A stretch of 64,000 nt of DNA from Companilactobacillus pabuli. GTDB lineage: Bacteria; Bacillota; Bacilli; Lactobacillales; Lactobacillaceae. Within the stretch, counting starts at the first letter, position 1. Every line of letters starts with the position of its first letter. The stretch covers positions 1,922,001 to 1,986,000 of the forward strand of contig NZ_CP049366.1 of the NCBI RefSeq assembly GCF_014058425.1, in the 5' to 3' direction. This document shows, in pieces, positions 1 through 64,000 of this stretch. The position numbers were made by a program, and so were the translations under genes. Under the pieces are notes generated by a model that was not told where the DNA came from, made no database searches, and saw only the letters and a program-made list of their open reading frames with translations.

Positions 1-70
1 TTTTTATTAGTGTTCCATCGATTGGTGCCATCAGTTGATTTTGCTTTTTCTTTTTAAATATATTAAACAT
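1..70 (-). CDS. PTS sugar transporter EIIA, glucose family (N-terminal fragment)
   Basis: Only the first 23 codons are inside the window. The reading begins with a run of Lys after MFNIF and continues into LMAPIDGTLI, which matches the N-terminus of glucose-family EIIA proteins, where the domain starts with an APxxG motif. A ribosome site AAGGTG lies just before the ATG. It follows the MalY/PatB gene by 12 bases, so it is probably the last gene of the LicT-controlled operon and would pass phosphate to the EIIB domain encoded at 1295-2863. The rest of the protein is off the left edge. Confidence 0.7.
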   Translation of the reverse strand, partial: MFNIFKKKKQNQLMAPIDGTLIK

Positions 71-82
71 TTTCTCAACACC

Positions 83-1279
83 TTATTTAGTTAGTTTCAT
101 TCGAGCCCATTCTTTAGCCATGCGGTCCATAGACTCTTTAATAATTGCTTTGGAAGTTCCTAAATTAAATCTAAGAAAATCGTCTGCATTAGCAACATAA
201 TCATCACCAATACCGATAACGACCCCTGCATTCAAAGCCATATTCTTTGCAATGGTGTGCATATCAAACCCAGATTCTGAAACATCGACCCATGGTAGGT
301 AGGACGATTCCATTTTCATCATCTTCCATTCAGGAAAATCTCTTTTAAGTCTCGCTTCAAAAAGCTCTAAATTCTCTTTAATATATGACTCACACTGTAC
401 GAGCCACTCACCACAATCGTTATATGCAGTAATCATAGCAATTTGTCCAGGTACATTAGGGGAAGTAACTGAATTCCGTTGATATTGTTTCCTCAAGGCT
501 TCTCTTAAATTTTTATTAGGGATAATTGAATATGATAATTTAAGACCACCTAGATTAAATGCCTTATTTGGAGAAGTGAACATAACTAGATTTTGAAGGT
601 ATTTTTCTGGTAGTTGTAATGCTGAAACAAATTTTCCTTCCATGATATGCTCTGAATGGACTTCATCACTAACCATCACTACATTATTATCAAGACATAA
701 CTGAGCAATTTTAAGTAATTCATCATAACTCCAAATTCTTCCACTCGGATTATGCGGCGAACAAAACATCATGATTTTAGGTTTCTTAGTTTTCATTTTT
801 TGCTCTAACTTTTCAAAGTCAAGGTAATAGTTATCATCCTTTATTATCAAAGGTACCGTAATAACTTTACGATCATTATGTTCAGCCGCATATGCGAACG
901 GCCCATAAACTGGTGTATTCATAATTATAGAATCATCTGGTTGGGTAAGTGTCTGAACTAAACAATGCATATTAGGAACAGTCCCATACCCCAATGTAAT
1001 CCATTCCTTCTGAACCTTATTACCATGCTTCTTCTCTTGCCAATCAATAACACTTTGATACCATTTATCAGTTGAATATGTATATCCATAAGCACCATTC
1101 TCAGACATATTTTCTAAAGCATTTCTAATCTCAGGAGCGGCCTTGAAATCCATATCAGCAATCCACAATGGAATAAAATCTTCTGAAATACCTGGGAATT
1201 TACTGTTTACAATATTTTTATCCCATTTTCTAGCATTATCAATGGTTCTATCAGCAATAGTATCGAAATCATACTTCAA
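83..1279 (-). CDS. MalY/PatB-type PLP-dependent cystathionine beta-lyase / aminotransferase
   Basis: 398 aa, full length for fold-type I PLP enzymes of the MalY/PatB family, which cleave the C-S bond of cystathionine and similar thioethers. The N-terminus (YDFDTIADR, then IPLWIADMDF) is the family signature, and the PLP lysine is in TSPNKAFNLGG near residue 236, preceded by SDEVHSEH. It sits 16 bases after the PTS EIIBC gene, the same pairing as E. coli malX-malY, where MalY also acts as a modulator of sugar regulation. The substrate here is unknown. Fold and family are certain; the physiological reaction is inferred. Confidence 0.88.
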   Translation of the reverse strand: MKYDFDTIADRTIDNARKWDKNIVNSKFPGISEDFIPLWIADMDFKAAPEIRNALENMSENGAYGYTYSTDKWYQSVIDWQEKKHGNKVQKEWITLGYGTVPNMHCLVQTLTQPDDSIIMNTPVYGPFAYAAEHNDRKVITVPLIIKDDNYYLDFEKLEQKMKTKKPKIMMFCSPHNPSGRIWSYDELLKIAQLCLDNNVVMVSDEVHSEHIMEGKFVSALQLPEKYLQNLVMFTSPNKAFNLGGLKLSYSIIPNKNLREALRKQYQRNSVTSPNVPGQIAMITAYNDCGEWLVQCESYIKENLELFEARLKRDFPEWKMMKMESSYLPWVDVSESGFDMHTIAKNMALNAGVVIGIGDDYVANADDFLRFNLGTSKAIIKESMDRMAKEWARMKLTK

Positions 1280-1294
1280 AATAAGTCATCCTTT

Positions 1295-2863
1295 CTATAT
1301 TCCCATTTCTTTCTCTAGTCCATCTTTAACACTTTGAACCTGAGCACCATACACAACTTGAACGGCCTTATCTGCCTTTACTACGGCTAAAGCTCCCGAT
1401 TGTTTTAGTTTATCTTCATCAATCTTACTTGGATCATTTAACATAAGTCTTAATCTAGTAACACAATTATCTAATGAAGTAATATTGGCTGCTCCACCTA
1501 ATGCACCTAGAATAACTTTTGGATCATAAATACCGTTACCTTTAGTCATTACGGCTGCTCCATCGTCTTCTCTCCCTGGAGTCTTAACATTTTTCTTCAA
1601 GATATACCAACGGAATACGAAGAAGTAGATTGCAAACCAAATCAACCCAACGGGAATTAATAGCCACCATCTTGAACCCGGTTGTAGCCATCCAAATAGA
1701 ATCCAGTCAATAACACCACCATCAGTATTACCCATTCTAGCGCCGAGTAAAGCCATAACTGATAGGGACAAACCTTGCATAATTGTATGGAATACATAAA
1801 GAATTGGTGATACGAATAAGAATAGATACTCAGTTGGTTCTGAAATCCCTGAAACAAATCCAACTAATGCTGCAGAAATTAAAATACCTTTGATACGATC
1901 TCTGTTCTTGGATTTAGCAGTGAAATAAATTGCTAAACAAATTGCAGGTAGCCCGAACATAAATGTAGGCATGAACCCTTGTGATAAGAAGGCTGTAGCT
2001 TTTGGTGAAATAGGAACACCAGCATTTAATTCTGCATAGAAAACATTAAGTGCACCATGAACTGTTTTACCGGCTACTACTGCAGTACCACCGGCATCTG
2101 TAAATCTAATCATAGCTAACAAAATATGGTGTAATCCCATTAACTTCAAAACAGCTAAAGCCACACCATATAAGAATGGTCCAAATATTCCTGCGTTTTG
2201 AATTACATGACCCAAACCAATAATCCAGCTTTGAATAGTTGGCCATACAAATGGGACTCCCAATCCAAGAATTGAACAAATAATTACACTAATGATAGGA
2301 ATAAATCTAATACCGCCAAAGAAAGAAAATGCATCAGGTAACTTAATTTCTTGGTATCTTTCTAGCAGTGCATAAACAATCAAACCAACGAAGATACCAC
2401 CAATAACCCCCATTTCAAGCGTTTGAATACCTAAAACATTAGCTTGACCAACGGCTTGCATTTTCGATGGGCTAGCTAGTTTATCTTGTTGTTGCAACAT
2501 AAAGTTGATACCCATATTCAAGGCAATATATCCAGCAAAGGCAGATATTGCCCCAACACCTTTGTTCTTTTTAGCAAGTCCGAATGGAATTGCCATAGCA
2601 AACATTGCTGGTAAATAAGTAAATCCAAAACTACCCACGGTATTCATAAAACTAAAAATAGTAAATACTACTGGTATTTTAAAGAATGGTAATCTTTCCA
2701 TCATCGCAGGAGCAGTAAAGGAACTACCTAATCCCACAAGAATTCCCATCGCTGCTAAAGTAGCAATTGGAAACATAAATGATTTACCTAGATCCTGAAA
2801 GAAACCATAGATTTCAGTTTTTCTACTAGTTTTTTCTACATTCGTAGCATTCTTCTTACTCAA
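1295..2863 (-). CDS. PTS transporter EIIBC, glucose/maltose (MalX-like) family
   Basis: 522 aa from a TTG start. That start is chosen because GGAGG lies eight bases upstream (2873-2877); a longer frame to 2914 has no ribosome site and would run into the antiterminator hairpin. Residues 20-430 form a multi-spanning EIIC domain; the C-terminal EIIB domain carries the phospho-cysteine in DNCVTRLRL near residue 465. It imports and phosphorylates a hexose or glucoside; the sugar cannot be told from sequence. It has no EIIA domain, so the separate EIIA at the left edge is the likely partner. Expression should depend on LicT through the RAT/terminator just upstream. Confidence 0.9.
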   Translation of the reverse strand: MSKKNATNVEKTSRKTEIYGFFQDLGKSFMFPIATLAAMGILVGLGSSFTAPAMMERLPFFKIPVVFTIFSFMNTVGSFGFTYLPAMFAMAIPFGLAKKNKGVGAISAFAGYIALNMGINFMLQQQDKLASPSKMQAVGQANVLGIQTLEMGVIGGIFVGLIVYALLERYQEIKLPDAFSFFGGIRFIPIISVIICSILGLGVPFVWPTIQSWIIGLGHVIQNAGIFGPFLYGVALAVLKLMGLHHILLAMIRFTDAGGTAVVAGKTVHGALNVFYAELNAGVPISPKATAFLSQGFMPTFMFGLPAICLAIYFTAKSKNRDRIKGILISAALVGFVSGISEPTEYLFLFVSPILYVFHTIMQGLSLSVMALLGARMGNTDGGVIDWILFGWLQPGSRWWLLIPVGLIWFAIYFFVFRWYILKKNVKTPGREDDGAAVMTKGNGIYDPKVILGALGGAANITSLDNCVTRLRLMLNDPSKIDEDKLKQSGALAVVKADKAVQVVYGAQVQSVKDGLEKEMGI

Positions 2864-2890
2864 AATCTTTTCCTCCTTTTTACTAATTGA

Positions 2891-2964
2891 AAGCAAAAAA
2901 GAAGACAATACCAAATAATCAATAATATTGATTACAAGGTATTGCCTACTTAAAGTTACAAACC
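2891..2964 (-). promoter_or_regulatory. RAT antiterminator overlapping an intrinsic terminator
   Basis: Read on the minus strand, a 27-base segment at 2964-2938 begins GGTTTGTAACTT and ends TAGGCAATACC, close to the ribonucleic antiterminator consensus bound by LicT/SacT proteins. Its 3' part GGCAATACC also pairs with GGTATTGTC at 2912-2904 to form a terminator stem, with a nearly perfect inner palindrome and a T-rich tail. The two folds are exclusive, the classic arrangement for BglG-family control. It lies between licT and the PTS gene. Confidence 0.8.
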
Positions 2965-2965
2965 A

Positions 2966-3835
2966 CTATTTAAATAATCTTTTTATATGTAATGCTAGAT
3001 AGAGTTTCTCAGATGTATCCAAAGTGAAATTCATTTCATTTTGAAAATAATTTACAACGATTTCTAGAACCTTTTTTAACTTACGATTTTTTCTAATCAT
3101 TTCTCTATATAATTTTGCTTCGTAATCAGATAATTCATCATCTGTATTTTCAGTCCCCAATGACCATCTGACCAGTAAATATTTTAAATGGATTAGAAAT
3201 CTATTGTAACTAACACTATTTTTATCAAGTCTTATTTTTGAAGAAACTAAATCGCTAATCTCCTCAATCCTCTGTAATAAAATTTCAGTTTTGATTACAC
3301 CACTATCATCGTTATGGTTAATTTTGCTTTCAATCAAATGTATTGCAATAAATCCAGCTTCGTCATCCGGCATTTTCAAATTAGAAATCTCTTCAATATA
3401 TTTCAAACCTGCTTTGGCTGCCCCATACTCTTTTTCGTAAAGGACCCGCAAATCATTTAAAAAGGGATTTCCAATGTAAATACCGTCTTTCATTCTTCCT
3501 ACAGAAAAATAAATATGATCGGTTAAAGTAATTAATAGAAAATCATCATATTCATTGCCAGTGTACTCTTTTGCAATATCAATAATTTTGCTAGTGACTT
3601 TGAAATATTCATACGGCACTTTTTCTAACAGCTGATTAAATTGATCCATAAATTTCGAATTGTGACTGCTACTCTGCATCGTATAAACTTTGTCACTCTT
3701 TTGTAACTCATACGCCTGATTTTTCTTGTTGCTAAACCCTATACCTCTTCCCCAAATTAATTTTTCTGTATGGTTAGAATCCTCCGCCAAAAGCAAATTA
3801 TTGTTCAAAATCTGCCTAATGTACATGGATTTCAC
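2966..3835 (-). CDS. licT: BglG/LicT-family transcriptional antiterminator
   Basis: 289 aa, the normal size. Residues 1-58 form the CAT RNA-binding domain (start MYIRQILNNNLLLAEDSNHTEKLIWGRGIGF with one small N-terminal extension), followed by two PRD domains with conserved His residues (LTDHIYFSV; HLIES; LIHLKYL; ALHIKRL). When its sugar is available and the PRDs are suitably phosphorylated, the dimer binds the RAT at 2938-2964 and prevents termination before the PTS gene. The gene has its own promoter and a cre-like site upstream, so glucose repression by CcpA is likely. Confidence 0.9.
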   Translation of the reverse strand: MKSMYIRQILNNNLLLAEDSNHTEKLIWGRGIGFSNKKNQAYELQKSDKVYTMQSSSHNSKFMDQFNQLLEKVPYEYFKVTSKIIDIAKEYTGNEYDDFLLITLTDHIYFSVGRMKDGIYIGNPFLNDLRVLYEKEYGAAKAGLKYIEEISNLKMPDDEAGFIAIHLIESKINHNDDSGVIKTEILLQRIEEISDLVSSKIRLDKNSVSYNRFLIHLKYLLVRWSLGTENTDDELSDYEAKLYREMIRKNRKLKKVLEIVVNYFQNEMNFTLDTSEKLYLALHIKRLFK

Positions 3836-3850
3836 ACCACCAGTCTTTTT

Positions 3851-3899
3851 TGTAAACGCTTACGTTATGAACGATAGAGTAATAACGGCGTTATGTCAA
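3851..3899 (-). promoter_or_regulatory. licT promoter with cre-like site
   Basis: On the minus strand TTGACA (3899-3894) and TATCGT (3876-3871) are 17 bases apart. Downstream, at 3851-3864, TGTAAACGCTTACG matches the CcpA cre consensus except at the last base; its position just after the start point fits roadblock repression. The spacer also holds a 13-base palindrome, ATAACGGCGTTAT. Confidence 0.6.
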
Positions 3900-4024
3900 C
3901 TAATCATTTAGTTCGATTTTTTTATTTCTTTAATGGCATTTAATACCATGTATCTTTATACATTGACAATCATAGCTTTACAGCGAAAACCAGTTACATC
4001 TCCTAAAAATAAAAAGTTAATTAT

Positions 4025-4086
4025 TTTTAAACAAATAAAGAATCATAGTTATAACGATTATAACGCCACAACGCTAACTATGATTC
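4025..4086 (-). terminator. Intrinsic terminator after the interrupted dehydrogenase gene
   Basis: Perfect 12-bp stem GAATCATAGTTA / TAACTATGATTC (4040-4051 and 4075-4086) followed on the minus strand by a T-rich run. The 300 bases between 3836 and 4142 hold this hairpin and the licT promoter; I see no real gene there. Confidence 0.65.
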
Positions 4087-4142
4087 CCTCTTATATCCAT
4101 TTTAACAATATTTTCAATTAACAAAATTTATTAATTTGTATA

Positions 4143-5067
4143 TTACTCAGAAGTCTGTTCAGCTAATTTGCTTTTAATGAAATCAGCTGAATATTGCAAT
4201 TTATCCAATTCTTCTTGTGGCAAGTCCAATTGAACTTGTTTGATGACACCTTTTCTTCCAATAATAGCTGGAAATGATAAGTAAGTTCCATATTCTTCAC
4301 GATAATTAGAAACAGGCAATTCAATGTGAGCATCATTTAACACTGCCAAGGTCAACTTCACAGCTGCAGTTGAAATACCATAATTAGTATATTTCTTTCC
4401 ACTAAAGACTGTGAAACCGCCCATTCTGATATCTTCATTCAATTTATCAAGATCAAGACCATCTTCTTGAGCCCAGTCTTTAATGGAACGATCCATTACT
4501 TTAACGGTGGACCAAGCCGTAAATTGTGAATTACCATGTTCGCCCAAATTGTATCCTTCAACGGATCTTTGATCGACGTCTAGAGCTGCTCCAACAGCAC
4601 GTTTCATCCGAGCTGAATCCAACAAAGTGCCAGTTCCCATAACTTGATTCTTAGGCAAACCGGTGATTTTTTGATAAATCGAAACCATGACGTCGTTAGG
4701 ATTGCTAATTACAACAATGCATCCATGGAATTTTGTTTGCTGAATCTTCTTTGCTACATCAGTCACGGCATCACTAGTGAATCCTAGTTCCGCAAAACGA
4801 TCTGGTACTACTCGATCTTGTAACTTGATATTACCTACAGCCGAGATGATCACATCTGTATCATCCAATTGAGAGTAGTCATTCACGAAAATATTAGTAT
4901 GGAACGGCAAATTAGCCATTGCATCTTCAAAATCCAACGCATCGGATTTTACTTTCTTTTCATTCTTATCAATCAAAACTAAATCATCGACGAAACCACT
5001 AGCTACGATATAATGCGCACAGGCAGCTCCTACATTACCAGTTCCGATGATTGCTACTTTTCTAGTC
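4143..5067 (-). pseudogene. L-2-hydroxyisocaproate dehydrogenase, start codon split by an IS element
   Basis: The frame encodes an L-2-hydroxyacid dehydrogenase of the HicDH type ([16 protein letters not shown] Rossmann start, [23 protein letters not shown] active-site His) and is intact to its stop. It has no start codon in place: the bases before ACT AGA AAA are the end of a TnpB element. Joining TTTAT at 6464-6468 to base 5067 restores ATG ACT AGA AAA behind the ribosome site GAGAGG, giving 308 aa very similar to the intact paralogue at 6612-7523. So the coding sequence is complete except that AT of the ATG lies at 6463-6464, across the element. Weak translation from a later TTG at 4976 cannot be excluded but would lack the nucleotide-binding loop. 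Confidence 0.88.
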
Positions 5068-5200
5068 GTGAACTACATCGGCACTAAAGTACCGAGCTTC
5101 TAGGAACATTCCATACTTGCCAACTAGTATTTCAACCAGTTGGTAGAGGCTAGAATTATTTTACTAAGGCTTGTTCCAAGCCATTATTCAATATGTTTTT
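5048..5200 (-). ncRNA. Predicted omega RNA of TnpB copy 1, guide from the dehydrogenase gene
   Basis: In this family the 3' end of tnpB and the right end of the element are transcribed as the guide RNA scaffold, and the guide is the sequence just beyond the right end. Here the scaffold would cover about 5068-5200 with the terminal hairpin (loop TTTA), and the guide would be 5067-5048 (GACTAGAAAAGTAGCAATCA), the start of the interrupted gene. Boundaries are inferred from family knowledge, not seen directly. Confidence 0.45.
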
Positions 5201-6462
5201 ACTTGCATTGACATCACGATCATGATGAATACCACAACTAGGACAATCCCATTCTCTTATATCTAACCCATGTTTACCATCGTCGTAACCACAGTTGGCA
5301 CAGATTTGACTAGTTTTGAATGGATTAACAACCAGAAGTTTCTTACCGTACCACTCACATTTGTACTCAAGCATTAATCTTAACGATCTCCATGATTGAT
5401 TAGCGATAGCACGTGATAGGCTATGATTGCCAAGAAGATTTTTGGTTTTCAAATCTTCAATAACAATCAAATCATTATTTTCAACTAATTCACGAGTTAT
5501 TTTATGAAGGTAGTCTTTTCGTTGATCAGCTATCTTCTCACTATATTTAGCTACCATGAGTTTAGCTTTCATATAATTTGAATATTGTCCTAAAGACTTT
5601 GGATCAATTAGTCCAAATTTCTTTTTATACTGGATATCTTTTAGAGCTTGCGTACGTCGTCTAGCTAATCGTTTTTCCCAATAGTGTTTCTTTTTAGCTA
5701 ATTTTTTATCGAAACGAACAGTCCTGTATTTATTTCCATCTGAACAGATCACTAGGTCACAAACACCCATATCAAGACCGACAGACCTGTTTGTCTTTGG
5801 TAATTTAGTAATATCTTCACCAACCGTAAGAATGGCGTAATATTTGTTAGTTGATGATTTACGAATAGTCACGTACTTGATTACACTAGGAATTGATTTT
5901 TTGTTCTTATATTTCATTACTCCAAGTTTGGGTAATTTGATATAAGAATCATCAATGATTTCAACATTGTTATTAACAAATTTAGATTGATAACTTTGTT
6001 TTGGATATTTCTTACTTTTGAATCGTGGAAACTTACGCTTTTTACTAAAGAATCCTTTATAAGCTTCAAATAAATTTTTATTAGAAACTTGAAGACTAGT
6101 GCTTTCAGCTTTTTTTAGCCAAGTGTGTTCTTTTTTGAAAGTTGTTAAAATATAGTTCAAGTCGAATGCTTTTAAAGATTTCAAATCAGGATTATTTTCA
6201 TGACGTTTGATCATCATGTCTAACATATTGTTCCAAACAAAACGATTAGCGCCAAAATTATATTCAATCAGTTCTTTCTGGTAACCATCTGGATATATAC
6301 GTAGTTTGATACCTTTTAAGACCATATGAACCCTCCCCCATGATTTGGTATCGTAATTATATCACATAAGGGGAACATATGTTTGCGGAAGCACCTAAAA
6401 TCGCATAACTCATTGATTCATCACGGCAATAAATTACCGTGTTTTCTCAATTAGCGATTTTT
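5068..6462 (-). mobile_element. IS200/IS605-type TnpB-only element, copy 1 (1395 bp)
   Basis: Ends were set by comparing with copy 2 (55979-57373): both begin AAAAATCGC and end GATGTAGTTCAC and both are exactly 1395 bp. The left flank is TTTAT in both, with no target duplication, as expected for Y1-transposase elements. Subterminal hairpins at both ends share a TTTA loop (left stem CACGGTAA/TTGCCGTG; right stem TCGGTAC/GTGCCGA). Only tnpB is present, with no tnpA, so movement would need a Y1 transposase acting in trans. The insertion lies inside the ATG of the dehydrogenase gene. Confidence 0.92.
5156..6325 (-). CDS. tnpB: TnpB RNA-guided nuclease (OrfB), copy 1
   Basis: 389 aa. The N-terminal OrfB helix-turn-helix region (IEYNFGANRFVWNNML) is followed by a RuvC-like core: Asp in SVGLDMGVCDL near 185, Glu in IVIEDLKTKNL near 285, a four-Cys zinc ribbon (CANCG ... 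CPSCG) near 341-360, and the last Asp in HHDRDVNASKN. All catalytic residues are present, so the protein looks active. TnpB proteins are omega-RNA-guided DNA nucleases that help IS200/IS605 elements persist by cutting empty sites. It is about 96% identical to copy 2. A -10-like TATAAT lies about 35 bases before the start inside the element. Confidence 0.93.
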   Translation of the reverse strand: MVLKGIKLRIYPDGYQKELIEYNFGANRFVWNNMLDMMIKRHENNPDLKSLKAFDLNYILTTFKKEHTWLKKAESTSLQVSNKNLFEAYKGFFSKKRKFPRFKSKKYPKQSYQSKFVNNNVEIIDDSYIKLPKLGVMKYKNKKSIPSVIKYVTIRKSSTNKYYAILTVGEDITKLPKTNRSVGLDMGVCDLVICSDGNKYRTVRFDKKLAKKKHYWEKRLARRRTQALKDIQYKKKFGLIDPKSLGQYSNYMKAKLMVAKYSEKIADQRKDYLHKITRELVENNDLIVIEDLKTKNLLGNHSLSRAIANQSWRSLRLMLEYKCEWYGKKLLVVNPFKTSQICANCGYDDGKHGLDIREWDCPSCGIHHDRDVNASKNILNNGLEQALVK

Positions 6463-6504
6463 ATAAAATCAGCCTCTCAATCTATTAAAGAATTTCTGTT
6501 TGTG

Positions 6505-6520
6505 ACTGCCATTATACTCT
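6505..6520 (-). promoter_or_regulatory. -10 element of the interrupted dehydrogenase gene
   Basis: TATAAT on the minus strand at 6516-6511, upstream of ribosome site GAGAGG (around 6475). The -35 region is weak. After insertion, this promoter reads into the TnpB element instead of the dehydrogenase. Confidence 0.5.
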
Positions 6521-6568
6521 AATTTCATTAAAATAAAGTTAATAATATAAAATAATTAAATTTTGGCA

Positions 6569-6599
6569 TAAAAAAAGCCACTCTCTTTCGAGAATGACT
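6569..6599 (-). terminator. Intrinsic terminator of the intact dehydrogenase gene
   Basis: Stem AGTCATTCTC / GAGAGTGGCT with loop GAAA, then TTTTTTTA on the minus strand. Confidence 0.85.
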
Positions 6600-6611
6600 A
6601 AATTAAGAAAC

Positions 6612-7523
6612 TTATTTAAGATTTTTCTTGATGTAATCAGCTGAGTATTGCAACTTATCCAATTCTTCTTGTGGTAAGTCTAATTGTAATTGTTTCAAAA
6701 TACCTTCACGTCCTACAATTGCTGGATATGATAAGTAAACTCCGTATTCTTCACGGAAGTTAGACACTGGTAATTCAATGCGAGCATCATTCAAAATAGC
6801 CAATGACAATCTGACAGCAGCCGTTGAAATACCATAATTAGTGTAACCTTTACCATCAAAGACCGTGAAACCACCCATACGAACATCTTCATTGATCTTA
6901 TCTAGGTCAAGACCGTCATCTTTAGCAAGTTTCAAAATTGGTTGGTCCATCACTTTAACTGTTGACCAAGCTGTAAATTGAGAATTACCATGTTCACCCA
7001 AGTTATAGCCAGAAACTGATCTTGGGTCGACTTTGAAGGCTTTACCAACGGCACGCTTCATACGAGCTGAATCTAGCAAAGTACCGGTTCCGATAACGCG
7101 TTCCTTAGGGAAATCTAGCACTTGTTGATACAACGAAGTCATAACATCATTAGGATTACTAATTACGACCATGATGCCGTGGAACTTTGTTTGTTTGATC
7201 TTGGCAGCAACTTCTTTAACATCGTCACCAGTTGGTTTCAATTCTCCAAAACGGTTAGGATGGTCGCCACCGATCAACTTAATGTGACCTACAGCTGAGA
7301 TAATTACGTCAGCGTCATCTAATTGTGAATAGTCATTTACAAAAATATTAGTGTGGTAAGGAAGATTTGCCATTGCATCTTCAAAATCTAACGCATCAGC
7401 TTTGACCTTCTTTTCGTTTTTGTCGATCAAAACTAAATCATCCACAAATCCTCCGGCAACGATATAGTGAGCACAGGCTGCACCAACGTTACCCATTCCA
7501 ATGATTCCAATTTTTCTTGTCAT
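6612..7523 (-). CDS. L-2-hydroxyisocaproate dehydrogenase / L-lactate dehydrogenase family
   Basis: 303 aa from the ATG at 7523 (AGGA eight bases upstream; a longer TTG frame to 7544 is not needed). The sequence tracks L-HicDH of lactobacilli: [68 protein letters not shown], and catalytic His in [12 protein letters not shown]. It reduces branched 2-keto acids (and possibly pyruvate) with NADH, linking amino acid transamination to NAD recycling in the cytoplasm. It is the only working copy; its paralogue at 4143-5067 is broken. The leader probably spans the two repeats at 7583-7909, since the nearest good -10 (TATAAT) is near 7967 on the minus strand. Confidence 0.88.
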
Positions 7524-7582
7524 AAAAACATTCCTCACAGTCAATATTTTAGTTCTTTCTGAACTTCAGTTAATGTAATATT

Positions 7583-7747
7583 CCGTCCTCCATAGCAAAG
7601 AAAATTTGGCTGGAACGTAGTGGGCACGATTTTAAGCTTTTGCATAAACCAAGTGCGCAAAATCTCAAAATTCGGCCTTATTCTAAGCAACAAGTTGCTA
7701 AGAATAATTTCACTACTGAGCCAATTTTCTTTGCTATTCCGGACTAG
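7583..7747 (-). repeat. Palindromic interspersed repeat, copy 1
   Basis: About 165 bp, reverse orientation. Outer stem arms around CAAAGAAAATTTGGCT and AGCCAATTTTCTTTGCTA enclose two hairpins: one around CAACAAGTTGCT and one around GAGCTTTTGC / GCAAAATCTC. Nearly identical to copies at 10315, 50880 and 62153. Confidence 0.9.
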
Positions 7748-7792
7748 ATAGTGGTTCTGTTTTTAGTTTCAATAAACAATAAATGACGTTAT

Positions 7793-7909
7793 CTAGTCAG
7801 GAGTGACGGCTAAGTGAAAGGTCAAGCTTTAAGACAGTTCCTAGTTCTGGAATTGTCTTAAAGTTGTGCCCTGTACGTTCTAGCGTCCACAAAGCTGAAC
7901 AGACGACGG
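7793..7909 (+). repeat. Palindromic interspersed repeat, diverged short copy
   Basis: 117 bp starting CTAGTCAGG and ending GACGACGGA, the family termini. One long internal hairpin (TTTAAGACAGTTCC ... GGAATTGTCTTAAAG) replaces the usual two; CGTTCTAGC corresponds to the conserved CGTTCCAGC. It lies in the leader of the dehydrogenase gene. The 7545-8034 gap holds only these repeats, a -10 and the next terminator. Confidence 0.65.
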
Positions 7910-7992
7910 AATTTTAACCAAAATTCAAATAAAACCATATTTTCAATGGTTACGCTTTTATTATAACTGTTCCTTAAGTTTGTTTTGATTAG

Positions 7993-8030
7993 AAAAAAAG
8001 CCACTTTCTTAGAAGAAAATGGCTTTTTTA
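7993..8030 (-). terminator. Intrinsic terminator after ddl
   Basis: AAAGCCACTTTCTT / AAGAAAATGGCTTT hairpin with T-runs on both strands, directly after the ddl stop on the minus strand. Confidence 0.85.
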
Positions 8031-8034
8031 GAAA

Positions 8035-9090
8035 TTATTTTTTATTTTCGTAATACTTCATTTTGCTCTTAATGATTCTTTCGCAAAGATCAGCGTATGA
8101 AATTCCGGCTGCTTCTGCCTCTCTTGGCATCAATGATAATGGTGTCATACCTGGCAAAGTGTTAGCTTCCATGACGTACAATTGACCATCACGTAATAAG
8201 AAGTCGACACGACCGTAGTTGCTCATCCCTAGAGCTTCGAAGGTCTTCTTAGTCAAAGCTTGCATCTTAATGTGTGTTTCATCATCCAAGTTATTTGGTG
8301 GTGTAATGAAATGTGTTACATTGTTTTCTTGGAATTTGTGTTGGAAATCATACCAACCTGTATCAACTGTAATTTCAACAGCTGGTAGAACCAAACCATC
8401 AACAATAGCAACTGAGAATTCGCGACCTTGAATGTACTCTTCAATCAAGACTTCTGTATCGAATCTCAAAGCATCAGCAACTGATTCTCTTAATTCAGTC
8501 GCATTTTTAACGATGTGTGTACCGACACTTGAACCACCATTAGAAGGTTTAACAACCATTGGATAGTTGAATGGAATATCTTCTGACAAAATCTTAGCAG
8601 TCTTAGTAGTTACATACTTAGCTGTTGGGATATTGCCTTGAACAAAAATTTCTTTAGAATATTTCTTATCCATAGCTAGACCAGAAGCTAAAGTACCACT
8701 TCCCGTATATCTAATATCAAAGACATCGAAAACAGCTTGCATCTTACCATTTTCTCCATCTTCACCGTGAAGTCCCATGTAGACAATATCGGCGTGTTGA
8801 CAAATCTTCAAAACGTTTCTACCTAGAAGACCACGAGTTCCATCGGTACGAAGTGCATTGATCTTTTCGTCAGTTAAGACTTCATCATCAATAATCAATT
8901 TACTTTCACTTTCTGGTTCAGTTGTGAAAAGATCATCAATCTTATCTTCTTCGATATCCTTACCTAAAAATGAATCAACGTATGCGACTTCATAACCTTT
9001 GCTACGTAGTGCGTTGGTGATTTTAACTCCGGAAGATAAAGAAACATTTCTTTCTGTACTTCTTCCGCCTGAAAGAACGACAATTTTCAT
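8035..9090 (-). CDS. ddl: D-alanine--D-alanine (D-lactate) ligase
   Basis: 351 aa ATP-grasp ligase that makes the terminal dipeptide or depsipeptide of the cell-wall precursor. Seen: N-terminal VVLSGGRSTERNVSLSSG, GLHGEDGENGKMQ, FNYPMVVKPSNGGSSVG, EEYIQGREFSVAI, GRVDFLL, and the metal site VMEANTLPGMT. In the omega-loop the residue after the conserved Lys is Phe (YDFQHKFQ, about residue 252) where E. coli DdlB has Tyr216. In the Leuconostoc/Lactobacillus ligases this Phe goes with D-Ala-D-Lac synthesis and intrinsic vancomycin resistance. Start ATG is preceded by AGGTGA. Product specificity is inferred from that one position. Confidence 0.92.
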   Translation of the reverse strand: MKIVVLSGGRSTERNVSLSSGVKITNALRSKGYEVAYVDSFLGKDIEEDKIDDLFTTEPESESKLIIDDEVLTDEKINALRTDGTRGLLGRNVLKICQHADIVYMGLHGEDGENGKMQAVFDVFDIRYTGSGTLASGLAMDKKYSKEIFVQGNIPTAKYVTTKTAKILSEDIPFNYPMVVKPSNGGSSVGTHIVKNATELRESVADALRFDTEVLIEEYIQGREFSVAIVDGLVLPAVEITVDTGWYDFQHKFQENNVTHFITPPNNLDDETHIKMQALTKKTFEALGMSNYGRVDFLLRDGQLYVMEANTLPGMTPLSLMPREAEAAGISYADLCERIIKSKMKYYENKK

Positions 9091-9260
9091 TGTGTTTCAC
9101 CTAATCCTTATACATTTATTTAAGCGTAATCCTAGAACTTACAGAATAGCACAATTTATTTTAAAAAACCATTTCAAAATACAAGTTTTTAAAAAAATTG
9201 GCCATCTTCTCGAATTTTTCACACATATCTGGTTTAATTGGGACTAAGGAGGACTTTACT

Positions 9261-10205
9261 GTGAAAAAGTTAAATATTATTTTATTGAGTTTAGTATCTG
9301 TAATTACTTTGGGAATCTTCACCGCTCAAAGTGTTAAGGCTGATAGTTTAAGTGATCAACCGGTAATGACTTTGGGAACATCTCTAACGAGCGACCAACG
9401 TCAAGGTACTATCAACGCTTTATCTTCACAGATCAGCGACAGTAATTACAAAACAATTACTGTCAATGGCGATACTTTAGTTAAATACTTAAATCCAAGT
9501 GGTAGTTCTTTTACTAGTAGTTCAGGCGTTTGGTCTTCAGCCTTGATTCAAAAAACTTCATCTGGCTCTGGTATCAACGTCAAAATTGTCGACTATAATG
9601 GTAAAAACAATATCACTACTATTACTGCCGACCAATATCGTAACGCCGCAGTTACTGCTGGTATCAGTGATGCCAACATTTACGTAACTTCAGCTACTCC
9701 AATCGATGGTTCTGGTGCTTTAGCTGGTATCTACGCCGCTTACGCCAACAGTGGTGATAACTTAAATCAAAGCCAAGTTAACGCTGCTCAAAAAGAAATG
9801 AACGTTTTAAGTGGTATTACTGATGCTAACAAAGGAACCGACGGATATTCCGATAAGCAATTAAACAATGCTGTTGCCGGAATCAAATCCGATATGGCCC
9901 AAAAGGGCGACAACATCACGGTCAACCAAATCACCACGATCGTAAATAACAACTTGCAAAAGAATAACCTTCAAAACATCATCAATGACAATCAAAAACA
10001 ACAAATCATCAACTTGATGGTTCAAATTAGAAATTCTGGTGCTTTGAAGAATTCAAACTTCAAAGAGCAAGCTTCCAAATTAAGTAGCGATATCATGAGC
10101 AAAGCCAAAAATATTTTCAACAACCTTAATACAGAAGAAAATCGTAATTTCCTACAAAGAATCTGGGATAGCATTGTTTCCTTCTTCAGCGGTTTGTTCA
10201 ATTAA
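9261..10205 (+). CDS. Secreted DUF1002 protein
   Basis: 314 aa from GTG 9261; AAGGAGG lies eight bases upstream, and this start gives a clean signal peptide (KKLN, hydrophobic stretch, cleavage near VKADS about residue 28). The mature part has the DUF1002 pattern: PVMTLGTSLTSDQRQGTINAL at the N-terminus, KIVDYNGKNNITTITADQYRNAAVTAGI in the middle, and a helical C-terminal half ending FFSGLF. The function of DUF1002 is unknown; it is exported and probably not anchored, since no LPXTG or lipobox is seen. It ends in its own terminator and appears monocistronic. Confidence 0.85.
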   Translation: MKKLNIILLSLVSVITLGIFTAQSVKADSLSDQPVMTLGTSLTSDQRQGTINALSSQISDSNYKTITVNGDTLVKYLNPSGSSFTSSSGVWSSALIQKTSSGSGINVKIVDYNGKNNITTITADQYRNAAVTAGISDANIYVTSATPIDGSGALAGIYAAYANSGDNLNQSQVNAAQKEMNVLSGITDANKGTDGYSDKQLNNAVAGIKSDMAQKGDNITVNQITTIVNNNLQKNNLQNIINDNQKQQIINLMVQIRNSGALKNSNFKEQASKLSSDIMSKAKNIFNNLNTEENRNFLQRIWDSIVSFFSGLFN

Positions 10206-10217
10206 ACTAAAGACAAG

Positions 10218-10292
10218 AATAGCATTCGTATTACTAGAATAGGTTCTGAATGAATAGAACTACATTCTATATATGAATGCTATTTATTTTTC
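10218..10292 (+). terminator. Intrinsic terminator after the DUF1002 gene
   Basis: Arms AATAGCATTC (10218) and GAATGCTATT (10275-10284) with an inner TAGAATAGGTTCT hairpin region, then a T-rich run. Confidence 0.7.
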
Positions 10293-10314
10293 TATTAATA
10301 TTTAAAGTTACTCT

Positions 10315-10479
10315 CTAGTCCGGAATAGCAAAGAAAATTGGCTCAGTAGTGAAGTTATTCTTAGCAACTTGTTGCTTAGAATAAGGCCGAGTTTTGAGAT
10401 TTTGCGCACTTGGTTTATGCAAAAGCTCAAAATCGTGCCCACTACGTTCCAGCCAAATTTTCTTTGCTATGGAGGACGG
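10315..10479 (+). repeat. Palindromic interspersed repeat, copy 2
   Basis: 165 bp, starts CTAGTCCGGAATAGC and ends GGAGGACGG. Same fold as copy 1. A 74-codon open frame read across it on the other strand is a product of the repeat and not a gene. Confidence 0.9.
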
Positions 10480-10613
10480 CATATACTGACCTAACAAACA
10501 ATAATTAGTGAAGGTGTTGTTTTTTTTAGCCTCAACCATATATAATCAAGTTAATATCATCTTATTAAAATGAGAGATAGATCAATATCTAAATAACTAG
10601 GAGGAATGACTAC

Positions 10614-13343
10614 ATGAAAGACGAAACTGTCTTTGATTCTACTTCATCCGAAAATTCCGATTCGGATCATGTCCCGATACAAAATTCTACAAAAACTTGG
10701 CAATTAACCAGTGAACAACTGGCTTCAAAATACCAAACGGATTTGGAGAAAGGTTTAACTAGTGCCGAAGTCAAGCGGCGCCTAGATCGTGATGGTAAAA
10801 ACGAGCTAGAAACCAAGAAAACTTCCAAATTCATCCAATTCATTAAGCAGTTCAACAACAGTATCATCTATATTTTAGCTGCAGCTGCTATTATGACTTT
10901 CTTAATGCATCGTTATTCTGATTCAATCGTTATTGGATTAGTAATTATCGCTAATGCCATTATTGGATATGTCCAAGAAAGACAGGCTGGTAACGCTCTA
11001 GAAAAGATTCGTGAATTATTAGTTTCCAAAAACTTCATCTTCCGTGATGATGAAAAACTAGAAATCGATGCTCGTGACTTAGTTGTTGGTGACTTAGTCA
11101 ACCTGGAAGCTGGAGATGCTGTCCCTGCTGATATGCGCTTGATTTCCGCTGATAACTTGAGTGTTCAAGAATCTGTTTTGACTGGTGAAACTAATCCCGT
11201 TGAAAAAATTGAAGAGGCCATCCCTGATGACAAACTTCCTTTAGCTGAAAGAAAGAACATGGTTTACGCCTCAACTGCTGTTACCAAGGGTTCTGGACTC
11301 GGAATCGTGGTTGCCACAGCCGGCGATACTGAAATTGGTCAAATTCAAGATTCAGTAGAAAACGTTAAAGAAAAACCAACCCCATTGATGCAAAACTTGA
11401 ATTCATTAGGTTTTGGTTTATCCGTTGCTATTGTGATTGCAGCGGTAGTTCTATTCATTATTGGTTACTTTATCGACACTTATACCCTACCTACTTTGTT
11501 AATTTCTGTGATTACCATGGTCGTAGGTTCAATGCCTGAAGGATTGCCTGCTAGTACCTCAGTTGTTTTAGCCATGGGTACTCGTAAAATGACTAAGCGT
11601 AACGTTATCGTCAAATCCTTACCTGCTGTTGAAACTTTGGGTGCTGTTGATATCGTTAATACTGATAAAACTGGTACTTTAACTAAAAACGAAATGACTG
11701 TTCAAAAAGTTGTCACTCCAAATCACGTCTTCGATGTTACTGGTGTTGGTTACAATGCTGACGGTGGTGTTGATTTCGCTGGTGACTTAAAGCTCGGCGG
11801 TCAAACTTATGATTGGCAAAAAGATGAACACATGAGAGAACTAGTTCATATCGCTGGTCAAACGACTGATGCTCAGTTGCATTTTGAAAATAATCGTTGG
11901 GAATTAAACGGTGAACCAACTGACGGTGCCTTAACAACACTTTATCGTAAAATGACTGGTAAAGATCCTGAAGTTGACGAAATCGACTCACTGCCATTTG
12001 ACTCAGCCTTTAGATTCTCCGCTCGTTTGGCGGACTTTGAAGGAAACAGAGTTTTAATGGTCAAAGGTTCCCCTTCAACTATCATGAACCTTTCTAAATC
12101 AGACACTGATAAAGACTATTGGAACAATCAAATGAAAAATTTAGCTTCTGATGGTTTACGAGTGGTCGCCTTAGCTTATCAAATTGTCGATGATAACTTA
12201 GAAGAAATCGATAAAGACAAAATTGGAGATTTAAACTTAGTTGGTTTAGTCGGTATCATCGACCCACCTCGTGAAGAAGCTAGAAAGTCAATTCACGAAC
12301 TACGTATGGCTGGTATCAAGGTCAAAATGATTACTGGTGACCATCCTGATACAGCGATGGCAATTGCTAACAAACTAGATTTGGATTCAGTCGTTCGTGC
12401 TATCACAGGTCCTGAAATCGATGCTATGTCTGATGATGAATTGACTGCTAAAATCGATAATTACAACGTTTTTGCCAGAACTACACCAGCTAACAAATTA
12501 AGAATCGTCCGTGCTCAACAAGCTAACGGACACGTCGTTTCAATGACTGGTGATGGTGTCAACGATGCGCCTGCCTTGAAACAAGCTGACATTGGTGTCG
12601 CTATGGGTATCAAAGGTACCGAAGTTGCCAAAGAATCTGCCAATATGGTTCTAGCCGATGATGACTTTGCTGACATCGTAGTGGCTGTTCGTGAAGGTCG
12701 ACACGTCTTCGATAACATTCGTAAGACAATTCGTTTCCTATTACCTACTAGTTTTGCTGAAGGTTTGATCGTGGTAATTAGTATCTTGCTTGGTCAAGAT
12801 TTGCCACTTTATCCTGCTCAATTGCTTTGGATCAACATGGTTTCTGCCTTAACGATCCAATTCGCCTTTATTTTCGAACCACCAGAATCTGGAATCATGG
12901 CTCGTGGTCCTAGAAATGTCAAAGCTGGTCTACTGACGAAATTAGATACCTTCGAAATCGTCTACGTTTCAGCGCTGATTTCTGGACTAGGAATTTGGGC
13001 TTTTGATATGTTAACTCGTCAAGGATTGCCTGAAGTTGTCGGTAGTACGATGGCACTTAACATTATTATCTTCGGTAAAATTTTCTATCTCTTTAATCTA
13101 AGAAATAATTATCCAGTTATTTCTAAATACTTCTTCCAAAACAAGATGGCCTTTTACATCATTGGAATCTTGATCTTGCTACAAATGGGAATTATTTATC
13201 TACCATTCATGCAAGACATCTTCCACACAACCAATATCAATTTCTGGTACGGTTGGGGAATTCCAATTATCGCCGGATTTATTGTTCTGATCGTGACTGA
13301 AATCGGGAAATTTATCCGTGTACGTGTTTTGAGAAAAGCTTAG
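10614..13343 (+). CDS. P2-type cation-transporting ATPase (HAD-IC family)
   Basis: 909 aa membrane pump. In order: N-terminal cation ATPase domain (residues 25-100), two membrane helices, actuator domain with LTGETNPVEK (about 190), helix 4 with VVGSMPEGLPAS, phosphorylation Asp in NTDKTGTLTKNE (about 350), the nucleotide-binding domain, hinge TGDGVNDAPALKQADIGVAMG (about 645), and a C-terminal bundle of six helices. It resembles Ca2+/Na+-type P2 ATPases, but helix 6 reads NMVSALTIQF where Ca2+ pumps usually have an Asp after the Asn, so the ion is uncertain. Start ATG has AGGAGG nine bases upstream. It is alone, ending in a bidirectional terminator. Confidence 0.9.
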   Translation: MKDETVFDSTSSENSDSDHVPIQNSTKTWQLTSEQLASKYQTDLEKGLTSAEVKRRLDRDGKNELETKKTSKFIQFIKQFNNSIIYILAAAAIMTFLMHRYSDSIVIGLVIIANAIIGYVQERQAGNALEKIRELLVSKNFIFRDDEKLEIDARDLVVGDLVNLEAGDAVPADMRLISADNLSVQESVLTGETNPVEKIEEAIPDDKLPLAERKNMVYASTAVTKGSGLGIVVATAGDTEIGQIQDSVENVKEKPTPLMQNLNSLGFGLSVAIVIAAVVLFIIGYFIDTYTLPTLLISVITMVVGSMPEGLPASTSVVLAMGTRKMTKRNVIVKSLPAVETLGAVDIVNTDKTGTLTKNEMTVQKVVTPNHVFDVTGVGYNADGGVDFAGDLKLGGQTYDWQKDEHMRELVHIAGQTTDAQLHFENNRWELNGEPTDGALTTLYRKMTGKDPEVDEIDSLPFDSAFRFSARLADFEGNRVLMVKGSPSTIMNLSKSDTDKDYWNNQMKNLASDGLRVVALAYQIVDDNLEEIDKDKIGDLNLVGLVGIIDPPREEARKSIHELRMAGIKVKMITGDHPDTAMAIANKLDLDSVVRAITGPEIDAMSDDELTAKIDNYNVFARTTPANKLRIVRAQQANGHVVSMTGDGVNDAPALKQADIGVAMGIKGTEVAKESANMVLADDDFADIVVAVREGRHVFDNIRKTIRFLLPTSFAEGLIVVISILLGQDLPLYPAQLLWINMVSALTIQFAFIFEPPESGIMARGPRNVKAGLLTKLDTFEIVYVSALISGLGIWAFDMLTRQGLPEVVGSTMALNIIIFGKIFYLFNLRNNYPVISKYFFQNKMAFYIIGILILLQMGIIYLPFMQDIFHTTNINFWYGWGIPIIAGFIVLIVTEIGKFIRVRVLRKA

Positions 13344-13365
13344 TTCTATTTTATTTAACCAAAAT

Positions 13366-13413
13366 AATAGCCTTTTTAGATTGTAAAACTACATTCTAAC
13401 AAGGCTATTTTTA
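13366..13413. terminator. Bidirectional intrinsic terminator
   Basis: AATAGCCTT (13366-13374) pairs with AAGGCTATT (13401-13409), with T-runs on both sides; serves the ATPase gene and the convergent RNase H gene. Confidence 0.8.
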
Positions 13414-14103
13414 CATTTTATCCATAGTTTCGTTCAGCAATTCATCAACTCGATTATTTCCGACATTAGTTGCATGTCCTTTAGTCCACTCGAAAGTTTT
13501 TTTCGGAACGGTTGGCAATAACTGGTCTAGTTGTTTCCACAATTCAACATTTGCCAAAGCACTGCCATCAGCCTTTTTGAAGCCTCTTCTTTTCCAACCA
13601 TTTAACCAATTTTTAGTAATGGCATTTAGGACATATTGAGAATCTAAGACAAATATCGCATTTTGTTGGTTGATTTTCAGGTCATTTAATCGAATAATAC
13701 TCTGAATTAGGGCCATTATCTCCATGCGGTTATTAGTTGCACCTAACTCACCTGCGGTCCCTTCATATGTTTGGCCGTTATTACTGATATGATAAGCCCA
13801 AGCAGCTTTGTCGTCGGTTCTAACGTGGCCACCTTTAACATTGCCATGATTTCGTGATCCGCCATCTGTGTAGATCACTACGTCAAAATCATTAATATTT
13901 GATGTTTTAGTTACTTTTTTAGGAGAACTCTTCTTATTATTATTGTAGGAATCCGTTCCCGTTAAAAACTTCTCGGCTTCTACTCGACTTGTGAAACTTT
14001 TGTATCTAGCATTGGCAAAACCATCGACTTGTTTCTTGCATTCAGGCCATGTTAAATAGATGCCTGGCTTTTTTCCTTTTCTTACTGCATAATATTTTTG
14101 CAA
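13411..14103 (-). CDS. rnhA: Ribonuclease H with N-terminal viroplasmin domain
   Basis: 230 aa. Residues 1-48 are the caulimovirus viroplasmin-type RNA/DNA hybrid-binding domain (KYYAVRKGKKPGIYLTWPECKKQVDGF). Residues 70-230 are an RNase H1 domain with catalytic Asp in VVIYTDGGSR, Glu in ATNNRMEIMALI, Asp in FVLDSQYV, and Asp near the C-terminus in NNRVDELL. It degrades the RNA strand of RNA-DNA hybrids in the cytoplasm. The domain pair is common in Firmicutes. Start ATG is assigned at 14103 by the conserved MQKYYAV start. Confidence 0.92.
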   Translation of the reverse strand: MQKYYAVRKGKKPGIYLTWPECKKQVDGFANARYKSFTSRVEAEKFLTGTDSYNNNKKSSPKKVTKTSNINDFDVVIYTDGGSRNHGNVKGGHVRTDDKAAWAYHISNNGQTYEGTAGELGATNNRMEIMALIQSIIRLNDLKINQQNAIFVLDSQYVLNAITKNWLNGWKRRGFKKADGSALANVELWKQLDQLLPTVPKKTFEWTKGHATNVGNNRVDELLNETMDKM

Positions 14104-14172
14104 TTGTCATACCTCATTTGGTTAAAATTTCTCAATAATAATTATATAATAATATCTTGTTGGGGTGAATTT

Positions 14173-14928
14173 ATGAAAAAGGGACAATGGCCGATACTCT
14201 ACATCCACGGATTTCGTGGTGGAGACTATACGACACAAAAAATGATTGAATCAGCTTTGAAATGTAACGGTAAAAAATCAGACCAATTTCTCAAAGCTAA
14301 TATTAACTGGCGTGGCAAAGTTACATATGAAGGAACTTGGACTGACGACGAACATCCAATTGTGCAAGTTGTCTTCCAAAACAAGTGGGTTGGCAGTAAC
14401 CAAATGGAATATTGGTTAGTGAAACTCTTATTTGACTTACGCTTAAAGCATGAATTTACTACATATGACGCCATTGGACACTCTCTTGGAGCAGTCGCCT
14501 TAGTTCTAGTCAATCTAAGGGAAAAAATGCGTCCTTATATGCCACGACTCAAAAAACTAGTGCTCATTGCAGGACCTTTCAACGGAATTATTGGACTAGG
14601 TGATCTTCCCAACGTCAACCGAGTTCGTCCCAATGGTCGTCCTGCTTTCATGAGTCCTACATATTTTAGAATATTTATGAATAAAAACAATATTTCAGAT
14701 GACCTACGAGTTTTAAATATTTTTGGAAACGTCGGTGACCATTCAAATAGTGATAAATACATTTCGGTTACTTCAGCCAAATCCATCTCATATATTCTCA
14801 AACCACGGGTAAAAGAATATAACGAATATTTAATTAAGGGGACTAATGCAGAACATTCAATGCTCCACGACGATTCTGAAATTTTAAAAACGGTTAATGG
14901 TTTCATTTACTATAATCCGTTACCATAA
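14173..14928 (+). CDS. DUF915-type alpha/beta hydrolase
   Basis: 251 aa from ATG 14173, preceded by TTGGGGTGA; an upstream in-frame extension lacks a ribosome site. WPILYIHGFRGGDYTT carries the oxyanion-hole HG motif, and the nucleophile Ser is in AIGHSLGAVAL (about residue 101); a C-terminal His in NAEHSMLHDD completes the likely triad. The family is described as cell-surface hydrolases, but here no signal peptide is visible, so the protein is probably cytoplasmic. It is 40 bases before the YhgE/Pip gene and may be cotranscribed. The substrate is unknown; esterase or lipase activity is likely. Confidence 0.85.
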   Translation: MKKGQWPILYIHGFRGGDYTTQKMIESALKCNGKKSDQFLKANINWRGKVTYEGTWTDDEHPIVQVVFQNKWVGSNQMEYWLVKLLFDLRLKHEFTTYDAIGHSLGAVALVLVNLREKMRPYMPRLKKLVLIAGPFNGIIGLGDLPNVNRVRPNGRPAFMSPTYFRIFMNKNNISDDLRVLNIFGNVGDHSNSDKYISVTSAKSISYILKPRVKEYNEYLIKGTNAEHSMLHDDSEILKTVNGFIYYNPLP

Positions 14929-14968
14929 CGTTATATAATTGCGTTGCGCCGTTTAGTTTTTAGGAGAT

Positions 14969-17728
14969 TTGGAGGGGATTTCTATCAAAGCTTGGGAGCT
15001 ATTCAGACTAGATATAAAGAGGACTTTACACTCAAAACCCGCCACTTTACTAATGTTGGCTATGATTATTTTGCCATGTTTGTACTGTTGGTTTAACGTT
15101 TGGGCGTTATGGGACCCATATTCAAACACCAGTGGACTAAAAGTTGCTGTTTATTCCGATGATCAAGCCGTCAAAGTTGAGGGACAAAAAATTGAAATCG
15201 GTGATCAATTAATCGACAACTTGAAGAAGAACCACAAATTAGGTTGGACTTTCGTTGATTCTAAGAAAGAACTTGACCAAGGTGTTAAAGATGGTTCTTA
15301 TTACGCTGGTATTTATGTACCTAAGAAGTTCTCACGCGACATCATCAGTTTCTTATCAGGACACATTAAGAAGCCTACTTTGGTCTTCTCGGTCAACCAG
15401 AAAATCAATGCGATTGCCCCGAAATTGACAGAAACCGGGGCGACGACTTTACAAACGACTATTTCCAGTGAATTCATGGGAACTATTAGTAAAACTATTA
15501 CGAAAGTTCTGAATAAATCTGGAGTCGATATTCAACACAATTTACCAATGTTGCGGCGTCTGTCTTCCCTATTAGTCACAACTGACGATAACTTGCCGGA
15601 ACTACAAAACATCATGGATAAGGTCCAATACGCCAACACCATGGTGCCAAATTTAAATAATAAATTACAACAAGTCAACGATATGTATGGCTATTTGCCA
15701 CTACTCAATCAGGATGCGCAAAAACTAACCAATATCAACAATATTTTGCCATTAGCTGATGCTGGTGGTACGGCTGTCAAAGACTTACAAACTAAAATCC
15801 CTGAAATTCAAAGTGCCGGTTCTCAAATCAATGAGATTGATGGTGACTTTGGCCAAATTTCTAAATTAATGGATACTAGTATCACTCAAGTCGAAAATGG
15901 TATTCAAGTCGTTAACAAAGTTCAAAACGTCATCCCCGATATTCAACAACTCGGAGAAGACGCTCAAAATGCTACTAACAAAGTTCAAAATGAATTAATT
16001 CCAAAAATTCAAAAAGCTCTACCTGTCATCAAATCAACTGTTGATACTGGTCTATCCATGATTTACAACATTGCTAAACAAATTAGCAATTCCTTGGAAA
16101 ACGCCAATACCTTGATTGACAAAATCAAAAACGATCCAACTAATGAACAATTAAAAGAACAGCTCAAAACTGTCCTCGAAAATGTTGCTAGCGATGCGAC
16201 ACAATTAGCTCAAGTTAGTCGTCAAATTGCTTCATCATTGAGTGATTTACAAGACTTGTTCAACCGTTTAGCTCAAGACTTAGGCCACGATCAAATTACT
16301 ATTTTTGACAAACCTATCAAACATCTAAACGACTTAGCTGCTCTAAATGAAACCCTAGCTGACAAGGCTAACGATATCATCAACAACTATCAAGATCTCG
16401 ATACAACTCAACTACAAAACAAGCTTTCTGAGTTGCAAGCACAATCCGATAAGATTGCTAGTGGTGTTGCTGAAATCAAAGATCTCAATATTACCGATAG
16501 TGTTTCTGATACCATCACTAATATCAGTACTTTCTTAAAGGACGCTGGTTCAACTCTTAGTGATGTCAACAACAATATCATCCCTGCTATTCCAGGACTT
16601 TTGAACAATACACAAGGCGTTTTGAAAACAGCTTTGACTTACCTTCAAAAATACCAAAAGCAATTGCCAGCTGTTGGTAATGAAATTCATGATGCCAACC
16701 AATTGTTAAACGGTAACATGGGAAATATTGTGACAGGTATTAATTTAGCCAATGATTTTTATAATAATGACTATCCAACTTTGAAGAAGAAACTTTCTAC
16801 AGCTACCTTCTTCGTGCAATATCAATTACCACAAATCGAAAATGAATTAACGACTACTCTAAATCTGGTCAATTCCAAAACTCCTGAACTAGAAAAAGCC
16901 TTATCTACTGCTAATGACTTTGCTCAAAACGATTGGCCACAGTTGAAGAAAGACGTTCACCATTCAGCTACCCTACTCAAAAAAGGTGAGAAAGACGTTG
17001 ATTTGGGTGCTATTATCAAATTAATGAAGTCCGATGCTGAAAAGGAATCCGATTTCTTCGCTAACCCAGTTAAATTGAAACAAGACAATCTTTACGATGT
17101 GCCAAACTATGGTTCTGCCAGTGCGCCATTCTACCTAGCCTTGTGTATTTGGGTTGGTGCCTTGTTGCTATCCAGTGTCTTCACAGTTCACTTCAAGTTG
17201 AATGACCGTCAAAAGTATCGTTACAGCTTCAAACAAAGATTCAATGGCCGTTACTTGACCTTCGGATTCTTGAACCAACTACAAGCTATCTCGGCTGCTC
17301 TTGGTAATATTTTCATCTTGCATGCTTACACGAAACAAAAGATCTGGTTAATACTATTCTGTATGCTGGTAAGTTTCGTCTTCATTTCAATTCTTTACTC
17401 GCTCGTCCAAATGTTTGGAACGGTTGGTAAGGGATTAGGTATTATCATTCTGGTGCTATCAATTTCTGGTGCCGGTGGTAACTTCCCTGTTGTCCTTTCC
17501 GATGGATTCTTCAGAGTTATCAACCCATACTTGCCATTTACCTATGCGGTCAACCTGATTCGTGAAGCCGTCGGTGGAATTTATTGGCCTAACGCCACAA
17601 AAGATATTATTATATTGTTGGCATTTGGAATTGGTTTCTACTTGTTAGGACTTCTAACAACTGAGAAGTTGAAACCATTCATGCACAAACTTCACAAGAG
17701 TGCCAAGAAGAGTATGATCATCGAATAA
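14969..17728 (+). CDS. YhgE/Pip-family membrane protein
   Basis: About 914-919 aa. One N-terminal membrane helix (LLMLAMIILPCLYCWFNVWALWDPY) with the family's hallmark, then a long extracytoplasmic region (residues 45-700) rich in Gln, Asn and Leu with coiled-coil character, then about five C-terminal ABC-2-like helices. The family includes Lactococcus Pip (phage infection protein) and B. subtilis YhgE; its exact role is unknown, and type VII-related or envelope export roles have been suggested. Start is ambiguous: TTG at 14969 has poor spacing, whereas GGAGG is eight bases before an in-frame ATC at 14984 that would give the family-typical short N-terminus. Confidence 0.85.
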   Translation: MEGISIKAWELFRLDIKRTLHSKPATLLMLAMIILPCLYCWFNVWALWDPYSNTSGLKVAVYSDDQAVKVEGQKIEIGDQLIDNLKKNHKLGWTFVDSKKELDQGVKDGSYYAGIYVPKKFSRDIISFLSGHIKKPTLVFSVNQKINAIAPKLTETGATTLQTTISSEFMGTISKTITKVLNKSGVDIQHNLPMLRRLSSLLVTTDDNLPELQNIMDKVQYANTMVPNLNNKLQQVNDMYGYLPLLNQDAQKLTNINNILPLADAGGTAVKDLQTKIPEIQSAGSQINEIDGDFGQISKLMDTSITQVENGIQVVNKVQNVIPDIQQLGEDAQNATNKVQNELIPKIQKALPVIKSTVDTGLSMIYNIAKQISNSLENANTLIDKIKNDPTNEQLKEQLKTVLENVASDATQLAQVSRQIASSLSDLQDLFNRLAQDLGHDQITIFDKPIKHLNDLAALNETLADKANDIINNYQDLDTTQLQNKLSELQAQSDKIASGVAEIKDLNITDSVSDTITNISTFLKDAGSTLSDVNNNIIPAIPGLLNNTQGVLKTALTYLQKYQKQLPAVGNEIHDANQLLNGNMGNIVTGINLANDFYNNDYPTLKKKLSTATFFVQYQLPQIENELTTTLNLVNSKTPELEKALSTANDFAQNDWPQLKKDVHHSATLLKKGEKDVDLGAIIKLMKSDAEKESDFFANPVKLKQDNLYDVPNYGSASAPFYLALCIWVGALLLSSVFTVHFKLNDRQKYRYSFKQRFNGRYLTFGFLNQLQAISAALGNIFILHAYTKQKIWLILFCMLVSFVFISILYSLVQMFGTVGKGLGIIILVLSISGAGGNFPVVLSDGFFRVINPYLPFTYAVNLIREAVGGIYWPNATKDIIILLAFGIGFYLLGLLTTEKLKPFMHKLHKSAKKSMIIE

Positions 17729-17748
17729 TTTTGATTAGAGGGAAATAA

Positions 17749-18195
17749 ATGTCAGATATAAAAATGAAATCCTATCGACCTTTCATTACGAAAAGTTTCT
17801 TCTGGGATTTTCCAACACATTTCAATCTTAAAGAAGTCAGTCAATTTCTCGGCTTAGAAATCGATCCAACGACTAAGTATATTTCTGATAGTGCTAAAAC
17901 TATCATGCGTAACGATGGAATTTACTGGTTATTGCAAAGAAAACATACTGAAAAAATCAGTGCTTTGATTTCTCTAAGCGACTTAGATTTGGACAACCAA
18001 AAAGCTGCCTTAATGGTTACTTTTAAAGATGTCACAGATGCTGAAAAGTCAGAAATTGCTCAAAGACTGTTAGTATTTTTGAAAGATCAAATTTCTCTTC
18101 AAACTATTGAAATCAATCAATTAGATCGTATTGTTCAAGAAAACTTCACAACTAATGGATATAATGTAACAAATAATACATTAAAGAGGAGTTAA
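17749..18195 (+). CDS. Hypothetical protein, possibly GNAT-fold
   Basis: 148 aa, ATG preceded by AGAGGGAA. I do not recognise a named family. The middle part (EKISALISLSDLDLDNQKAALMVTF followed by a helix EIAQRLLVFLKDQ and TIEINQL) has the strand-helix spacing of GNAT acetyltransferases, but no clear acetyl-CoA loop (R/QxxGxG/A) is seen, so activity is doubtful. It sits 20 bases after the YhgE/Pip gene and 5 bases before the YugP-type protease, so the three probably form an operon. Confidence 0.6.
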   Translation: MSDIKMKSYRPFITKSFFWDFPTHFNLKEVSQFLGLEIDPTTKYISDSAKTIMRNDGIYWLLQRKHTEKISALISLSDLDLDNQKAALMVTFKDVTDAEKSEIAQRLLVFLKDQISLQTIEINQLDRIVQENFTTNGYNVTNNTLKRS

Positions 18196-18200
18196 CTTAT

Positions 18201-18899
18201 ATGTACGGATATGGTTACGGTTTTGGTCCCAGCTATTTATTGATAATTATTGGTTTAGTTATCAGTTTGTGGGCATCATGGTACGTCAATCATAATTTCA
18301 AAAAATATGATCAATTCACCAGTCATCACGGAATCAGTGGTGCTGATGCTGCAAGGTTCATTTTGGACAATGCTGGGTTACAAAATATTCAAATCAACAA
18401 AGTCAGTGGTAATTTGACCGATAATTACAATCCTGGTAATAAAACTTTAAATCTTTCTGAATCAACTTATGATTCTACTTCGGTTGCGGCAATTGGGGTT
18501 GCTGCTCACGAATGTGGACATGCGATTCAAGATCAAACTAGTTACGTGCCTATGCGTGTGAGAGCTGCTTTAGTTCCTGCCGTTAATCTTGGTTCTAACG
18601 CTTCTATTCCTTTGATCATCGTTGGTGCCTTGTTAGGTATGAATCATACTTTGATCACAATCGGTATTTGGTTATTCGCCTTAGTTGTTTTATTCCAAGT
18701 AGTTACTTTGCCAGTTGAATTCAATGCTTCTGGTCGTGCTATTAAGATTTTGAGTTCAGGTGAAATGCTCGATAGCGATGAAGTTCCTATGGTTAAGAAA
18801 GTTCTTTTCTCAGCCGCTTTAACTTATGTCGCTGCTGCTATTTCAACTGCTCTACAACTACTACGTTTAATTATTATCTTCGGTGATAATCGTAATTAA
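18201..18899 (+). CDS. YugP-type zinc metallopeptidase, membrane-bound
   Basis: 232 aa, family Zn_peptidase_2. A Tyr/Gly-rich N-terminus leads to membrane helix 1 (LLIIIGLVISLWASWYV). The catalytic HExxH is in AAHECGHAIQDQ (about residue 102), with downstream ligand candidate Glu in PVEFNASGRA. Two more helices and a C-terminal helix follow (NLGSNASIPLIIVGALLG; TIGIWLFALVVLF; LTYVAAAISTALQLLRLI). GAGGAG precedes the ATG. The biological substrate is unknown. It ends at a compact terminator and is the last gene of its operon. Confidence 0.88.
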   Translation: MYGYGYGFGPSYLLIIIGLVISLWASWYVNHNFKKYDQFTSHHGISGADAARFILDNAGLQNIQINKVSGNLTDNYNPGNKTLNLSESTYDSTSVAAIGVAAHECGHAIQDQTSYVPMRVRAALVPAVNLGSNASIPLIIVGALLGMNHTLITIGIWLFALVVLFQVVTLPVEFNASGRAIKILSSGEMLDSDEVPMVKKVLFSAALTYVAAAISTALQLLRLIIIFGDNRN

Positions 18900-18927
18900 A
18901 AAAAGCCTATTATTAGGCTTTTTTATT
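18900..18927 (+). terminator. Intrinsic terminator after the YugP-type gene
   Basis: AAAGCCTA / TAGGCTTT stem with TTTTTT tail. Confidence 0.85.
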
Positions 18928-19010
18928 TTGTTTTAAAACTCTAAAAATTAGATTTTATGAGCATTTTGAAGTAAACTTTCTATTAAGAATAATAGAGGGG
19001 AATTTATTTT

Positions 19011-20477
19011 ATGATTGATATTTGGATCATTTGGCTAATTCTCATTATCTTAATAGTCAATACAATTTCAGCACTGATTACTGTCTTCCACAGGCCTCGT
19101 AATATCGTTACTACTTGGGCTTGGATTTTGGTTCTCGTGTTATTACCAATTGTCGGATTCCTTATATACGCTTTCTTGGGTCGTGGGATTGCTCAAGAAA
19201 AGATCTTCAATATTAGCCGACAAGAACATTACAGTTTAAGCCAACTAAAGAAAATGGCCATAGCTGCTCAAAAGCGTCCTCAAAACGCCTCTCGTTACGA
19301 TGAGACGCGTTATGCCGACCACATAATAAGATTCTTCAACGAGACCGAAGAAGCGCCACTAACGCGTCACAATGAGATTGAACTATTCTTCGATGGGCAA
19401 GAAAAGTTCAAAAATATGTTTGAAGATATCAAAAAAGCCAAAGAAACTGTTCACGTGGAATATTATGCTTTTATCAAGAGTAATATCGGAGACCAGTTCT
19501 TAGACTTACTAACGCAAAAAGCTAAAGAAGGCCTCGAAGTCAGAATCCTCTATGATCCATGGGGTTCTGGTGGAACTAAGCCTAAATACTTTAAGAAATT
19601 CCAAGCTGCTGGTGGTGAAGTTTTACCTTTTATCACTTCTAAAAACGTAATTGCTAAAACTCGTTTGAACTATCACTTGCACAGAAAAATTGTTGTCGTC
19701 GACGGAACTATTGGTTGGATCGGTGGATTCAACGTCGGTGATCAATACGTCAACACCACCGAAAAATTCGGTTATTGGCGCGATACTCACTCAAGAATCT
19801 TTGGTGCCGCCACGTTGTTGTTGCAAGAAAGATTTTTCCGTGACTGGAATGCTTCTCTAGACCGCAACGCCGAACCATTGGAATTCTTGGAAAAGTACTT
19901 CCCATCTGACAAATTCAATACCGATGCCAACTTGCCTATCCAAATTATTTCTGATGGGCCAGATAACCGTGAAGAAATCCTAAAAGATGGTTTCATCGAT
20001 ATGATCGTCAGTGCCAAGAAGAGTGTCTGGATTCAATCACCTTATTTAGTACCTGATGATGCCATGTTCACTGCTTTAACGATTGCTGCAAGATCTGGAG
20101 TCGATGTCAGGATCATGATTCCATGTATGCCAGACCACCCATTTATCTATCGTGCAACGCAATATTATGCTAATTTACTAACGACTTACGGAATCAAAAT
20201 TTACAGTTATCAAAAAGGCTTCTTGCATGCCAAAACATCGGTCTTTGATGATAAAATATGTTCTGTAGGTTCAATGAATCATGACTTCAGAAGTTACTCA
20301 TTAAACTTCGAAGCTAACGCCTTTATTTACGATGCCAAAGTCGCACACCAAATTACTCGTTCCATCAAAAAAGATATGGATGACTCAATTCTTTTGACGC
20401 CAGAAATTATCAAGGAACAAGGTATGTGGCTCCACTTTAAACAAAGATTTTCACGACTCTTATCACCAATTCTGTAG
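19011..20477 (+). CDS. cls: Cardiolipin synthase
   Basis: 488 aa. Two N-terminal membrane helices (IWLILIILIVNTISALITVF; WILVLVLLPIVGFLIYAFLG) anchor a cytosolic pair of phospholipase D domains with HKD motifs at HLHRKIVVVDG (about 222) and FLHAKTSVFDD (about 403), each followed by the usual GS/N segment (GGFNVGD; GSMNHDFRS). It condenses two phosphatidylglycerol molecules into cardiolipin. AGAGGGGA precedes the ATG. Monocistronic between two terminators. Confidence 0.93.
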   Translation: MIDIWIIWLILIILIVNTISALITVFHRPRNIVTTWAWILVLVLLPIVGFLIYAFLGRGIAQEKIFNISRQEHYSLSQLKKMAIAAQKRPQNASRYDETRYADHIIRFFNETEEAPLTRHNEIELFFDGQEKFKNMFEDIKKAKETVHVEYYAFIKSNIGDQFLDLLTQKAKEGLEVRILYDPWGSGGTKPKYFKKFQAAGGEVLPFITSKNVIAKTRLNYHLHRKIVVVDGTIGWIGGFNVGDQYVNTTEKFGYWRDTHSRIFGAATLLLQERFFRDWNASLDRNAEPLEFLEKYFPSDKFNTDANLPIQIISDGPDNREEILKDGFIDMIVSAKKSVWIQSPYLVPDDAMFTALTIAARSGVDVRIMIPCMPDHPFIYRATQYYANLLTTYGIKIYSYQKGFLHAKTSVFDDKICSVGSMNHDFRSYSLNFEANAFIYDAKVAHQITRSIKKDMDDSILLTPEIIKEQGMWLHFKQRFSRLLSPIL

Positions 20478-20487
20478 AGAATATCAC

Positions 20488-20525
20488 AAAAGAGGACCAA
20501 GTTTAACTTGGCCCTCTTATTTTTG
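20488..20525 (+). terminator. Intrinsic terminator after cls
   Basis: AAGAGGACCAAG / CTTGGCCCTCTT stem, then TATTTTTG. Confidence 0.85.
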
Positions 20526-20541
20526 AGAAAGGATAAATTTA

Positions 20542-21273
20542 ATGACTTACTTTATCGTAGTTTTAATCGCCTTATTTGGAGCTTTGATGCGGACTGTTTT
20601 TGGATTCGGTGAAGCTTTAGTTACCATGCCATTACTAGCTTTGATAGCCTTTGACTTACAAACTTCAACCGCCTTGATTGGAGCCTTAGGTTTGATCGTA
20701 GCAGTTCCGGTAGCTTTGAAATATCGCCAACACATCGATTTAGCAACTCTCAAACGACTAGTTATCGGTTCAATTTTGGGGATTCCTGTTGGGATTTTGA
20801 TTATCAAACTCGGTTCTCCACAAATCATCATGAAAGTATTAGGAAGTTTTATCGTAATTTATGGCGTATACAATCTCTATGCTTTAAAACGTCAAAAGAC
20901 TTCTCATTTGAAAATTGGTGACAAATACGATTATCTAGCTGGAATCGTTTCGGGAATCTTGGGTGCTTCATTTAACAGCCACGGCGTCCCCATCGTCGTC
21001 TACGGTACAGCCAAAAAATGGGACGCTGACAAATTGCGTGGCATCTTACAAGGTCATTTCGTCTGTGTCGGCAGTTTAGTTGTCTTGAGTCAACTGGCCT
21101 CTGGCATGTGGAATATTGAAGTCGTCAAACTATTAGCGATGGTTATTCCTTTGTTGTTAATCGTGATACCACTAGGAAATTGGATCAATTCAAAAATCGA
21201 CAGCCAGCATTTTACTAAGTACGTTTATATAGTCTTGATTATCTTTGGATTAATTTTGTTGCTAAAACGTTGA
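20542..21273 (+). CDS. TauE/SafE-family sulfite/anion exporter
   Basis: 243 aa with about eight membrane helices in two repeats, the TauE/SafE layout. The family motif region FGEALVTMPLLALI follows the first helix, and the second half begins GIVSGILGASFNSHGVPIVVYG, the usual duplicated GxxxGxxG element. The family exports sulfite or organosulfonates, but the substrate cannot be read from sequence. GAGAAAGGA is nine bases before the ATG. It begins right after the cls terminator and is likely a single gene. Confidence 0.85.
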   Translation: MTYFIVVLIALFGALMRTVFGFGEALVTMPLLALIAFDLQTSTALIGALGLIVAVPVALKYRQHIDLATLKRLVIGSILGIPVGILIIKLGSPQIIMKVLGSFIVIYGVYNLYALKRQKTSHLKIGDKYDYLAGIVSGILGASFNSHGVPIVVYGTAKKWDADKLRGILQGHFVCVGSLVVLSQLASGMWNIEVVKLLAMVIPLLLIVIPLGNWINSKIDSQHFTKYVYIVLIIFGLILLLKR

Positions 21274-21341
21274 TTTTTTGTAGTTAGAAATTTCTCTTTA
21301 CGATATACTTACTGCACAATTTATTGTAAAAGGGGAAAATT

Positions 21342-21677
21342 ATGAACGAAACTGGAAGAGCTGTACCAAATGAAATCAAAGGTTGGAACTGGGGAGCCTT
21401 TATGTTTAATTTTATCTGGGGAATTGGTAACAAAACCTATTTACCACTACTCTGCTTAATTCCAATTTTTAATATTTTTTGGATATTCGTCGTTGGATTT
21501 AAGGGCAACACTTGGGCGTGGCAAAAAGGTAACTACAGTGATGTAGAAACTTTTAAAGCGGTTCAAGCAACTTGGAATCGTGCTGGAATATTCCAATTCG
21601 CTCTTGTCGTATTAGTAGTACTTCTTTACTTCTTCATCTTTGCAGCAATGATTGGTTCACTTTTATCTGATTATTAA
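21342..21677 (+). CDS. Small membrane protein (GWNWGAF motif)
   Basis: 111 aa; ribosome site AAGGGG before the ATG. N-terminal cytosolic stretch NEIKGWNWGAFMFNFIWGIGNKTYLPL, then two or three hydrophobic helices (LLCLIPIFNIFWIFVVGF; FQFALVVLVVLLYFFIFAAM) separated by GNTWAWQKGNYSDVETFKAVQATWNRAG. I recognise this as a widespread uncharacterised Firmicutes family but cannot give a function. A promoter-like TTTACGATATACT lies just upstream, and a strong terminator follows. Confidence 0.7.
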   Translation: MNETGRAVPNEIKGWNWGAFMFNFIWGIGNKTYLPLLCLIPIFNIFWIFVVGFKGNTWAWQKGNYSDVETFKAVQATWNRAGIFQFALVVLVVLLYFFIFAAMIGSLLSDY

Positions 21678-21679
21678 CA

Positions 21680-21728
21680 AAAAGGACTTCACCAGAATGT
21701 GTCTTACACTCTAGTGAAGTCCTTTTTT
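21680..21728. terminator. Bidirectional intrinsic terminator
   Basis: AAAAGGACTTCAC / GTGAAGTCCTTTT stem (with CCAGAATGTG/ACACTCTAG inner pairing), T-runs at both sides; shared with the convergent small membrane protein gene. Confidence 0.85.
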
Positions 21729-21741
21729 GATAGAATAAAAC

Positions 21742-22005
21742 TTATTCATATATTCGATTAACGACTCTTTGATGATATAAATCGTTTCCTTGTCCCCAGA
21801 AAATAAAGCTTAGTGAAACGTATACGACTGCCAAAATGACGTTTAAAATATCAAATTTCATGTAATTAGTCAACATTAAACTAATTATGAAAATAATTGA
21901 AATTACTGGTTCGATAGCTCCCAACCAAACGTGTGAATTATTTGCTAAAACATATTTCTCAAGGATCAGAGACGTAATAGAACCTATAACAAAAATAATA
22001 CCCAT
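21742..22005 (-). CDS. Small hypothetical membrane protein
   Basis: 87 aa with three hydrophobic helices (MGIIFVIGSITSLILEKYVLA; HVWLGAIEPVISIIFIISLML; DILNVILAVVYVSLSFIFWGQ) and a basic C-terminus. GGGGGTG lies eight bases before the ATG, which supports it as a real gene. I do not recognise the family. Divergent from the HhH glycosylase gene. Confidence 0.6.
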   Translation of the reverse strand: MGIIFVIGSITSLILEKYVLANNSHVWLGAIEPVISIIFIISLMLTNYMKFDILNVILAVVYVSLSFIFWGQGNDLYHQRVVNRIYE

Positions 22006-22082
22006 AATAATTACACCCCCATAATTAATCAGCGTATATTATCGTATCACAATTATTTTTCTGAAATAATCGCAAAAGCTTA

Positions 22083-22096
22083 TGAAAACGTATTCA
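22083..22096. promoter_or_regulatory. Possible cre site
   Basis: TGAAAACGTATTCA differs from the cre consensus TGWNANCGNTNWCA at one fixed position. It lies between two divergent genes; which one it would control is unclear. Confidence 0.3.
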
Positions 22097-22157
22097 AGAG
22101 TAAATACACCCTTTTTCCGTCAACATATTAGATAATTAATCTTTGGGGGAAATGACT

Positions 22158-22808
22158 TTGTACACACAAATTGATATTTATGAACTACTAAACTTACTTA
22201 CTAAAAAACTCGGACCACAAAATTGGTGGCCAGCTGAAAAAACTGAAGAAATGCTTTCAGGAATGATTTTAATTCAAAATACTAACTCAAAAAATGTCGC
22301 TAAATCATTAGATAATCTCAAAAAAGCAACCAATTTTGAAGCTGATAAAATTTTGCAATTATCCTCTGCTGATTTAGAACAACTGATCCAACCTAGTGGC
22401 TTTTTCCACAATAAGGCTATCTACTTACGTTCACTTTTAACAGCCTACGTGAATGATTTCGATGAATGGGAAAAGCTCCCTACTAATCTTCTTCGCAAAA
22501 AACTACTGGCTCTCAAAGGTATCGGCAACGAAACAGCTGACGTGTTACTGCTCTACTACTTCCATCGTCCTGTCTTTGTAGCCGACAACTATGCCATGAA
22601 ACTCTTCACTCAACTGCATACTTTTACAAAACGGCCCACTTATATGCAACTCAAAAATTCCGTCCAAAAGGACTTCAAAATGGATTCTAAACAAGCTGAA
22701 GAATTGCACGCTTTAATTGATGAATTCGGTAAACTCAAGAGTGATTATTTCCGTGATTACCAACTATTATTACCGAATTTAACGTCCCATAATTCCATAA
22801 AAGAATAA
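22158..22808 (+). CDS. HhH-GPD DNA glycosylase, endonuclease III-like (MagIII-type)
   Basis: 216 aa from TTG 22158, chosen because GGGGGA is seven bases upstream; the ATG six bases earlier is too close to it. The helix-hairpin-helix is LLALKGIGNETADVLLLYYF and the catalytic Asp is in VFVADNYAMKLF (about residue 141). The Lys of bifunctional endonuclease III (GVGRKTA) is replaced by Glu (GIGNETA), and the C-terminal four-Cys iron-sulfur cluster is absent. This is the pattern of monofunctional glycosylases such as 3-methyladenine glycosylase III. It probably removes alkylated bases. Its 3' end overlaps the convergent tetR gene by 30 bases. Confidence 0.82.
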   Translation: MYTQIDIYELLNLLTKKLGPQNWWPAEKTEEMLSGMILIQNTNSKNVAKSLDNLKKATNFEADKILQLSSADLEQLIQPSGFFHNKAIYLRSLLTAYVNDFDEWEKLPTNLLRKKLLALKGIGNETADVLLLYYFHRPVFVADNYAMKLFTQLHTFTKRPTYMQLKNSVQKDFKMDSKQAEELHALIDEFGKLKSDYFRDYQLLLPNLTSHNSIKE

Positions 22809-23372
22809 GTGAATAATATCCTTCTCGTGATTTTTTAAGGCAACAACACCATTTTCTTTAGCATTCATTGAATAATTAATAAATAAATCTAAGAAAATCA
22901 TTGCGCCTTCATTAGTTACTTCATCGCTTATAACCCCTTCTTGACGACCTTGATCTAGCAGTTTAAACCAGAAATTACGTTTGTATTGATTGTAGACTTT
23001 CACTACACTAGTATCACCATTTCGACTACTGAATTCCTTTTGTAAAAATACTACGAAATCATCATTGATACCATCAGCCAAACTCGAACTACTACTCATC
23101 ATTACTTTCATTTTTTCGACGAATGATTGTGAATCATCATCTAGTAATTTGTCGTATTCTGAATAACCATCAATAATTAATTTAATAATAACTGCTCGTC
23201 CTAGAACTACCTTGCTTGGAAAATATTTATACAACGTCACTTGAGAAGACCTCGCCTCTTTAGCAATATGTGCTATTGAGGCTTTTTTGTAACCTTTTTC
23301 TAAGAAAACTTTAGTCGCCGCTTCTAAAATTGTCTGCTTTTTATCTTTCTTACGTTCTAAATTATTAGTCAT
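22779..23372 (-). CDS. TetR/AcrR-family transcriptional regulator
   Basis: 197 aa. Residues 10-60 hold the DNA-binding domain (KKQTILEAATKVFLEKGYKKASIAHIAKEARSSQVTLYKYFPSK), followed by a variable ligand domain with no recognised effector. It is divergent from an ABC exporter pair (23567-26093), whose promoter contains a 14-base palindrome, so it probably represses that operon and itself until a toxic compound is bound. Confidence 0.9.
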   Translation of the reverse strand: MTNNLERKKDKKQTILEAATKVFLEKGYKKASIAHIAKEARSSQVTLYKYFPSKVVLGRAVIIKLIIDGYSEYDKLLDDDSQSFVEKMKVMMSSSSSLADGINDDFVVFLQKEFSSRNGDTSVVKVYNQYKRNFWFKLLDQGRQEGVISDEVTNEGAMIFLDLFINYSMNAKENGVVALKNHEKDIIHLFFYGIMGR

Positions 23373-23480
23373 GATAAATTCCTCAAAAAAATTTTTATTA
23401 AATATTTCAGTTTTTGGCTTAATCTATCAATCTTTTTAAAATCGACTCCCAAAATAGTTCAAAAGCCCATTATTCCGCGA

Positions 23481-23531
23481 TTGACAAGCATAATACCCAG
23501 CTTTAATATACTCGGTAAATAGTGAACTATT
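23481..23531 (+). promoter_or_regulatory. Promoter and likely TetR operator for the ABC exporter
   Basis: TTGACA (23481-23486), 17 bases, TAATAT (23504-23509). Just downstream AATAGTGAACTATT (23518-23531) is an inverted repeat with 6-bp arms, and a half-site AATAGTTC occurs near 23453. The location over the start point fits repression. Confidence 0.6.
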
Positions 23532-23566
23532 CAAGAATTATATTTCATTTTTAGAGGTAATTTATT

Positions 23567-24487
23567 ATGTTTAATCAACCAAAACCAACTTTGCATATCG
23601 ATCATCTTCAAAAGAGATTCGGTAAATTCCAAGCTTTAAAAAATATCACTTTTGATATTTATCCCGGGGAAGTCTTTGGATTTATCGGACCTAATGGTGC
23701 CGGGAAATCAACCACAATTCGAACTCTTCTCGGAATTCTGCGGGCTTCTGGTGGTAAAGCAACAATCTTTGGACGTGATGTTTTCAAAGATGCTGTTAAA
23801 ATTCATCAACATCTAGCCTATGTCCCCGGTGATGTTTACTTGTGGCCTAATCTGACTGGTGGTGAAATCATCGATCTGTTTTTAAAACTCAGTCACAATC
23901 GCCACACTCAAAAAACTGACGAGTTAATTAAAAGATTCCAACTCGACCCTACTAAGAAAGCTCGTACTTATTCAAAAGGTAATCGTCAAAAAGTTGCCTT
24001 GATCGCAGCCTTGTCGACAGAAGCTCAATTATATATTTTCGATGAGCCTACTTCCGGATTAGATCCTTTGAATGAAGAAGTTTTCCAACAAGAAGTGCTC
24101 AAGCTCAAACAAGCTGGCAAAGCCGTTTTATTGTCGAGTCACATCTTATCCGAAGTAGAAAAAATGTGTGATCGAATCGGTATTATCCGTAACGGTGAAA
24201 TCGTCGAGACTGGTACATTAGAGCAAATGAGACATCTGACTAGAACTGTTATCAAAGTCCAAACTGCCGAACCTACTCCCGAATTGCCAACTTTAATCGG
24301 TGTCCATAACGTCGTTACGGAAAATAACGGTAGTCAAACTCTAGCTGTCGATTCGGAACATTTAGATGCCGTGATGGATTACCTATCTAAAAAACAAATC
24401 CTCTCTATCCAAGCCACACCACCAACTCTAGAAGATTTATTCCTTCGTTATTATGATTCCAACGAGGTGGATCAACATGCAAACTAA
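23567..24487 (+). CDS. ABC transporter ATP-binding protein (antibiotic exporter type)
   Basis: 306 aa. Walker A in FIGPNGAGKSTTIRTLLG (about residue 45), signature in TYSKGNRQKVALIAAL, Walker B in LYIFDEPTSGLDP, and switch His in LLSSHILSEVEKMCD, then an accessory C-terminal region. The family includes polyketide-antibiotic (tetronasin-type) exporters. Its stop overlaps the permease start by 11 bases, so the two are translationally coupled. Probably controlled by the divergent TetR protein. Confidence 0.92.
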   Translation: MFNQPKPTLHIDHLQKRFGKFQALKNITFDIYPGEVFGFIGPNGAGKSTTIRTLLGILRASGGKATIFGRDVFKDAVKIHQHLAYVPGDVYLWPNLTGGEIIDLFLKLSHNRHTQKTDELIKRFQLDPTKKARTYSKGNRQKVALIAALSTEAQLYIFDEPTSGLDPLNEEVFQQEVLKLKQAGKAVLLSSHILSEVEKMCDRIGIIRNGEIVETGTLEQMRHLTRTVIKVQTAEPTPELPTLIGVHNVVTENNGSQTLAVDSEHLDAVMDYLSKKQILSIQATPPTLEDLFLRYYDSNEVDQHAN

Positions 24488-26093
24488 ACGATTTCAAAAA
24501 ACTCTTTTCTTAACCAAATTTAATTTCAAACGTGATTGGCTCAAACTATCACTCTGGGCTTTAGTCCTAATAACTCTATTCGTCGGTGTTGCTGGCAAAT
24601 TCACTAGTCTTTATGGTTCAAAAGCCGGTATCGACCAAATTGTTAAAACTCTCAAAACACCAGCAATGGTCTCCCTCTTTGGGAAAATGCCTCAAGGTCC
24701 TTACACTAGTGCTGACGTCTTTGCGGCTGAAATGACCGTCTTTATGGCTATCTTCGCCGTTATTATGAACTACTACTTCGTAATCAAAAATACCCGTGGC
24801 GAAGAGGAATCTGGTGTTTTAGAACTGATTCAAGCGCACGCAGTCGGTCGGATGTCGCATTTAGCAGCGGTCTTGATTGAAAGCTTCGTTTTAAATTTTG
24901 GCATTGGTCTGATTTACGCCATTGGATTACAATTTGCCGGTTTAGCCGGAACTGATACTAATGGTAATTTCTTATTGGGGATCGGATTAGGTGCGGCTGG
25001 CTTCATGTTCGCTACTGTGGCCGCCGTGATAGCTCAGTTGAGTGACAACTCCCGTTCCGCAACGATACTCGCTTATTTAATTTTTGCGGTAATGTACATC
25101 GCTAGAATGATATCCGACGTAACGCATCCCAAATATACTTGGTTTGTCCCTTTAGGTTGGGTCGAAAAGTTCTCAACTTATCAAGATAACAACTGGTTAC
25201 CAGTCCTTTTCATGCTCGTAGTTTCAACGATTTTGATAATCCTAGCCTTTTATCTCAACGGACATCGTGACATCGGTTCTGGCTTGATTGCCACTAGACC
25301 AGGCCGAAAAAACGCCAGTGTCTTCTTACGTGGACCAATTTCACTATTGTGGCGCCTCAATCGAATCAGCATTTTAGTTTGGTTCTTCGGAATTATGATT
25401 TTAGGCATGACTTATGGTTCAATTTTTAACACTATCGGAGATATTCTCAAAACTAACCCGATGTTTAGTCAATTATTAGATACCAAAGCCATTGACACTG
25501 CTAATTTATTGTTAATCAAACAGTTCATTGGTGTTTTGATTATTGTCTTCGCTGTTTTAGCTTTGATTCCTGGTATTTCTCTCATCAATTATTTAAAAAA
25601 TGGCGAAAACAAGGGCTATCTAGAAATTATTCATTCAAAACCTACTAGTCGTCTCAGACTATTTTCTTCTGTAACTTTGATTGCATTCATTACTAGTATT
25701 GCGGTTCTATTCGCTGGCATTTTGGGATTATACCTTGGTGGTAACGCCGTTATGGAACAACCTTTGAAATTTGATCTCTTCTGGAATTGTTTCATCGGCT
25801 ACTTGTCTCCAACTCTAATCATGCTTGGTATTTCAACTTGTCTATTAGGTTGGATGCCTAAATTAGTCAGTTTAAATTATGGATATTTAATCGTCGGATT
25901 CTTTGTAAAATACTTCGGCAAACTATTAAAATTACCTGATTGGACCGAAAAAATCACACCTTTTGGGTTCATCGATAAGGTTCCCGTTCATAATTTTGAC
26001 ATGGCAACTTTTGGGTGGCAGTTACTCATCGCCGCTATTTTAATCGTTGTCGGTTATCTTGGTTACCGCAGACGTGACTTAATTACCGGCTAG
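24477..26093 (+). CDS. ABC transporter permease, TnrB/polyketide-exporter type
   Basis: 538 aa from ATG 24477, with GAGGTGG seven bases upstream inside the ATPase gene. About twelve membrane helices in two halves (first starting LSLWALVLITLFVGVAG, second RISILVWFFGIMILGMTYGSIF), the layout of the 'exporter of polyketide antibiotics' family. It pairs with the preceding ATPase to export a hydrophobic drug or peptide; the substrate is unknown. Confidence 0.85.
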   Translation: MQTKRFQKTLFLTKFNFKRDWLKLSLWALVLITLFVGVAGKFTSLYGSKAGIDQIVKTLKTPAMVSLFGKMPQGPYTSADVFAAEMTVFMAIFAVIMNYYFVIKNTRGEEESGVLELIQAHAVGRMSHLAAVLIESFVLNFGIGLIYAIGLQFAGLAGTDTNGNFLLGIGLGAAGFMFATVAAVIAQLSDNSRSATILAYLIFAVMYIARMISDVTHPKYTWFVPLGWVEKFSTYQDNNWLPVLFMLVVSTILIILAFYLNGHRDIGSGLIATRPGRKNASVFLRGPISLLWRLNRISILVWFFGIMILGMTYGSIFNTIGDILKTNPMFSQLLDTKAIDTANLLLIKQFIGVLIIVFAVLALIPGISLINYLKNGENKGYLEIIHSKPTSRLRLFSSVTLIAFITSIAVLFAGILGLYLGGNAVMEQPLKFDLFWNCFIGYLSPTLIMLGISTCLLGWMPKLVSLNYGYLIVGFFVKYFGKLLKLPDWTEKITPFGFIDKVPVHNFDMATFGWQLLIAAILIVVGYLGYRRRDLITG

Positions 26094-26159
26094 TTAATTG
26101 CGCAACCGTTTGCAGTGATTTATCATTTAGGTAACTTTAGTAGTTGAAAGGATGATTAG

Positions 26160-27149
26160 ATGTATACAGCTTCAGATAATCGTTACCAAGGACCAGTGCG
26201 CCATGCTGGAAACTCTGGTCTAGTTTTACCACCAATTTCTCTAGGATTATGGCGTCATTATGGCAGTGCTGATCCACTAGCCGACCGCAAGAAAGTTTTA
26301 CTACACGCTTTTGACCGTGGCGTCTTCCACTTCGATGTTGCCAACCACTATGGTGACGGTGACTTCGGTAGTTCAGAAAGATTGCTCGGACAAGTTTTGA
26401 ACACTGATTTAAAACCATATCGTGATGAATTGGTTATTTCTACCAAAATCGGCTATGAAATTCACGATGGACCCTTTGGTACCGGTACTTCTAGAAAGGC
26501 TCTCCTTCAAGGAATCGACTCTTCTCTAGAACGCCTTAATTTGGACTATGTCGATGTACTTTACGCTCACCGTTATGACGACCAAACACCAATCTACGAA
26601 ACAGTTCGTGCCCTTGATGATATCGTCAAATCAGGTAAAGCATTGTACGTTGGAGTTTCAAACTTTGAAGTTCCACAGATGAAAGAAGCACTCAAACTAT
26701 TCAAAGAATTCGGCACACCCGTTGTTTTGAACCAAATGAGTATGAATTTATTGAATGACCATGTTGATGCCAGCGGTTTAAGAGATGTTCTAAAAGACGG
26801 TGGCGTTGGCGCTATTGCCTACGGACCACTATGTGAAGGACTATTATCTGACCGCTACTTAAATGGATTGACTGACGATTTCAAGATTCATCCAACCAAC
26901 AAAGTCCTATTAGCCAATGGTAAAGATGCCTTAGTTGCTAAACTAAATGAATTAAACGACATCGCCCAAAACCGTAATCAAACCTTGAGTCAAATGTCAC
27001 TAGCATGGCTTCTAAGAGATCCTGTCGTATCGAGTGTAATTATCGGAACTACTAGCGTAAAACACTTAGACGACAATTTAGATGCCATCAACAAGCTAGA
27101 TTTCACTGATGATGAAGTTACAGCTATCGAAAAGATTATTAAGAAATAG
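26160..27149 (+). CDS. Aldo/keto reductase (YghZ / Kv-beta-like)
   Basis: 329 aa TIM-barrel oxidoreductase. Tetrad: Asp and Tyr in FDVANHYGDGDFGSSE, Lys in LVISTKIGY, His in VLYAHRYDD. The long N-terminal loop (GLWRHYGSADPLADRKKVLLHAFDRG) and the YGDG insert place it with L-glyceraldehyde-3-phosphate reductases (YghZ). It reduces aldehydes with NADPH. AAAGGA precedes the ATG. Its transcript seems to include the repeat at 27168-27329 before the terminator at 27376. Confidence 0.88.
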   Translation: MYTASDNRYQGPVRHAGNSGLVLPPISLGLWRHYGSADPLADRKKVLLHAFDRGVFHFDVANHYGDGDFGSSERLLGQVLNTDLKPYRDELVISTKIGYEIHDGPFGTGTSRKALLQGIDSSLERLNLDYVDVLYAHRYDDQTPIYETVRALDDIVKSGKALYVGVSNFEVPQMKEALKLFKEFGTPVVLNQMSMNLLNDHVDASGLRDVLKDGGVGAIAYGPLCEGLLSDRYLNGLTDDFKIHPTNKVLLANGKDALVAKLNELNDIAQNRNQTLSQMSLAWLLRDPVVSSVIIGTTSVKHLDDNLDAINKLDFTDDEVTAIEKIIKK

Positions 27150-27167
27150 GATTAGTGTTAACACTAC

Positions 27168-27329
27168 CATCGTCCGTTCGGCTCTGGAAAACGCTGGAAC
27201 GCTGCCGGCACAACTTGAAGCCAATTCCAAGACCGGGAACTGTCTCCAAGATTGGCCTTATCCTAAGCGATAAATCGCTAAGGATAATCTGGCGGCTGAG
27301 CATTTTCCAGAGCTCTCACTACCGACTAG
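27168..27329 (-). repeat. Palindromic interspersed repeat, GAGCTCTGG subfamily
   Basis: 162 bp, reverse orientation, ending in CCGACTAG. Outer stem arms are GGCTCTGGAAAACGCT and GAGCATTTTCCAGAGC, different in sequence from the copy-1 group but in the same places. Hairpin CTAAGCGATAAATCGCTAAG matches the first internal hairpin. It lies between the reductase stop and its terminator. Confidence 0.85.
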
Positions 27330-27375
27330 ATAGTCTTTTATAGTATTACTACAATTAACTCTAATCAAAACAACA

Positions 27376-27425
27376 AAACCCCGATGGAACTCAATTACTG
27401 AATTCTATCGGGGCTTTATTTTTTA
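27376..27425 (+). terminator. Intrinsic terminator after the aldo/keto reductase
   Basis: CCCCGATGGAACTCA / TGAATTCTATCGGGG stem with TTTATTTTTT tail. Confidence 0.85.
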
Positions 27426-27450
27426 GATATTTATAAATACAGACTGATAT

Positions 27451-27515
27451 CTAGTCGGGAACAAAATCCCTGTGATGGCTCAATAACCAATCACAGGGAT
27501 TTTGTGGACGATGGC
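27451..27515 (+). repeat. Short palindromic repeat (internal deletion)
   Basis: 65 bp, CTAGTCGGGA ... GGACGATGGC. Only the outer stem (AAAATCCCTGTGATGG / CCAATCACAGGGATTTT) remains; the copy at 44803 has the same outer stem with the interior present. Confidence 0.75.
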
Positions 27516-27536
27516 ATACTTAATCAACCATTGATT

Positions 27537-28799
27537 TTATTTATAAAATGTTTCTCTAACTGCTTGTGTAATTGCGATTTGAACGTGTGCATATGACAAA
27601 CCACCTTGAATATAAAGTGAATATGGTGGTCTGATTGGTCCATCAGATGATAACTCGATAGTTGATCCTTCAACGAAACTACCTGAAGCCATAACGACGT
27701 CATCTTCGTAACCATCTTGATGACTAGGAATTGGATCAACAAAAGAATTCATTGGTGAGTAGTGTTGGATGGCAGCACAGAATTTAACCATTGGATCTGG
27801 ATCACCGAAGGAAACTGTTTGAACGATATCAGTTCTTGGAGCATCCCACTTAGGTGAAACGTTCATACCCATTTCTTCACACAAAGCTGCAGTGAAGATC
27901 ATACCTTTCAAGGCTTCGCCAGTCGTATGAGCGGCCATGAAGAATCCTTGATAGAAGTCACGCAAGTAACCCCAAGTAGCACCTTCACCTTTACCCGCAC
28001 CAGGAACTGTCAAACGTGACCCGGCACCGTCGACTAAGTCTTCACGACCAACGATGTAGGCACCACTCTTAACTAAACCAGCTCCAGCATTTTTGTAAAG
28101 TGAACCAGCCATGATATCAGCACCGTAAAAAGTTGGTTCTTCTTTCTCTGAAAATTCACCGTAACAGTTATCGATGAAGACATTGACGTCAGGACGAATT
28201 GATTTTACGAATTTGATCATCTTGGCGATTTTTTCAACTGTGAAACTATCTCGAACAGCATAACCACGAGAACGTTGGATAGCAACTACTTTAATAGATT
28301 CATCTTGTAAGTCTTTTTTGGCTTGGTCATAGTCAACTGAACCATCATCTAGCAATTCAGTAGCTTTGAAATCAATCCCATATTCCTTCATGTTACCGCG
28401 CTTGTTTCCAGCTAAACCGATAACTTCTTGGATCGTATCGTAAGGAGTTCCTGTTAAATAATAAAGAGTATTGCCAGGACGCAACATACTGAACAAAGCT
28501 GTTGAAATGGCGTGTGTTCCTGAAGCAAATTGGGGACGAACTAAGGCATCGTCAACTTTGAAATAGTCAGCGTAAATTGCCTCAATCTTGTCACGACCAA
28601 TATCATCGTAACCATAACCAGTTGATGGTACTAAATCCTCTTCCCCAACACGGTGCTTTCTAAATAAATTCAAAACTCGTTGTTGATTGTATAAAACTTG
28701 TTGGTCAATCTCCTCTAAACGTGGTTGAATCAACTTTTCTACTTTAGCAACTTTGTTTTTTAAATCTTCTGGTAAATCATCTGTCCATGATAATGACAT
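27537..28799 (-). CDS. YnbB-type PLP enzyme (methionine gamma-lyase / 'aluminium resistance' family)
   Basis: 420 aa from ATG 28799 (GAGGGAG six bases upstream; an earlier TTG frame is not needed). Fold-type I PLP enzyme: QFASGTHAISTALFSMLRPG near 95, conserved DNCYGEF, and PLP Lys in GSLYKNAGAGLVKSGAYIVG (about 234). The family is annotated as cystathionine beta-lyase-like, linked to aluminium resistance; the true substrate is not established. It is 18 bases downstream of the decarboxylase gene and probably cotranscribed. Confidence 0.85.
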   Translation of the reverse strand: MSLSWTDDLPEDLKNKVAKVEKLIQPRLEEIDQQVLYNQQRVLNLFRKHRVGEEDLVPSTGYGYDDIGRDKIEAIYADYFKVDDALVRPQFASGTHAISTALFSMLRPGNTLYYLTGTPYDTIQEVIGLAGNKRGNMKEYGIDFKATELLDDGSVDYDQAKKDLQDESIKVVAIQRSRGYAVRDSFTVEKIAKMIKFVKSIRPDVNVFIDNCYGEFSEKEEPTFYGADIMAGSLYKNAGAGLVKSGAYIVGREDLVDGAGSRLTVPGAGKGEGATWGYLRDFYQGFFMAAHTTGEALKGMIFTAALCEEMGMNVSPKWDAPRTDIVQTVSFGDPDPMVKFCAAIQHYSPMNSFVDPIPSHQDGYEDDVVMASGSFVEGSTIELSSDGPIRPPYSLYIQGGLSYAHVQIAITQAVRETFYK

Positions 28800-28817
28800 A
28801 ATAAACTCCCTCAATAA

Positions 28818-30905
28818 TTATTTTTTCAAAACTTCTGCTTGCACAGAAATTGTTCCATCAGCATTCTTATCCCAATATACACCTTGAATTTCTGGCACAA
28901 AACCAGGAAAACGTTCGATAGCTCCAACGAGATCTTCAAAATACTTCAAATCGACATCTTGCCACTTTTCACCAGGTGCCACAATGAAGACCCCGGGAGG
29001 GTATGGCAATGCTCCTTCGAGTGCAATTCGACCTTTGATATCCTTCAAATCAACTAATTCACTTTGGTTTTTCATGAACAATCTATCTGCTTGAGCCGGT
29101 GTCATCTCGTAATTTTGCATGTTCTTTTTAGCAAACAATTCCTTTTGAAGAGTAAAAGTCTTGTTCTGACGATAGTAGTCATGCATCTCTTGGCACAACT
29201 GTTTCAAAGTATAACCTTGATAACGTTTTGGATATTGTTGCGCTAATCTTGGCAAAACTTCTGTTAGTGGAGCATCGGCCAAATACAAACGCTCAAATTT
29301 CAAAAAGGCCTCTAATAGTATATCTAATTCTTCCCTTGAATCGCCAGGAGTTAGTAGGAATAATAATGAATTTAAATCATCTTTGGCACGAATAATTCGT
29401 TTCTCCATCAAAAATTCCGCTACTACCGGACCAGGAATTCCTGAATCTTGATATTGAGCATTTTTGATATCGACACCAGGCGTTATAACGGTGATTTTCA
29501 ATGGGTCAATCATTGCTTGTCCGTCAGCGATTTCCTTGAAACCATGCCAATTATCGCTGCTCTTCAAGTTCCAGTATTCACTGTGAGTAGCTAAATCATC
29601 GGTACTGATCTGCAAGAAGTTGTCAGGAACTAAAGGTTTGAATAATTTAGACTTTTGTAACAGCTGCTTGCGCCACTCAATACCCAAACGTAAAGTTTCA
29701 TTCCACCAATTCTTATTACCTTGGCCAGCTGTCAAATAGGCGTTGACTGTCAAAGAAGCGTAAATTGGATAGGAATAACTAGATGTGACGAATTTCAAAT
29801 AAGCGTTGTTGAAATGTTTATGGTCGACATAACGAGCTTGGCCTTTCAAATGAGCATCTTTTTTCAAAATCTGTGAAGTTTGTGCAAGTCCCGCCTGTTG
29901 TTTGTGTAACGATTGCGTTACTAAGATTCCTGGATCATCTGGTCCATATTCCAATGATAATGGTGAGAGATGTTTCATGATAGGCACAAATTGTTCAAAT
30001 CCACCCCACGCACAGTCGAACAAAATGTAATCGCAGAGATGGCCGATTTTATCAATGATCCATTGTGCATCATAGAAAACACCATCGTAAGTTTCTAATT
30101 GCAAGATTGCTAATCTAAAAGGACGTTTGACTTGAGCTCTTTTAGGATCAACTTTACTGATTTCTTTACGTAATTTATCTTCGTCTAAGGCTTCAGGATT
30201 CATTTCTCCAATCAAACCCAAAGGATTACGATTAGTTGGCACATAGACTGGTTTGGCCCCACTCATCACCAAAGCACTGTTGTAAAGCGACTTGTGATTG
30301 TTGCGGTCAAATAAAACTAAATCATCTTCAGATAACAAAGCGCTGGCACAAATCGAATTAGAACTAGTTGTCCCATTAGTACAAAAATAAACTTTATCGG
30401 CGTTATACGTTTGAGCAGCCTTTTGTTCAGCCGTCAGTGGAGTTCCTTCGTGAGTCATCGTATCGCCCAATTCAGCGACAGTATCGGACGTATCGGCGAA
30501 CATTAAATTCTTACCGAAGAAACGATTGAATACTACACCAGCCGGATGTTTTTCATAGTATTGACCGTTATGGTGTCCCGGAGTTGTAAAACTGATTGGT
30601 TTGTCTTCCGCAAAGTTGATCAAGTCACTCAAAAAGCCCGGTACCATCTTAGTTTGATAGTCATTTGCTAATTGTAGCGCCTTAACTGTAACGTCAGTTT
30701 TCCCATCAGTTGTAATAATAGGAATGCCTAGACCTGATGTTTCTTGTAGATTTTTGGCGACCGACAAATTCTTTTGATCGTGTTCATTCAAAACGATTGC
30801 TGCTAATTCTGAAGCAGTATTGTTTTCTGTAAATGAAACTATCTCAAAATCAGTCGAATCGTTGATTATCACATCATTTCCGATGGCAATTTTCAGAAAA
30901 TTCAT
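28818..30905 (-). CDS. Orn/Lys/Arg decarboxylase (probably inducible ornithine decarboxylase)
   Basis: 695 aa, group III PLP decarboxylase. N-terminal wing domain (residues 1-105), then the core with SFTTPGHHNG, TNGTTSSNSICASALL, DCAWGGFEQF and the PLP Lys in LVTQSLHKQQAGLAQTS (about 333); C-terminal domain with PYPPGVFIVAPGE. Length and N-terminal region are nearest to the inducible ornithine decarboxylase of lactobacilli. It consumes a cytosolic proton per turnover, and with the divergent amino acid transporter may form an acid-resistance cycle. Ornithine versus lysine cannot be decided here. Confidence 0.85.
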   Translation of the reverse strand: MNFLKIAIGNDVIINDSTDFEIVSFTENNTASELAAIVLNEHDQKNLSVAKNLQETSGLGIPIITTDGKTDVTVKALQLANDYQTKMVPGFLSDLINFAEDKPISFTTPGHHNGQYYEKHPAGVVFNRFFGKNLMFADTSDTVAELGDTMTHEGTPLTAEQKAAQTYNADKVYFCTNGTTSSNSICASALLSEDDLVLFDRNNHKSLYNSALVMSGAKPVYVPTNRNPLGLIGEMNPEALDEDKLRKEISKVDPKRAQVKRPFRLAILQLETYDGVFYDAQWIIDKIGHLCDYILFDCAWGGFEQFVPIMKHLSPLSLEYGPDDPGILVTQSLHKQQAGLAQTSQILKKDAHLKGQARYVDHKHFNNAYLKFVTSSYSYPIYASLTVNAYLTAGQGNKNWWNETLRLGIEWRKQLLQKSKLFKPLVPDNFLQISTDDLATHSEYWNLKSSDNWHGFKEIADGQAMIDPLKITVITPGVDIKNAQYQDSGIPGPVVAEFLMEKRIIRAKDDLNSLLFLLTPGDSREELDILLEAFLKFERLYLADAPLTEVLPRLAQQYPKRYQGYTLKQLCQEMHDYYRQNKTFTLQKELFAKKNMQNYEMTPAQADRLFMKNQSELVDLKDIKGRIALEGALPYPPGVFIVAPGEKWQDVDLKYFEDLVGAIERFPGFVPEIQGVYWDKNADGTISVQAEVLKK

Positions 30906-31048
30906 AATTTCCTCCTATTATTTTAATGTTTTTTCAAAAAGGTATTGCAAATGATATATAAATACTTATAATTTTCTGGGTATGTTTTTTTCATTTTGGC
31001 AATATTATTTATGAAAATTTATTACGGCATTGATTATATCTACACATT

Positions 31049-31156
31049 GGGGTTTTTAACAAGTGAAATTCAACAGTTCTTTACTTACATTAAAGCCCCC
31101 AAATCGTTGGAGTCTACTAACACAAGACTTTTACACGAATTCGGGGGAAAATAAAA
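31049..31156 (+). promoter_or_regulatory. Transporter leader with two exclusive hairpins over the ribosome site
   Basis: The transporter's ribosome site GGGGG (31143-31147) can pair with CCCCC (31096-31100), extended by AAATCG/CGAATT. The same C-run can instead pair with upstream GGGGTTTTTAA (31049-31059) through TTAAAGCCCC (31090-31099). Only one fold can form at a time: the first hides the ribosome site, the second frees it. A -10-like TTATAT near 31034-31039 would start the RNA just before the upstream G-run. By-eye folding only. Confidence 0.45.
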
Positions 31157-32608
31157 TTGGAATCTTTAGAACCAAATAAAAAGCACTATTTAAGTTGGCC
31201 GGTCATTGCCTTGATCGACTTCGTTACTATCATCAGTTTTGAAAACATCTTTTATCCATTTCAAAACCAAGGACTATCTGTGGTCATCTCATGGATTTTC
31301 CTACTCTTCGCCTACGTTATTCCTTACGCTTTGATTTCTAGTCAAATGAGTTTAACGTTCGACAATCAAGCCGGAGGTTTAGCTTCATGGGTTCGTCATT
31401 CCAGTAATGACACTCTAGGTTATTGGACTTCTTGGATGTATTGGGTTCAAAGTGTGCCCTACATCGTCGATGTTTCTAACTCGGTTATCGTTTCATTCAG
31501 TTGGATGTTCTTGGGTAACAATACTTTAGACAAAAGAATGTCGACTTTCTGGTTTGGAATCCTAACTTTTGCTATCATCTTGATTTTTATCTTATTAGAA
31601 AATGTCATCAAAAACTCACTAGAAATCCTTTCACTAATTGGTGGAGGTGCCATGTTCATCATGTCAGCTTTGTTCGTTCTATTAGCTGGCTACGCTGTCT
31701 TACACGGTCACCATATCGCTACACAACCTTTCAACTGGGGAGCTTTCAAGCCTAACTTTAGTCTGAAATACTTCTCGACAACCGGATTATTGATTTTTGC
31801 CATGTCTGGGGCTGAACTAGCTGCACCATACGTCGTTCAAATGCGTGATCCTAAACACGAATTTCCTAAAGCTATGTGGCTACTTGCTATCATGACTGGA
31901 TTCTTAACAATCTTTGGTACTTTAGCCTTGGCAATGTTCTTCAACGCCAACCATATTCCACATGATTTCAAGATGAACGGTCCTTACTACGCCTTCCACT
32001 TATTAGGTAATAGTTTGGGTGTCGGTAAATTATTGATGTATATCTTCGCAGTCGTTCAAGCAATCTTTATGATGGCTCAATTAGCTGTCTTGCTTGATGC
32101 CTCCAGTCGTGTCTTTGCCGGTGATGTTGCTGACAAGTTCATGCCTAAGTGGTTAACTAAGAAAAATAAGAATGGTCGTCCTGTTCACAGTTACACGATG
32201 ACAACTGGTTTGAGTTTGTTCCTATTGTTGCTAACAGGTACTTTGCCAAATATCAACACTATTTATAACTGGTTGTTAAATATCAACGGAATCATTTCAC
32301 CATATAAGACTTGTTGGGTTTTCTTCGCCTTCGTTGCTATGAGAATGCATCAAGACAGGTTCCATTCAGATTATACTTTCATCAAAAATAAAACTGGCGC
32401 TTTGATCGTCGGTGGTTGGTGTCTAGCCTTTACCTTCATCTGTGCTACTTTAGGATTCATCCCTCAAGAAGCTAAGTTCGGTACTGGTGCTTTCAATCAT
32501 CAACTTCTACTAAACTTCATTACTGTTATCGTCTTATTCGGACTAGGCTTCGTTATGCCATGGTTACGAAAACGCGAGCAACGTCGTGAAGGTATGGAAT
32601 TAAATTAA
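31157..32608 (+). CDS. APC-family amino acid/amine antiporter
   Basis: 483 aa, about twelve membrane helices (first WPVIALIDFVTIISFENIFY). The consensus region AGGLASWVRHSSNDTLGYWTSWMYW replaces the usual APC glycine-rich helix 1-2 loop and resembles GadC-type exchangers. Start is TTG 31157, with GGGGG ten bases upstream. Divergent from the decarboxylase, so it most likely exchanges the amino acid substrate for its amine, but specificity is inferred only from position. Its leader has the hairpin switch described at 31049. Confidence 0.8.
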   Translation: MESLEPNKKHYLSWPVIALIDFVTIISFENIFYPFQNQGLSVVISWIFLLFAYVIPYALISSQMSLTFDNQAGGLASWVRHSSNDTLGYWTSWMYWVQSVPYIVDVSNSVIVSFSWMFLGNNTLDKRMSTFWFGILTFAIILIFILLENVIKNSLEILSLIGGGAMFIMSALFVLLAGYAVLHGHHIATQPFNWGAFKPNFSLKYFSTTGLLIFAMSGAELAAPYVVQMRDPKHEFPKAMWLLAIMTGFLTIFGTLALAMFFNANHIPHDFKMNGPYYAFHLLGNSLGVGKLLMYIFAVVQAIFMMAQLAVLLDASSRVFAGDVADKFMPKWLTKKNKNGRPVHSYTMTTGLSLFLLLLTGTLPNINTIYNWLLNINGIISPYKTCWVFFAFVAMRMHQDRFHSDYTFIKNKTGALIVGGWCLAFTFICATLGFIPQEAKFGTGAFNHQLLLNFITVIVLFGLGFVMPWLRKREQRREGMELN

Positions 32609-32612
32609 AATC

Positions 32613-32658
32613 AAAAAGCAGGGCTGCTAACAAATTATGTTAGTGGCTCTGCTTTTTT
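32613..32658 (+). terminator. Intrinsic terminator after the antiporter
   Basis: AAAAAGCAG ... CTGCTTTTTT with inner GCTAACA/TGTTAGTGGC pairing. Confidence 0.85.
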
Positions 32659-32661
32659 GTA

Positions 32662-32931
32662 CTAAGAAATAATTGAAATGTTATCGCGTCTTCCATATCC
32701 TAAGTACACTCTGGATAATTCAGTAAAGAATGGTACAACATCAGGTGATAGCTGCTTTTTTAATGACAATAGCGACAATTGTGTTTTAAGTTTTCCAGCC
32801 ACAGCTTCACTATCTTGACCTTTAGCAATCTTTTGTTTAGCTTCTACAAATATCTTTCTTTCCGAATCTGATACGTTGTCGGACATGATCAATTCGTCCA
32901 TTCTTGACCAAATTAATTCTTTTTTATTCAT
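32662..32931 (-). CDS. Bacteriocin immunity-type protein
   Basis: 89 aa, soluble helical bundle: an N-terminal helix (KKELIWSRMDELIMSD), a second (SDSERKIFVEAKQKIAKGQDSEAVAGKLKTQLSLLSLKKQL), a third ending FTELSRVYLGYGRRD. Size, charge and the terminal L-x-x-x-Y/LGYG pattern fit the enterocin A/pediocin-type immunity family. Such proteins sit on the inside of the membrane and block the man-PTS receptor complexed with a class IIa bacteriocin. First of the left-hand immunity cluster; 28 bases after the next gene upstream. Confidence 0.65.
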   Translation of the reverse strand: MNKKELIWSRMDELIMSDNVSDSERKIFVEAKQKIAKGQDSEAVAGKLKTQLSLLSLKKQLSPDVVPFFTELSRVYLGYGRRDNISIIS

Positions 32932-32959
32932 AATTAGTCCTTCTTTTTAAAAATATTAT

Positions 32960-33301
32960 TTAGCGTCGAGGCATTTTTTCAAATAAACCGTAAAACTGAG
33001 ATTTATCATCAAAGCTAGCTCGATTCCGACCATTAAGTCCCGATTTTTTAGACAAGTCACCTAACTGGATCAACAACTTATCTTCTTCTCTGGAAAATGG
33101 AACTCTACTAAAAGCTTCCATGTAAATATAATTCACTAATCTACTAAGCCACGCTTCAGGATTCTTCACCGTATCCAGTTTCATGTAAACTTGACTCAAA
33201 ACATCCGTTATATTCAACAAATAAGGTGATTGATCAGGATGCGAATGTAGCGAATTGTACAGCTCATGAATTACTTTTTTGGTCGTATCTATATCTAACA
33301 T
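32960..33301 (-). CDS. Bacteriocin immunity protein, enterocin A type
   Basis: 113 aa. Closely follows the pattern of enterocin A immunity protein: KKVIHELYNSL at the start, ITDVLSQVYMKLDTVKNPEAWLSRLVNYIYMEAF in the middle, and the C-terminal LSKKSGLNGRNRASFDDKSQFYGLF. AAAGGAG lies before the ATG. No matching bacteriocin is nearby, so it probably gives protection against bacteriocins of other strains. A paralogue occurs at 41026. Confidence 0.8.
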   Translation of the reverse strand: MLDIDTTKKVIHELYNSLHSHPDQSPYLLNITDVLSQVYMKLDTVKNPEAWLSRLVNYIYMEAFSRVPFSREEDKLLIQLGDLSKKSGLNGRNRASFDDKSQFYGLFEKMPRR

Positions 33302-33321
33302 TAACTATCTCCTTTAAATAT

Positions 33322-33545
33322 TTACTCTAAATAACTATTATTGATTCCAATATATCCAAGATTAGTTCCAATAGGTTTTAATTTTATGAGAATCGGGTAA
33401 ATAGTATCGTAAAGTTGTGATGCTTCGGTTGTTAATCCTTTTTTGTCTTGAATCCTATTTTTCTTTCACTGGTAGAAATATTAGGATTCAAGACAAAATC
33501 ATACAGATCACTTAATACTAATTCTTCTTCTTTATTGTTGGACAT
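33322..33545 (-). pseudogene. Broken bacteriocin immunity gene
   Basis: From ATG 33545 the frame reads MSNNKEEELVLSDLYDFV then LNPNISTSERKIGFKTKKD and stops; another frame continues with LTTEASQLYDTIYPILIKL and ends GYIGINNSYLE before a TAA at 33322. Start and end look like an immunity protein of about 90-100 aa, but the middle is replaced by a 17-bp inverted copy of its own sequence (see 33441-33498). It lies just upstream of the enterocin A-type immunity gene. The 33302-33748 gap otherwise holds only promoter-like AT-rich sequence. Confidence 0.7.
33441..33498. repeat. Perfect 17-bp inverted repeat inside the broken immunity gene
   Basis: TTTTGTCTTGAATCCTA (33441-33457) and its exact complement (33482-33498) with a 24-base loop. 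No T-run follows on either strand, so a terminator role is unlikely. Confidence 0.9.
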
Positions 33546-33748
33546 ATTGTTAAAAGTACCACCAACAACCATCATAGCCGATAACTGCAGACCATCCGTG
33601 ATTTAAAAGTTAAAATCATTTTACGTTATCAAAGGCGTTATAACGGTTGCTATATTTTTATTCCCCGCGTATCATCCTTGTCGGATGTAATGATATCTAC
33701 TAATACAATTATAACAAATATTAAGTTTTCCCCTTTGGAGGGCACAAT

Positions 33749-34042
33749 ATGAAGAAATTAAAATGGTTTGTTGGCGGTAAAGACCGCAGTGAAGTAGCAA
33801 TCTCAATTATTGACGATCTACTAGATAATTTGGATGATGACACAACTAAACCACTCCAAGAAGTATTAACTGATTTCAAAATTGAATTAGAAAAAAGAGA
33901 ATCCGCTGTTCCTTATATCCTCAGCCGCATGAATCTAACAATCTCAACGACCATGCACAAAAACGGCATCACTTTACCTAAAGATCAACAAGAAAGGTTG
34001 CAACAATTAACTCAATTATCAAATATTTATTACGGGTATTAA
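33749..34042 (+). CDS. Bacteriocin immunity protein (GGKDR family)
   Basis: 97 aa, TTGGAGGGC before the ATG. Pattern KWFVGGKDRSEVAISIIDDLLDNL, then LQEVLTDFKIELEKRESAVPYILSRMNL and C-terminal QLSNIYYGY, typical of pediocin-like immunity proteins (PedB/sakacin immunity type). Four-helix soluble bundle. About 70% identical by eye to the gene at 41774, so the two clusters share ancestry. Confidence 0.82.
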   Translation: MKKLKWFVGGKDRSEVAISIIDDLLDNLDDDTTKPLQEVLTDFKIELEKRESAVPYILSRMNLTISTTMHKNGITLPKDQQERLQQLTQLSNIYYGY

Positions 34043-34159
34043 AATTCAAGACACAAAAATCCACTACTCAGGATATTTTGTTACCGCTTCCCTCCCTTGA
34101 TGCTATACTAATCTTATAGAAATATTTATAGCTCTCAATCTAGAAAGGAACAACATACG

Positions 34160-34444
34160 ATGGTAAACAAAACAGAAGTTGTCGATACTATGCAGGCCTT
34201 AGTTTCAGAATTGCAGAAGAATCACGCACAGTCAGAAACAACTTCTTATGTCAGTGAGACACTACAAAAACTTAAAAAAAGCGATGGAGTAGCCTTTACC
34301 GGAAGTTTACAACTCTTCTTTAATCAAGCTAATATCGTAAAAATATCAGACAATATCCAACTTAATAAGGAGGAAAAAACACTTTGGCGTAAGTTGTTTG
34401 CTTTTAATTCTTTAGGGAACAATCTTTGGGGAGCCAGTCTATAA
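34160..34444 (+). CDS. Bacteriocin immunity-type protein (LciA-like)
   Basis: 94 aa with AGAAAGGAAC before the ATG. Helical, with VSELQKNHAQSETTSYVSETLQKLKKSDGVAF in the first half and a C-terminal LWRKLFAFNSLGNNLWGASL tail comparable to the NLGGGL tail of lactococcin A immunity protein. Paralogue of 40530-40823. Both have the upstream motif TCAGGATATTTT about 75-80 bases before the start (34068 and 40444) and a TATACT -10. Confidence 0.6.
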   Translation: MVNKTEVVDTMQALVSELQKNHAQSETTSYVSETLQKLKKSDGVAFTGSLQLFFNQANIVKISDNIQLNKEEKTLWRKLFAFNSLGNNLWGASL

Positions 34445-34468
34445 TCAATAATATGGAGGTCAGGAATC

Positions 34469-34666
34469 ATGGAAAGTATCTTTGGCGTTCTTTTTGTACT
34501 TATCGGCATTTGGCAACTCTTCATCAGTATCAAATATTTAAATGTTCTGAAAACAGTTGGAAATAAGACCACATCAGGATTTTCTCCACTAGCCATCTAC
34601 TTCTCCCTATTCATAGGTGTTGCTTTCTTAGTTATAGGGATCTCTGCAGTATTCCATTTAATCTAA
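34469..34666 (+). CDS. Small two-helix membrane protein
   Basis: 65 aa, TGGAGG eight bases before the ATG. Two membrane helices (SIFGVLFVLIGIWQLFISI; PLAIYFSLFIGVAFLVIGISAVF) joined by a short loop KYLNVLKTVGNKTTSGFS. It lies 24 bases after the immunity gene and likely shares its transcript. No known family recognised; a membrane immunity or accessory role is possible by context only. Confidence 0.6.
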   Translation: MESIFGVLFVLIGIWQLFISIKYLNVLKTVGNKTTSGFSPLAIYFSLFIGVAFLVIGISAVFHLI

Positions 34667-34680
34667 TTTTTTGAATGTGA

Positions 34681-34750
34681 TAGTCCTTTTATGGACATCA
34701 AGTGAATAATATATAATTCATTTGATATCTTTAGAGGGATTTTTTTTATC
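34681..34750 (+). terminator. Intrinsic terminator after the left immunity cluster
   Basis: ATCAAGTGAAT / ATTCATTTGAT stem, outer AGTCC-type pairing, and an eight-T run. Confidence 0.6.
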
Positions 34751-34864
34751 ATTATATGAATATAAAATACCACAATGCTCTCTTACCATCTGCTTTACAA
34801 CTTCTTAAATTACATTACTAAGATATTTTATTTATCTAACCTCCAAAAATAAAACCGCTATACT

Positions 34865-34930
34865 AGCGTTAATATGCTAAATTGTAACGTTAATATTTTT
34901 TTGAAAATATCATAATAAAATAGATTAAAT
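34865..34930 (+). promoter_or_regulatory. LytTR regulator box and promoter
   Basis: AGCGTTAAT (34865-34873) and AACGTTAAT (34886-34894) are separated by 12 bases, the spacing and sequence of plantaricin-type LytTR direct repeats (TACGTTAAT-N12-TACGTTAAT). A -10-like TTAAAT at 34925 is 30 bases further on. It should be the target of the regulator encoded at 36091 or 39159. Confidence 0.7.
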
Positions 34931-34988
34931 TACTAACTATATTTATAAATCAGCAGTGATTATTTATATGTTTTTAAACAATTGGGAG

Positions 34989-35063
34989 ATGAGTAATTTG
35001 AACAAGTATAGTGTATACAAAATTACAGCAAATACGTTACAACAAATCAATGATGGCAAATAA
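34989..35063 (+). CDS. Short peptide resembling a bacteriocin/pheromone leader (possibly degenerate)
   Basis: 24 codons, MSNLNKYSVYKITANTLQQ then INDGK and stop; with GGGAG spaced for the internal TTG the peptide would be 21 aa. LQQINDGK resembles the end of double-glycine leaders (LxxIxGG) with the first Gly changed to Asp. The unit has its own LytTR promoter upstream and a terminator right after, so it is a complete small transcript. Almost nothing follows the leader-like part, so it may be a decayed bacteriocin or pheromone gene. The 34751-35142 gap holds this unit. Confidence 0.4.
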   Translation: MSNLNKYSVYKITANTLQQINDGK

Positions 35064-35082
35064 AAATCAATAGCTTTAAAAC

Positions 35083-35110
35083 AACTGATAAGAGATGATC
35101 AGTTATTTTT
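35083..35110 (+). terminator. Terminator of the short peptide unit
   Basis: AACTGAT / ATCAGTT stem around AAGAGATG, followed by ATTTTT. Confidence 0.6.
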
Positions 35111-35142
35111 CATTAATGAAACAGGAGATTTATTTTATACTC

Positions 35143-35940
35143 ATGAACAAAATATTACAGCACATCTCAAAACATGAAGGGATTATTCGTATTCTACTTT
35201 TATTATTGATAGACGAACTATTAGAGAATTTTGCGTTTATACCTTTAAACCCACATATAGGTTTTCTTATTGACAATATACTTTTCAAAGTATTTTCACT
35301 AACATCCATTCTTTTACTTAATTTTTTAATCTTAAAACAAAGGGTATACTTCAAACCTATATTTTTAAAAATCAAATTAAAAAACAAAATAACTTTCACA
35401 ATATTATTTATCATTTTATTTTTTATGCCAATTATGGAGCAATCTAGTACTAAAATACTTGAAGCCATCACTATAGGACTTATTGCAGCAATACCTGAAG
35501 AATATTTATACAGAGGAATTGTCTTAGGCGGTTTTCTAAAATACTTAAAATCAACTAAATTGCGGAGTGAAAAATCACGGATAATTTTTTGCCTAGTGGC
35601 CAGTAGTCTGTTATTTTCATTAATACACATAAGTAATGTTATTTTTGATGGCACATTAAATACTTTTTGTCAGATAATCCAAACCTTTGGCTTCGGATTG
35701 CTGGCAGGATCATTCTATATTGCCTATTCATCTTTACTAGCTCCAATCGCGTTACATTTCCTACTGGATTTTGAATTAACTATTAGCAACGGATTGGAAC
35801 AAAATACTCAAGTGGCTGCTTCCGATATTCCCTCATACATACTCACATCATTCATCATTGCAATATTTTATATTATTATTGGCATATCGGTTTTACATAG
35901 GGCTAATTACCATAAACTACTTACTAAAATAAATTCATAA
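35143..35940 (+). CDS. CPBP (CAAX/Abi) family intramembrane metalloprotease
   Basis: 265 aa from ATG 35143; an upstream AGGAG is 15 bases away, and longer in-frame starts (35116, 35095) are possible. About seven membrane helices. Motifs: EExxxR in IPEEYLYRGIVLGG, FxxxH in LLFSLIHISN, and HFLLD. In plantaricin-type loci proteins of this family (PlnI, PlnP, SkkI) give bacteriocin self-immunity. Its place beside a LytTR-controlled unit and many immunity genes fits that role, though no partner bacteriocin is seen. Confidence 0.82.
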   Translation: MNKILQHISKHEGIIRILLLLLIDELLENFAFIPLNPHIGFLIDNILFKVFSLTSILLLNFLILKQRVYFKPIFLKIKLKNKITFTILFIILFFMPIMEQSSTKILEAITIGLIAAIPEEYLYRGIVLGGFLKYLKSTKLRSEKSRIIFCLVASSLLFSLIHISNVIFDGTLNTFCQIIQTFGFGLLAGSFYIAYSSLLAPIALHFLLDFELTISNGLEQNTQVAASDIPSYILTSFIIAIFYIIIGISVLHRANYHKLLTKINS

Positions 35941-35942
35941 AA

Positions 35943-35995
35943 AATGCTCTTAAAGTCATCTGACAAAAGTCTAATAACTTTAAGAACATTTTTAT
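35943..35995. terminator. Bidirectional terminator
   Basis: AAATGCTCTTAAAGT / ACTTTAAGAACATTT stem with T-runs on both strands. Confidence 0.75.
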
Positions 35996-36090
35996 TTTTA
36001 CCATTAATCAACGAATCACGCTTTCAAGAAGATTGAACAATTAAAATTTCCTACATATCTTTTTAGAATCAACATACATGTAATATTTTT

Positions 36091-36828
36091 TTATTTCTTA
36101 AACAATTTACTAACAACTGAAGATTTTCTAATGGAAACAGCACATTGAACGTCATTATCCAAATGTAAAATCCTTTTATGTCTGTCATACGAAACAATTC
36201 TATCGACATTGATCAATGAACTTTTATCAACACGTAACAAGTTGTCATATTTATCTTCCAACGCATTCAAATTACCTGGAAATGACATCTCTCGATTATT
36301 TGCTTCCAGCTTAACGCGTCCAGGGGCCTCTTTCTCTGTATAAAGTAGAATCAATTCTTTCATAGGAATCGAGAAATATTTTGATCCGACTTTATAACCA
36401 AAAATCTTTTCTTTTCTATAAATGGAAGCTTGATAATACTGTTCAGCTAATTCAATGTCCCTAATAATCTGCGTTTTTATTTCTTCAGAACTTTTATCTT
36501 TCAAAACATAATCTAACGGTGAGACTTTCCGCTCTAGTGTTAGGAATGCTAATTCTTCGTGAGTCGTCACAAAAACTATTTTAGCATCAGGAATATTACT
36601 TCTAACAAACTCAGCTACCTTTAATCCTGCTTTGACATCACCATCCAGCTCCATATCTAAAAAAAACAAGCCAAACTGTTCTTTGGTAAAAGAATCGTAA
36701 AAAGATTCCGTGTCACTGGACTCCACTACATTTACTGGATAATCATTAATCATTACTGTATTATCTACGATTTCTCTATAATATTTTCTTTGACTGTCAT
36801 TATCTTCTAACAAATAAATTGAAAACAT
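36091..36828 (-). CDS. LytTR-family response regulator (PlnC/PlnD-like)
   Basis: 245 aa. Receiver domain residues 1-125 with phospho-acceptor Asp in FFLDMELDGD (about 58), and a LytTR DNA-binding domain (residues 145-245, GYKVGSKYFSIPMKELILLYTEK ... LLRVDKSSLINVDRI). It starts 2 bases after the kinase stop, so they are cotranscribed. It should bind the direct repeats at 34865 and 38363. The family regulates class II bacteriocin operons in response to a peptide pheromone. Confidence 0.92.
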   Translation of the reverse strand: MFSIYLLEDNDSQRKYYREIVDNTVMINDYPVNVVESSDTESFYDSFTKEQFGLFFLDMELDGDVKAGLKVAEFVRSNIPDAKIVFVTTHEELAFLTLERKVSPLDYVLKDKSSEEIKTQIIRDIELAEQYYQASIYRKEKIFGYKVGSKYFSIPMKELILLYTEKEAPGRVKLEANNREMSFPGNLNALEDKYDNLLRVDKSSLINVDRIVSYDRHKRILHLDNDVQCAVSIRKSSVVSKLFKK

Positions 36829-36830
36829 TT

Positions 36831-38168
36831 TTACCTACCTTTGAGAATTATTAAAGTGATTCTTAACTTATCATCAATAATTTCAGTATCAAGATATAAA
36901 TTATTATCTTTATCAACCAATTCGGATACATTAGCCAAACCTATCCCATGGTTTTCTCCCTTAGTTGAATAACCCTTTTTAAAAATAGTTTTAATATTTA
37001 TACCATGATTTAACGGATTTTCTACTGATATCTCTAGAACATCATCATTTTTAACAAATGCCAGATCAATATTTTTATTCAATCCATTGGATGTCTCTTC
37101 AATAGCATTATCCAATAAAATTCCAACGATTCTAACAACATTTAGTACACCATCATCAATTTGAATATAATTATCCGTAATTTCAACATTTAATTTTATA
37201 CCGTTGGATTTAGCTTTAAAGAATTTTTGAATAACCAACCCTCGAAGTGGATCGTTGGTTATTTTTTTATATTCAGATATAATTTTTCCATCCAAATCAT
37301 TTGTAAATTCTCTTTGTTGTGTTAGTTCTCGATATAGTTCTTCATAATCTTTGCTAGCATTTTCAGATGAATCAACACTCATAGATAATATGATATTTTT
37401 GAAATCATGTTTGAAACGACGTAAATCATCGTACTGTTCTTGAATATTTTTTAAGTATTCATTCAATTGCCTGTTTTGTTCTAGTTCATTAGCTAACTTT
37501 TGATGAGCAGAATACACGTTAATCATATTAAGCATTTGATAAGTGGCGAATCCCAAAAAAGAAATGTACGATATGGCAATTACACCACTAATAGTTGACG
37601 TTATTCCTTCGATGTCTCCAATGAATAATATGCTTATAAAAGTTACGAAAATAAATAAAACAAGAAGAAACAATTGACTATTCAATGATAAATCATCGAC
37701 TTCTTTCTTGATTTCCTTTATTTTCAAGTTTTTATTTTTTATATATTTAACGCCAAAGAATACTATCAATAAATTCATTAGACACGAAACTACAGCATAC
37801 ACATCATTAATTCTCAAAACATTTGCTTTTATAGGGATCAAAAAAACTACTTTCCCCAAAAGGTTACAAATTAAGAGTAGAGTAATTTCTACGACAATCG
37901 CTAATAAAAAAGACGTCAATCTATTCTTATAGATATTAACTCTATGCTGATGAATCATCTCTTTGATTACAAAAAGTATTATAAGAATCAGAAAAATAAA
38001 ATCCTCAAATAGGACTCCTAATCCTCCCAATAATAAAGAATATGATACGTCTTTAAGTAATCTTATAAGCGAAAATTGTTCTGTGTCTAGACATCTAAAC
38101 ATTAACGATATGAAAAAAATTATCATCGAATTCACAAAGAATTCAATCGGTACAGATACATTAATCAT
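36831..38168 (-). CDS. Peptide-pheromone sensor histidine kinase (HPK10/AgrC type)
   Basis: 445 aa. Six or seven N-terminal membrane helices (residues 1-215), then a dimerisation region with phospho-His in YDDLRRFKHDFKNIILSM (about 252) and a GHKL ATPase domain (GILLDNAIEETSN; FKKGYSTKGENHGIGLANV). This layout is typical of kinases that sense secreted peptides. It lies 2 bases after a 40-aa putative inducing peptide and 2 bases before the response regulator: a three-component quorum-sensing operon. Confidence 0.92.
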   Translation of the reverse strand: MINVSVPIEFFVNSMIIFFISLMFRCLDTEQFSLIRLLKDVSYSLLLGGLGVLFEDFIFLILIILFVIKEMIHQHRVNIYKNRLTSFLLAIVVEITLLLICNLLGKVVFLIPIKANVLRINDVYAVVSCLMNLLIVFFGVKYIKNKNLKIKEIKKEVDDLSLNSQLFLLVLFIFVTFISILFIGDIEGITSTISGVIAISYISFLGFATYQMLNMINVYSAHQKLANELEQNRQLNEYLKNIQEQYDDLRRFKHDFKNIILSMSVDSSENASKDYEELYRELTQQREFTNDLDGKIISEYKKITNDPLRGLVIQKFFKAKSNGIKLNVEITDNYIQIDDGVLNVVRIVGILLDNAIEETSNGLNKNIDLAFVKNDDVLEISVENPLNHGINIKTIFKKGYSTKGENHGIGLANVSELVDKDNNLYLDTEIIDDKLRITLIILKGR

Positions 38169-38170
38169 TA

Positions 38171-38293
38171 CTAGCCTTTAAACCCATTTATCAGGTTTCT
38201 ATCAAATGTTTTAGTTTGATACCTTATAGACAAATCCCTTGTTTTACCATCCAATATTGTAACTAATTCTTTCTCTGAATCATTTTTATTCAT
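38171..38293 (-). CDS. Putative inducing-peptide precursor
   Basis: 40 codons, MNKNDSEKELVTILDGK followed by a 23-residue tail TRDLSIRYQTK... ending NGFKG. GAGGGG lies eleven bases before the ATG and TATAAT on the minus strand at 38333-38328. Position directly before the kinase gene is where pheromone genes of this system type sit. ELVTILDGK resembles a double-glycine leader end with Asp at the first Gly, the same change as in the short peptide at 34989. Cleavage after DG would release a basic 24-residue peptide. Processing is inferred; the exporter is not in this window. Confidence 0.6.
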   Translation of the reverse strand: MNKNDSEKELVTILDGKTRDLSIRYQTKTFDRNLINGFKG

Positions 38294-38327
38294 AAAATAT
38301 TTTCCCCTCAAAAATAATACTTTGGCA

Positions 38328-38430
38328 ATTATACTATCTTATCAATCTTCATGCACAATCCCTACGATAATCACTATAAAATTAACGTTAATATTTCATC
38401 GATCAATTCATCAATCCACCAATCTATAAT
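38328..38430. promoter_or_regulatory. Shared LytTR box between divergent promoters
   Basis: TACGATAAT (38363-38371), 12 bases, AACGTTAAT (38384-38392), then 32 bases and TATAAT (38425-38430) reading right. On the left, TATAAT at 38333-38328 serves the inducing-peptide operon. The core ATTAACGTTAAT is palindromic, so the same site could act on both promoters. No other gene is seen in 38294-38526. Confidence 0.65.
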
Positions 38431-38526
38431 ATAAACATAGCTCGTGGCCGTTGATGCCTAATCGGCAATTACTAATTTCAGTTTCTGAATATACAAAGGG
38501 TAAAAAAATACGCTATAGGAATCAAT

Positions 38527-38745
38527 ATGAAAAAATTTAAGAAATTAAAAATAAACAAGAAATTTTATAGAAAATTAGGTTTTTGGATTGGATTATCTTT
38601 ACTTTACGAAGCAATCGGTTTATTACACGTTAAACTATTCTCAATAACTGGAGCTGTAGATACCATCAGTTTAGTGCTGGGCTTAGGTGCTATTTACACC
38701 GCTCTAACAGAAAAAGATGATAAGCAACACACAACAAGGAGCTAA
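38527..38745 (+). CDS. Small basic two-helix membrane protein, tandem copy A
   Basis: 72 aa: very basic N-terminus (MKKFKKLKINKKFYRKLG), helix FWIGLSLLYEAIGLLHVKL, second helix AVDTISLVLGLGAIYTALT, charged tail. ATAGGAA precedes the ATG. It is the first gene after the right-facing LytTR promoter and is followed after 6 bases by a paralogue. I know no named family; a membrane immunity protein or a leaderless bacteriocin-like peptide are both possible, and the first is favoured by length. Confidence 0.65.
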   Translation: MKKFKKLKINKKFYRKLGFWIGLSLLYEAIGLLHVKLFSITGAVDTISLVLGLGAIYTALTEKDDKQHTTRS

Positions 38746-38751
38746 TCTAAT

Positions 38752-38979
38752 ATGCACAAGTTTAAATCTTTAAACATAAATAAGAATTTTTATAAAAAAC
38801 TGGGATTCTGGGTTGGATTATCCTTACTATACGAGACATTCGGATTATTTCATCATGATCAACTTTTTTCAATAACTGGATTATTAGACATCATATGTTT
38901 TGTATTAGGCTTAGGTGCTATTTACACGGCTTTAACGCAAAAAGATGAGAAACAAGTCAATAGTAATCGTCATATGTAA
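38752..38979 (+). CDS. Small basic two-helix membrane protein, tandem copy B
   Basis: 75 aa, paralogue of the preceding gene with the same pattern (MHKFKSLNINKNFYKKLGFW, LLYETFGLFHHDQLFSITG, CFVLGLGAIYTALTQKDEK). AAGGAG before the ATG lies at the end of copy A, so the pair is translated from one LytTR-controlled transcript that ends at 39026. Function unknown. Confidence 0.65.
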   Translation: MHKFKSLNINKNFYKKLGFWVGLSLLYETFGLFHHDQLFSITGLLDIICFVLGLGAIYTALTQKDEKQVNSNRHM

Positions 38980-38981
38980 AA

Positions 38982-39026
38982 AAAACAGGCTTGTTAACAC
39001 TTATTTGCTAGCAAACCTGTTTTTTA
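38982..39026 (+). terminator. Intrinsic terminator after the tandem small proteins
   Basis: AAACAGG(C)TTG ... GCAAACCTGTTTTTT hairpin. Confidence 0.7.
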
Positions 39027-39158
39027 TATTTTTACCTATAAAAAGAATACGGTAAATATTCAAAGTATAAACAACAAATACCCAAATTTGTTTGTTAACT
39101 ATCATACGGACAAAAATTTCATATTCAAATTGTCCTTACTAAAGATTAGGAGATCACT

Positions 39159-39941
39159 ATGAGTTATCCAATGATTGTATACGAGGGCAACCCAACTCAA
39201 CTTAAGAATATCAAAATAATACTAGAGAATTATATTATGTTTCATGACGATCCTTTAGAACTGAAACTAGCTGCTCTAAACCCCGATGAAGTAATTGATT
39301 ACTTATCTGAAAAGCCATCATCTCATGGGATTTATTTTCTAGATATTGATTTAGATACAAGTATAAATGGAATTGATTTAGATACAAGTATAAATGGAAT
39401 TGATTTAGCCAAAAAAATAAGGAAAATGGATGTCCAGGCAAATATTATTTTTACTACAACTCACGATGAAATGGCCCCAATTATTCTCAAAAACAAAGTC
39501 GGGGCTATAGACTTCATCAAAAAAGATCAAAGCATTGAAAATTATCGGGATAATTTATACGATGCTCTAAAATATGCAGAAAATATAACAAACAAAACCA
39601 TGGAAAAAGAAAATTCCAATTTCACTTTTGAAATCGGTAATCAGATATACAACTTTGATCAATCTGAAATTGTCCTCATCGAAACTTCAAGTGTTCCCCA
39701 TCGATTAACGTTAGAAACAATCAATGGCAATTATGAGTTTTACAACAAAATAAGTGATTTAGAAAAAGAGTACCCTTTTCTTTTGAAGCTCAACAGATCA
39801 TGCCTAATAAATCCTAACAATATCAGAAATGCCAACTTCACTACTAGACTCATTACATTCAAAAATGATTCAGCCAAAAAGTTCCCGATAGGTAAATCAA
39901 GAAAACTTAAATCTGAAATCAAAAAAATCCTTCAACACTAA
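39159..39941 (+). CDS. Second LytTR-family response regulator, with a 9-residue duplication
   Basis: 260 aa. Receiver domain with Asp in GIYFLDIDLDTSING (about 61), LytTR domain from about 155 (FEIGNQIYNFDQSEIVLIETS ... LLKLNRSCLINPNNIRN). No kinase is adjacent, so it probably shares the kinase at 36831, like the PlnC/PlnD pair in which one regulator activates and the other represses. A perfect 27-bp tandem duplication inserts DLDTSINGI just after the phospho-acceptor Asp, which may disturb the active-site loop. AGGAG precedes the ATG. Confidence 0.85.
   Translation: MSYPMIVYEGNPTQLKNIKIILENYIMFHDDPLELKLAALNPDEVIDYLSEKPSSHGIYFLDIDLDTSINGIDLDTSINGIDLAKKIRKMDVQANIIFTTTHDEMAPIILKNKVGAIDFIKKDQSIENYRDNLYDALKYAENITNKTMEKENSNFTFEIGNQIYNFDQSEIVLIETSSVPHRLTLETINGNYEFYNKISDLEKEYPFLLKLNRSCLINPNNIRNANFTTRLITFKNDSAKKFPIGKSRKLKSEIKKILQH
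39345..39398. repeat. Perfect 27-bp tandem duplication inside the regulator gene
   Basis: Two exact 27-base units (39345-39371 and 39372-39398), beginning ATTGATTTAGATACAAG, followed by the first ten bases of a third. The length is a multiple of three, so the frame is kept. Confidence 0.97.
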
Positions 39942-39964
39942 GCGATTTAAAGCTAATTTTGCAA

Positions 39965-40285
39965 TTAATTTAAAGGGCCAAAAGTAAAATGAGTAGCACT
40001 TAGTCCATATCCTATATTTAAATCTCGTAATTCTTTTTGTGTAGGATCATTTAATCTATCTTTTATGTACTGATAGAGCATCCTATTCTTCCTAGGTAAC
40101 GTCATGGGAACCATGAAATTATCATGATAACTTTTATATATCTTCACACAAATCTGAATTTCATTTTTACCTTTTGCTAGCTCTTTTGCACTTTCTAAAA
40201 GACATTTTTTGTATTCCACAGGTTGGTCTGAAAGATTCTCATTGTACGAAGCGTCTATCAAATCAAACAACTTATTATTTTTCAA
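39965..40285 (-). CDS. Bacteriocin immunity-type protein
   Basis: 106 aa helical protein: NNKLFDLIDASYNENLSDQPVEYKKCLLESAKELAKGKNEIQICVKIYKSYHDNF, then MLYQYIKDRLNDPTQKELRDLNIGYGLSATHF. The C-terminal helix followed by NIGYGL and the overall size match pediocin-like immunity proteins, similar in layout to 41397-41732. A weak ribosome site (GGAAGTGAG) precedes the ATG. Opposite strand to the rest of the right-hand cluster. Confidence 0.65.
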   Translation of the reverse strand: MKNNKLFDLIDASYNENLSDQPVEYKKCLLESAKELAKGKNEIQICVKIYKSYHDNFMVPMTLPRKNRMLYQYIKDRLNDPTQKELRDLNIGYGLSATHFTFGPLN

Positions 40286-40529
40286 TTAACTCACTTCCAA
40301 GCTTAAATATAAATCTAAGATGACACCTAAAAGTATACTAGTTATCAGACTATGGACAAAAATAATATCTCTAAAACAGGCAACCAACACCTTGTTGATT
40401 AAAAATTACATTTCTCTATCTCCAAGACTATAAGAACTGCCATTCAGGATATTTTCACTTACCATCTATTCAATTATGTTTAAATTAATATACTATAACC
40501 ATTCAAATAATCTCTTGGAGGTAGCAATT

Positions 40530-40823
40530 ATGAAAGACGAAAATAAAACAAAAATCATCAATGCCGTTACTAACTTAAGTACTGCCCTAAAGAAATATCA
40601 TCCTAATACTGAAACCTGTAACTATGTCGAAATTACTTTAACAGAACTGAAGAAAAAAGATGGAAAAGCATTCACTGGTGCATTTCTTTACTTTCTTACT
40701 AAGGCTTCAATGTTAAGAACCTCTGAAAATGTTATCCTTAACGATACTGAATCAAAACTGTGGCACAAAATGTCTGCTTTGAAAAACTTAGGAAACGACT
40801 TTTTCTTCGGAATGGGTCTTTAA
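40530..40823 (+). CDS. Bacteriocin immunity-type protein (LciA-like), paralogue
   Basis: 97 aa from ATG 40530 with TTGGAGG eight bases upstream; a longer frame to 40476 has no ribosome site. NLSTALKKYHPNTETCNYVEITLTELKKKDGKAFTGAFLYFLTKASML and C-terminal LWHKMSALKNLGNDFFFGMGL align with 34160-34444. Same upstream TCAGGATATTTT motif (40444). Likely single gene. Confidence 0.62.
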   Translation: MKDENKTKIINAVTNLSTALKKYHPNTETCNYVEITLTELKKKDGKAFTGAFLYFLTKASMLRTSENVILNDTESKLWHKMSALKNLGNDFFFGMGL

Positions 40824-41025
40824 TTATGAATAAAATTGCATCCAAGTCCTCCTTTTGCATAAACAAACCTTAAGACGACACAAAATGATTTAAATATATA
40901 TCATCTTCTTGACTATTATTTCAGGACTTCCTTTGACATCATTCATGACATTCTTTTCAAATTATTTTAAATCCTCTTAAAATTAAGTAGTGGAGATTCA
41001 TTACATTTAGCGAGGGAGAATACTG

Positions 41026-41376
41026 ATGAAAAAAATTGACAGAGAAAACGAAATCAAAGAAGCAAAATCACTTATTAGTTCATTAAATGATTTGATTATT
41101 AATAGAGACGATTTTCAACAAAAGTTGGAATTAAGAGATATTTCTGATGTTCTAGTTCAAGTAAATAAAACAATCGACAATAATAAATATCCTGAAAGAT
41201 TACTCAGCAAACTGACAACTTTTATTTATAGTATGGGACCTGCAGGAAAAATCTATTTCCCAAAAGATCAAGAACAATTGATTGATAAGATTGCCGTAAT
41301 CGCCCAAAAATCCGGTAATACTGGGCTCTATTATTCAAGTTTCAACACCAAATCTGATTTCTTTAATCGACTATAG
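41026..41376 (+). CDS. Bacteriocin immunity protein, enterocin A type
   Basis: 116 aa. SLINSLND-like first helix, DISDVLVQVNKTIDNNKYPERLLSKLTTFIYSMG in the middle and the diagnostic C-terminal AQKSGNTGLYYSSFNTKSDFFNRL, parallel to 32960-33301. GAGGGAG is seven bases before the ATG. First of three consecutive immunity genes ending at 42070. Confidence 0.75.
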   Translation: MKKIDRENEIKEAKSLISSLNDLIINRDDFQQKLELRDISDVLVQVNKTIDNNKYPERLLSKLTTFIYSMGPAGKIYFPKDQEQLIDKIAVIAQKSGNTGLYYSSFNTKSDFFNRL

Positions 41377-41396
41377 GGGGGGAAAATACGAATAAC

Positions 41397-41732
41397 ATGC
41401 GTGAAGAACTTTCTAATATGATAGAAATAGCTTATCAACAAGTAACAAACCCAAAATATAATGAAACCAAAAAAGAATTATCGCATCTTCACAAAGAATT
41501 AAATGATGGTGAAGATAGCAATAAAATTATGTTTGAACTGAGAAAATCATTATTACAAGCTGATCCATCGTTGAATCTAAAAAATCGCATTTCCGGATTA
41601 CCACTTGAATATCGTAATCTGTTTCATTTTGTAGATTCAAAATTAAAAAAGGTTGATACAAAAATATTGGATAAATACTACCAATATGGATTTATCCCTC
41701 TAAAGTTTGGAAGTACTATTAAGTATCCTTAA
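41397..41732 (+). CDS. Bacteriocin immunity-type protein
   Basis: 111 aa: MREELSNMIEIAYQQVTNP, then KKELSHLHKELNDGEDSNKIMFELRKSLLQADPSL, YRNLFHFVDSKLKKVDTKILDKYYQYGFIPL. Helix pattern as in pediocin-like immunity proteins. GGGGGG lies 14 bases upstream of the ATG, a long spacing, so the exact start is open. It begins 20 bases after the previous gene. Confidence 0.6.
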   Translation: MREELSNMIEIAYQQVTNPKYNETKKELSHLHKELNDGEDSNKIMFELRKSLLQADPSLNLKNRISGLPLEYRNLFHFVDSKLKKVDTKILDKYYQYGFIPLKFGSTIKYP

Positions 41733-41773
41733 CAAAAAATCATTTCATAAATTGTAAGGAGATGACAAAACCA

Positions 41774-42070
41774 GTGGGTAAACTATCTTGGTTTGCTGGT
41801 GGCAAAGACCGTGGCGATGCAGCAATTTCTATCATTGATGACCTACTAAATAGCTTAAACGTCGATGCCAACAGACAACCTTTACAAGAGGTATTAATTG
41901 AATTCAAAAATGAACTAGAAAAAAGAGAATCTGCGGTTCCCTTCATTTTAAGTCGAATGAATATATCAATTTCTAACACACTTCATAAAAATAAAATTCC
42001 ATTAACCAAAGATCAACAAGCTAAATTACAACAATTAACTCAATTATCAAATATACGATACGGTTACTAA
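41774..42070 (+). CDS. Bacteriocin immunity protein (GGKDR family), paralogue
   Basis: 98 aa from GTG 41774, chosen to match the N-terminus of the paralogue at 33749 (KLSWFAGGKDRGDAAISIIDDLLNSL versus KLKWFVGGKDR); AAGGAG is 12 bases upstream. An ATG at 41762 directly abuts the ribosome site and is less likely. C-terminal QLSNIRYGY as in the family. Last gene of the right-hand cluster. Confidence 0.8.
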   Translation: MGKLSWFAGGKDRGDAAISIIDDLLNSLNVDANRQPLQEVLIEFKNELEKRESAVPFILSRMNISISNTLHKNKIPLTKDQQAKLQQLTQLSNIRYGY

Positions 42071-42073
42071 AAT

Positions 42074-42148
42074 AAATGACGTCCATTCAGATTACCCAAT
42101 CCACTAAATCAAAGTGAATTAAGATTTCTGAATAAACGTCATTTTTAA
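42074..42148. terminator. Bidirectional terminator at the island's right edge
   Basis: ATGACGT..ATTCAGA pairs with TCTGAAT..ACGTCAT, T-rich on both sides. Confidence 0.7.
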
Positions 42149-42169
42149 TTTTAGAGTTTTCTTCTATTT

Positions 42170-42637
42170 CTATATTTGTCCAACTTCCACAGAAACTTCA
42201 TTAGACAACTTCTTATCAAGATACTTTTGCATTTCTTTATAGGAAATATTAAAGTTCATTTCCACTTGTTGGGGTCTTTTTGTATTGAAAATCACTGCTA
42301 CTTTAGGTTTGCGACCTTGAATCTCAATTGGAATCAAAGTTACGTGAACGACGGAAGTATAATCGAGCACACCTGAATAAAAGCCGTTGAGAACAATTTT
42401 CTTTTCTCCGACTCCACCGACACCATTCATAATATTCAACAACATGAACAAGGCAACCATGATGATGTAAGATAATTGACCAGTTGGTGAAACTAGTAAC
42501 CATGCACCGATAAAGGCTGCGAAGATCAATGATGAAATTTTATAAATTGATCTAATTTCAATCTGTGACTGCCAATAAACATTGAAAACAGCACCGACGA
42601 AAAAGATCACATCAACTATTAGTAGTATTACACTCAT
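42170..42637 (-). CDS. Hypothetical membrane protein
   Basis: 155 aa: three hydrophobic helices in the first 70 residues (VILLIVDVIFFVGAVFNVYW; ISSLIFAAFIGAWLLVS; LSYIIMVALFMLLNIMNGV) and a soluble C-terminal beta-rich half (KKIVLNGFYSGVLDYTSVVHVTLIPIEIQGRKPKVAVIFNTKRPQQVEMNFNISYKEMQKYL). AAAAGGGA precedes the ATG. The half-membrane, half-soluble layout recurs in uncharacterised lactobacillar proteins; no function can be given. Confidence 0.65.
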   Translation of the reverse strand: MSVILLIVDVIFFVGAVFNVYWQSQIEIRSIYKISSLIFAAFIGAWLLVSPTGQLSYIIMVALFMLLNIMNGVGGVGEKKIVLNGFYSGVLDYTSVVHVTLIPIEIQGRKPKVAVIFNTKRPQQVEMNFNISYKEMQKYLDKKLSNEVSVEVGQI

Positions 42638-42794
42638 TTAAATTTATCCCTTTTCTAGTAATTATAATCAAGTATATTTTATTTTCAAAATCTATCACTT
42701 ATATTGTATCGTACTCAGTCATTAAATACATGAAGATGAATTGATAGTTTCAGAAAAATGTAATCATTTGCATTGATTTATTTGTTAAAAAGAA

Positions 42795-42854
42795 CCGTCT
42801 GGCATAAAAATATTCATGCTATATTATCAAAAAAATGCAATTATGACGGCTTTT
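42795..42854 (+). promoter_or_regulatory. Hairpin with T-run in the mntH leader, possible attenuator
   Basis: CCGTC (42795-42799) pairs with GACGG (42845-42849), with an inner GCAT/ATGC pair, followed by CTTTTT. No gene on this strand ends before it, so it may terminate a leader transcript ahead of mntH. It does not resemble the yybP-ykoY manganese riboswitch. The 42638-42956 gap shows nothing else clear. Confidence 0.35.
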
Positions 42855-42956
42855 TGACGATTATTTTTAGGGATACTTAATTATTTTATTTAGACCCTTT
42901 AATGTTGTTCTCTAACATGATATTATATCTTGAGATTGAAAAAGGGGGATATACGC

Positions 42957-44321
42957 TTGAGTGAAAAAAATAAAAAACACGAAAGCCTAATTCATTATGC
43001 TAACGGCCCTTCCTTGGAAGAAATTAATGACACCGTTGAGGTTCCAACTGATGCGGGTTTCTTTAAAACCCTATTAGCATACAGTGGTCCTGGTGCCTTG
43101 GTTGCCGTGGGTTATATGGATCCAGGTAACTGGGTAACATCTATTGCTGGTGGTGCTCAATTTAAGTACAAATTACTATCTGTTATCTTGATTTCTAGTT
43201 TGATTGCGATGCTTTTGCAATACATGGCGGCTAAACTAGGCATTGTGACCGGAAGAGATTTGGCTCAATTAACTAGAGATAGAACTTCTAAAGTTGGTGG
43301 TTTTATTCTTTGGATCATCACTGAATTAGCTATTATGGCGACTGATATCGCTGAAATTATTGGTTCGGCTATCGCGCTGAAATTGCTTTTCAACATACCT
43401 GTACTCTGGGGTGTTATCATTACCGCATTCGATGTTTTACTTCTATTAGTCTTGATGAAACTTGGCTTTAGAAAGATCGAAGCTATCGTTGCAGCCTTGA
43501 TTATGGTTATTCTATTCGTTTTCCTATACGAAGTTATCTTGGCACGTCCAGATATGGGACAAATGGTAGTCGGATTCGTTCCCGACCCACAAATTCTACA
43601 AAATCAAAGTATGCTTTACATTTCTCTTGGTATCGTTGGTGCGACAGTTATGCCACATAATTTGTACTTGCATTCTTCAATTTCACAAGCGAGAAAATAC
43701 GACCGTGAAGACCCTAAGAGTGTTCATCAAGCCGTTCGTTTCTCAACTTGGGATTCAAATATTCAATTAACTTTGGCTTTCATCGTTAATACTTTACTAT
43801 TACTTCTAGGTGCTGCTTTGTTCTATGGTACAAACAGTGACCTTGGACGTTTCGTTGACTTGTTCAATGCCTTGCAAGATCCAAAAGTTGCCGGTGCCGT
43901 TGCTAGTCCTGTCTTGAGTATTTTGTTCGCGATTGCCCTATTGGCATCAGGTCAAAACTCAACTATTACTGGTACTTTGTCTGGTCAAATCGTTATGGAA
44001 GGTTTCGTCCACATGAAGATGAAACTTTGGGCAAGACGTGTAATTACTCGTTTGATGTCAATCATCCCAGTTATTACTTTTGCTATTATTTATAACGGTA
44101 ACGAAGCAAAAATCGAATCACTTTTGACATTCTCACAAGTATTCTTGAGTGTCGCTTTACCATTCTCAATTTTCCCATTGATCAAATTTACAAGTAACAA
44201 AGAATTGATGGGCGAATTCGCTAATAACAAACTAATCGAGTACATCGGTTACTTCATCGCTGTAGTATTGACTATTCTAAATATTTGGTTGATCTACACT
44301 ACATTCGTACCTGCAGCTTAG
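42957..44321 (+). CDS. mntH: Nramp-family Mn2+/Fe2+ proton symporter
   Basis: 454 aa from TTG 42957 with GGGGGA seven bases upstream. Helix 1 has the metal site DPGN in [16 protein letters not shown], helix 6 the MPHN motif in [13 protein letters not shown]; eleven or twelve helices. It imports manganese, important for lactobacilli that use Mn2+ against oxidative stress. The transcript appears to run through the repeat at 44331 to the terminator at 44537. Confidence 0.94.
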
Positions 44322-44330
44322 TTTTTACTG

Positions 44331-44493
44331 CCGTCGTCCGTTCGGCTCTGGGAAACGCTGGAACGCTGCCGGCACAACTTGAAACCAATTCCAAAATCGG
44401 GAATTGTTTCCAAGATTGGCCTTCTACTAAGCAACAAGTTGCCAAGTAGAATCTGGCGGCTGAGCATTTCCCAGAGCTCTCACTACCGACTAG
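44331..44493 (-). repeat. Palindromic interspersed repeat, GAGCTCTGG subfamily
   Basis: 163 bp, nearly identical to 27168-27329, in reverse orientation and again between a stop codon (mntH) and its terminator. Internal hairpin CAACAAGTTG keeps the same place as in the copy-1 group. Confidence 0.88.
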
Positions 44494-44536
44494 ATAGTAA
44501 TTTTTAGTTCTTTTTTTAATTACTTCAAAAAAATAC

Positions 44537-44587
44537 AGAGATCCTAGTAGAATTCATTTCATTGAGTTCTGTTAGGACCTTTTTATT
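44537..44587 (+). terminator. Intrinsic terminator after mntH and the repeat
   Basis: AGATCCTAGTAGAATTCA / TGAGTTCTGTTAGGACCT stem with TTTTTAT tail. Confidence 0.8.
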
Positions 44588-44653
44588 TATATTTATAGTT
44601 ATAATATAGCTAGCAATACAACATAGTCACTTGAACGAGAAAGGAGTCTTTCT

Positions 44654-44800
44654 ATGCCAAAGAAAACCTCACTAGACTATGCAGTCATCCATGATAAATT
44701 AATCGAAATGCATATTTTGCCTGATGATCCCATTGTCAAACCTACTGATGACTACTGGAATAGCTTTAAACCAAAAGATAGTGAAAAAAGTAAAAGTTGA
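44654..44800 (+). CDS. 48-residue hypothetical protein
   Basis: MPKKTSLDYAVIHDKLIEMH then ILPDDPIVKPTDDYWNSF and a Lys/Ser-rich end. AAAGGAG is eight bases before the ATG, and TATAAT at about 44605 gives a promoter. It is soluble and charged, with no recognised domain. The strong ribosome site and clean promoter support it being a real small gene although it is short. It stops just before the next repeat. Confidence 0.55.
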   Translation: MPKKTSLDYAVIHDKLIEMHILPDDPIVKPTDDYWNSFKPKDSEKSKS

Positions 44801-44802
44801 AT

Positions 44803-44969
44803 CTAGTCGGGAGCAAAATTCCTGTGATGGCTCAGCCGGCAAATTATTCTTAGCGATTTATCGCTTAGAATAAGACCCAGCTTTGAAATGCTGCGCACTT
44901 GGTTTATGCAGTAGTTCAAAGTGGTGTCGACATTCTCCAGCCAATCACAGGGATTTTGCGGACGACGGC
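44803..44969 (+). repeat. Palindromic interspersed repeat, CCTGTGATGG subfamily
   Basis: 167 bp. Outer stem AAAATTCCTGTGATGGCT / AGCCAATCACAGGGATTTT; first internal hairpin CTTAGCGATTTATCGCTTAG; second CTTTGAAATGCTGCGCACTT and its partner. The outer arms match the short copy at 27451. Confidence 0.85.
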
Positions 44970-45068
44970 ATCCTTACGCAATCCCCCCCAATTATTAATT
45001 TGTTATTTACAGTAAATATCTGGTATGCTTTACACAACAAAAACAATAATGAAAGCAAGGAATATTGA

Positions 45069-45839
45069 TTGAATGCACTAGTTAATATGTACGGCCCATT
45101 CTTCGACCTTCACAACTGGGCAACTGTGATCGAATCAGGTGAAGATTGGTTAATTATCCTCTCACTAGTAGTGATGGAATGTATCTTATCCGTTGATAAT
45201 GCGGTAGTTTTAGCCGCCCAAACTCAATCGCTGCCGAATAAAGTTGAACAAGAAAAATCCCTTTTCTACGGATTATTCGGTGCCTACATTTTTAGATTCT
45301 TAGTTATCGGTGTCGGTGTCTACTTAATTAACTTCTGGTGGATCAAAGTTTTCGGTGCCGCTTACCTATTTTATTTGTTCTTAAAGCACTTCTTCTTCAC
45401 TAACAAAAAGAAAGTTAAGTCTCCGACAGAACCTAAAAAAGAAAATAAACTTGAAAAACATCTTCACATTTCTAGATTCTGGCAAGTCGTTATCTCAATT
45501 GAATTGATGGATATCGTCTTCTCAATCGATTCTGTTTTAGCCTCACTAGCCATTTCTAGTAATCCCGTTATCGTCTTAATCGGTGGTATGATTGGTATTT
45601 TAGCCATGAGAGGTATCGCTGAATTAATTATGGGCTTGATGAGTAAGATTCCTGAATTGAACGGTATGGCTTACTTCTTGATTTTATTTATTTCTATCAA
45701 GTTGTTCCTTTCAATTCCTGCTATCGACATTGAAGTTCCCAACTTACTCTTCGTCGGTGTCTTAATTGGTGCCATCATTGTTACCTTGATAATTCACATG
45801 ATCAACAATCAAAAAGCTCCTAAGAGCAAGAAAAAATAG
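45069..45839 (+). CDS. TerC-family integral membrane protein
   Basis: 256 aa from TTG 45069; AGGA lies seven bases upstream. Seven or so helices with the family's acidic membrane motifs: VMECILSVDNAVVLAAQT and SIELMDIVFSIDSVLAS. TerC/Alx proteins have been linked to manganese export and to metal loading of secreted proteins; its closeness to mntH agrees with a role in Mn homeostasis, but that is inference. A bidirectional terminator follows. Confidence 0.88.
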   Translation: MNALVNMYGPFFDLHNWATVIESGEDWLIILSLVVMECILSVDNAVVLAAQTQSLPNKVEQEKSLFYGLFGAYIFRFLVIGVGVYLINFWWIKVFGAAYLFYLFLKHFFFTNKKKVKSPTEPKKENKLEKHLHISRFWQVVISIELMDIVFSIDSVLASLAISSNPVIVLIGGMIGILAMRGIAELIMGLMSKIPELNGMAYFLILFISIKLFLSIPAIDIEVPNLLFVGVLIGAIIVTLIIHMINNQKAPKSKKK

Positions 45840-45864
45840 CTTCCAATTGGAGGCTATTTTTTTT
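45835..45864. terminator. Bidirectional intrinsic terminator
   Basis: AATAGCTTCC AATT GGAGGCTATT stem with T-runs on both strands, between terC and the convergent permease gene. Confidence 0.85.
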
Positions 45865-47257
45865 GCAATTTAGAATGTTTCAAACCATAAGTAAAGTACA
45901 CTATTACTCCAATTATCAGCCAAATAACTACGGTAATTTTTGATAGCTTTGGCAACATTATCAAGAAGTACAAACTAGCTAATCCGGCTAGAACTGGCAA
46001 AACTGGATAAAGTGGCATCTTATAACCATCTTTGTTAGGGATATCTTTACGATGGCGCAAGGGAATAATTCCAAATGATATGAAAGTAAAAGCCAATAAA
46101 GTTCCAGCATTGATCAACGAGGTCAATTCAGTCAATGGCACTAAACCAGCAAAGAAAGCTTGTACGACTGTAGCGACAATAATCGCATTCTTTGGCACGG
46201 CGTATTTCATATCGACTTCACCCATCTTGCTTGGCAATAAGCCGTCACGTCCTAGAGCATAAACTAATCTGGAACCACCGAAGAACAGAGTCACTAAGGC
46301 GGTAAAGATTCCGACCAAAGCCCCAATGGTAATCAGTTTATTCCAAGTGTTTAGATGAATAACTTTCAACGCGTAGGCCGCCGGATCATCAACGTTTAGT
46401 TGTTTATAGTTAACGATTCCGGTCAAAACTAACGAGAATGCCACGTACAAAATAATGGCAATAAAGACTGTACCTAGGATTCCTTTAGCAACATCTTTTT
46501 TGGGATTGATAGTTTCCGCTGAATTAGAAGCCAAAGCATCAAATCCGATGAAGGCAAAGAAGACTGTCGCTGCAGAGGTTGATAAACCACCTAATCCAAA
46601 AGGAGAAGTACGAAATTCTTGTGGATAGAATGGAACGTAATTTTTAGTTTTGATGTACAAAGCTCCAACCAAAATAAACAAAACAATAATCGTGACTTTG
46701 ATGACGACTGCAACATTTTCAACTTTTTTCGAGAGACTAGTTCCGTGAGCAATTACAAAAGCAATTATCAAAACTATCAAAACTGCCGAGAGATTGATGC
46801 CCCCACCTTCTAGTGGACCTGCGGATAAAAATTTAGGCAGATGAATTCCGAAAACCCCGAGGATATTGTTGTTAAAATACGATGCAAATCCGACTGATTG
46901 GGCAGATACCGACAAGAAGTATTCCAAAATCAAGGCCCAACCGAGAATCCAACCAATTCCTTCACCATAAATAACTGAACCATACGAATACGCTGATCCA
47001 GCTACTGGCATGGCAGCCGCAAATTCTGCATAAGCCATCCCTACTACTCCAGCTACGATACCGGAAATCAAGAACGCAACAGCCACCGCTGGTCCCGCAT
47101 GTAAAGCAGCTTCATGTCCTGGCAAAATAAAAATACCAGTTCCGATGATAGCCCCAATTCCTAAGGCTAATAAGTCTTTCGCTGTTAAACTTTTGGTCAG
47201 TCTAGCATCTACTTTTAAATAATTATCTACTGATTGTTTTTTAAAAATATCCTTCAC
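45854..47257 (-). CDS. APC-superfamily amino acid permease, copy A
   Basis: 467 aa from GTG 47257 (AGAGGAAG seven bases upstream). Twelve helices; helix 1 signature LALGIGAIIGTGIFILPG, and FFAFIGFDALASNSAETINPKKD in helix 6-7, typical of CAT-type (YfnA/YhdG) cationic or branched amino acid transporters. Paralogue of the next gene, about 80% identical by eye, each with its own terminator. Substrate unknown. Confidence 0.9.
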   Translation of the reverse strand: MKDIFKKQSVDNYLKVDARLTKSLTAKDLLALGIGAIIGTGIFILPGHEAALHAGPAVAVAFLISGIVAGVVGMAYAEFAAAMPVAGSAYSYGSVIYGEGIGWILGWALILEYFLSVSAQSVGFASYFNNNILGVFGIHLPKFLSAGPLEGGGINLSAVLIVLIIAFVIAHGTSLSKKVENVAVVIKVTIIVLFILVGALYIKTKNYVPFYPQEFRTSPFGLGGLSTSAATVFFAFIGFDALASNSAETINPKKDVAKGILGTVFIAIILYVAFSLVLTGIVNYKQLNVDDPAAYALKVIHLNTWNKLITIGALVGIFTALVTLFFGGSRLVYALGRDGLLPSKMGEVDMKYAVPKNAIIVATVVQAFFAGLVPLTELTSLINAGTLLAFTFISFGIIPLRHRKDIPNKDGYKMPLYPVLPVLAGLASLYFLIMLPKLSKITVVIWLIIGVIVYFTYGLKHSKLQKK

Positions 47258-47369
47258 AAAAATTCTTCCTCTCGAAAGCAACTAATTAAGTAAAAAGTCT
47301 ACTACAATATTTTTGTTAAAAAAAGAGTTTTTCTAATAAAAAGTGCACTTTTCTAATTTTTACTTTTAA

Positions 47370-47404
47370 AAAATAACCGATAGAATAAGCTTCTATCGGT
47401 TATC
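47370..47404 (-). terminator. Intrinsic terminator between the two permease genes
   Basis: AACCGATAGAA / TTCTATCGGTT stem, T-rich tail on the minus strand. Confidence 0.85.
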
Positions 47405-47410
47405 TTCTAA

Positions 47411-48817
47411 TTAATGTGATTTACTTTGTAATTTTGAGTGTTTTAATCCGTAAACGAAATAGACAATGATTCCAATGGTGATCCAAAGACCCACACTGAT
47501 TTTAGAAATCGTTGGCAACATGAATAGGAAATAAATACTGGCAAGTCCGGCCAAGATTGGTAAGACTGGATACCATGGCATTTTAAATCCATCATTGGGA
47601 ATATCTTTTCTTTTCCGCAAGGGGATTATTCCAAACGAAATGAAAACAAAGGCCAACAAAGTTCCAGCATTGATCAAGGAAGTCAACTCCGTCAATGGTA
47701 CTAATCCAGCAAAGAAGGCTTGAACAACCATTGCCAATAAAACCGCATTTCTAGGCACAGAGAATTTTTCATCAACTTCGCCCATCTTCTCTGGCAACAA
47801 ACCATCACGTCCCAAGGCATAAACTAAACGTGAGCCACCAAAGAACATCGTTAATAATGACGTGAAAATTCCCACTAAAGCACCAATGGTGATCAATTTA
47901 TTCCAAGTGTCCAAATGAACTACTTTCAAAGCATAGGCAGCCGGATCATCGACGTTTAACTGTTTATAGTTGACCACTCCGGTTAAGACAAAAGAGAAGC
48001 CAACGTACAAAATTACCGCCACGACCACGGTACCTAAAACCCCACGAACGACATCTTTTTTGGGATTGACAGTTTCTGCAGAATTAGCCGCTAAAGCATC
48101 GAAACCAACGAAGGCAAAGAAGACGGTCGCTGTAGCAGTGGAAATTCCACCCATTCCAAATGGTTCAGTGTGGAACTGTTTAGGATAGAATGGTACATAA
48201 TTCTTAGTATTGATATAAAAAGCACCAACGATAATGAATAAAATAATAATCGCTACTTTAATCAATACCGCCACGTTTTCAACTTTCTTAGACAAACTTG
48301 CACCTTGCAAGATAATGAACGCTATCAACAAAACAATCAACGTCGCTGAAATATTAATAACTCCACCTTCTAAAGGTCCAGCTGCTAAGAACTTTGGCAT
48401 GTGAACTCCAAAGGCTCCTAAGATATTGTTGTTGAAATACGAAGCAAAGCCAACTGCTTCAGCAGAAACCGTTAAAAAATACTCCAAAATCAAAGCCCAG
48501 CCAAGAATCCAACCAATAATTTCACCATAAATGACCGCTCCAAACGAATAAGCCGAGCCAGCTACAGGCATAGCTGATGAAAATTCTGCATACGCCATCC
48601 CGACAAATCCGGAAACAATTGCCGCAATCAAAAACGCAACTGTAACTGCCGGTCCAGCATGTAACGCTGCTTCATGTCCCGGCAAAATAAAGATACCTGT
48701 ACCAATAACTGCTCCGATACCGAGTGATAATAAATCTCTTGCACCGAGAGTCTTGGTAAGTCTAGAATCAGCTTTTAAATAAGTCGCCACTGATTCCTTT
48801 TTAAAGACATTTTTCAT
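47411..48817 (-). CDS. APC-superfamily amino acid permease, copy B
   Basis: 468 aa; AAGGGG before the ATG. Same landmarks as copy A (LSLGIGAVIGTGIFILPGHEAALHAGPAV; FFAFVGFDALAANSAETVNPKKD). The pair is a tandem duplication; separate terminators and promoters suggest independent control. Substrate unknown. Confidence 0.9.
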   Translation of the reverse strand: MKNVFKKESVATYLKADSRLTKTLGARDLLSLGIGAVIGTGIFILPGHEAALHAGPAVTVAFLIAAIVSGFVGMAYAEFSSAMPVAGSAYSFGAVIYGEIIGWILGWALILEYFLTVSAEAVGFASYFNNNILGAFGVHMPKFLAAGPLEGGVINISATLIVLLIAFIILQGASLSKKVENVAVLIKVAIIILFIIVGAFYINTKNYVPFYPKQFHTEPFGMGGISTATATVFFAFVGFDALAANSAETVNPKKDVVRGVLGTVVVAVILYVGFSFVLTGVVNYKQLNVDDPAAYALKVVHLDTWNKLITIGALVGIFTSLLTMFFGGSRLVYALGRDGLLPEKMGEVDEKFSVPRNAVLLAMVVQAFFAGLVPLTELTSLINAGTLLAFVFISFGIIPLRKRKDIPNDGFKMPWYPVLPILAGLASIYFLFMLPTISKISVGLWITIGIIVYFVYGLKHSKLQSKSH

Positions 48818-48886
48818 GAAAATTTACCCCTTAATTTGCGTAAAATGAATTACACTAAGTTTAAATCTTACTACAATATTTTTAAT

Positions 48887-48927
48887 AAAAAAAGGCAATC
48901 TTCTCTTGTATTTCAGAAGATTACCTC
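48887..48927 (-). terminator. Intrinsic terminator after the AraC-type gene
   Basis: AGGTAATCTTCT / AGAAGATTGCCT stem with a seven-T run on the minus strand. Confidence 0.85.
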
Positions 48928-48947
48928 AATTTTTTTTAATAATTATT

Positions 48948-49790
48948 CTAATTATTACCCTCGGTACGATATTTCGTTGGTGCTACCCCAGTATATTTCT
49001 TAAAGGTTTGACTAAAATAACTCAATCTAGTGAAACCTAAAGCATCGGAAATATCATTGATACTCTTGTCAGATTCCTTTAATAAGAGCATCGCTTTTTG
49101 AATCTTACGTGCATTCAAGTAAACTGAAAAACTCAATCCCGTCTCTCGCTTAAACAATTTACTAAAATAATAATCTGATAAATAAACTTTACTCGAAACT
49201 TGATCCAACGTTAATCTTTTATCTAAATTACTATCAATATACTCTATTGCGGAAATAATGGAAGCATTTGACGTTGACATTGTCTTAATTTGTTGCAAGG
49301 CTTTGCCGTCACTATCGTCTAAATCATCAATAGTTTCATTAACATCTAATGCGTATTTGATAATAAAGTCATCAATACCACGGTTTTCAATAATAAGCTT
49401 GGCTATTCCCTCAATCATTGAACGCAAATAAATCACTTGGTCATTCAATCTACGCATCAAATCTAGTCTTTTAGGGCTGACTTCAGTAGTATCCTTGGCT
49501 ACACAAATTTTTCCAACCCGTTGATTCAATTGAGAAATACGAATTGGTGCATCAGCATATTCCATATGATATTTACATTTATGAATACTTAATTTTGACA
49601 AATCTGCTTTTTTATCCTTTTGCGTCAAGGAAGCGCTTTCTGAAAGTACGCCAAAAATACCTGCTCGCAAATGGTCATCATTTCCCAAAACAAAGACTGC
49701 TATATCATTAGTTTGGGCATATGCCTGCAGCAGGCGAATTATTAATTTCTCGTTACTAGATAATAAAGACTGTAAATCGAACTCTTCCAT
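48948..49790 (-). CDS. AraC-family transcriptional regulator
   Basis: 280 aa from ATG 49790; GAGG lies about a dozen bases upstream, while a start at 49808 has no ribosome site. N-terminal sensory region (residues 1-170, with a Cys-containing HKCKYHMEYADAPIR segment resembling PocR-like domains) and a C-terminal double helix-turn-helix (SAIEYIDSNLDKRLTLDQVSSKVYLSDYYFSKLFKRETG ... NDISDALGFTRLSYFSQTFKKYTGVAPTKYR). Targets unknown; 27 bases after the DUF488 gene. Confidence 0.87.
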   Translation of the reverse strand: MEEFDLQSLLSSNEKLIIRLLQAYAQTNDIAVFVLGNDDHLRAGIFGVLSESASLTQKDKKADLSKLSIHKCKYHMEYADAPIRISQLNQRVGKICVAKDTTEVSPKRLDLMRRLNDQVIYLRSMIEGIAKLIIENRGIDDFIIKYALDVNETIDDLDDSDGKALQQIKTMSTSNASIISAIEYIDSNLDKRLTLDQVSSKVYLSDYYFSKLFKRETGLSFSVYLNARKIQKAMLLLKESDKSINDISDALGFTRLSYFSQTFKKYTGVAPTKYRTEGNN

Positions 49791-49817
49791 TTCGTTAGCC
49801 AACCTCATTTACAATAT

Positions 49818-50177
49818 TTAAATGGTTTTATTTAGATATTCCATGAGGACTACCGCATCATTGTGTTCTTCGTCTTTAGCACTGTATAAAATCAAAACAT
49901 CTTGTTCTTGCAAAGCGGACTTAATTTCCGTTAAGAATTCAGGCGTATAAGGATTCTGATTAATTTCTTCCAAGTATTTCTTCTTGAATTCAGTATATTT
50001 TTCAGGATCGTGTCCAAACCATTTTCTCAATTCCGCTGACGGGGCAATTTGTTTTGCCCAAAGATCAAGTTTGGCTCTGACCTTAGACATTCCACGTGGC
50101 CATAGACGATCAACTAAGACTCGATAGCCTTCTGGTAATTCCTTGTCGTAAATACGTTTCAAAATTAGTTTAGTCAT
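49818..50177 (-). CDS. DUF488 (YeaO-like) family protein
   Basis: 119 aa, soluble. Family signature GYRVLVDRLWPRGMSK near the start, LRKWFGHDPEKYTEFKKKYLEEI in the middle and LLYSAKDEEHNDAVVL-type end. AGAGGG precedes the ATG. Function of the family is not established. Likely cotranscribed with the AraC-type gene. Confidence 0.85.
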   Translation of the reverse strand: MTKLILKRIYDKELPEGYRVLVDRLWPRGMSKVRAKLDLWAKQIAPSAELRKWFGHDPEKYTEFKKKYLEEINQNPYTPEFLTEIKSALQEQDVLILYSAKDEEHNDAVVLMEYLNKTI

Positions 50178-50251
50178 TTAACTAACCCTCTTTTTTTCAT
50201 GTTAATTATATCACATAAAATTATTTATTATTTATGGATCTTTTGCCAATT

Positions 50252-50312
50252 TTATCACTCGACAATTAAGAGTGCTAAATTCTTGAACTTCCACCCAAAA
50301 GGGTCTTACAAT
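50252..50312 (+). promoter_or_regulatory. CIRCE element and promoter of hsp20
   Basis: TTATCACTC (50252-50260), nine bases, GAGTGCTAA (50270-50278): the HrcA operator with one mismatch to TTAGCACTC-N9-GAGTGCTAA. TTGAAC (50283) and TACAAT (50307) 18 bases apart form the promoter. This predicts HrcA-controlled heat induction. Confidence 0.8.
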
Positions 50313-50346
50313 GTATTTGTAATGAAGGGAAAGGAAGTAACACAGT

Positions 50347-50784
50347 ATGACAAATGAAATTATGGATCGTAACAATTTAATGAGAAATTGGTTCAACAAT
50401 GATTCTTGGATGAACAATTTTCCATCCATATTTGACAACAATTTCCCAGAAGATTCAACATTAAAGACTGATATTAAAGAAACTGATAAAGATTACGAGG
50501 TTCATGTAGATATGCCTGATTTTAACAAGAAGGATATCGACATTAATTATGAAAATGATGTACTAACAATTAGTGGTCATCGTGATAGCTTCAACGACCA
50601 CAATGATAAGAACGGTGATATGATTATGAGCGAACGTTCAAGTGGCCGTTACATGAGACAATATCACTTGCCAGCAGTTGATTCAAAGAGTATCAAAGCT
50701 ACTTATGACAAGGGTGTTCTAGAAGTTAACCTTCCAAAGCTAGAAAAGAAGGTTGAATCAGGACATCACATTGATATTGACTAA
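50347..50784 (+). CDS. hsp20: Small heat-shock protein, Hsp20/alpha-crystallin family
   Basis: 145 aa ATP-independent chaperone. N-terminal region rich in Asn/Trp/Phe, alpha-crystallin domain from about residue 42 (TDIKETDKDYEVHVDMPDFNKKDIDINYENDVLTISG) to 135 (KGVLEVNLPKLEK). AAAGGAAG precedes the ATG. CIRCE upstream and a strong terminator downstream show a single heat-regulated gene. Confidence 0.93.
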   Translation: MTNEIMDRNNLMRNWFNNDSWMNNFPSIFDNNFPEDSTLKTDIKETDKDYEVHVDMPDFNKKDIDINYENDVLTISGHRDSFNDHNDKNGDMIMSERSSGRYMRQYHLPAVDSKSIKATYDKGVLEVNLPKLEKKVESGHHIDID

Positions 50785-50821
50785 TAATTTAAAAATATCA
50801 ATTTAACTTCGACTTTTCAGA

Positions 50822-50869
50822 GAAGTCCGACTTACTGCATTTTGTTCGGTATGGTCGGGCTTTTTTTTG
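50822..50869 (+). terminator. Intrinsic terminator after hsp20
   Basis: AGTCCGACTTACTGC / GGTATGGTCGGGCT stem and eight Ts. Confidence 0.85.
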
Positions 50870-50879
50870 TTGATTCTTG

Positions 50880-51044
50880 CCGTCCTCCATAGCAAAGAAA
50901 ATTTGGCTGGAACGTAGTGGGCACGATTTTGAGCTTTTGCATGAACCAAGGGCGCAAAATCTCAAAACTCGGCCTTATTCTAAGCAACAAGTTGCTAAGA
51001 ATAATTTCACTACTGAGCCAATTTTCTTTGCTATTCCGGACTAG
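50880..51044 (-). repeat. Palindromic interspersed repeat, copy-1 group
   Basis: 165 bp, reverse orientation, nearly identical to 7583-7747. Begins CCGTCCTCC and ends CCGGACTAG. Confidence 0.9.
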
Positions 51045-51087
51045 ATAGTGTTTTTATTTTTTATATAATAAAAGACACAATTGCACC

Positions 51088-51141
51088 TTCACAGTTTCTT
51101 CACATTTTATAAATACATTTTTCATATTAATAAAGTACTAT
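51088..51141 (+). promoter_or_regulatory. PhoP-like box array and promoter of C-rich RNA 1
   Basis: Hexamers every 11 bases: TTCACA (51088), TTCACA (51099), TAAATA (51110), TTCATA (51121), then TACTAT as -10 at 51136. The 11-bp spacing and TTCACA/TTAACA-like half-sites are those of Gram-positive PhoP boxes. Matches the array at 52601 in position and sequence. Confidence 0.6.
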
Positions 51142-51149
51142 ATAAATTG

Positions 51150-51247
51150 TAGATGAGAGATGTAATAAATCCCTTTTCTCACCCCCTATAACATATATAT
51201 ATTTAATCCCCTAATTTAAAAAACACCTTTCCCCGAGGTGTTTTTTT
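51150..51247 (+). ncRNA. Predicted small RNA 1 with C-rich core
   Basis: About 98 nt. Starts GTAGATGAGAGATG, weak hairpin TGAGA/TCTCA, then CCCCCTATAACATATATAT and AATCCCCTAA, ending in terminator AACACCT / AGGTGTT with a T-run. No open frame with a ribosome site is present. Homologue at 52662. The start point is estimated from the -10. Confidence 0.6.
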
Positions 51248-51292
51248 ACGTATTTTAGGTATCTGCTAGTAGTAGTTATACACAAAATAAGC

Positions 51293-51566
51293 TATACTGA
51301 TATATGCAGAGTGGAATTTTTCTACTCTCATGGGATGTAGTATTAAAATACTGCAAAAGGACTTAAGAATTTATAAAATTTAAAAAGACTTATCTATAAA
51401 CAGGGCTATCCAAGTTTTACGTAATAAAAAATATTAAAACTATTTTCTGATAAGCCTGTAACAAACGAAAAACTGATAAAAGATGACTATACTTTTATCT
51501 TCCCCCCTATAACAAAATAAATCCCCTAAAAAGGGCATCCTTTTCTGATTAAGGATGCCCTTTTTG
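51293..51566 (+). ncRNA. Predicted longer RNA 3 with the same C-rich core
   Basis: A -10-like TATACT (51293) is followed by hairpins GAGTGGA/TCTACTC and GTAGTATT/AATACTGC, a CAGGGCTATC/GATAAGCCTG pairing, then GATAAAAG/CTTTTATC (51475-51499), CCCCCCTATAACA, AATCCCCTAA and terminator AAGGGCATCCTT/AAGGATGCCCTT (51531-51562). The 3' third has the same order of elements as RNAs 1 and 2. No protein is encoded. Its 5' end is uncertain, and it has no TTCACA array. The terminator also serves the LacI gene. Confidence 0.42.
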
Positions 51567-51571
51567 CTTAC

Positions 51572-52525
51572 CTATTCTTCATTTAATGTTCCACGTAAAA
51601 TCAATTCTGATGGAATCATCTTCTTCACAACGTCTTTTTCAAAGATAGACCAAAAAGCATATTCGCCAATTTCAGTCAATTTGTGATCAACCGTAGAAAA
51701 ATCCATCAAACGGCTGTAATCCAAATCTTCCTGACCGATAACTGGGATTTTCTTCTTCATTTTGATCAATTGTTGAATTACCCCGGCTGCAACTTGGTCA
51801 CTATTAGCAAAAATCACCTGTAAATCAGGATCTTTCTCTAGTAAATATTGAGCACCGAGATTACCACCTTTAAAATCTTTAGCTTTATTGTAAACGTGGT
51901 CTTGATCGATTTTCTTATCAAAAACTTGACGATAAGCGTGTTTAATTAATTTGGTCGACTGGCTTGAAGATTCTTTACGACTGACCGTAACGCCGATATG
52001 GTCAAAATTATGTTGCTGCAACACTTCGAAAACATCAATAAATGACTGGCCCCGATTCGTATAAGCGCAAGAAATTGGGTAATCGAAGGTATCTTCACAA
52101 CAAGTGATAGGTCCATACTGTTTGTATTCGAGAATTTTTTCAAATGAGATAGCTCGGGAAGTAAAAATAATTCCATCAAAAGCATGATGCTTTAGCATCT
52201 CCAAGTATTTGATTTCATTTTCTTCGTTATAATCCGATGGCAATAAAATTACTTGATAATCTTCCTTGAAAGCCACTCGAGTGATAGCAGCGACTAATTT
52301 TTGAAAATATGGAATACTAATATACGGCAAAACAACTCCAACGGTGTGCGTTTGACCAGTACTTAAAGCACGGGCAACATCGTTAGGATGATAATCTAAT
52401 TTTTCCATTGCATCAATGATTTCGGCCCTAGTTTTGGCAGCAACATAATCTCGATCATTGATAACTCGAGAAACTGTCGAGACCGAGTGCTTGGAAAGTT
52501 TGGCGACATCTCTAATATTTGACAT
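51572..52525 (-). CDS. LacI-family transcriptional regulator
   Basis: 317 aa from ATG 52525 (AGGAG eight bases upstream). N-terminal HTH: SNIRDVAKLSKHSVSTVSRVINDRDYVAAKTRAEIIDAMEKLDYHPNDVARAL; the rest is a periplasmic-binding-like sugar domain (HTVGVVLPYISIPYFQKLV; FDGIIFTSRA; VIFANSDQVAAGVIQQL). No sugar genes lie next to it, so its regulon is unknown. It is enclosed by the three C-rich RNA units. Confidence 0.92.
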   Translation of the reverse strand: MSNIRDVAKLSKHSVSTVSRVINDRDYVAAKTRAEIIDAMEKLDYHPNDVARALSTGQTHTVGVVLPYISIPYFQKLVAAITRVAFKEDYQVILLPSDYNEENEIKYLEMLKHHAFDGIIFTSRAISFEKILEYKQYGPITCCEDTFDYPISCAYTNRGQSFIDVFEVLQQHNFDHIGVTVSRKESSSQSTKLIKHAYRQVFDKKIDQDHVYNKAKDFKGGNLGAQYLLEKDPDLQVIFANSDQVAAGVIQQLIKMKKKIPVIGQEDLDYSRLMDFSTVDHKLTEIGEYAFWSIFEKDVVKKMIPSELILRGTLNEE

Positions 52526-52600
52526 AAAGATCACTCCTGATTTGGATTGTTAGCTTGCTACATCATGATAAATGTAGCCTTTTTCATGAAAAAGCTAATC

Positions 52601-52654
52601 TTCACATTTTCTTCACATTTTCAAAATATTTGGTTCACACTTATTAAGTATAGT
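52601..52654 (+). promoter_or_regulatory. PhoP-like box array and promoter of C-rich RNA 2
   Basis: TTCACA at 52601, 52612 and 52634, with a degenerate AAAATA-type site at 52623: an exact 11-base period. TATAGT (-10) at 52649 lies 15 bases after the start of the last site, the same offset as in the array at 51088. Confidence 0.65.
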
Positions 52655-52661
52655 ATTAATT

Positions 52662-52757
52662 GTAGATGAGAGATACGAAATCTCATCTCATCCCCCCTAT
52701 AACATATATATTTAATCCCCTAAAAATTAAAAGAACACCTTCCCCGGGTGTTCTTTT
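52662..52757 (+). ncRNA. Predicted small RNA 2 with C-rich core
   Basis: About 96 nt: GTAGATGAGAGATACG, perfect 7-bp hairpin GATGAGA/TCTCATC, CCCCCCTATAACATATATA, AATCCCCTAA, then terminator AAGAACACC/GGTGTTCTT with six Ts, which also works for menG/ubiE on the other strand. No open frame with a ribosome site. Confidence 0.65.
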
Positions 52758-52764
52758 TTCGTGC

Positions 52765-53469
52765 CTATTTTCTTGCGGAATGAATTGCGGCAGCCTTCAA
52801 CATTAAATTTGTGACTTCAATATCGTCAAAGCCCGCATCTTGCATCATTTGAGCTAGTTGTTTAATACTAACGAACTTATTAACTGAGTCGTCCAAATAT
52901 TGATATTCCGGCTTACTTTTGGCAAAGATTTTTCCCATCATGGGCATCAAGTGATTGAAATACATTTCCCAACCTAATTTGATGACTGGTGTTTGAACTT
53001 TAAAAGCTTCCAAACAAATCAATTGCCCCTTAGGTTTTAAAATACGAAAGATTTCACTCAACACTTGATTGGCATCTGGTACATTACGCAAGCCAAAACC
53101 AATCGTTACCACATCAAAATGCTTATCAGAAAAATTCAAATCCATCGCATTGCCTGACATTAATTCAATATTAGTTAAATTCGAAGCCGCAACTTTTGTT
53201 TGGGCAATCTTTAACATTTCAGAACTAAAATCTAATCCAATGACTTTGGCATGTGGATATTTTCGAGCCAACATAATCGTCCAATCGGCTGTCCCACAAC
53301 AAAGATCAAGAATCATGTCTGGTCCATTATCAATCTTTGCTGTAGCGATTTTACGCCATTTTTGATGGGTTCCTAAACTCATAATGGAATTTAGTTTGTC
53401 ATAGTTGCCAGCTATATTATTGAAAGTCTTTTGAACATCTTTTTGAGGAACTTTATTAGTCAGGCTCAT
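52765..53469 (-). CDS. ubiE: Demethylmenaquinone methyltransferase
   Basis: 234 aa class I SAM methyltransferase of the UbiE/MenG family. Motif I in MILDLCCGTADWTIMLA, UbiE signature VTIGFGLRNVPD, and LICLEAF. It methylates demethylmenaquinone in the last step of menaquinone synthesis, or a related quinone; no other men genes are in the window, so the organism may use external precursors. AGAGGT precedes the ATG. It follows the phosphatase gene by 10 bases. Confidence 0.92.
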   Translation of the reverse strand: MSLTNKVPQKDVQKTFNNIAGNYDKLNSIMSLGTHQKWRKIATAKIDNGPDMILDLCCGTADWTIMLARKYPHAKVIGLDFSSEMLKIAQTKVAASNLTNIELMSGNAMDLNFSDKHFDVVTIGFGLRNVPDANQVLSEIFRILKPKGQLICLEAFKVQTPVIKLGWEMYFNHLMPMMGKIFAKSKPEYQYLDDSVNKFVSIKQLAQMMQDAGFDDIEVTNLMLKAAAIHSARK

Positions 53470-53479
53470 AATTTACCTC

Positions 53480-54088
53480 TTAATCAAGATTATTAGCACG
53501 TCCATAGTACATGAGGTAGCGTTTGCCACTGTTGGAAATCATGTATTTGGAAACTCCGGCATTAGCTGGTTGGATAATTTGCGAAATATCTTCGATTCCG
53601 GTAATTTCTTTCATGATGGCACGACTAACGAATCCATGACAAACGACCATGATTTTCTCGTCGCCTTTTTTAGCCATATCATTCAAAAAATCATCAACTC
53701 GCTTATAAACGTGTTCAAATGGTTCACAATTTTCGGCATAGTCGGCATATTTTGGTGCTAAATAGTGGTTTTCATCAAACGCATCAGGATACTTAGGTTC
53801 CAATTCACTTGCTTTAACACCGTCCCATGAACCATAATCACCTTCACAAAGACGTTTATCTAATTTAACTTCGTGAACGCCTTGATTCAAAATTTCAGCG
53901 GTTTGAGCTGCACGTTTTAAAGGACTTGAATAAATTTCGTCAAAATCATTAATATCGATATTTTTCTCTAAAGTTTCAACTTGCTTAATTCCGTTGGCAT
54001 TTAAGGGTTTATCAGTAGACATCCCATTGATACGATTTTCATAATTAGTATCTGTTTCTCCATGTCTTACAATGTATAATTCGACCAT
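53480..54088 (-). CDS. Histidine phosphatase family protein (phosphoglycerate mutase-like)
   Basis: 202 aa. Catalytic RHG in LYIVRHGETDTNYENRINGMSTDKPLN, second Arg in SSPLKRAAQTAEIL, acid in KRLCEGDYGSWDG, second His in IMVVCHGFVSRAI. Such enzymes dephosphorylate small metabolites; the real substrate is unknown and a mutase role is unlikely. AAGGAGA precedes the ATG. Forms an operon with ubiE. Confidence 0.9.
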   Translation of the reverse strand: MVELYIVRHGETDTNYENRINGMSTDKPLNANGIKQVETLEKNIDINDFDEIYSSPLKRAAQTAEILNQGVHEVKLDKRLCEGDYGSWDGVKASELEPKYPDAFDENHYLAPKYADYAENCEPFEHVYKRVDDFLNDMAKKGDEKIMVVCHGFVSRAIMKEITGIEDISQIIQPANAGVSKYMISNSGKRYLMYYGRANNLD

Positions 54089-54181
54089 AATATCTCCTTC
54101 TTGGTAGCGCTTAAAATACTTCTTTTAGTATTTCATTATTGACTTTGCTTTGCAACTCAATTATAGTGAAAGCAATCAAAT

Positions 54182-54272
54182 ATAGTCCTTTAAATATTGG
54201 TCCCGTGAGGCTAATAAGGAAACACGTTCAGTCTTTTATTTCGCATACACGGGATAGAGGGCTATTTTTTTG
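54182..54272 (+). promoter_or_regulatory. PyrR-binding attenuator upstream of uraA
   Basis: GGTCCCGTGAGGCTAATAAG contains the PyrR RNA-binding consensus (UCCnGnGAGGCU). ATAGTCCT and CCCGTG pair with CACGGG and AGGGCTAT further down, followed by seven Ts, forming the terminator. PyrR with UMP would stop transcription of the uracil permease gene. Confidence 0.8.
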
Positions 54273-54301
54273 CAAAAATACACTTAGGGGAGATGTTTCT
54301 T

Positions 54302-55642
54302 TTGGCTACAAATGATCAGCAGTACCGCAACCCAGACGCAGTCTTAGACGTCTACGAAAAACCACCACTAGGCAGCTGGGCCTTTTTATCTTTACAGCAC
54401 TTATTCTCAATGTTTGGTGCCACCGTTTTGGTACCGTTACTAGTTGGACTAGATCCTAGTATTGCTCTTTTTAGTTCTGGTGTTGGAACAATTATTCATA
54501 TTTTAATCACTCATCGTAAGATTCCAGCTTACATGAGTTCTAGTTTCTCATTCATTGTGCCGATGGTTTCCTTGATGAAGACAGTTGGTTATGCCGGCGT
54601 CGCCCAAGGTACCATTGCCGTTGGTATGGTTTACTTGATTGTTTCATTGGTCGTCGGCTTCATTGGTTCTGATTGGATCGACAAAGCTTTACCACCTATC
54701 GTCGTTGGACCAATCGTTATCGTCATTGGTATGTCAGTTGCCGGAAGTGCCGCTAACAATGCCATGATGAACGGTTCTCACTACGATTTAACTTACTTTG
54801 GTGTCGCTATGTTCACTTTATTCTTAACTGTTATTTTGAACATGGTTTTGAGAGGATTTTGGAGTAATATTGCTATTCTTTTAGGTATCGTCGGTGGTTA
54901 TATTTTAGCCGTTGCCTTAGGTATCGTTGATTTTTCAAAAGTTATTTCTACACCTTGGTTCAAATTACCAGCTTTTGATGTTATGTTTGCTAACTACATG
55001 CCTAAGAAAATTTATTGGGGTGCTATCTTGAGTTTTGCACCAATCGCCTTCGTAACGATGGCAGAGCACTTGGGACACATCATGGTGCTAGACGAATTGA
55101 CTGGTCGTGACTTCTTCAAAGATCCCGGTCTTCATAAAACTCTAGCTGGTGATGGTACAGCCTCAATCGTTGCCGCCTTTCTAGGTGGTCCTCCTGTAAC
55201 ATCATATGGTGAAAACATTGGTGTTATGGCTGTTAATAAGATTTTCAGTGTTTACGTTGTTATCGGAGCCGCTGTCTTCGCTGCTCTGTTTGGATTCATT
55301 GGTAAATTGAGTGCCTTGATTCAAACAATCCCTGGACCAGTTATCGGTGGTATCAGTTTCGTATTATTCGGAGTTATTTCATCCAGTGGTTTGAGAATCC
55401 TAGTTGATAACAAAGTCGACTTCAACGAAAAACGTAATTTGATGATTGCCTCAGTTATCCTAGTTATCGGTATCGGTAATGCTTATCTACAAATCGGCAG
55501 TTTCCAATTTACTGGTGTTGGTGTAGCTACAGTTGTTGGTATTATTTTGAACTTGATTTTACCAAAACACGCCTTGTCAGAACATTGGGACGATGACAAA
55601 GATGACTGGAAAAGGGATCAAAAAGCAAAAGGAAATGCTTAA
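54302..55642 (+). CDS. uraA: Uracil permease
   Basis: 446 aa NCS2 transporter from TTG 54302; GGGGAG is nine bases upstream, so the ATG at 54293 is too close. About fourteen helices, with FSMFGATVLVPLLVGLDPSIALFSSG at the start, AEHLGHIMVLDELTGRDFF in the substrate region and GGPPVTSYGENIGVMAV, all UraA landmarks. Imports uracil with protons; the PyrR attenuator upstream agrees. Its ribosome site TTAGGGGA is exactly complementary to TCCCCTAA of the small RNAs at 51150 and 52662. Confidence 0.93.
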   Translation: MATNDQQYRNPDAVLDVYEKPPLGSWAFLSLQHLFSMFGATVLVPLLVGLDPSIALFSSGVGTIIHILITHRKIPAYMSSSFSFIVPMVSLMKTVGYAGVAQGTIAVGMVYLIVSLVVGFIGSDWIDKALPPIVVGPIVIVIGMSVAGSAANNAMMNGSHYDLTYFGVAMFTLFLTVILNMVLRGFWSNIAILLGIVGGYILAVALGIVDFSKVISTPWFKLPAFDVMFANYMPKKIYWGAILSFAPIAFVTMAEHLGHIMVLDELTGRDFFKDPGLHKTLAGDGTASIVAAFLGGPPVTSYGENIGVMAVNKIFSVYVVIGAAVFAALFGFIGKLSALIQTIPGPVIGGISFVLFGVISSSGLRILVDNKVDFNEKRNLMIASVILVIGIGNAYLQIGSFQFTGVGVATVVGIILNLILPKHALSEHWDDDKDDWKRDQKAKGNA

Positions 55643-55653
55643 TTCTGGTTACT

Positions 55654-55725
55654 AAAAAGCATCTACTTTAGATAAAGTGCGTATCACATGCTGCACACTT
55701 TATCTAAGTAGATGCTTTTAATTTA
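55654..55725 (+). terminator. Intrinsic terminator after uraA
   Basis: Very long stem AAAGCATCTACTTTAGATAA / TTATCTAAGTAGATGCTTT with T-rich tail. Confidence 0.9.
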
Positions 55726-55750
55726 TTGATATAAGAAATAAAAACACTAT

Positions 55751-55919
55751 CTAGTCCGGAATAACAAAGCAAATTGGCTCAGATGTGAAATTATTCTTAG
55801 CAACTTGTTGCTTAGAATAAGACCGAGCTTGAAGACTTTGCCCGGGTTTGGGCTTAGCAAAGGCTCCAAGTCGTGTCCACATCGTTCCAGCCAAATTTGC
55901 TTTGTTATGGAGGACGGAA
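55751..55919 (+). repeat. Palindromic interspersed repeat, diverged member of copy-1 group
   Basis: 169 bp. Outer stem AACAAAGCAAATTGGCT / AGCCAAATTTGCTTTGTT shows paired changes relative to copies 1 and 2 (AAAGAAAAT to AAAGCAAAT with the matching change opposite). Confidence 0.88.
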
Positions 55920-55978
55920 TCATATCACCAACCTAACTTAAGAAAAATCTATTTTTAAGATATAAGTCGCTTTTTTAT

Positions 55979-57373
55979 AAAAATCGCCAATTGAGAAAAC
56001 ACGGTAATTTATTGCCGTGATGAATCAATGAATTATGCAATTTTAGGTGTTTCAGCAAACATATGTTCCCCTAACGTGATATAATTACAATACAAAATCA
56101 TAGGAGGGGGTTCATATGGTCTTAAAGGGTATTAAATTACATATCTATCCAGATGATTACCAAAAGGAACTTATTGAATACAACTTTGGCGCTAATCGTT
56201 TTGTTTGGAATAATATGTTAGATATGATGATCAAACGCCATGAAAATAATCCAGATTTAAAATCTTTGAAAGCATTTGATTTGAACTATATTTTAACAAC
56301 TTTCAAAAAAGAACACTCTTGGCTAAAGAAAGCTGAAAGTACTAGTTTACAAGTTTCTAATAAAGACTTATTTGAAGCGTACAAGGGATTCTTTAGTAAA
56401 AAACGTAAATTCCCACGATTCAAAAGTAAGAAGTTCCCAAAACAAAGCTATCAATCTAAATTTGTTAATAGAAACATAGAAATTATCGATGATTCTTACG
56501 TTAAATTACCTAAACTTGGAGTAATGAAGTATAAGAACAAAAAAGCTATCCCTAGTGTAATCAAGTACGTAACTATTCGTAAATCATCAACTAACAAATA
56601 TTACGCCATTCTTACGGTTGATGAAGATATTACTCAATTACCAAAGACAAACAAGTCTGTCGGCCTTGATATGGGCGTTTGTGACCTAGTAATCTGTTCA
56701 GACGGAAGTAAATATAAGACAATCCGATTTGATAAGAAACTTGCTAAAAAGAAACACTATTGGGAAAAACGATTAGCCAGACGACGTACGCAAGCTCTAA
56801 AAGATATCCAGTATAAAAAGAAATTTGGATTGATTGATCCAAAACCTTTAGAACAATACTCAAACTATATGAAAGCTAAACTTATGGTAGCTAAATATAG
56901 TGAGAAGATAGCTAATCAAAGAAAAGACTATCTCCATAAGATAACTCGTGAATTAGTTGAGAATAATGATTTGATTGTTATTGAAGATTTGAAAACCAAA
57001 AATCTTCTTGGTAATCATAAACTATCACGTGCCATCGCTAATCAATCATGGAGAGCATTAAGATTGATGCTTGAATACAAATGTGAATGGTACGGTAAGA
57101 AACTTCTGGTTGTTAATCCATTCAAGACTAGTCAAATCTGTTCTAACTGTGGGTACGATGATGGTAAACACAAGTTAAGTATTAGAGAATGGGATTGTCC
57201 TAGTTGTGGTATTCATCATGATCGTGATATCAATGCAAGTAAAAATATATTGAACAATGGCTTGGAACAAGCCTTAGTAAAATAGTTCTAGCCTCTACCG
57301 ACTGGTTGAGATACTAGTTGGCAAGTATGGAATGTTCCTAGAAGCTCGGTACTTTAGTGCCGATGTAGTTCAC
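55979..57373 (+). mobile_element. IS200/IS605-type TnpB-only element, copy 2 (1395 bp)
   Basis: Same ends and length as copy 1; left flank TTTAT (55974-55978). The right end abuts the 3' end of fbp: the TGA stop of fbp (57372-57370) lies inside the element. Removing the element would restore an AAA TAA ending, so the protein sequence is unchanged. Predicted guide is 57374-57393. Confidence 0.92.
56116..57285 (+). CDS. tnpB: TnpB RNA-guided nuclease (OrfB), copy 2
   Basis: 389 aa, no indels against copy 1. RuvC Asp in SVGLDMGVCDL, Glu in IVIEDLKTKNL, zinc ribbon CSNCG ... CPSCG and final Asp in HHDRDINASKN are all present. GGAGGGGG lies six bases before the ATG. Differences from copy 1 are scattered substitutions, many silent, which suggests both have been under selection or moved recently. 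Confidence 0.93.
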   Translation: MVLKGIKLHIYPDDYQKELIEYNFGANRFVWNNMLDMMIKRHENNPDLKSLKAFDLNYILTTFKKEHSWLKKAESTSLQVSNKDLFEAYKGFFSKKRKFPRFKSKKFPKQSYQSKFVNRNIEIIDDSYVKLPKLGVMKYKNKKAIPSVIKYVTIRKSSTNKYYAILTVDEDITQLPKTNKSVGLDMGVCDLVICSDGSKYKTIRFDKKLAKKKHYWEKRLARRRTQALKDIQYKKKFGLIDPKPLEQYSNYMKAKLMVAKYSEKIANQRKDYLHKITRELVENNDLIVIEDLKTKNLLGNHKLSRAIANQSWRALRLMLEYKCEWYGKKLLVVNPFKTSQICSNCGYDDGKHKLSIREWDCPSCGIHHDRDINASKNILNNGLEQALVK

Positions 57374-59244
57374 TTAATAAATTTACGTAAATACTTTATT
57401 TGCTTTTGGATACTCTTCCCATAATCAGTATCTTTTATTGTTCGACGTTCCGAAGAGTGTTCAACAATTTCTTTATCCATCACGACGTCTGACATTTCAG
57501 CAATCGATTTATTTTTGTTAGCGAAAGGTTTCAAAGTTTCCAAACGCATCCCATAGGAATCGTATAACAAGGTATGACCACCAATCTTTGAGCTTCGTTT
57601 AGCATCGAACATCCCATTGACTACAATGACCTTTTTATCAGCCATTACAGGATTAGCATTTTCGTCAGCCGGCGTGTGACCATTGACGATATGACCGCGA
57701 GTACTTAGTTCAAATTCCCTCAAAATCCTGTTAGCAAACCATTCTTCATCACATAAATCAAAGAATGGATTAGGTGTTTCTCTTTGAGCCTCTTTGTCAT
57801 TAATAAAATAATGTTCAAAAGTCGTCATTTTATCTTTACCAAATAATGGCGACTTTTTCCCTTCCCAGAGGTACCAAATAAAATCTGAATTAAAACAGTC
57901 AGCCGTTGTCGGATGTCTCATAGCATCTTTGACAATATACTCGCTATAATCTAAAAGTTCTTTTCCTGCATAAGCTTTTCCATCGATGGCAATAGAAGAT
58001 AAATTACCTTTTTGGTCTACTGGAATACACCCATGAAACAGCAAATTATCATTATGTTCAAGATACATTCCACCATTATCGGCTAAGAACCACATATCTT
58101 CATTTAATTTATTTGATTGAATGAATTGATTTATTAAATCTATCAAAACTACACGTTCACTATTAGTAATTTGATATGGAGAAGCCGGATTAACCGTTTG
58201 GAAACAGCCGTTCTCAATTGGATAGTCTTTGCCATCAATCGTTATAGTTCGTTTATCTAAACTCAATTTATCTAATAATAAGCGGTCATCCATTTCAAAT
58301 TCTGGACGGCGTTTGATTGCTTGTCCCTCAAGCTTAAATTGAATTATAGCCGCAGCTTGTTGAATACAATTATCGACATTCTTCTCCTCATCAGTCATTC
58401 CTGCCCAAGCTACTTTTGGTTCAAAATTTGGCAAAGGCATGTAACGATTTGTCGCAAATTTAACCATCGAAGTCAGATCAATTCCATAGACATCTTCCAA
58501 CAATTTCAAATTGTGATAACGGGCACTGATCCTAATTAAATTCATCATGCACAGCTTCGAACCAGCCATACTTCCTAGCCACAAAACATCATGGTTGCCC
58601 CATTCGAAGTCAAAATTTTGCCACGTTTCAGTCAAATGATCAATAACTTTATCAGGATGAGGACCACGATCATACAAATCACCAACAATATGAATCCGTT
58701 CAATTGCCAGTTTCTGAATAGCATGACAAAGAGAAATTATAAATTCATCCGCTAAACCTAATTTAACTAACTGCTTAACCATCTCACGATAGTACTGACG
58801 CTTGTCTTCAGCTCTTAAATCGCCAAAAACTAACTCTTCAGAAATATCCAAAAATTTCGTATCAAGCGATTGATCGATTATATTTTGGGGATACTTTTCA
58901 GCAACGTAACGTAAAACTTCAATCATCTGATTTGTCGTATCCATATACCATTGCTCTAAATCATTGCCTTTCAAATCGGGGGTGATTTTTTTCAAAATAT
59001 CTTCAGGATAATAAATTAAGCAGACCAATTTCTGTTGATTAGGAACTGTCAAACGACCGTTAAACAATTCTCCAACCTTACGACTAATGTTGCCGGCACC
59101 ACTACGAATGATATTCAAATATTTATCGTAGTTGCCATGAACATCACTAATAAACGCTTCTGTCCCCTTAGGTAAATTCAGAGTCGCTGCTAAATTGATG
59201 ATTTTCGTCTTTACTTCATTAATATCCGTGAATTTTTCTTCCAT
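57370..59244 (-). CDS. fbp: Fructose-1,6-bisphosphatase class III
   Basis: 624 aa, the length of the Firmicutes-specific FBPase class III. Metallophosphatase-like motifs: AFISDVHGNYDKYLNIIRSGAGN, HIVGDLYDRGPHPDKVID, WGNHDVLWLGSMAG and GHTPADENANP. Converts fructose-1,6-bisphosphate to fructose-6-phosphate for gluconeogenesis. Its stop codon is now provided by the TnpB element at its 3' end, and its native terminator is displaced by 1.4 kb. Confidence 0.93.
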   Translation of the reverse strand: MEEKFTDINEVKTKIINLAATLNLPKGTEAFISDVHGNYDKYLNIIRSGAGNISRKVGELFNGRLTVPNQQKLVCLIYYPEDILKKITPDLKGNDLEQWYMDTTNQMIEVLRYVAEKYPQNIIDQSLDTKFLDISEELVFGDLRAEDKRQYYREMVKQLVKLGLADEFIISLCHAIQKLAIERIHIVGDLYDRGPHPDKVIDHLTETWQNFDFEWGNHDVLWLGSMAGSKLCMMNLIRISARYHNLKLLEDVYGIDLTSMVKFATNRYMPLPNFEPKVAWAGMTDEEKNVDNCIQQAAAIIQFKLEGQAIKRRPEFEMDDRLLLDKLSLDKRTITIDGKDYPIENGCFQTVNPASPYQITNSERVVLIDLINQFIQSNKLNEDMWFLADNGGMYLEHNDNLLFHGCIPVDQKGNLSSIAIDGKAYAGKELLDYSEYIVKDAMRHPTTADCFNSDFIWYLWEGKKSPLFGKDKMTTFEHYFINDKEAQRETPNPFFDLCDEEWFANRILREFELSTRGHIVNGHTPADENANPVMADKKVIVVNGMFDAKRSSKIGGHTLLYDSYGMRLETLKPFANKNKSIAEMSDVVMDKEIVEHSSERRTIKDTDYGKSIQKQIKYLRKFIK

Positions 59245-59384
59245 TTAGAAAAAACCTTCTCCCGCAATATATCAATCATGTTTATGATAGCGTATACAAT
59301 TGAACTATACCAAATGCACAGTTTATTTCCAAGTATCAAACTAATATTTGAGTTAAAATTATAGTTATAGGAGGTTAGTTAGAC

Positions 59385-60269
59385 ATGAATTTAAAATTAG
59401 ATTCTACTGTAACTTTGAATAATGGTGTTAAAATGCCCCAATTAGGTATGGGTGTTTGGAAAGTCAACAATTCTGGTGCTTCCCAAGCTGTCCAATGGGC
59501 ATTAAAACACGGCTATAAAGCAATTGATACTGCTAAACAATATGGTAATGAAGCTGGTGTGGGCGAAGGATTACAAAAAGGTTTTGCAGACAACGGTCTC
59601 AAGCGTGAAGATATTTTCTTAACAACTAAGATCTTCAACGGTGACCAAGGTTATCAATCAACACTCGACAACTTCGAAGGTCAATTAAAGAGACTACAAA
59701 CTGATTATGTAGATCTACTCTTGATTCACTGGCCAGTTGATGGAACTTACCTAGAAACATGGCGTGCTTTGGAAACCATTTATAAAGAAGGCAAAGCCCG
59801 TGCTATTGGTGTTTCTAACTTCAATATTGAAAGATTAAAGGATATTCTTCAACACTGCTCAATCAAACCAGCAGTTAACCAAATGGAATATCACCCACTT
59901 TGCCAAGAAGTTGATATCAAGAATTTCTGTGATGAAAATAACATTCATCTTGAAGCATGGTCTCCACTTGGCGGTGGTTCAGTTCTAGGTGATCCTAGAC
60001 TTAAGAAGATTGCTGACAAATATAACAAGTCAGTCGCTCAAGTTATTTTACGTTGGGACTTACAAAATGGCATTATTACTATTCCTAAGTCAGTTCACGA
60101 GGAAAGAATCGTTCAAAACTCCGATGTTTACGACTTTGAACTAAGTGATGCCGACATGAAAGAAATCAACGGTTTTGACACAGACAAGAGAAGTCTCTGG
60201 TATGGTGGCTTCTTCTGGAGTGGCAACCCTGATGGTTACAAAGATGAAGTTGAACAATGGGACGACTAA
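59385..60269 (+). CDS. Aldo/keto reductase (2,5-diketo-D-gluconate reductase type)
   Basis: 294 aa. Tetrad: Asp and Tyr in AIDTAKQYGNEAGVG, Lys in FLTTKIFNGDQ, His in LLLIHWPVDG; cofactor region ITIPKSVHEERI. AGGAGG precedes the ATG by nine bases. Broad-range NADPH-dependent carbonyl reductase. Single gene with a shared terminator. Confidence 0.92.
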   Translation: MNLKLDSTVTLNNGVKMPQLGMGVWKVNNSGASQAVQWALKHGYKAIDTAKQYGNEAGVGEGLQKGFADNGLKREDIFLTTKIFNGDQGYQSTLDNFEGQLKRLQTDYVDLLLIHWPVDGTYLETWRALETIYKEGKARAIGVSNFNIERLKDILQHCSIKPAVNQMEYHPLCQEVDIKNFCDENNIHLEAWSPLGGGSVLGDPRLKKIADKYNKSVAQVILRWDLQNGIITIPKSVHEERIVQNSDVYDFELSDADMKEINGFDTDKRSLWYGGFFWSGNPDGYKDEVEQWDD

Positions 60270-60299
60270 AGTAATCTCATTTTAATAAGACAAAAATAA

Positions 60300-60347
60300 G
60301 GAACCTCACAATGTAGAAAATCTACATTGTGAGGTTCCTTTTTTGAT
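60300..60347. terminator. Bidirectional intrinsic terminator
   Basis: GGAACCTCACAATGTAGA / TCTACATTGTGAGGTTCC perfect stem with T-runs. Confidence 0.9.
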
Positions 60348-60348
60348 A

Positions 60349-61137
60349 TTAAGATATTTTCTTTTCATTAGTTTCTATTGCTCCATTGCTAAAGGTTAAT
60401 GGCATCTCTTCTTTGTCTATTACTAAACCAGATAGATCATAAGCTTCTACGAAACCTACAAACTTGGAAATAGTTGTTAAAAGACCAACTTCTGCCCAAA
60501 CGCTTGCTTCAACAATATTTTGACCGATGACAATCGTTTGTTTGATATCACTAAGATTCATGTGGACTGACTCAAAATCGTTCTCAGACATCGCAATAAC
60601 ACCATTTTGCAAGTAATAAGTTGTCAGCGGCTCTTCTTTGGTAGAGTCATTGATATCAATTGCCCATTTAAAATCAGATTCTGGCTTAGTGGCAACTTTA
60701 ATTTGTTTATCATTACTCAACCAAATTCCTTCGATATCAGAATTTTCTAATAACGGCGTTACATATTTATTGAAGGCTTGTTCTAGCGCCCATGCCTGCA
60801 CCAAAGTATTAGGATCATATTTACCAGCAAAGTATGGCGTATAAATTCCTTCTGTCATTTGCTCTGCTAAAACCGTTGAATTATAAATCATCGCAAAGTC
60901 ACTTGACTCTTGTAACGGTGTCTTATCTCCTCGTTGAAATCTCGAAACTAAGGAATCATAAGCAAACGGAGAAAATCGTTGATTAATCTCAATTAAAAAT
61001 TGCTCAACATTTTGACGAGCTGCTTTCATTTGTTCCATTAGGATCTGATTATTTTTAGTTGTTGCTATTTCAAGTTTAAATTGTTCATTCATTTGATTAA
61101 TTATCATATTAGGGAAAAAGTATTTTTTGATTTTCAT
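60349..61137 (-). CDS. ApbE-like (FAD:protein FMN transferase family) protein, copy A
   Basis: 262 aa from ATG 61137 (GAGG seven bases upstream). Resembles ApbE in INQRFSPFAYDSLVSRFQRGD (FS and SxxSR), YFAGKYDPNTLVQAWALEQAFNKY (DP-type), AIDINDS and QTIVIGQNIVEASVWAEVG. The glycine-rich DxGGIAKGY loop and the GGD motif of active ApbE are not visible, and no signal peptide or lipobox is seen. It may be a diverged transferase or may have lost activity. A paralogue lies upstream with its own terminator. Confidence 0.65.
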   Translation of the reverse strand: MKIKKYFFPNMIINQMNEQFKLEIATTKNNQILMEQMKAARQNVEQFLIEINQRFSPFAYDSLVSRFQRGDKTPLQESSDFAMIYNSTVLAEQMTEGIYTPYFAGKYDPNTLVQAWALEQAFNKYVTPLLENSDIEGIWLSNDKQIKVATKPESDFKWAIDINDSTKEEPLTTYYLQNGVIAMSENDFESVHMNLSDIKQTIVIGQNIVEASVWAEVGLLTTISKFVGFVEAYDLSGLVIDKEEMPLTFSNGAIETNEKKIS

Positions 61138-61239
61138 AACGTACCTCATTTATATCAAGCGTCAAATCTTCTTTGACTATATATAAAATTATAAAAATGA
61201 GATATGAATTATTTATGACCAAAGATAGAATTTTTAAAT

Positions 61240-61273
61240 AAAAAAAGAACCATATAACGACGTTATACAGTTC
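61240..61273 (-). terminator. Intrinsic terminator between the ApbE-like genes
   Basis: GAACTGTATAACG / CGTTATATGGTTC stem followed by seven Ts on the minus strand; the stem overlaps the stop codon of copy B. Confidence 0.8.
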
Positions 61274-62048
61274 ATTTCCGTAAAGGAATCTTATCAGAAA
61301 AGCCATCGCGGAAGTTTTCTAAGCCCGCATACTTATCAACTATCATCCCTGTCAAATGGTACTTAGTGATGAACTCAGAGAACTTTATCCCGGCCGACAA
61401 TCCAGCTGATGACCAAATATTAGCATCCACAGCACTATTGCCAACAATAGTTACCTGTTCAACGTTGCTCTTTTCATTCCGTAAACTATGCAATTCATTA
61501 GCAGTTGAAACAGCTCCATTCTTCAAAAAATACGTTGCTAACAAGATGTTGAGGTTCTTAGGGTCTTTGATTGCGATACGCCATCTAAAATCAATATTAG
61601 GACGACTGGCTAACCGGACATCCTCACCACAACGTAGTGATACACCATCGATACCTTCGTCACTCAATAGCGATAGTAGATACCGGTTAAAAATTTGATC
61701 AATCATCCAACCATTCAACAAACCGATTGGATCATACTTTCCATTAAAGTAAGAACTAAAGTAATGATGGGTCATTTGTTCAGCGGTAATCGTCTGTTCA
61801 TAAACTTCACGAAAAGTCTTTGAAGTCATCAAAGCTGTCTCTTCTCCATCTTGGAAACGTGACAATAACGAATCATGGTTCTCTAATGAAAACAGGCTAT
61901 CATATTGTTGGACATTTTCAGAAATTTTATCAATAGTCTCATCAACTAATTCTTTATTAATCGCTCCTTCATCCAAAGTGGCTAATTTTACTTCAAATGG
62001 CAGATCAAACTTATTAATAACAATGCTTATATATTTATATTCATTCAT
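61272..62048 (-). CDS. ApbE-like (FAD:protein FMN transferase family) protein, copy B
   Basis: 258 aa from ATG 62048 (AAAGGAG eight bases upstream). Aligns with copy A: VQQYDSLFSLENHDSLLSRFQDGEE, YFNGKYDPIGLLNGWMIDQIFNRY, VRLASRPNIDFRWRIAI, and VEQVTIVGNSAVDANIWSSAGLSAG, which matches the ApbE C-terminal TA-x-A-D segment. Cytoplasmic by sequence. Also lacks the canonical GGxAKG loop. Role unknown. Confidence 0.65.
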   Translation of the reverse strand: MNEYKYISIVINKFDLPFEVKLATLDEGAINKELVDETIDKISENVQQYDSLFSLENHDSLLSRFQDGEETALMTSKTFREVYEQTITAEQMTHHYFSSYFNGKYDPIGLLNGWMIDQIFNRYLLSLLSDEGIDGVSLRCGEDVRLASRPNIDFRWRIAIKDPKNLNILLATYFLKNGAVSTANELHSLRNEKSNVEQVTIVGNSAVDANIWSSAGLSAGIKFSEFITKYHLTGMIVDKYAGLENFRDGFSDKIPLRK

Positions 62049-62152
62049 ATTTTTCACTCCTTTGGCTAAAAAAGGTTCTTTCTTAAATTAACTAGATAAT
62101 GTTATTTATCATTTCTTGTAAGTGATTGAAAAACTAAAAATAGAACTACTAT

Positions 62153-62318
62153 CTAGTCCGGAATAGCAAAGAAAATTGGCTCAGTAGTGAAATTATTCTT
62201 AGCAACTTGTTGCTTAGAATAAGGTCGAGTTTTGAGATTTTGCGCACTTGGTTTATGCAAAAGCTCAAAATCGTGCCCACAACGTTTTCGCCAAATTTTC
62301 TTTGCTATGGAGGACGGA
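62153..62318 (+). repeat. Palindromic interspersed repeat, copy-1 group
   Basis: 166 bp, CTAGTCCGGAATAGC ... GGAGGACGG, nearly identical to 10315-10479. Confidence 0.9.
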
Positions 62319-62452
62319 ATCCTACATTAACTAATTCAGAAAGAATCCTAAAAAAAATACGTATACTTATCTTATTTATCGACAAGTATACGTACCAAAT
62401 GTGATGAAAATATGACTAAACTTTGCTTATGCTTTGAAAGTTTCAAAACTTG

Positions 62453-63745
62453 CTAATTCGTCTTTTTGTTCGGATTTAGCAATAAATTCAAAATAATTGC
62501 TGAAAAACTTCCGACTACTAAACCATTATTCAAAATAGTTTGAACAGTTGATGGCAAGAAGTGCAATAACGTTGGTTGAACTGTTACACCTAAGCCTAAA
62601 CTGATTGAAACTGCCATAATCATGATATTATTGTTGTTCATTTCAACACGTGATAGCATCTTAATTCCTTCAATACCTACGGTACCAAACATAATCAACA
62701 TGGCACCACCCAAGACGGCATTAGGAATCAATTCAGCTACCGCACCAACCTTAGGGATCAAACCTAAAATAATTAATAGGAAGGCTGAGAAATAAACTGG
62801 TTTATTCTTCTTAATTCCTGATAATTGAACGACCGCCACATTTTGTGAGAAGGTCGAGTATGGGAACGTATTAAAAATACCACCCAAGATAGCAGCTAAA
62901 CCTTCTGAGGCGTAACCTCTTTGCAAGTCATTCTTGTCCAAATCATCACCAGTCAATTCTGCCAATGCGTAGTAAACACCAGTTGATTCAATCATACAAG
63001 TCAAAGCAGCTAAAAGCATAACTACGATTGATGACCATTCAAACTTAGGTGTTGCAAAGTAAAATGGTTGAGGGATTTGGAACCAATGAGCAGTACCCAC
63101 AGTCTTAAAACCAATTTCTCCCATTCCAATTCCAAGTAAGTAACCTGCAACGATACCAATCAAAACAGCGATTTGCTTGATAAAACCGCGACCCCAAATA
63201 CTTACGATCACAATAATCAAGGCTGTTGCAAATCCTAGAATCAAATTCGTCGAGCTACCAAAATCTTTGGCATCGACGTTTCCGCCACCAATATTTTGGA
63301 AAGCTACGGGAATCAAAGTAAATCCAATCAAAGTAATCAAAGAACCAGTAACTACTGTTGGGAAGAAGTCTTTCAAGTTAGCGAATAACTTGGAAATCAA
63401 CATGATGAAAACCCCAGCAGCGATGATGGCACCATACATATAGGCAATTCCAAAGTGATGCCCAATGTTTTGTAACGGCGTTACATATTCGACAGCTGAA
63501 CCCAAAACAACTGGCAAACCAATACCCGTCAATGGTGTTCGTTTAATCTGTAAGAGTGTAGCAACCCCACACATAAAAATATCAACTGAAATTAGATAAG
63601 TCATTTCTTTAGCACTGAATCCTAGTGAAGCACCAATTAAAATTGGAATCAAAATATCTCCAGAATACATTGCTAACAAATGTTGAAAGCCTAATAACAG
63701 ATTTTTAAGGAATGATTCTTCCTTATCGTTCGTGTTTATATCCAT
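62453..63745 (-). CDS. NCS2-family xanthine/uric acid-type permease
   Basis: 430 aa, about fourteen helices. LLLGFQHLLAMYSGDILIPILIGASLGFS start, substrate helix AALTCMIESTGVYYALAELTGDDL and QNVAVVQLSGIKKNKPVYF, which are those of the xanthine/urate branch (PbuX/PucK). Imports oxidised purines. No purine riboswitch is seen upstream. AGGAGG precedes the ATG. Confidence 0.88.
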   Translation of the reverse strand: MDINTNDKEESFLKNLLLGFQHLLAMYSGDILIPILIGASLGFSAKEMTYLISVDIFMCGVATLLQIKRTPLTGIGLPVVLGSAVEYVTPLQNIGHHFGIAYMYGAIIAAGVFIMLISKLFANLKDFFPTVVTGSLITLIGFTLIPVAFQNIGGGNVDAKDFGSSTNLILGFATALIIVIVSIWGRGFIKQIAVLIGIVAGYLLGIGMGEIGFKTVGTAHWFQIPQPFYFATPKFEWSSIVVMLLAALTCMIESTGVYYALAELTGDDLDKNDLQRGYASEGLAAILGGIFNTFPYSTFSQNVAVVQLSGIKKNKPVYFSAFLLIILGLIPKVGAVAELIPNAVLGGAMLIMFGTVGIEGIKMLSRVEMNNNNIMIMAVSISLGLGVTVQPTLLHFLPSTVQTILNNGLVVGSFSAIILNLLLNPNKKTN

Positions 63746-63869
63746 TACACCCTCCTAATTTATCAAAATTATACCATATATTCGTGATTACAATATGAAT
63801 AAGTTTGAAGATACTGCTTACATTTATATGATAGAATGTAACCAGTACAAATAGGAGGAATTCGAAAAG

Positions 63870-64000
63870 ATGAAGAAAAATCATTTGGATGACGCTTGTA
63901 CCACTATTTTAGTTGGTAAAAACGCCAGTTTAGATGGATCAACAATGATTGCTAGAAACGACGACACTTTCTTTGCGGTAGCTCCACATAGCTTCGTATT
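63870..64000 (+). CDS. C69-family dipeptidase (N-terminal fragment)
   Basis: The first 43 codons are in the window: MKKNHLDDACTTILVGKNAS then LDGSTMIARNDDTFFAVAPH. This is the N-terminus of PepD-type dipeptidases, Ntn hydrolases in which the Cys of DACTTILVG becomes the nucleophile after processing. AGGAGG is ten bases before the ATG. The gene runs off the right edge. Confidence 0.85.
   Translation, partial: MKKNHLDDACTTILVGKNASLDGSTMIARNDDTFFAVAPHSFV

Follow-up and report, generated by a model that had tools for sequence, protein, structure and literature searches.

Organization of the locus

Companilactobacillus pabuli is a food-related lactic acid bacterium, and to our knowledge few trans-acting small RNAs (sRNAs) have been described in lactobacilli. 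The window, by which we mean the whole stretch of 64,000 nucleotides analysed here (positions 1,922,001 to 1,986,000 of contig NZ_CP049366.1), contains two sRNA genes of about 98 nt each, at 51149-51247 and 52662-52759, read from the sequence. The features of the locus are as follows.

51088..51126, + strand: predicted regulator-binding region of sRNA-A, TTCACA-N5-TTCACA-N5-(TAAATA)-N5-TTCATA
51139..51144, + strand: -10-like element of sRNA-A, TATATA; the exact hexamer is uncertain, within 51136-51144, with a similar offset in relatives
51149..51247, + strand: sRNA-A; 5' hairpin, C-run 1, UAUAACA-AU linker, C-run 2, CCCC-loop terminator; predicted ends
51268..51298, + strand: putative RNA-C promoter-like region, AGTAGTAGTT ... 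TATACT at 51293-51298, in conserved upstream sequence
about 51306..51565, + strand: RNA-C; structured 5' domain, then CCCCCCUAUAACA...AAUCCCCUAA module, terminator; predicted ends
51572..52534, - strand: LacI-family regulator gene, a neighbour of the sRNAs by position alone
52601..52639, + strand: predicted regulator-binding region of sRNA-B, TTCACA-N5-TTCACA-N5-(AAAATA)-N5-TTCACA
52651..52656, + strand: -10-like element of sRNA-B, TAGTAT, from the sequence
52662..52759, + strand: sRNA-B; anatomy as sRNA-A; predicted ends
54284..54292, + strand: uraA ribosome site, TTAGGGGAG, complementary to UCCCCUAA; a weakly supported candidate target

The hexamers of sRNA-A begin at 51088 (TTCACA), 51099 (TTCACA), 51110 (TAAATA) and 51121 (TTCATA); the 5' end GTAGATGAGAGAT lies at 51149, followed by CCCCCTATAACA and AATCCCCTAA, and the terminator runs to about 51247. 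Those of sRNA-B begin at 52601 (TTCACA), 52612 (TTCACA), 52623 (AAAATA) and 52634 (TTCACA), with the same GTAGATGAGAGAT at its 5' end, 52662, and a terminator running to about 52759. Both RNAs are predicted to fold into a hairpin at the 5' end, two C-runs that stay unpaired, and a terminator whose loop carries CCCC. Direct reading confirms the twin units with common 5' end, C-rich core and terminator that an earlier note on this DNA had described; RNA-C and further copies of the sRNAs had escaped it. The LacI-family gene that it placed between the twins is present in the window, but is no obligatory partner: among the 38 stretches fetched there are 9 in which it was undetected, two of these (L056 and L073) being truncated at a contig end. 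Elsewhere in the window, at 56116-57285, is a reading frame that by eye resembles an IS605-type TnpB protein. Outside the window, locus L054 has a T-box leader above the Rfam gathering score (753-988, - strand).

The sequence AATCCCCTAA occurs three times in the window, the third time at 51520, against 0.19 occurrences expected, and none of 100 shuffles reaches three; the exact core is found three times in the whole genome and its reversed control not at all. On folding, sRNA-A and sRNA-B are each better than all of 200 shuffles (z of -3.87 and -5.35). Among 36 aligned RNAs, 91.1% of the cells in two helices pair, and 14 of 16 pairs have changed on both sides, a covariation score that none of 500 shuffles reaches and that falls at every step when the helix partners are shifted. 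Because the structure was derived from the same 36-RNA alignment, this count leans towards structure. Of the 36 aligned copies, 23 retain an ATG close to the 5' end (GTAGATGAG) and 13 have lost it, so that the sRNAs look non-coding, in agreement with the earlier reading that the units encode no protein. Rfam gives no match at gathering score anywhere in the window; at E up to 5, the interval 50780-52780 gives 7 weak matches, all below their own gathering scores.

Conservation across the genus

How widely is the arrangement distributed? Core and promoter were both searched for, much as had been suggested. Of the 36 genus genomes 35 have the sRNA core, as against 0 of 24 outside the genus, and in the exception, a genome of 1.5 Mb, the promoter is still there, ahead of an RNA whose core has diverged. 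The exact four-hexamer pattern has 90 sites, distributed over all 36 genus genomes, and the reversed control has none. The fetched loci include 90 distinct four-hexamer sites, three of them cut by the locus end; all 87 readable sites have a C-rich RNA within about 110 nt, with the strict core in 67. Within 38 fetched loci there are 74 core copies, 69 with the array and five that are RNA-C copies without it, counts that are not independent, since copies were selected by the core and a threshold of 14/18 hexamer matches and the genomes are kin. The predicted non-coding RNAs range from 87 to 134 nt, most genomes of the genus have several copies, and the position of the locus is largely syntenic. 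Scanning named genomes, where near records of our own genome may be missing, gave 35 stretches, of which 31 are labelled Companilactobacillus (one an uncultured Lactobacillus bin) and four belong to unrelated bacteria; we take the latter for chance matches.

A covariance-model search of the order found 11 of 395 genomes, six from the genus and five others (G401, G041, G083, G121 and G163). Among those five only G401, from a different genus of the same family, has the promoter, as GTCATA/TTCACA/TTCACA before a C-rich RNA. We regard the predicted RNAs as a genuine sRNA family of csRNA/LhrC design, found throughout the genus.

The hexamer array and its probable regulator

The array has a period of 11 nt. 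Of the four TTCACA-type hexamers originally claimed at that spacing, positions 1, 2 and 4 hold up as TTCAYA; the third is degenerate and A/T-rich, with AAATA its commonest form. Within the window, TTCAYA-N5-TTCAYA-N16-TTCAY occurs exactly only at sRNA-A and sRNA-B. Relaxing the search to three mismatches yields 7 matches where 3.57 are expected, a number that 11 of 100 shuffles also reach, so that only the exact matches are distinctive. In 69/69 promoters hexamers 1 and 2 read TTCAYA, and among hexamers 1, 2 and 4 taken together position 3 is C in 207/207. The -10 follows about 10-12 nt past the last hexamer, and in 68/69 copies the RNA 5' end, located by pattern, lies 61 nt from hexamer 1; the remaining copy differs by a substitution. 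The shared -10 offset noted earlier for the two units is near-fixed, with a similar one in relatives, and a direct-repeat promoter of OmpR-family type before the sRNAs is supported.

Which regulator might act at these repeats? The genome has nine OmpR-family regulators. One, L088 (C1:637103-637852), has its partner kinase adjacent; the best NCBIfam models are PieR (NF041209) for L088 and PieS for the kinase, both under the curated cut-offs (284 versus 450 bits and 437 versus 850, respectively). A relative of L088 is found in 36/36 genus genomes at E <= 4.4e-106, one of these matches being partial. Across the order, the exact four-hexamer pattern occurs in 24 of 395 genomes, 18 of them outside the genus (reversed control: 5 hits in 4 genomes). 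None of these 18 occurrences was recognised as an sRNA promoter: five lie before a regulator gene, four at an htrA-like gene, and nine inside genes or with no clear pattern. The four htrA-like sites, which by eye have a DnaA-box-like sequence alongside, were set aside. In genus g13, from another family, the exact pattern lies just upstream of a response-regulator gene in 5 of 7 sampled genomes; compared with our nine, this regulator is closest to L088, at 55-58%, against 28-40% for the remaining eight. Searched for over the whole class, the box turned up in 31/398 genomes, for the most part with no evident link, and its reversed control gave 4 hits in 3 genomes; ten of the box hits, all from one genus, fall at a single place beside an rpoD-like gene (by eye) and not before an sRNA. 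The Bacillus-like genome G497 has a TTCATA-N5-TTCATA box flanked by a regulator gene on one side and, on the other, a permease-like gene divergent from it. We take this regulator to be YclJ-like; among our nine it is closest to L088, at 54%, with the others at most 46%. The DNA-recognition helix of L088, RTVDAHIKKLRQKI, recurs in the g13 proteins unchanged or with a single residue different; it is close to that of the Bacillus-like regulator, and differs from that of PhoP.

In two other lineages, then, the box is shared with the neighbourhood of a regulator of the L088 kind, and this neighbourhood suggests that the sRNA activator is probably a PieR/YclJ-type regulator. A YclJ recognition sequence was reportedly published by Ogura in 2010. 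The region upstream of the L088 gene itself has no TTCAYA pair, and among upstream regions of 40 relatives outside the genus, 4 reach 14/18 hexamer matches, versus 47 of 800 shuffled; only two of the four (L213 and L242) have the match near the gene start. Autoregulation as a general rule for L088-type regulators was rejected on these numbers.

One might think instead of another of the genome's own OmpR-family regulators, for example L092 or L095, which we take to be LisR/CsrR-like and CiaR-like, respectively; relatives of both LisR and CiaR would then be among the nine. There is precedent in that LhrC of Listeria needs LisRK (PMC4132741, in excerpt) and the csRNAs of Streptococcus need CiaR, which uses the N5 direct repeat NTTAAG-N5-TTTAAG (PMC3091779, in excerpt). 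That repeat, however, is unlike TTCAYA and was not found in the sRNA promoters, L092 and L095 have recognition helices unlike that of the box-associated regulators, and the box adjoins L088-type genes elsewhere. We consider activation by one of these other regulators unlikely, and retain the PieR/YclJ type as the probable activator.

RNA-C, a third RNA with the same module

RNA-C, downstream of sRNA-A, also carries CCCCCCTATAACA...AATCCCCTAA, behind a promoter different from that of sRNA-A and sRNA-B: its promoter-like region has no TTCACA boxes. The search gave 24 RNA-C matches, of which 18 were aligned; left out were two without a found end and four of one clade, which have a TTCAYA promoter inside. 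The 18 aligned sequences have common invariant blocks and two 5' hairpins. The blocks of the 5' domain are UGGGAU, AAGAAUUUAUA, GACUUAUC, GGGCUAUCC and GAUAAGCC. The second hairpin and the terminator show compensatory changes, and the first hairpin one-sided changes only. In the consensus fold, the UGGG of the 5' domain pairs with the C-run and GGCUAUC pairs with GAUAAGCC; the positions concerned never vary, so that covariation speaks neither for nor against these two pairings. The 5' domain, conserved and structured and with no Rfam match, is possibly a sensor domain.

Could RNA-C bring a second signal to the system? One can imagine a two-input post-transcriptional switch, in which sRNA-A and sRNA-B are activated by the PieR/YclJ-type regulator and the sensor-like 5' domain of RNA-C controls exposure of the C-rich effector. 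Alternative stems could form around GACUUAUC, GGGCUAUCC and GAUAAGCC, and UGGG could pair with CCC in the C-run. We regard the switch as conceivable but doubtful; if it exists, one set of target mRNAs would receive both an envelope signal and one from a ligand or protein.

Candidate targets and a proposed circuit

What would the C-runs bind? The earlier idea that they are suited to pairing with G-rich ribosome sites is supported, and such pairing is plausible. In the genome of C. pabuli the pattern TTAGGGG-N4-12-ATG has 31 matches, versus 13 for the reversed pattern, and five other genomes have 139 versus 59. We fetched 30 of the 31 sites and 90 of the 139; 94 of these 120 gave a frame of at least 60 aa, 18 of them from our own genome. 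By a simple hydropathy rule, a hydrophobic segment is found in 13/18 of the own-genome TTAGGGG genes versus 18/45 genes of the window (Fisher p 0.027), and in 63/94 over the six genomes versus the same 18/45 (Fisher p 0.003). The enrichment of these sites at envelope and transport genes is only suggestive, because the 45 window genes are not a set matched for Shine-Dalgarno words. At least one site (L351) is an internal methionine of a permease. Some target orthologues, named by eye, recur between species: a DUF308-like protein (L291, L365), a fructose-type PTS component (L329, L332), a small membrane protein (L354, L376, L405), an amino-acid permease (L371, L404) and a secreted protein (L373, L400). 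This recurrence could be simple inheritance.

The particular target proposed earlier, uraA, fares less well. The 8-mer TTAGGGGA is indeed present at 54284, but it is kept in only 6 of 27 sequences, our own genome counted, with the GGGG run in 26 of 27, and uraA was therefore dropped as a conserved target by the 8-mer. An alignment of relatives, by eye, suggests that uraA probably starts at the in-frame TTG at 54302 rather than at the ATG at 54293.

Taken together, these observations make it likely, in our judgment, that the locus encodes multicopy sRNAs of csRNA/LhrC type, activated by a PieR/YclJ-type regulator and blocking GGGG Shine-Dalgarno sites. We picture a family of trans-acting sRNAs, each behind a four-position direct-repeat promoter, at which L088 would bind TTCAYA-N5-TTCAYA and replace the -35 contact. 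The kinase would be triggered most likely by envelope or secretion stress; the sRNAs, being multicopy, would then accumulate additively, and their C-runs would pair with GGGG-type Shine-Dalgarno sequences, blocking translation of transporters and of surface and secreted proteins.

It might be argued that the sRNAs mainly sponge a protein or another RNA, with RNA-C perhaps a controlled partner, rather than act at many ribosome sites. The CCCCUAUAA linker stretch is conserved beyond the apparent need of a C-run seed, and RNA-C has the same module behind an independent promoter, both of which would suit a sponge. The three separate C-runs, on the other hand, fit the design of an anti-Shine-Dalgarno sRNA, and TTAGGGG sites are frequent at envelope genes. 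A sponge as the main function seems to us decidedly unlikely, and blocking of Shine-Dalgarno sites remains the favoured role.

The proposed phosphate connection

The sRNAs had been read in the earlier note as phosphate-starvation RNAs under PhoP. In Gram-positive bacteria, sites of the PhoP/PhoB type are direct repeats at an 11-nt period placed before the -10, as here, and the genome of C. pabuli has a phoPR-pst-phoU operon and a second pst operon (gene names by eye). The two upstream regions examined, however, carry TTTACA-N5-TTTACA-N5-TAAACA (L099, by eye and by script) and TATACA-N5-TATACA (L098, picked by eye), not TTCAYA with its invariant C at position 3. A matrix trained on the sRNA promoters gives no hit in either region, and in g13 and G497 the box adjoins a different response regulator. 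PhoP was rejected as the activator on this comparison of boxes, two phosphate regions against the sRNA hexamers, and we now hold a phosphate-starvation role under PhoP to be very unlikely. That the repeats are instead a mobile or low-complexity element without regulatory use, as the short arrays of four or five sRNA copies at the same locus in L082, L058 and L067 might hint, is scarcely credible in view of the near-invariant spacing, the covarying helices and the largely syntenic place across the genus.

Relation to known sRNAs and two-component systems

RsaE/RoxS are C-rich, translation-blocking sRNAs under a two-component system, and in this they are like the sRNAs here; they differ in that no Rfam match at gathering score for them is found in the window. 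LhrC likewise has no gathering match in the window, and is absent from the 7 weak matches within 50780-52780. Among the literature matches listed, none ties Companilactobacillus to these sRNAs, which is a weak negative.

The csRNAs of the CiaRH regulon offer close parallels, with several similar sRNAs per genome, direct-repeat-N5 promoters about 10 nt before the -10, and, in many, two stem-loops around an unpaired anti-Shine-Dalgarno stretch (PMC3091779, in excerpt). The predicted structures here share the unpaired anti-Shine-Dalgarno region between stem-loops, and the RNAs are multicopy. They differ in repeat (TTTAAG at two positions there, TTCAYA at four here), in probable regulator type and in bacterial family; the comparison is one of descriptions, not of sequence similarity. 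LhrC1-5 of Listeria are also multicopy, with three C-rich sites, one of them in the terminator loop, and they combine two-component control with a block of translation at Shine-Dalgarno sites (PMC4132741, PMC5880928, both in excerpt). LisR control, unlike in LhrC, is not suggested by the box here. PieRS of Listeria and YclJK of Bacillus are alike in the likely type of regulator. PieRS controls PrsA chaperones, and a term search finds no occurrence of sRNA in the PieRS paper (PMC12234432); YclJ activates operons with envelope-glycosylation functions, and the targets named in the excerpt are protein operons (PMC7961091).

If the proposed circuit is correct, it would constitute a genus-wide multicopy sRNA family with a simple circuit, and would connect control of the envelope by sRNAs with a little-understood type of two-component system, PieRS/YclJK. 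The csRNA/LhrC design would then seem to have arisen under a third type of regulator, with RNA-C perhaps a form of this effector that is itself regulated.

Other sites with similar promoters

Three further places in the C. pabuli genome and one outside it deserve mention. At C1:134816 (- strand, L033) there is one more exact TTCACA-N5-TTCACA site, the third; a -10-like TAGTAT follows after about ten nt, and then a short stretch that contains CCACCCTCCC and a hairpin resembling a terminator. This is possibly another regulon member. At C1:2249257 (+ strand, L049/L284) a near-match four-hexamer promoter precedes an apparently non-coding stretch of about 300 nt that carries AATCCCCTAA, CTCCCCCCTAA and TTCCCCG. 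Another near-match, at C1:265349 (+ strand, L037), lies before a 33-codon frame that includes a hydrophobic stretch and has GAGGTG as its ribosome site. Finally, in G046, from another family, a TTCACACTTTTTTCACACTTT box and a -10-like element (L273/L283) stand before a short stretch with TTCCCC in a terminator loop, a possible relative under the same regulator.
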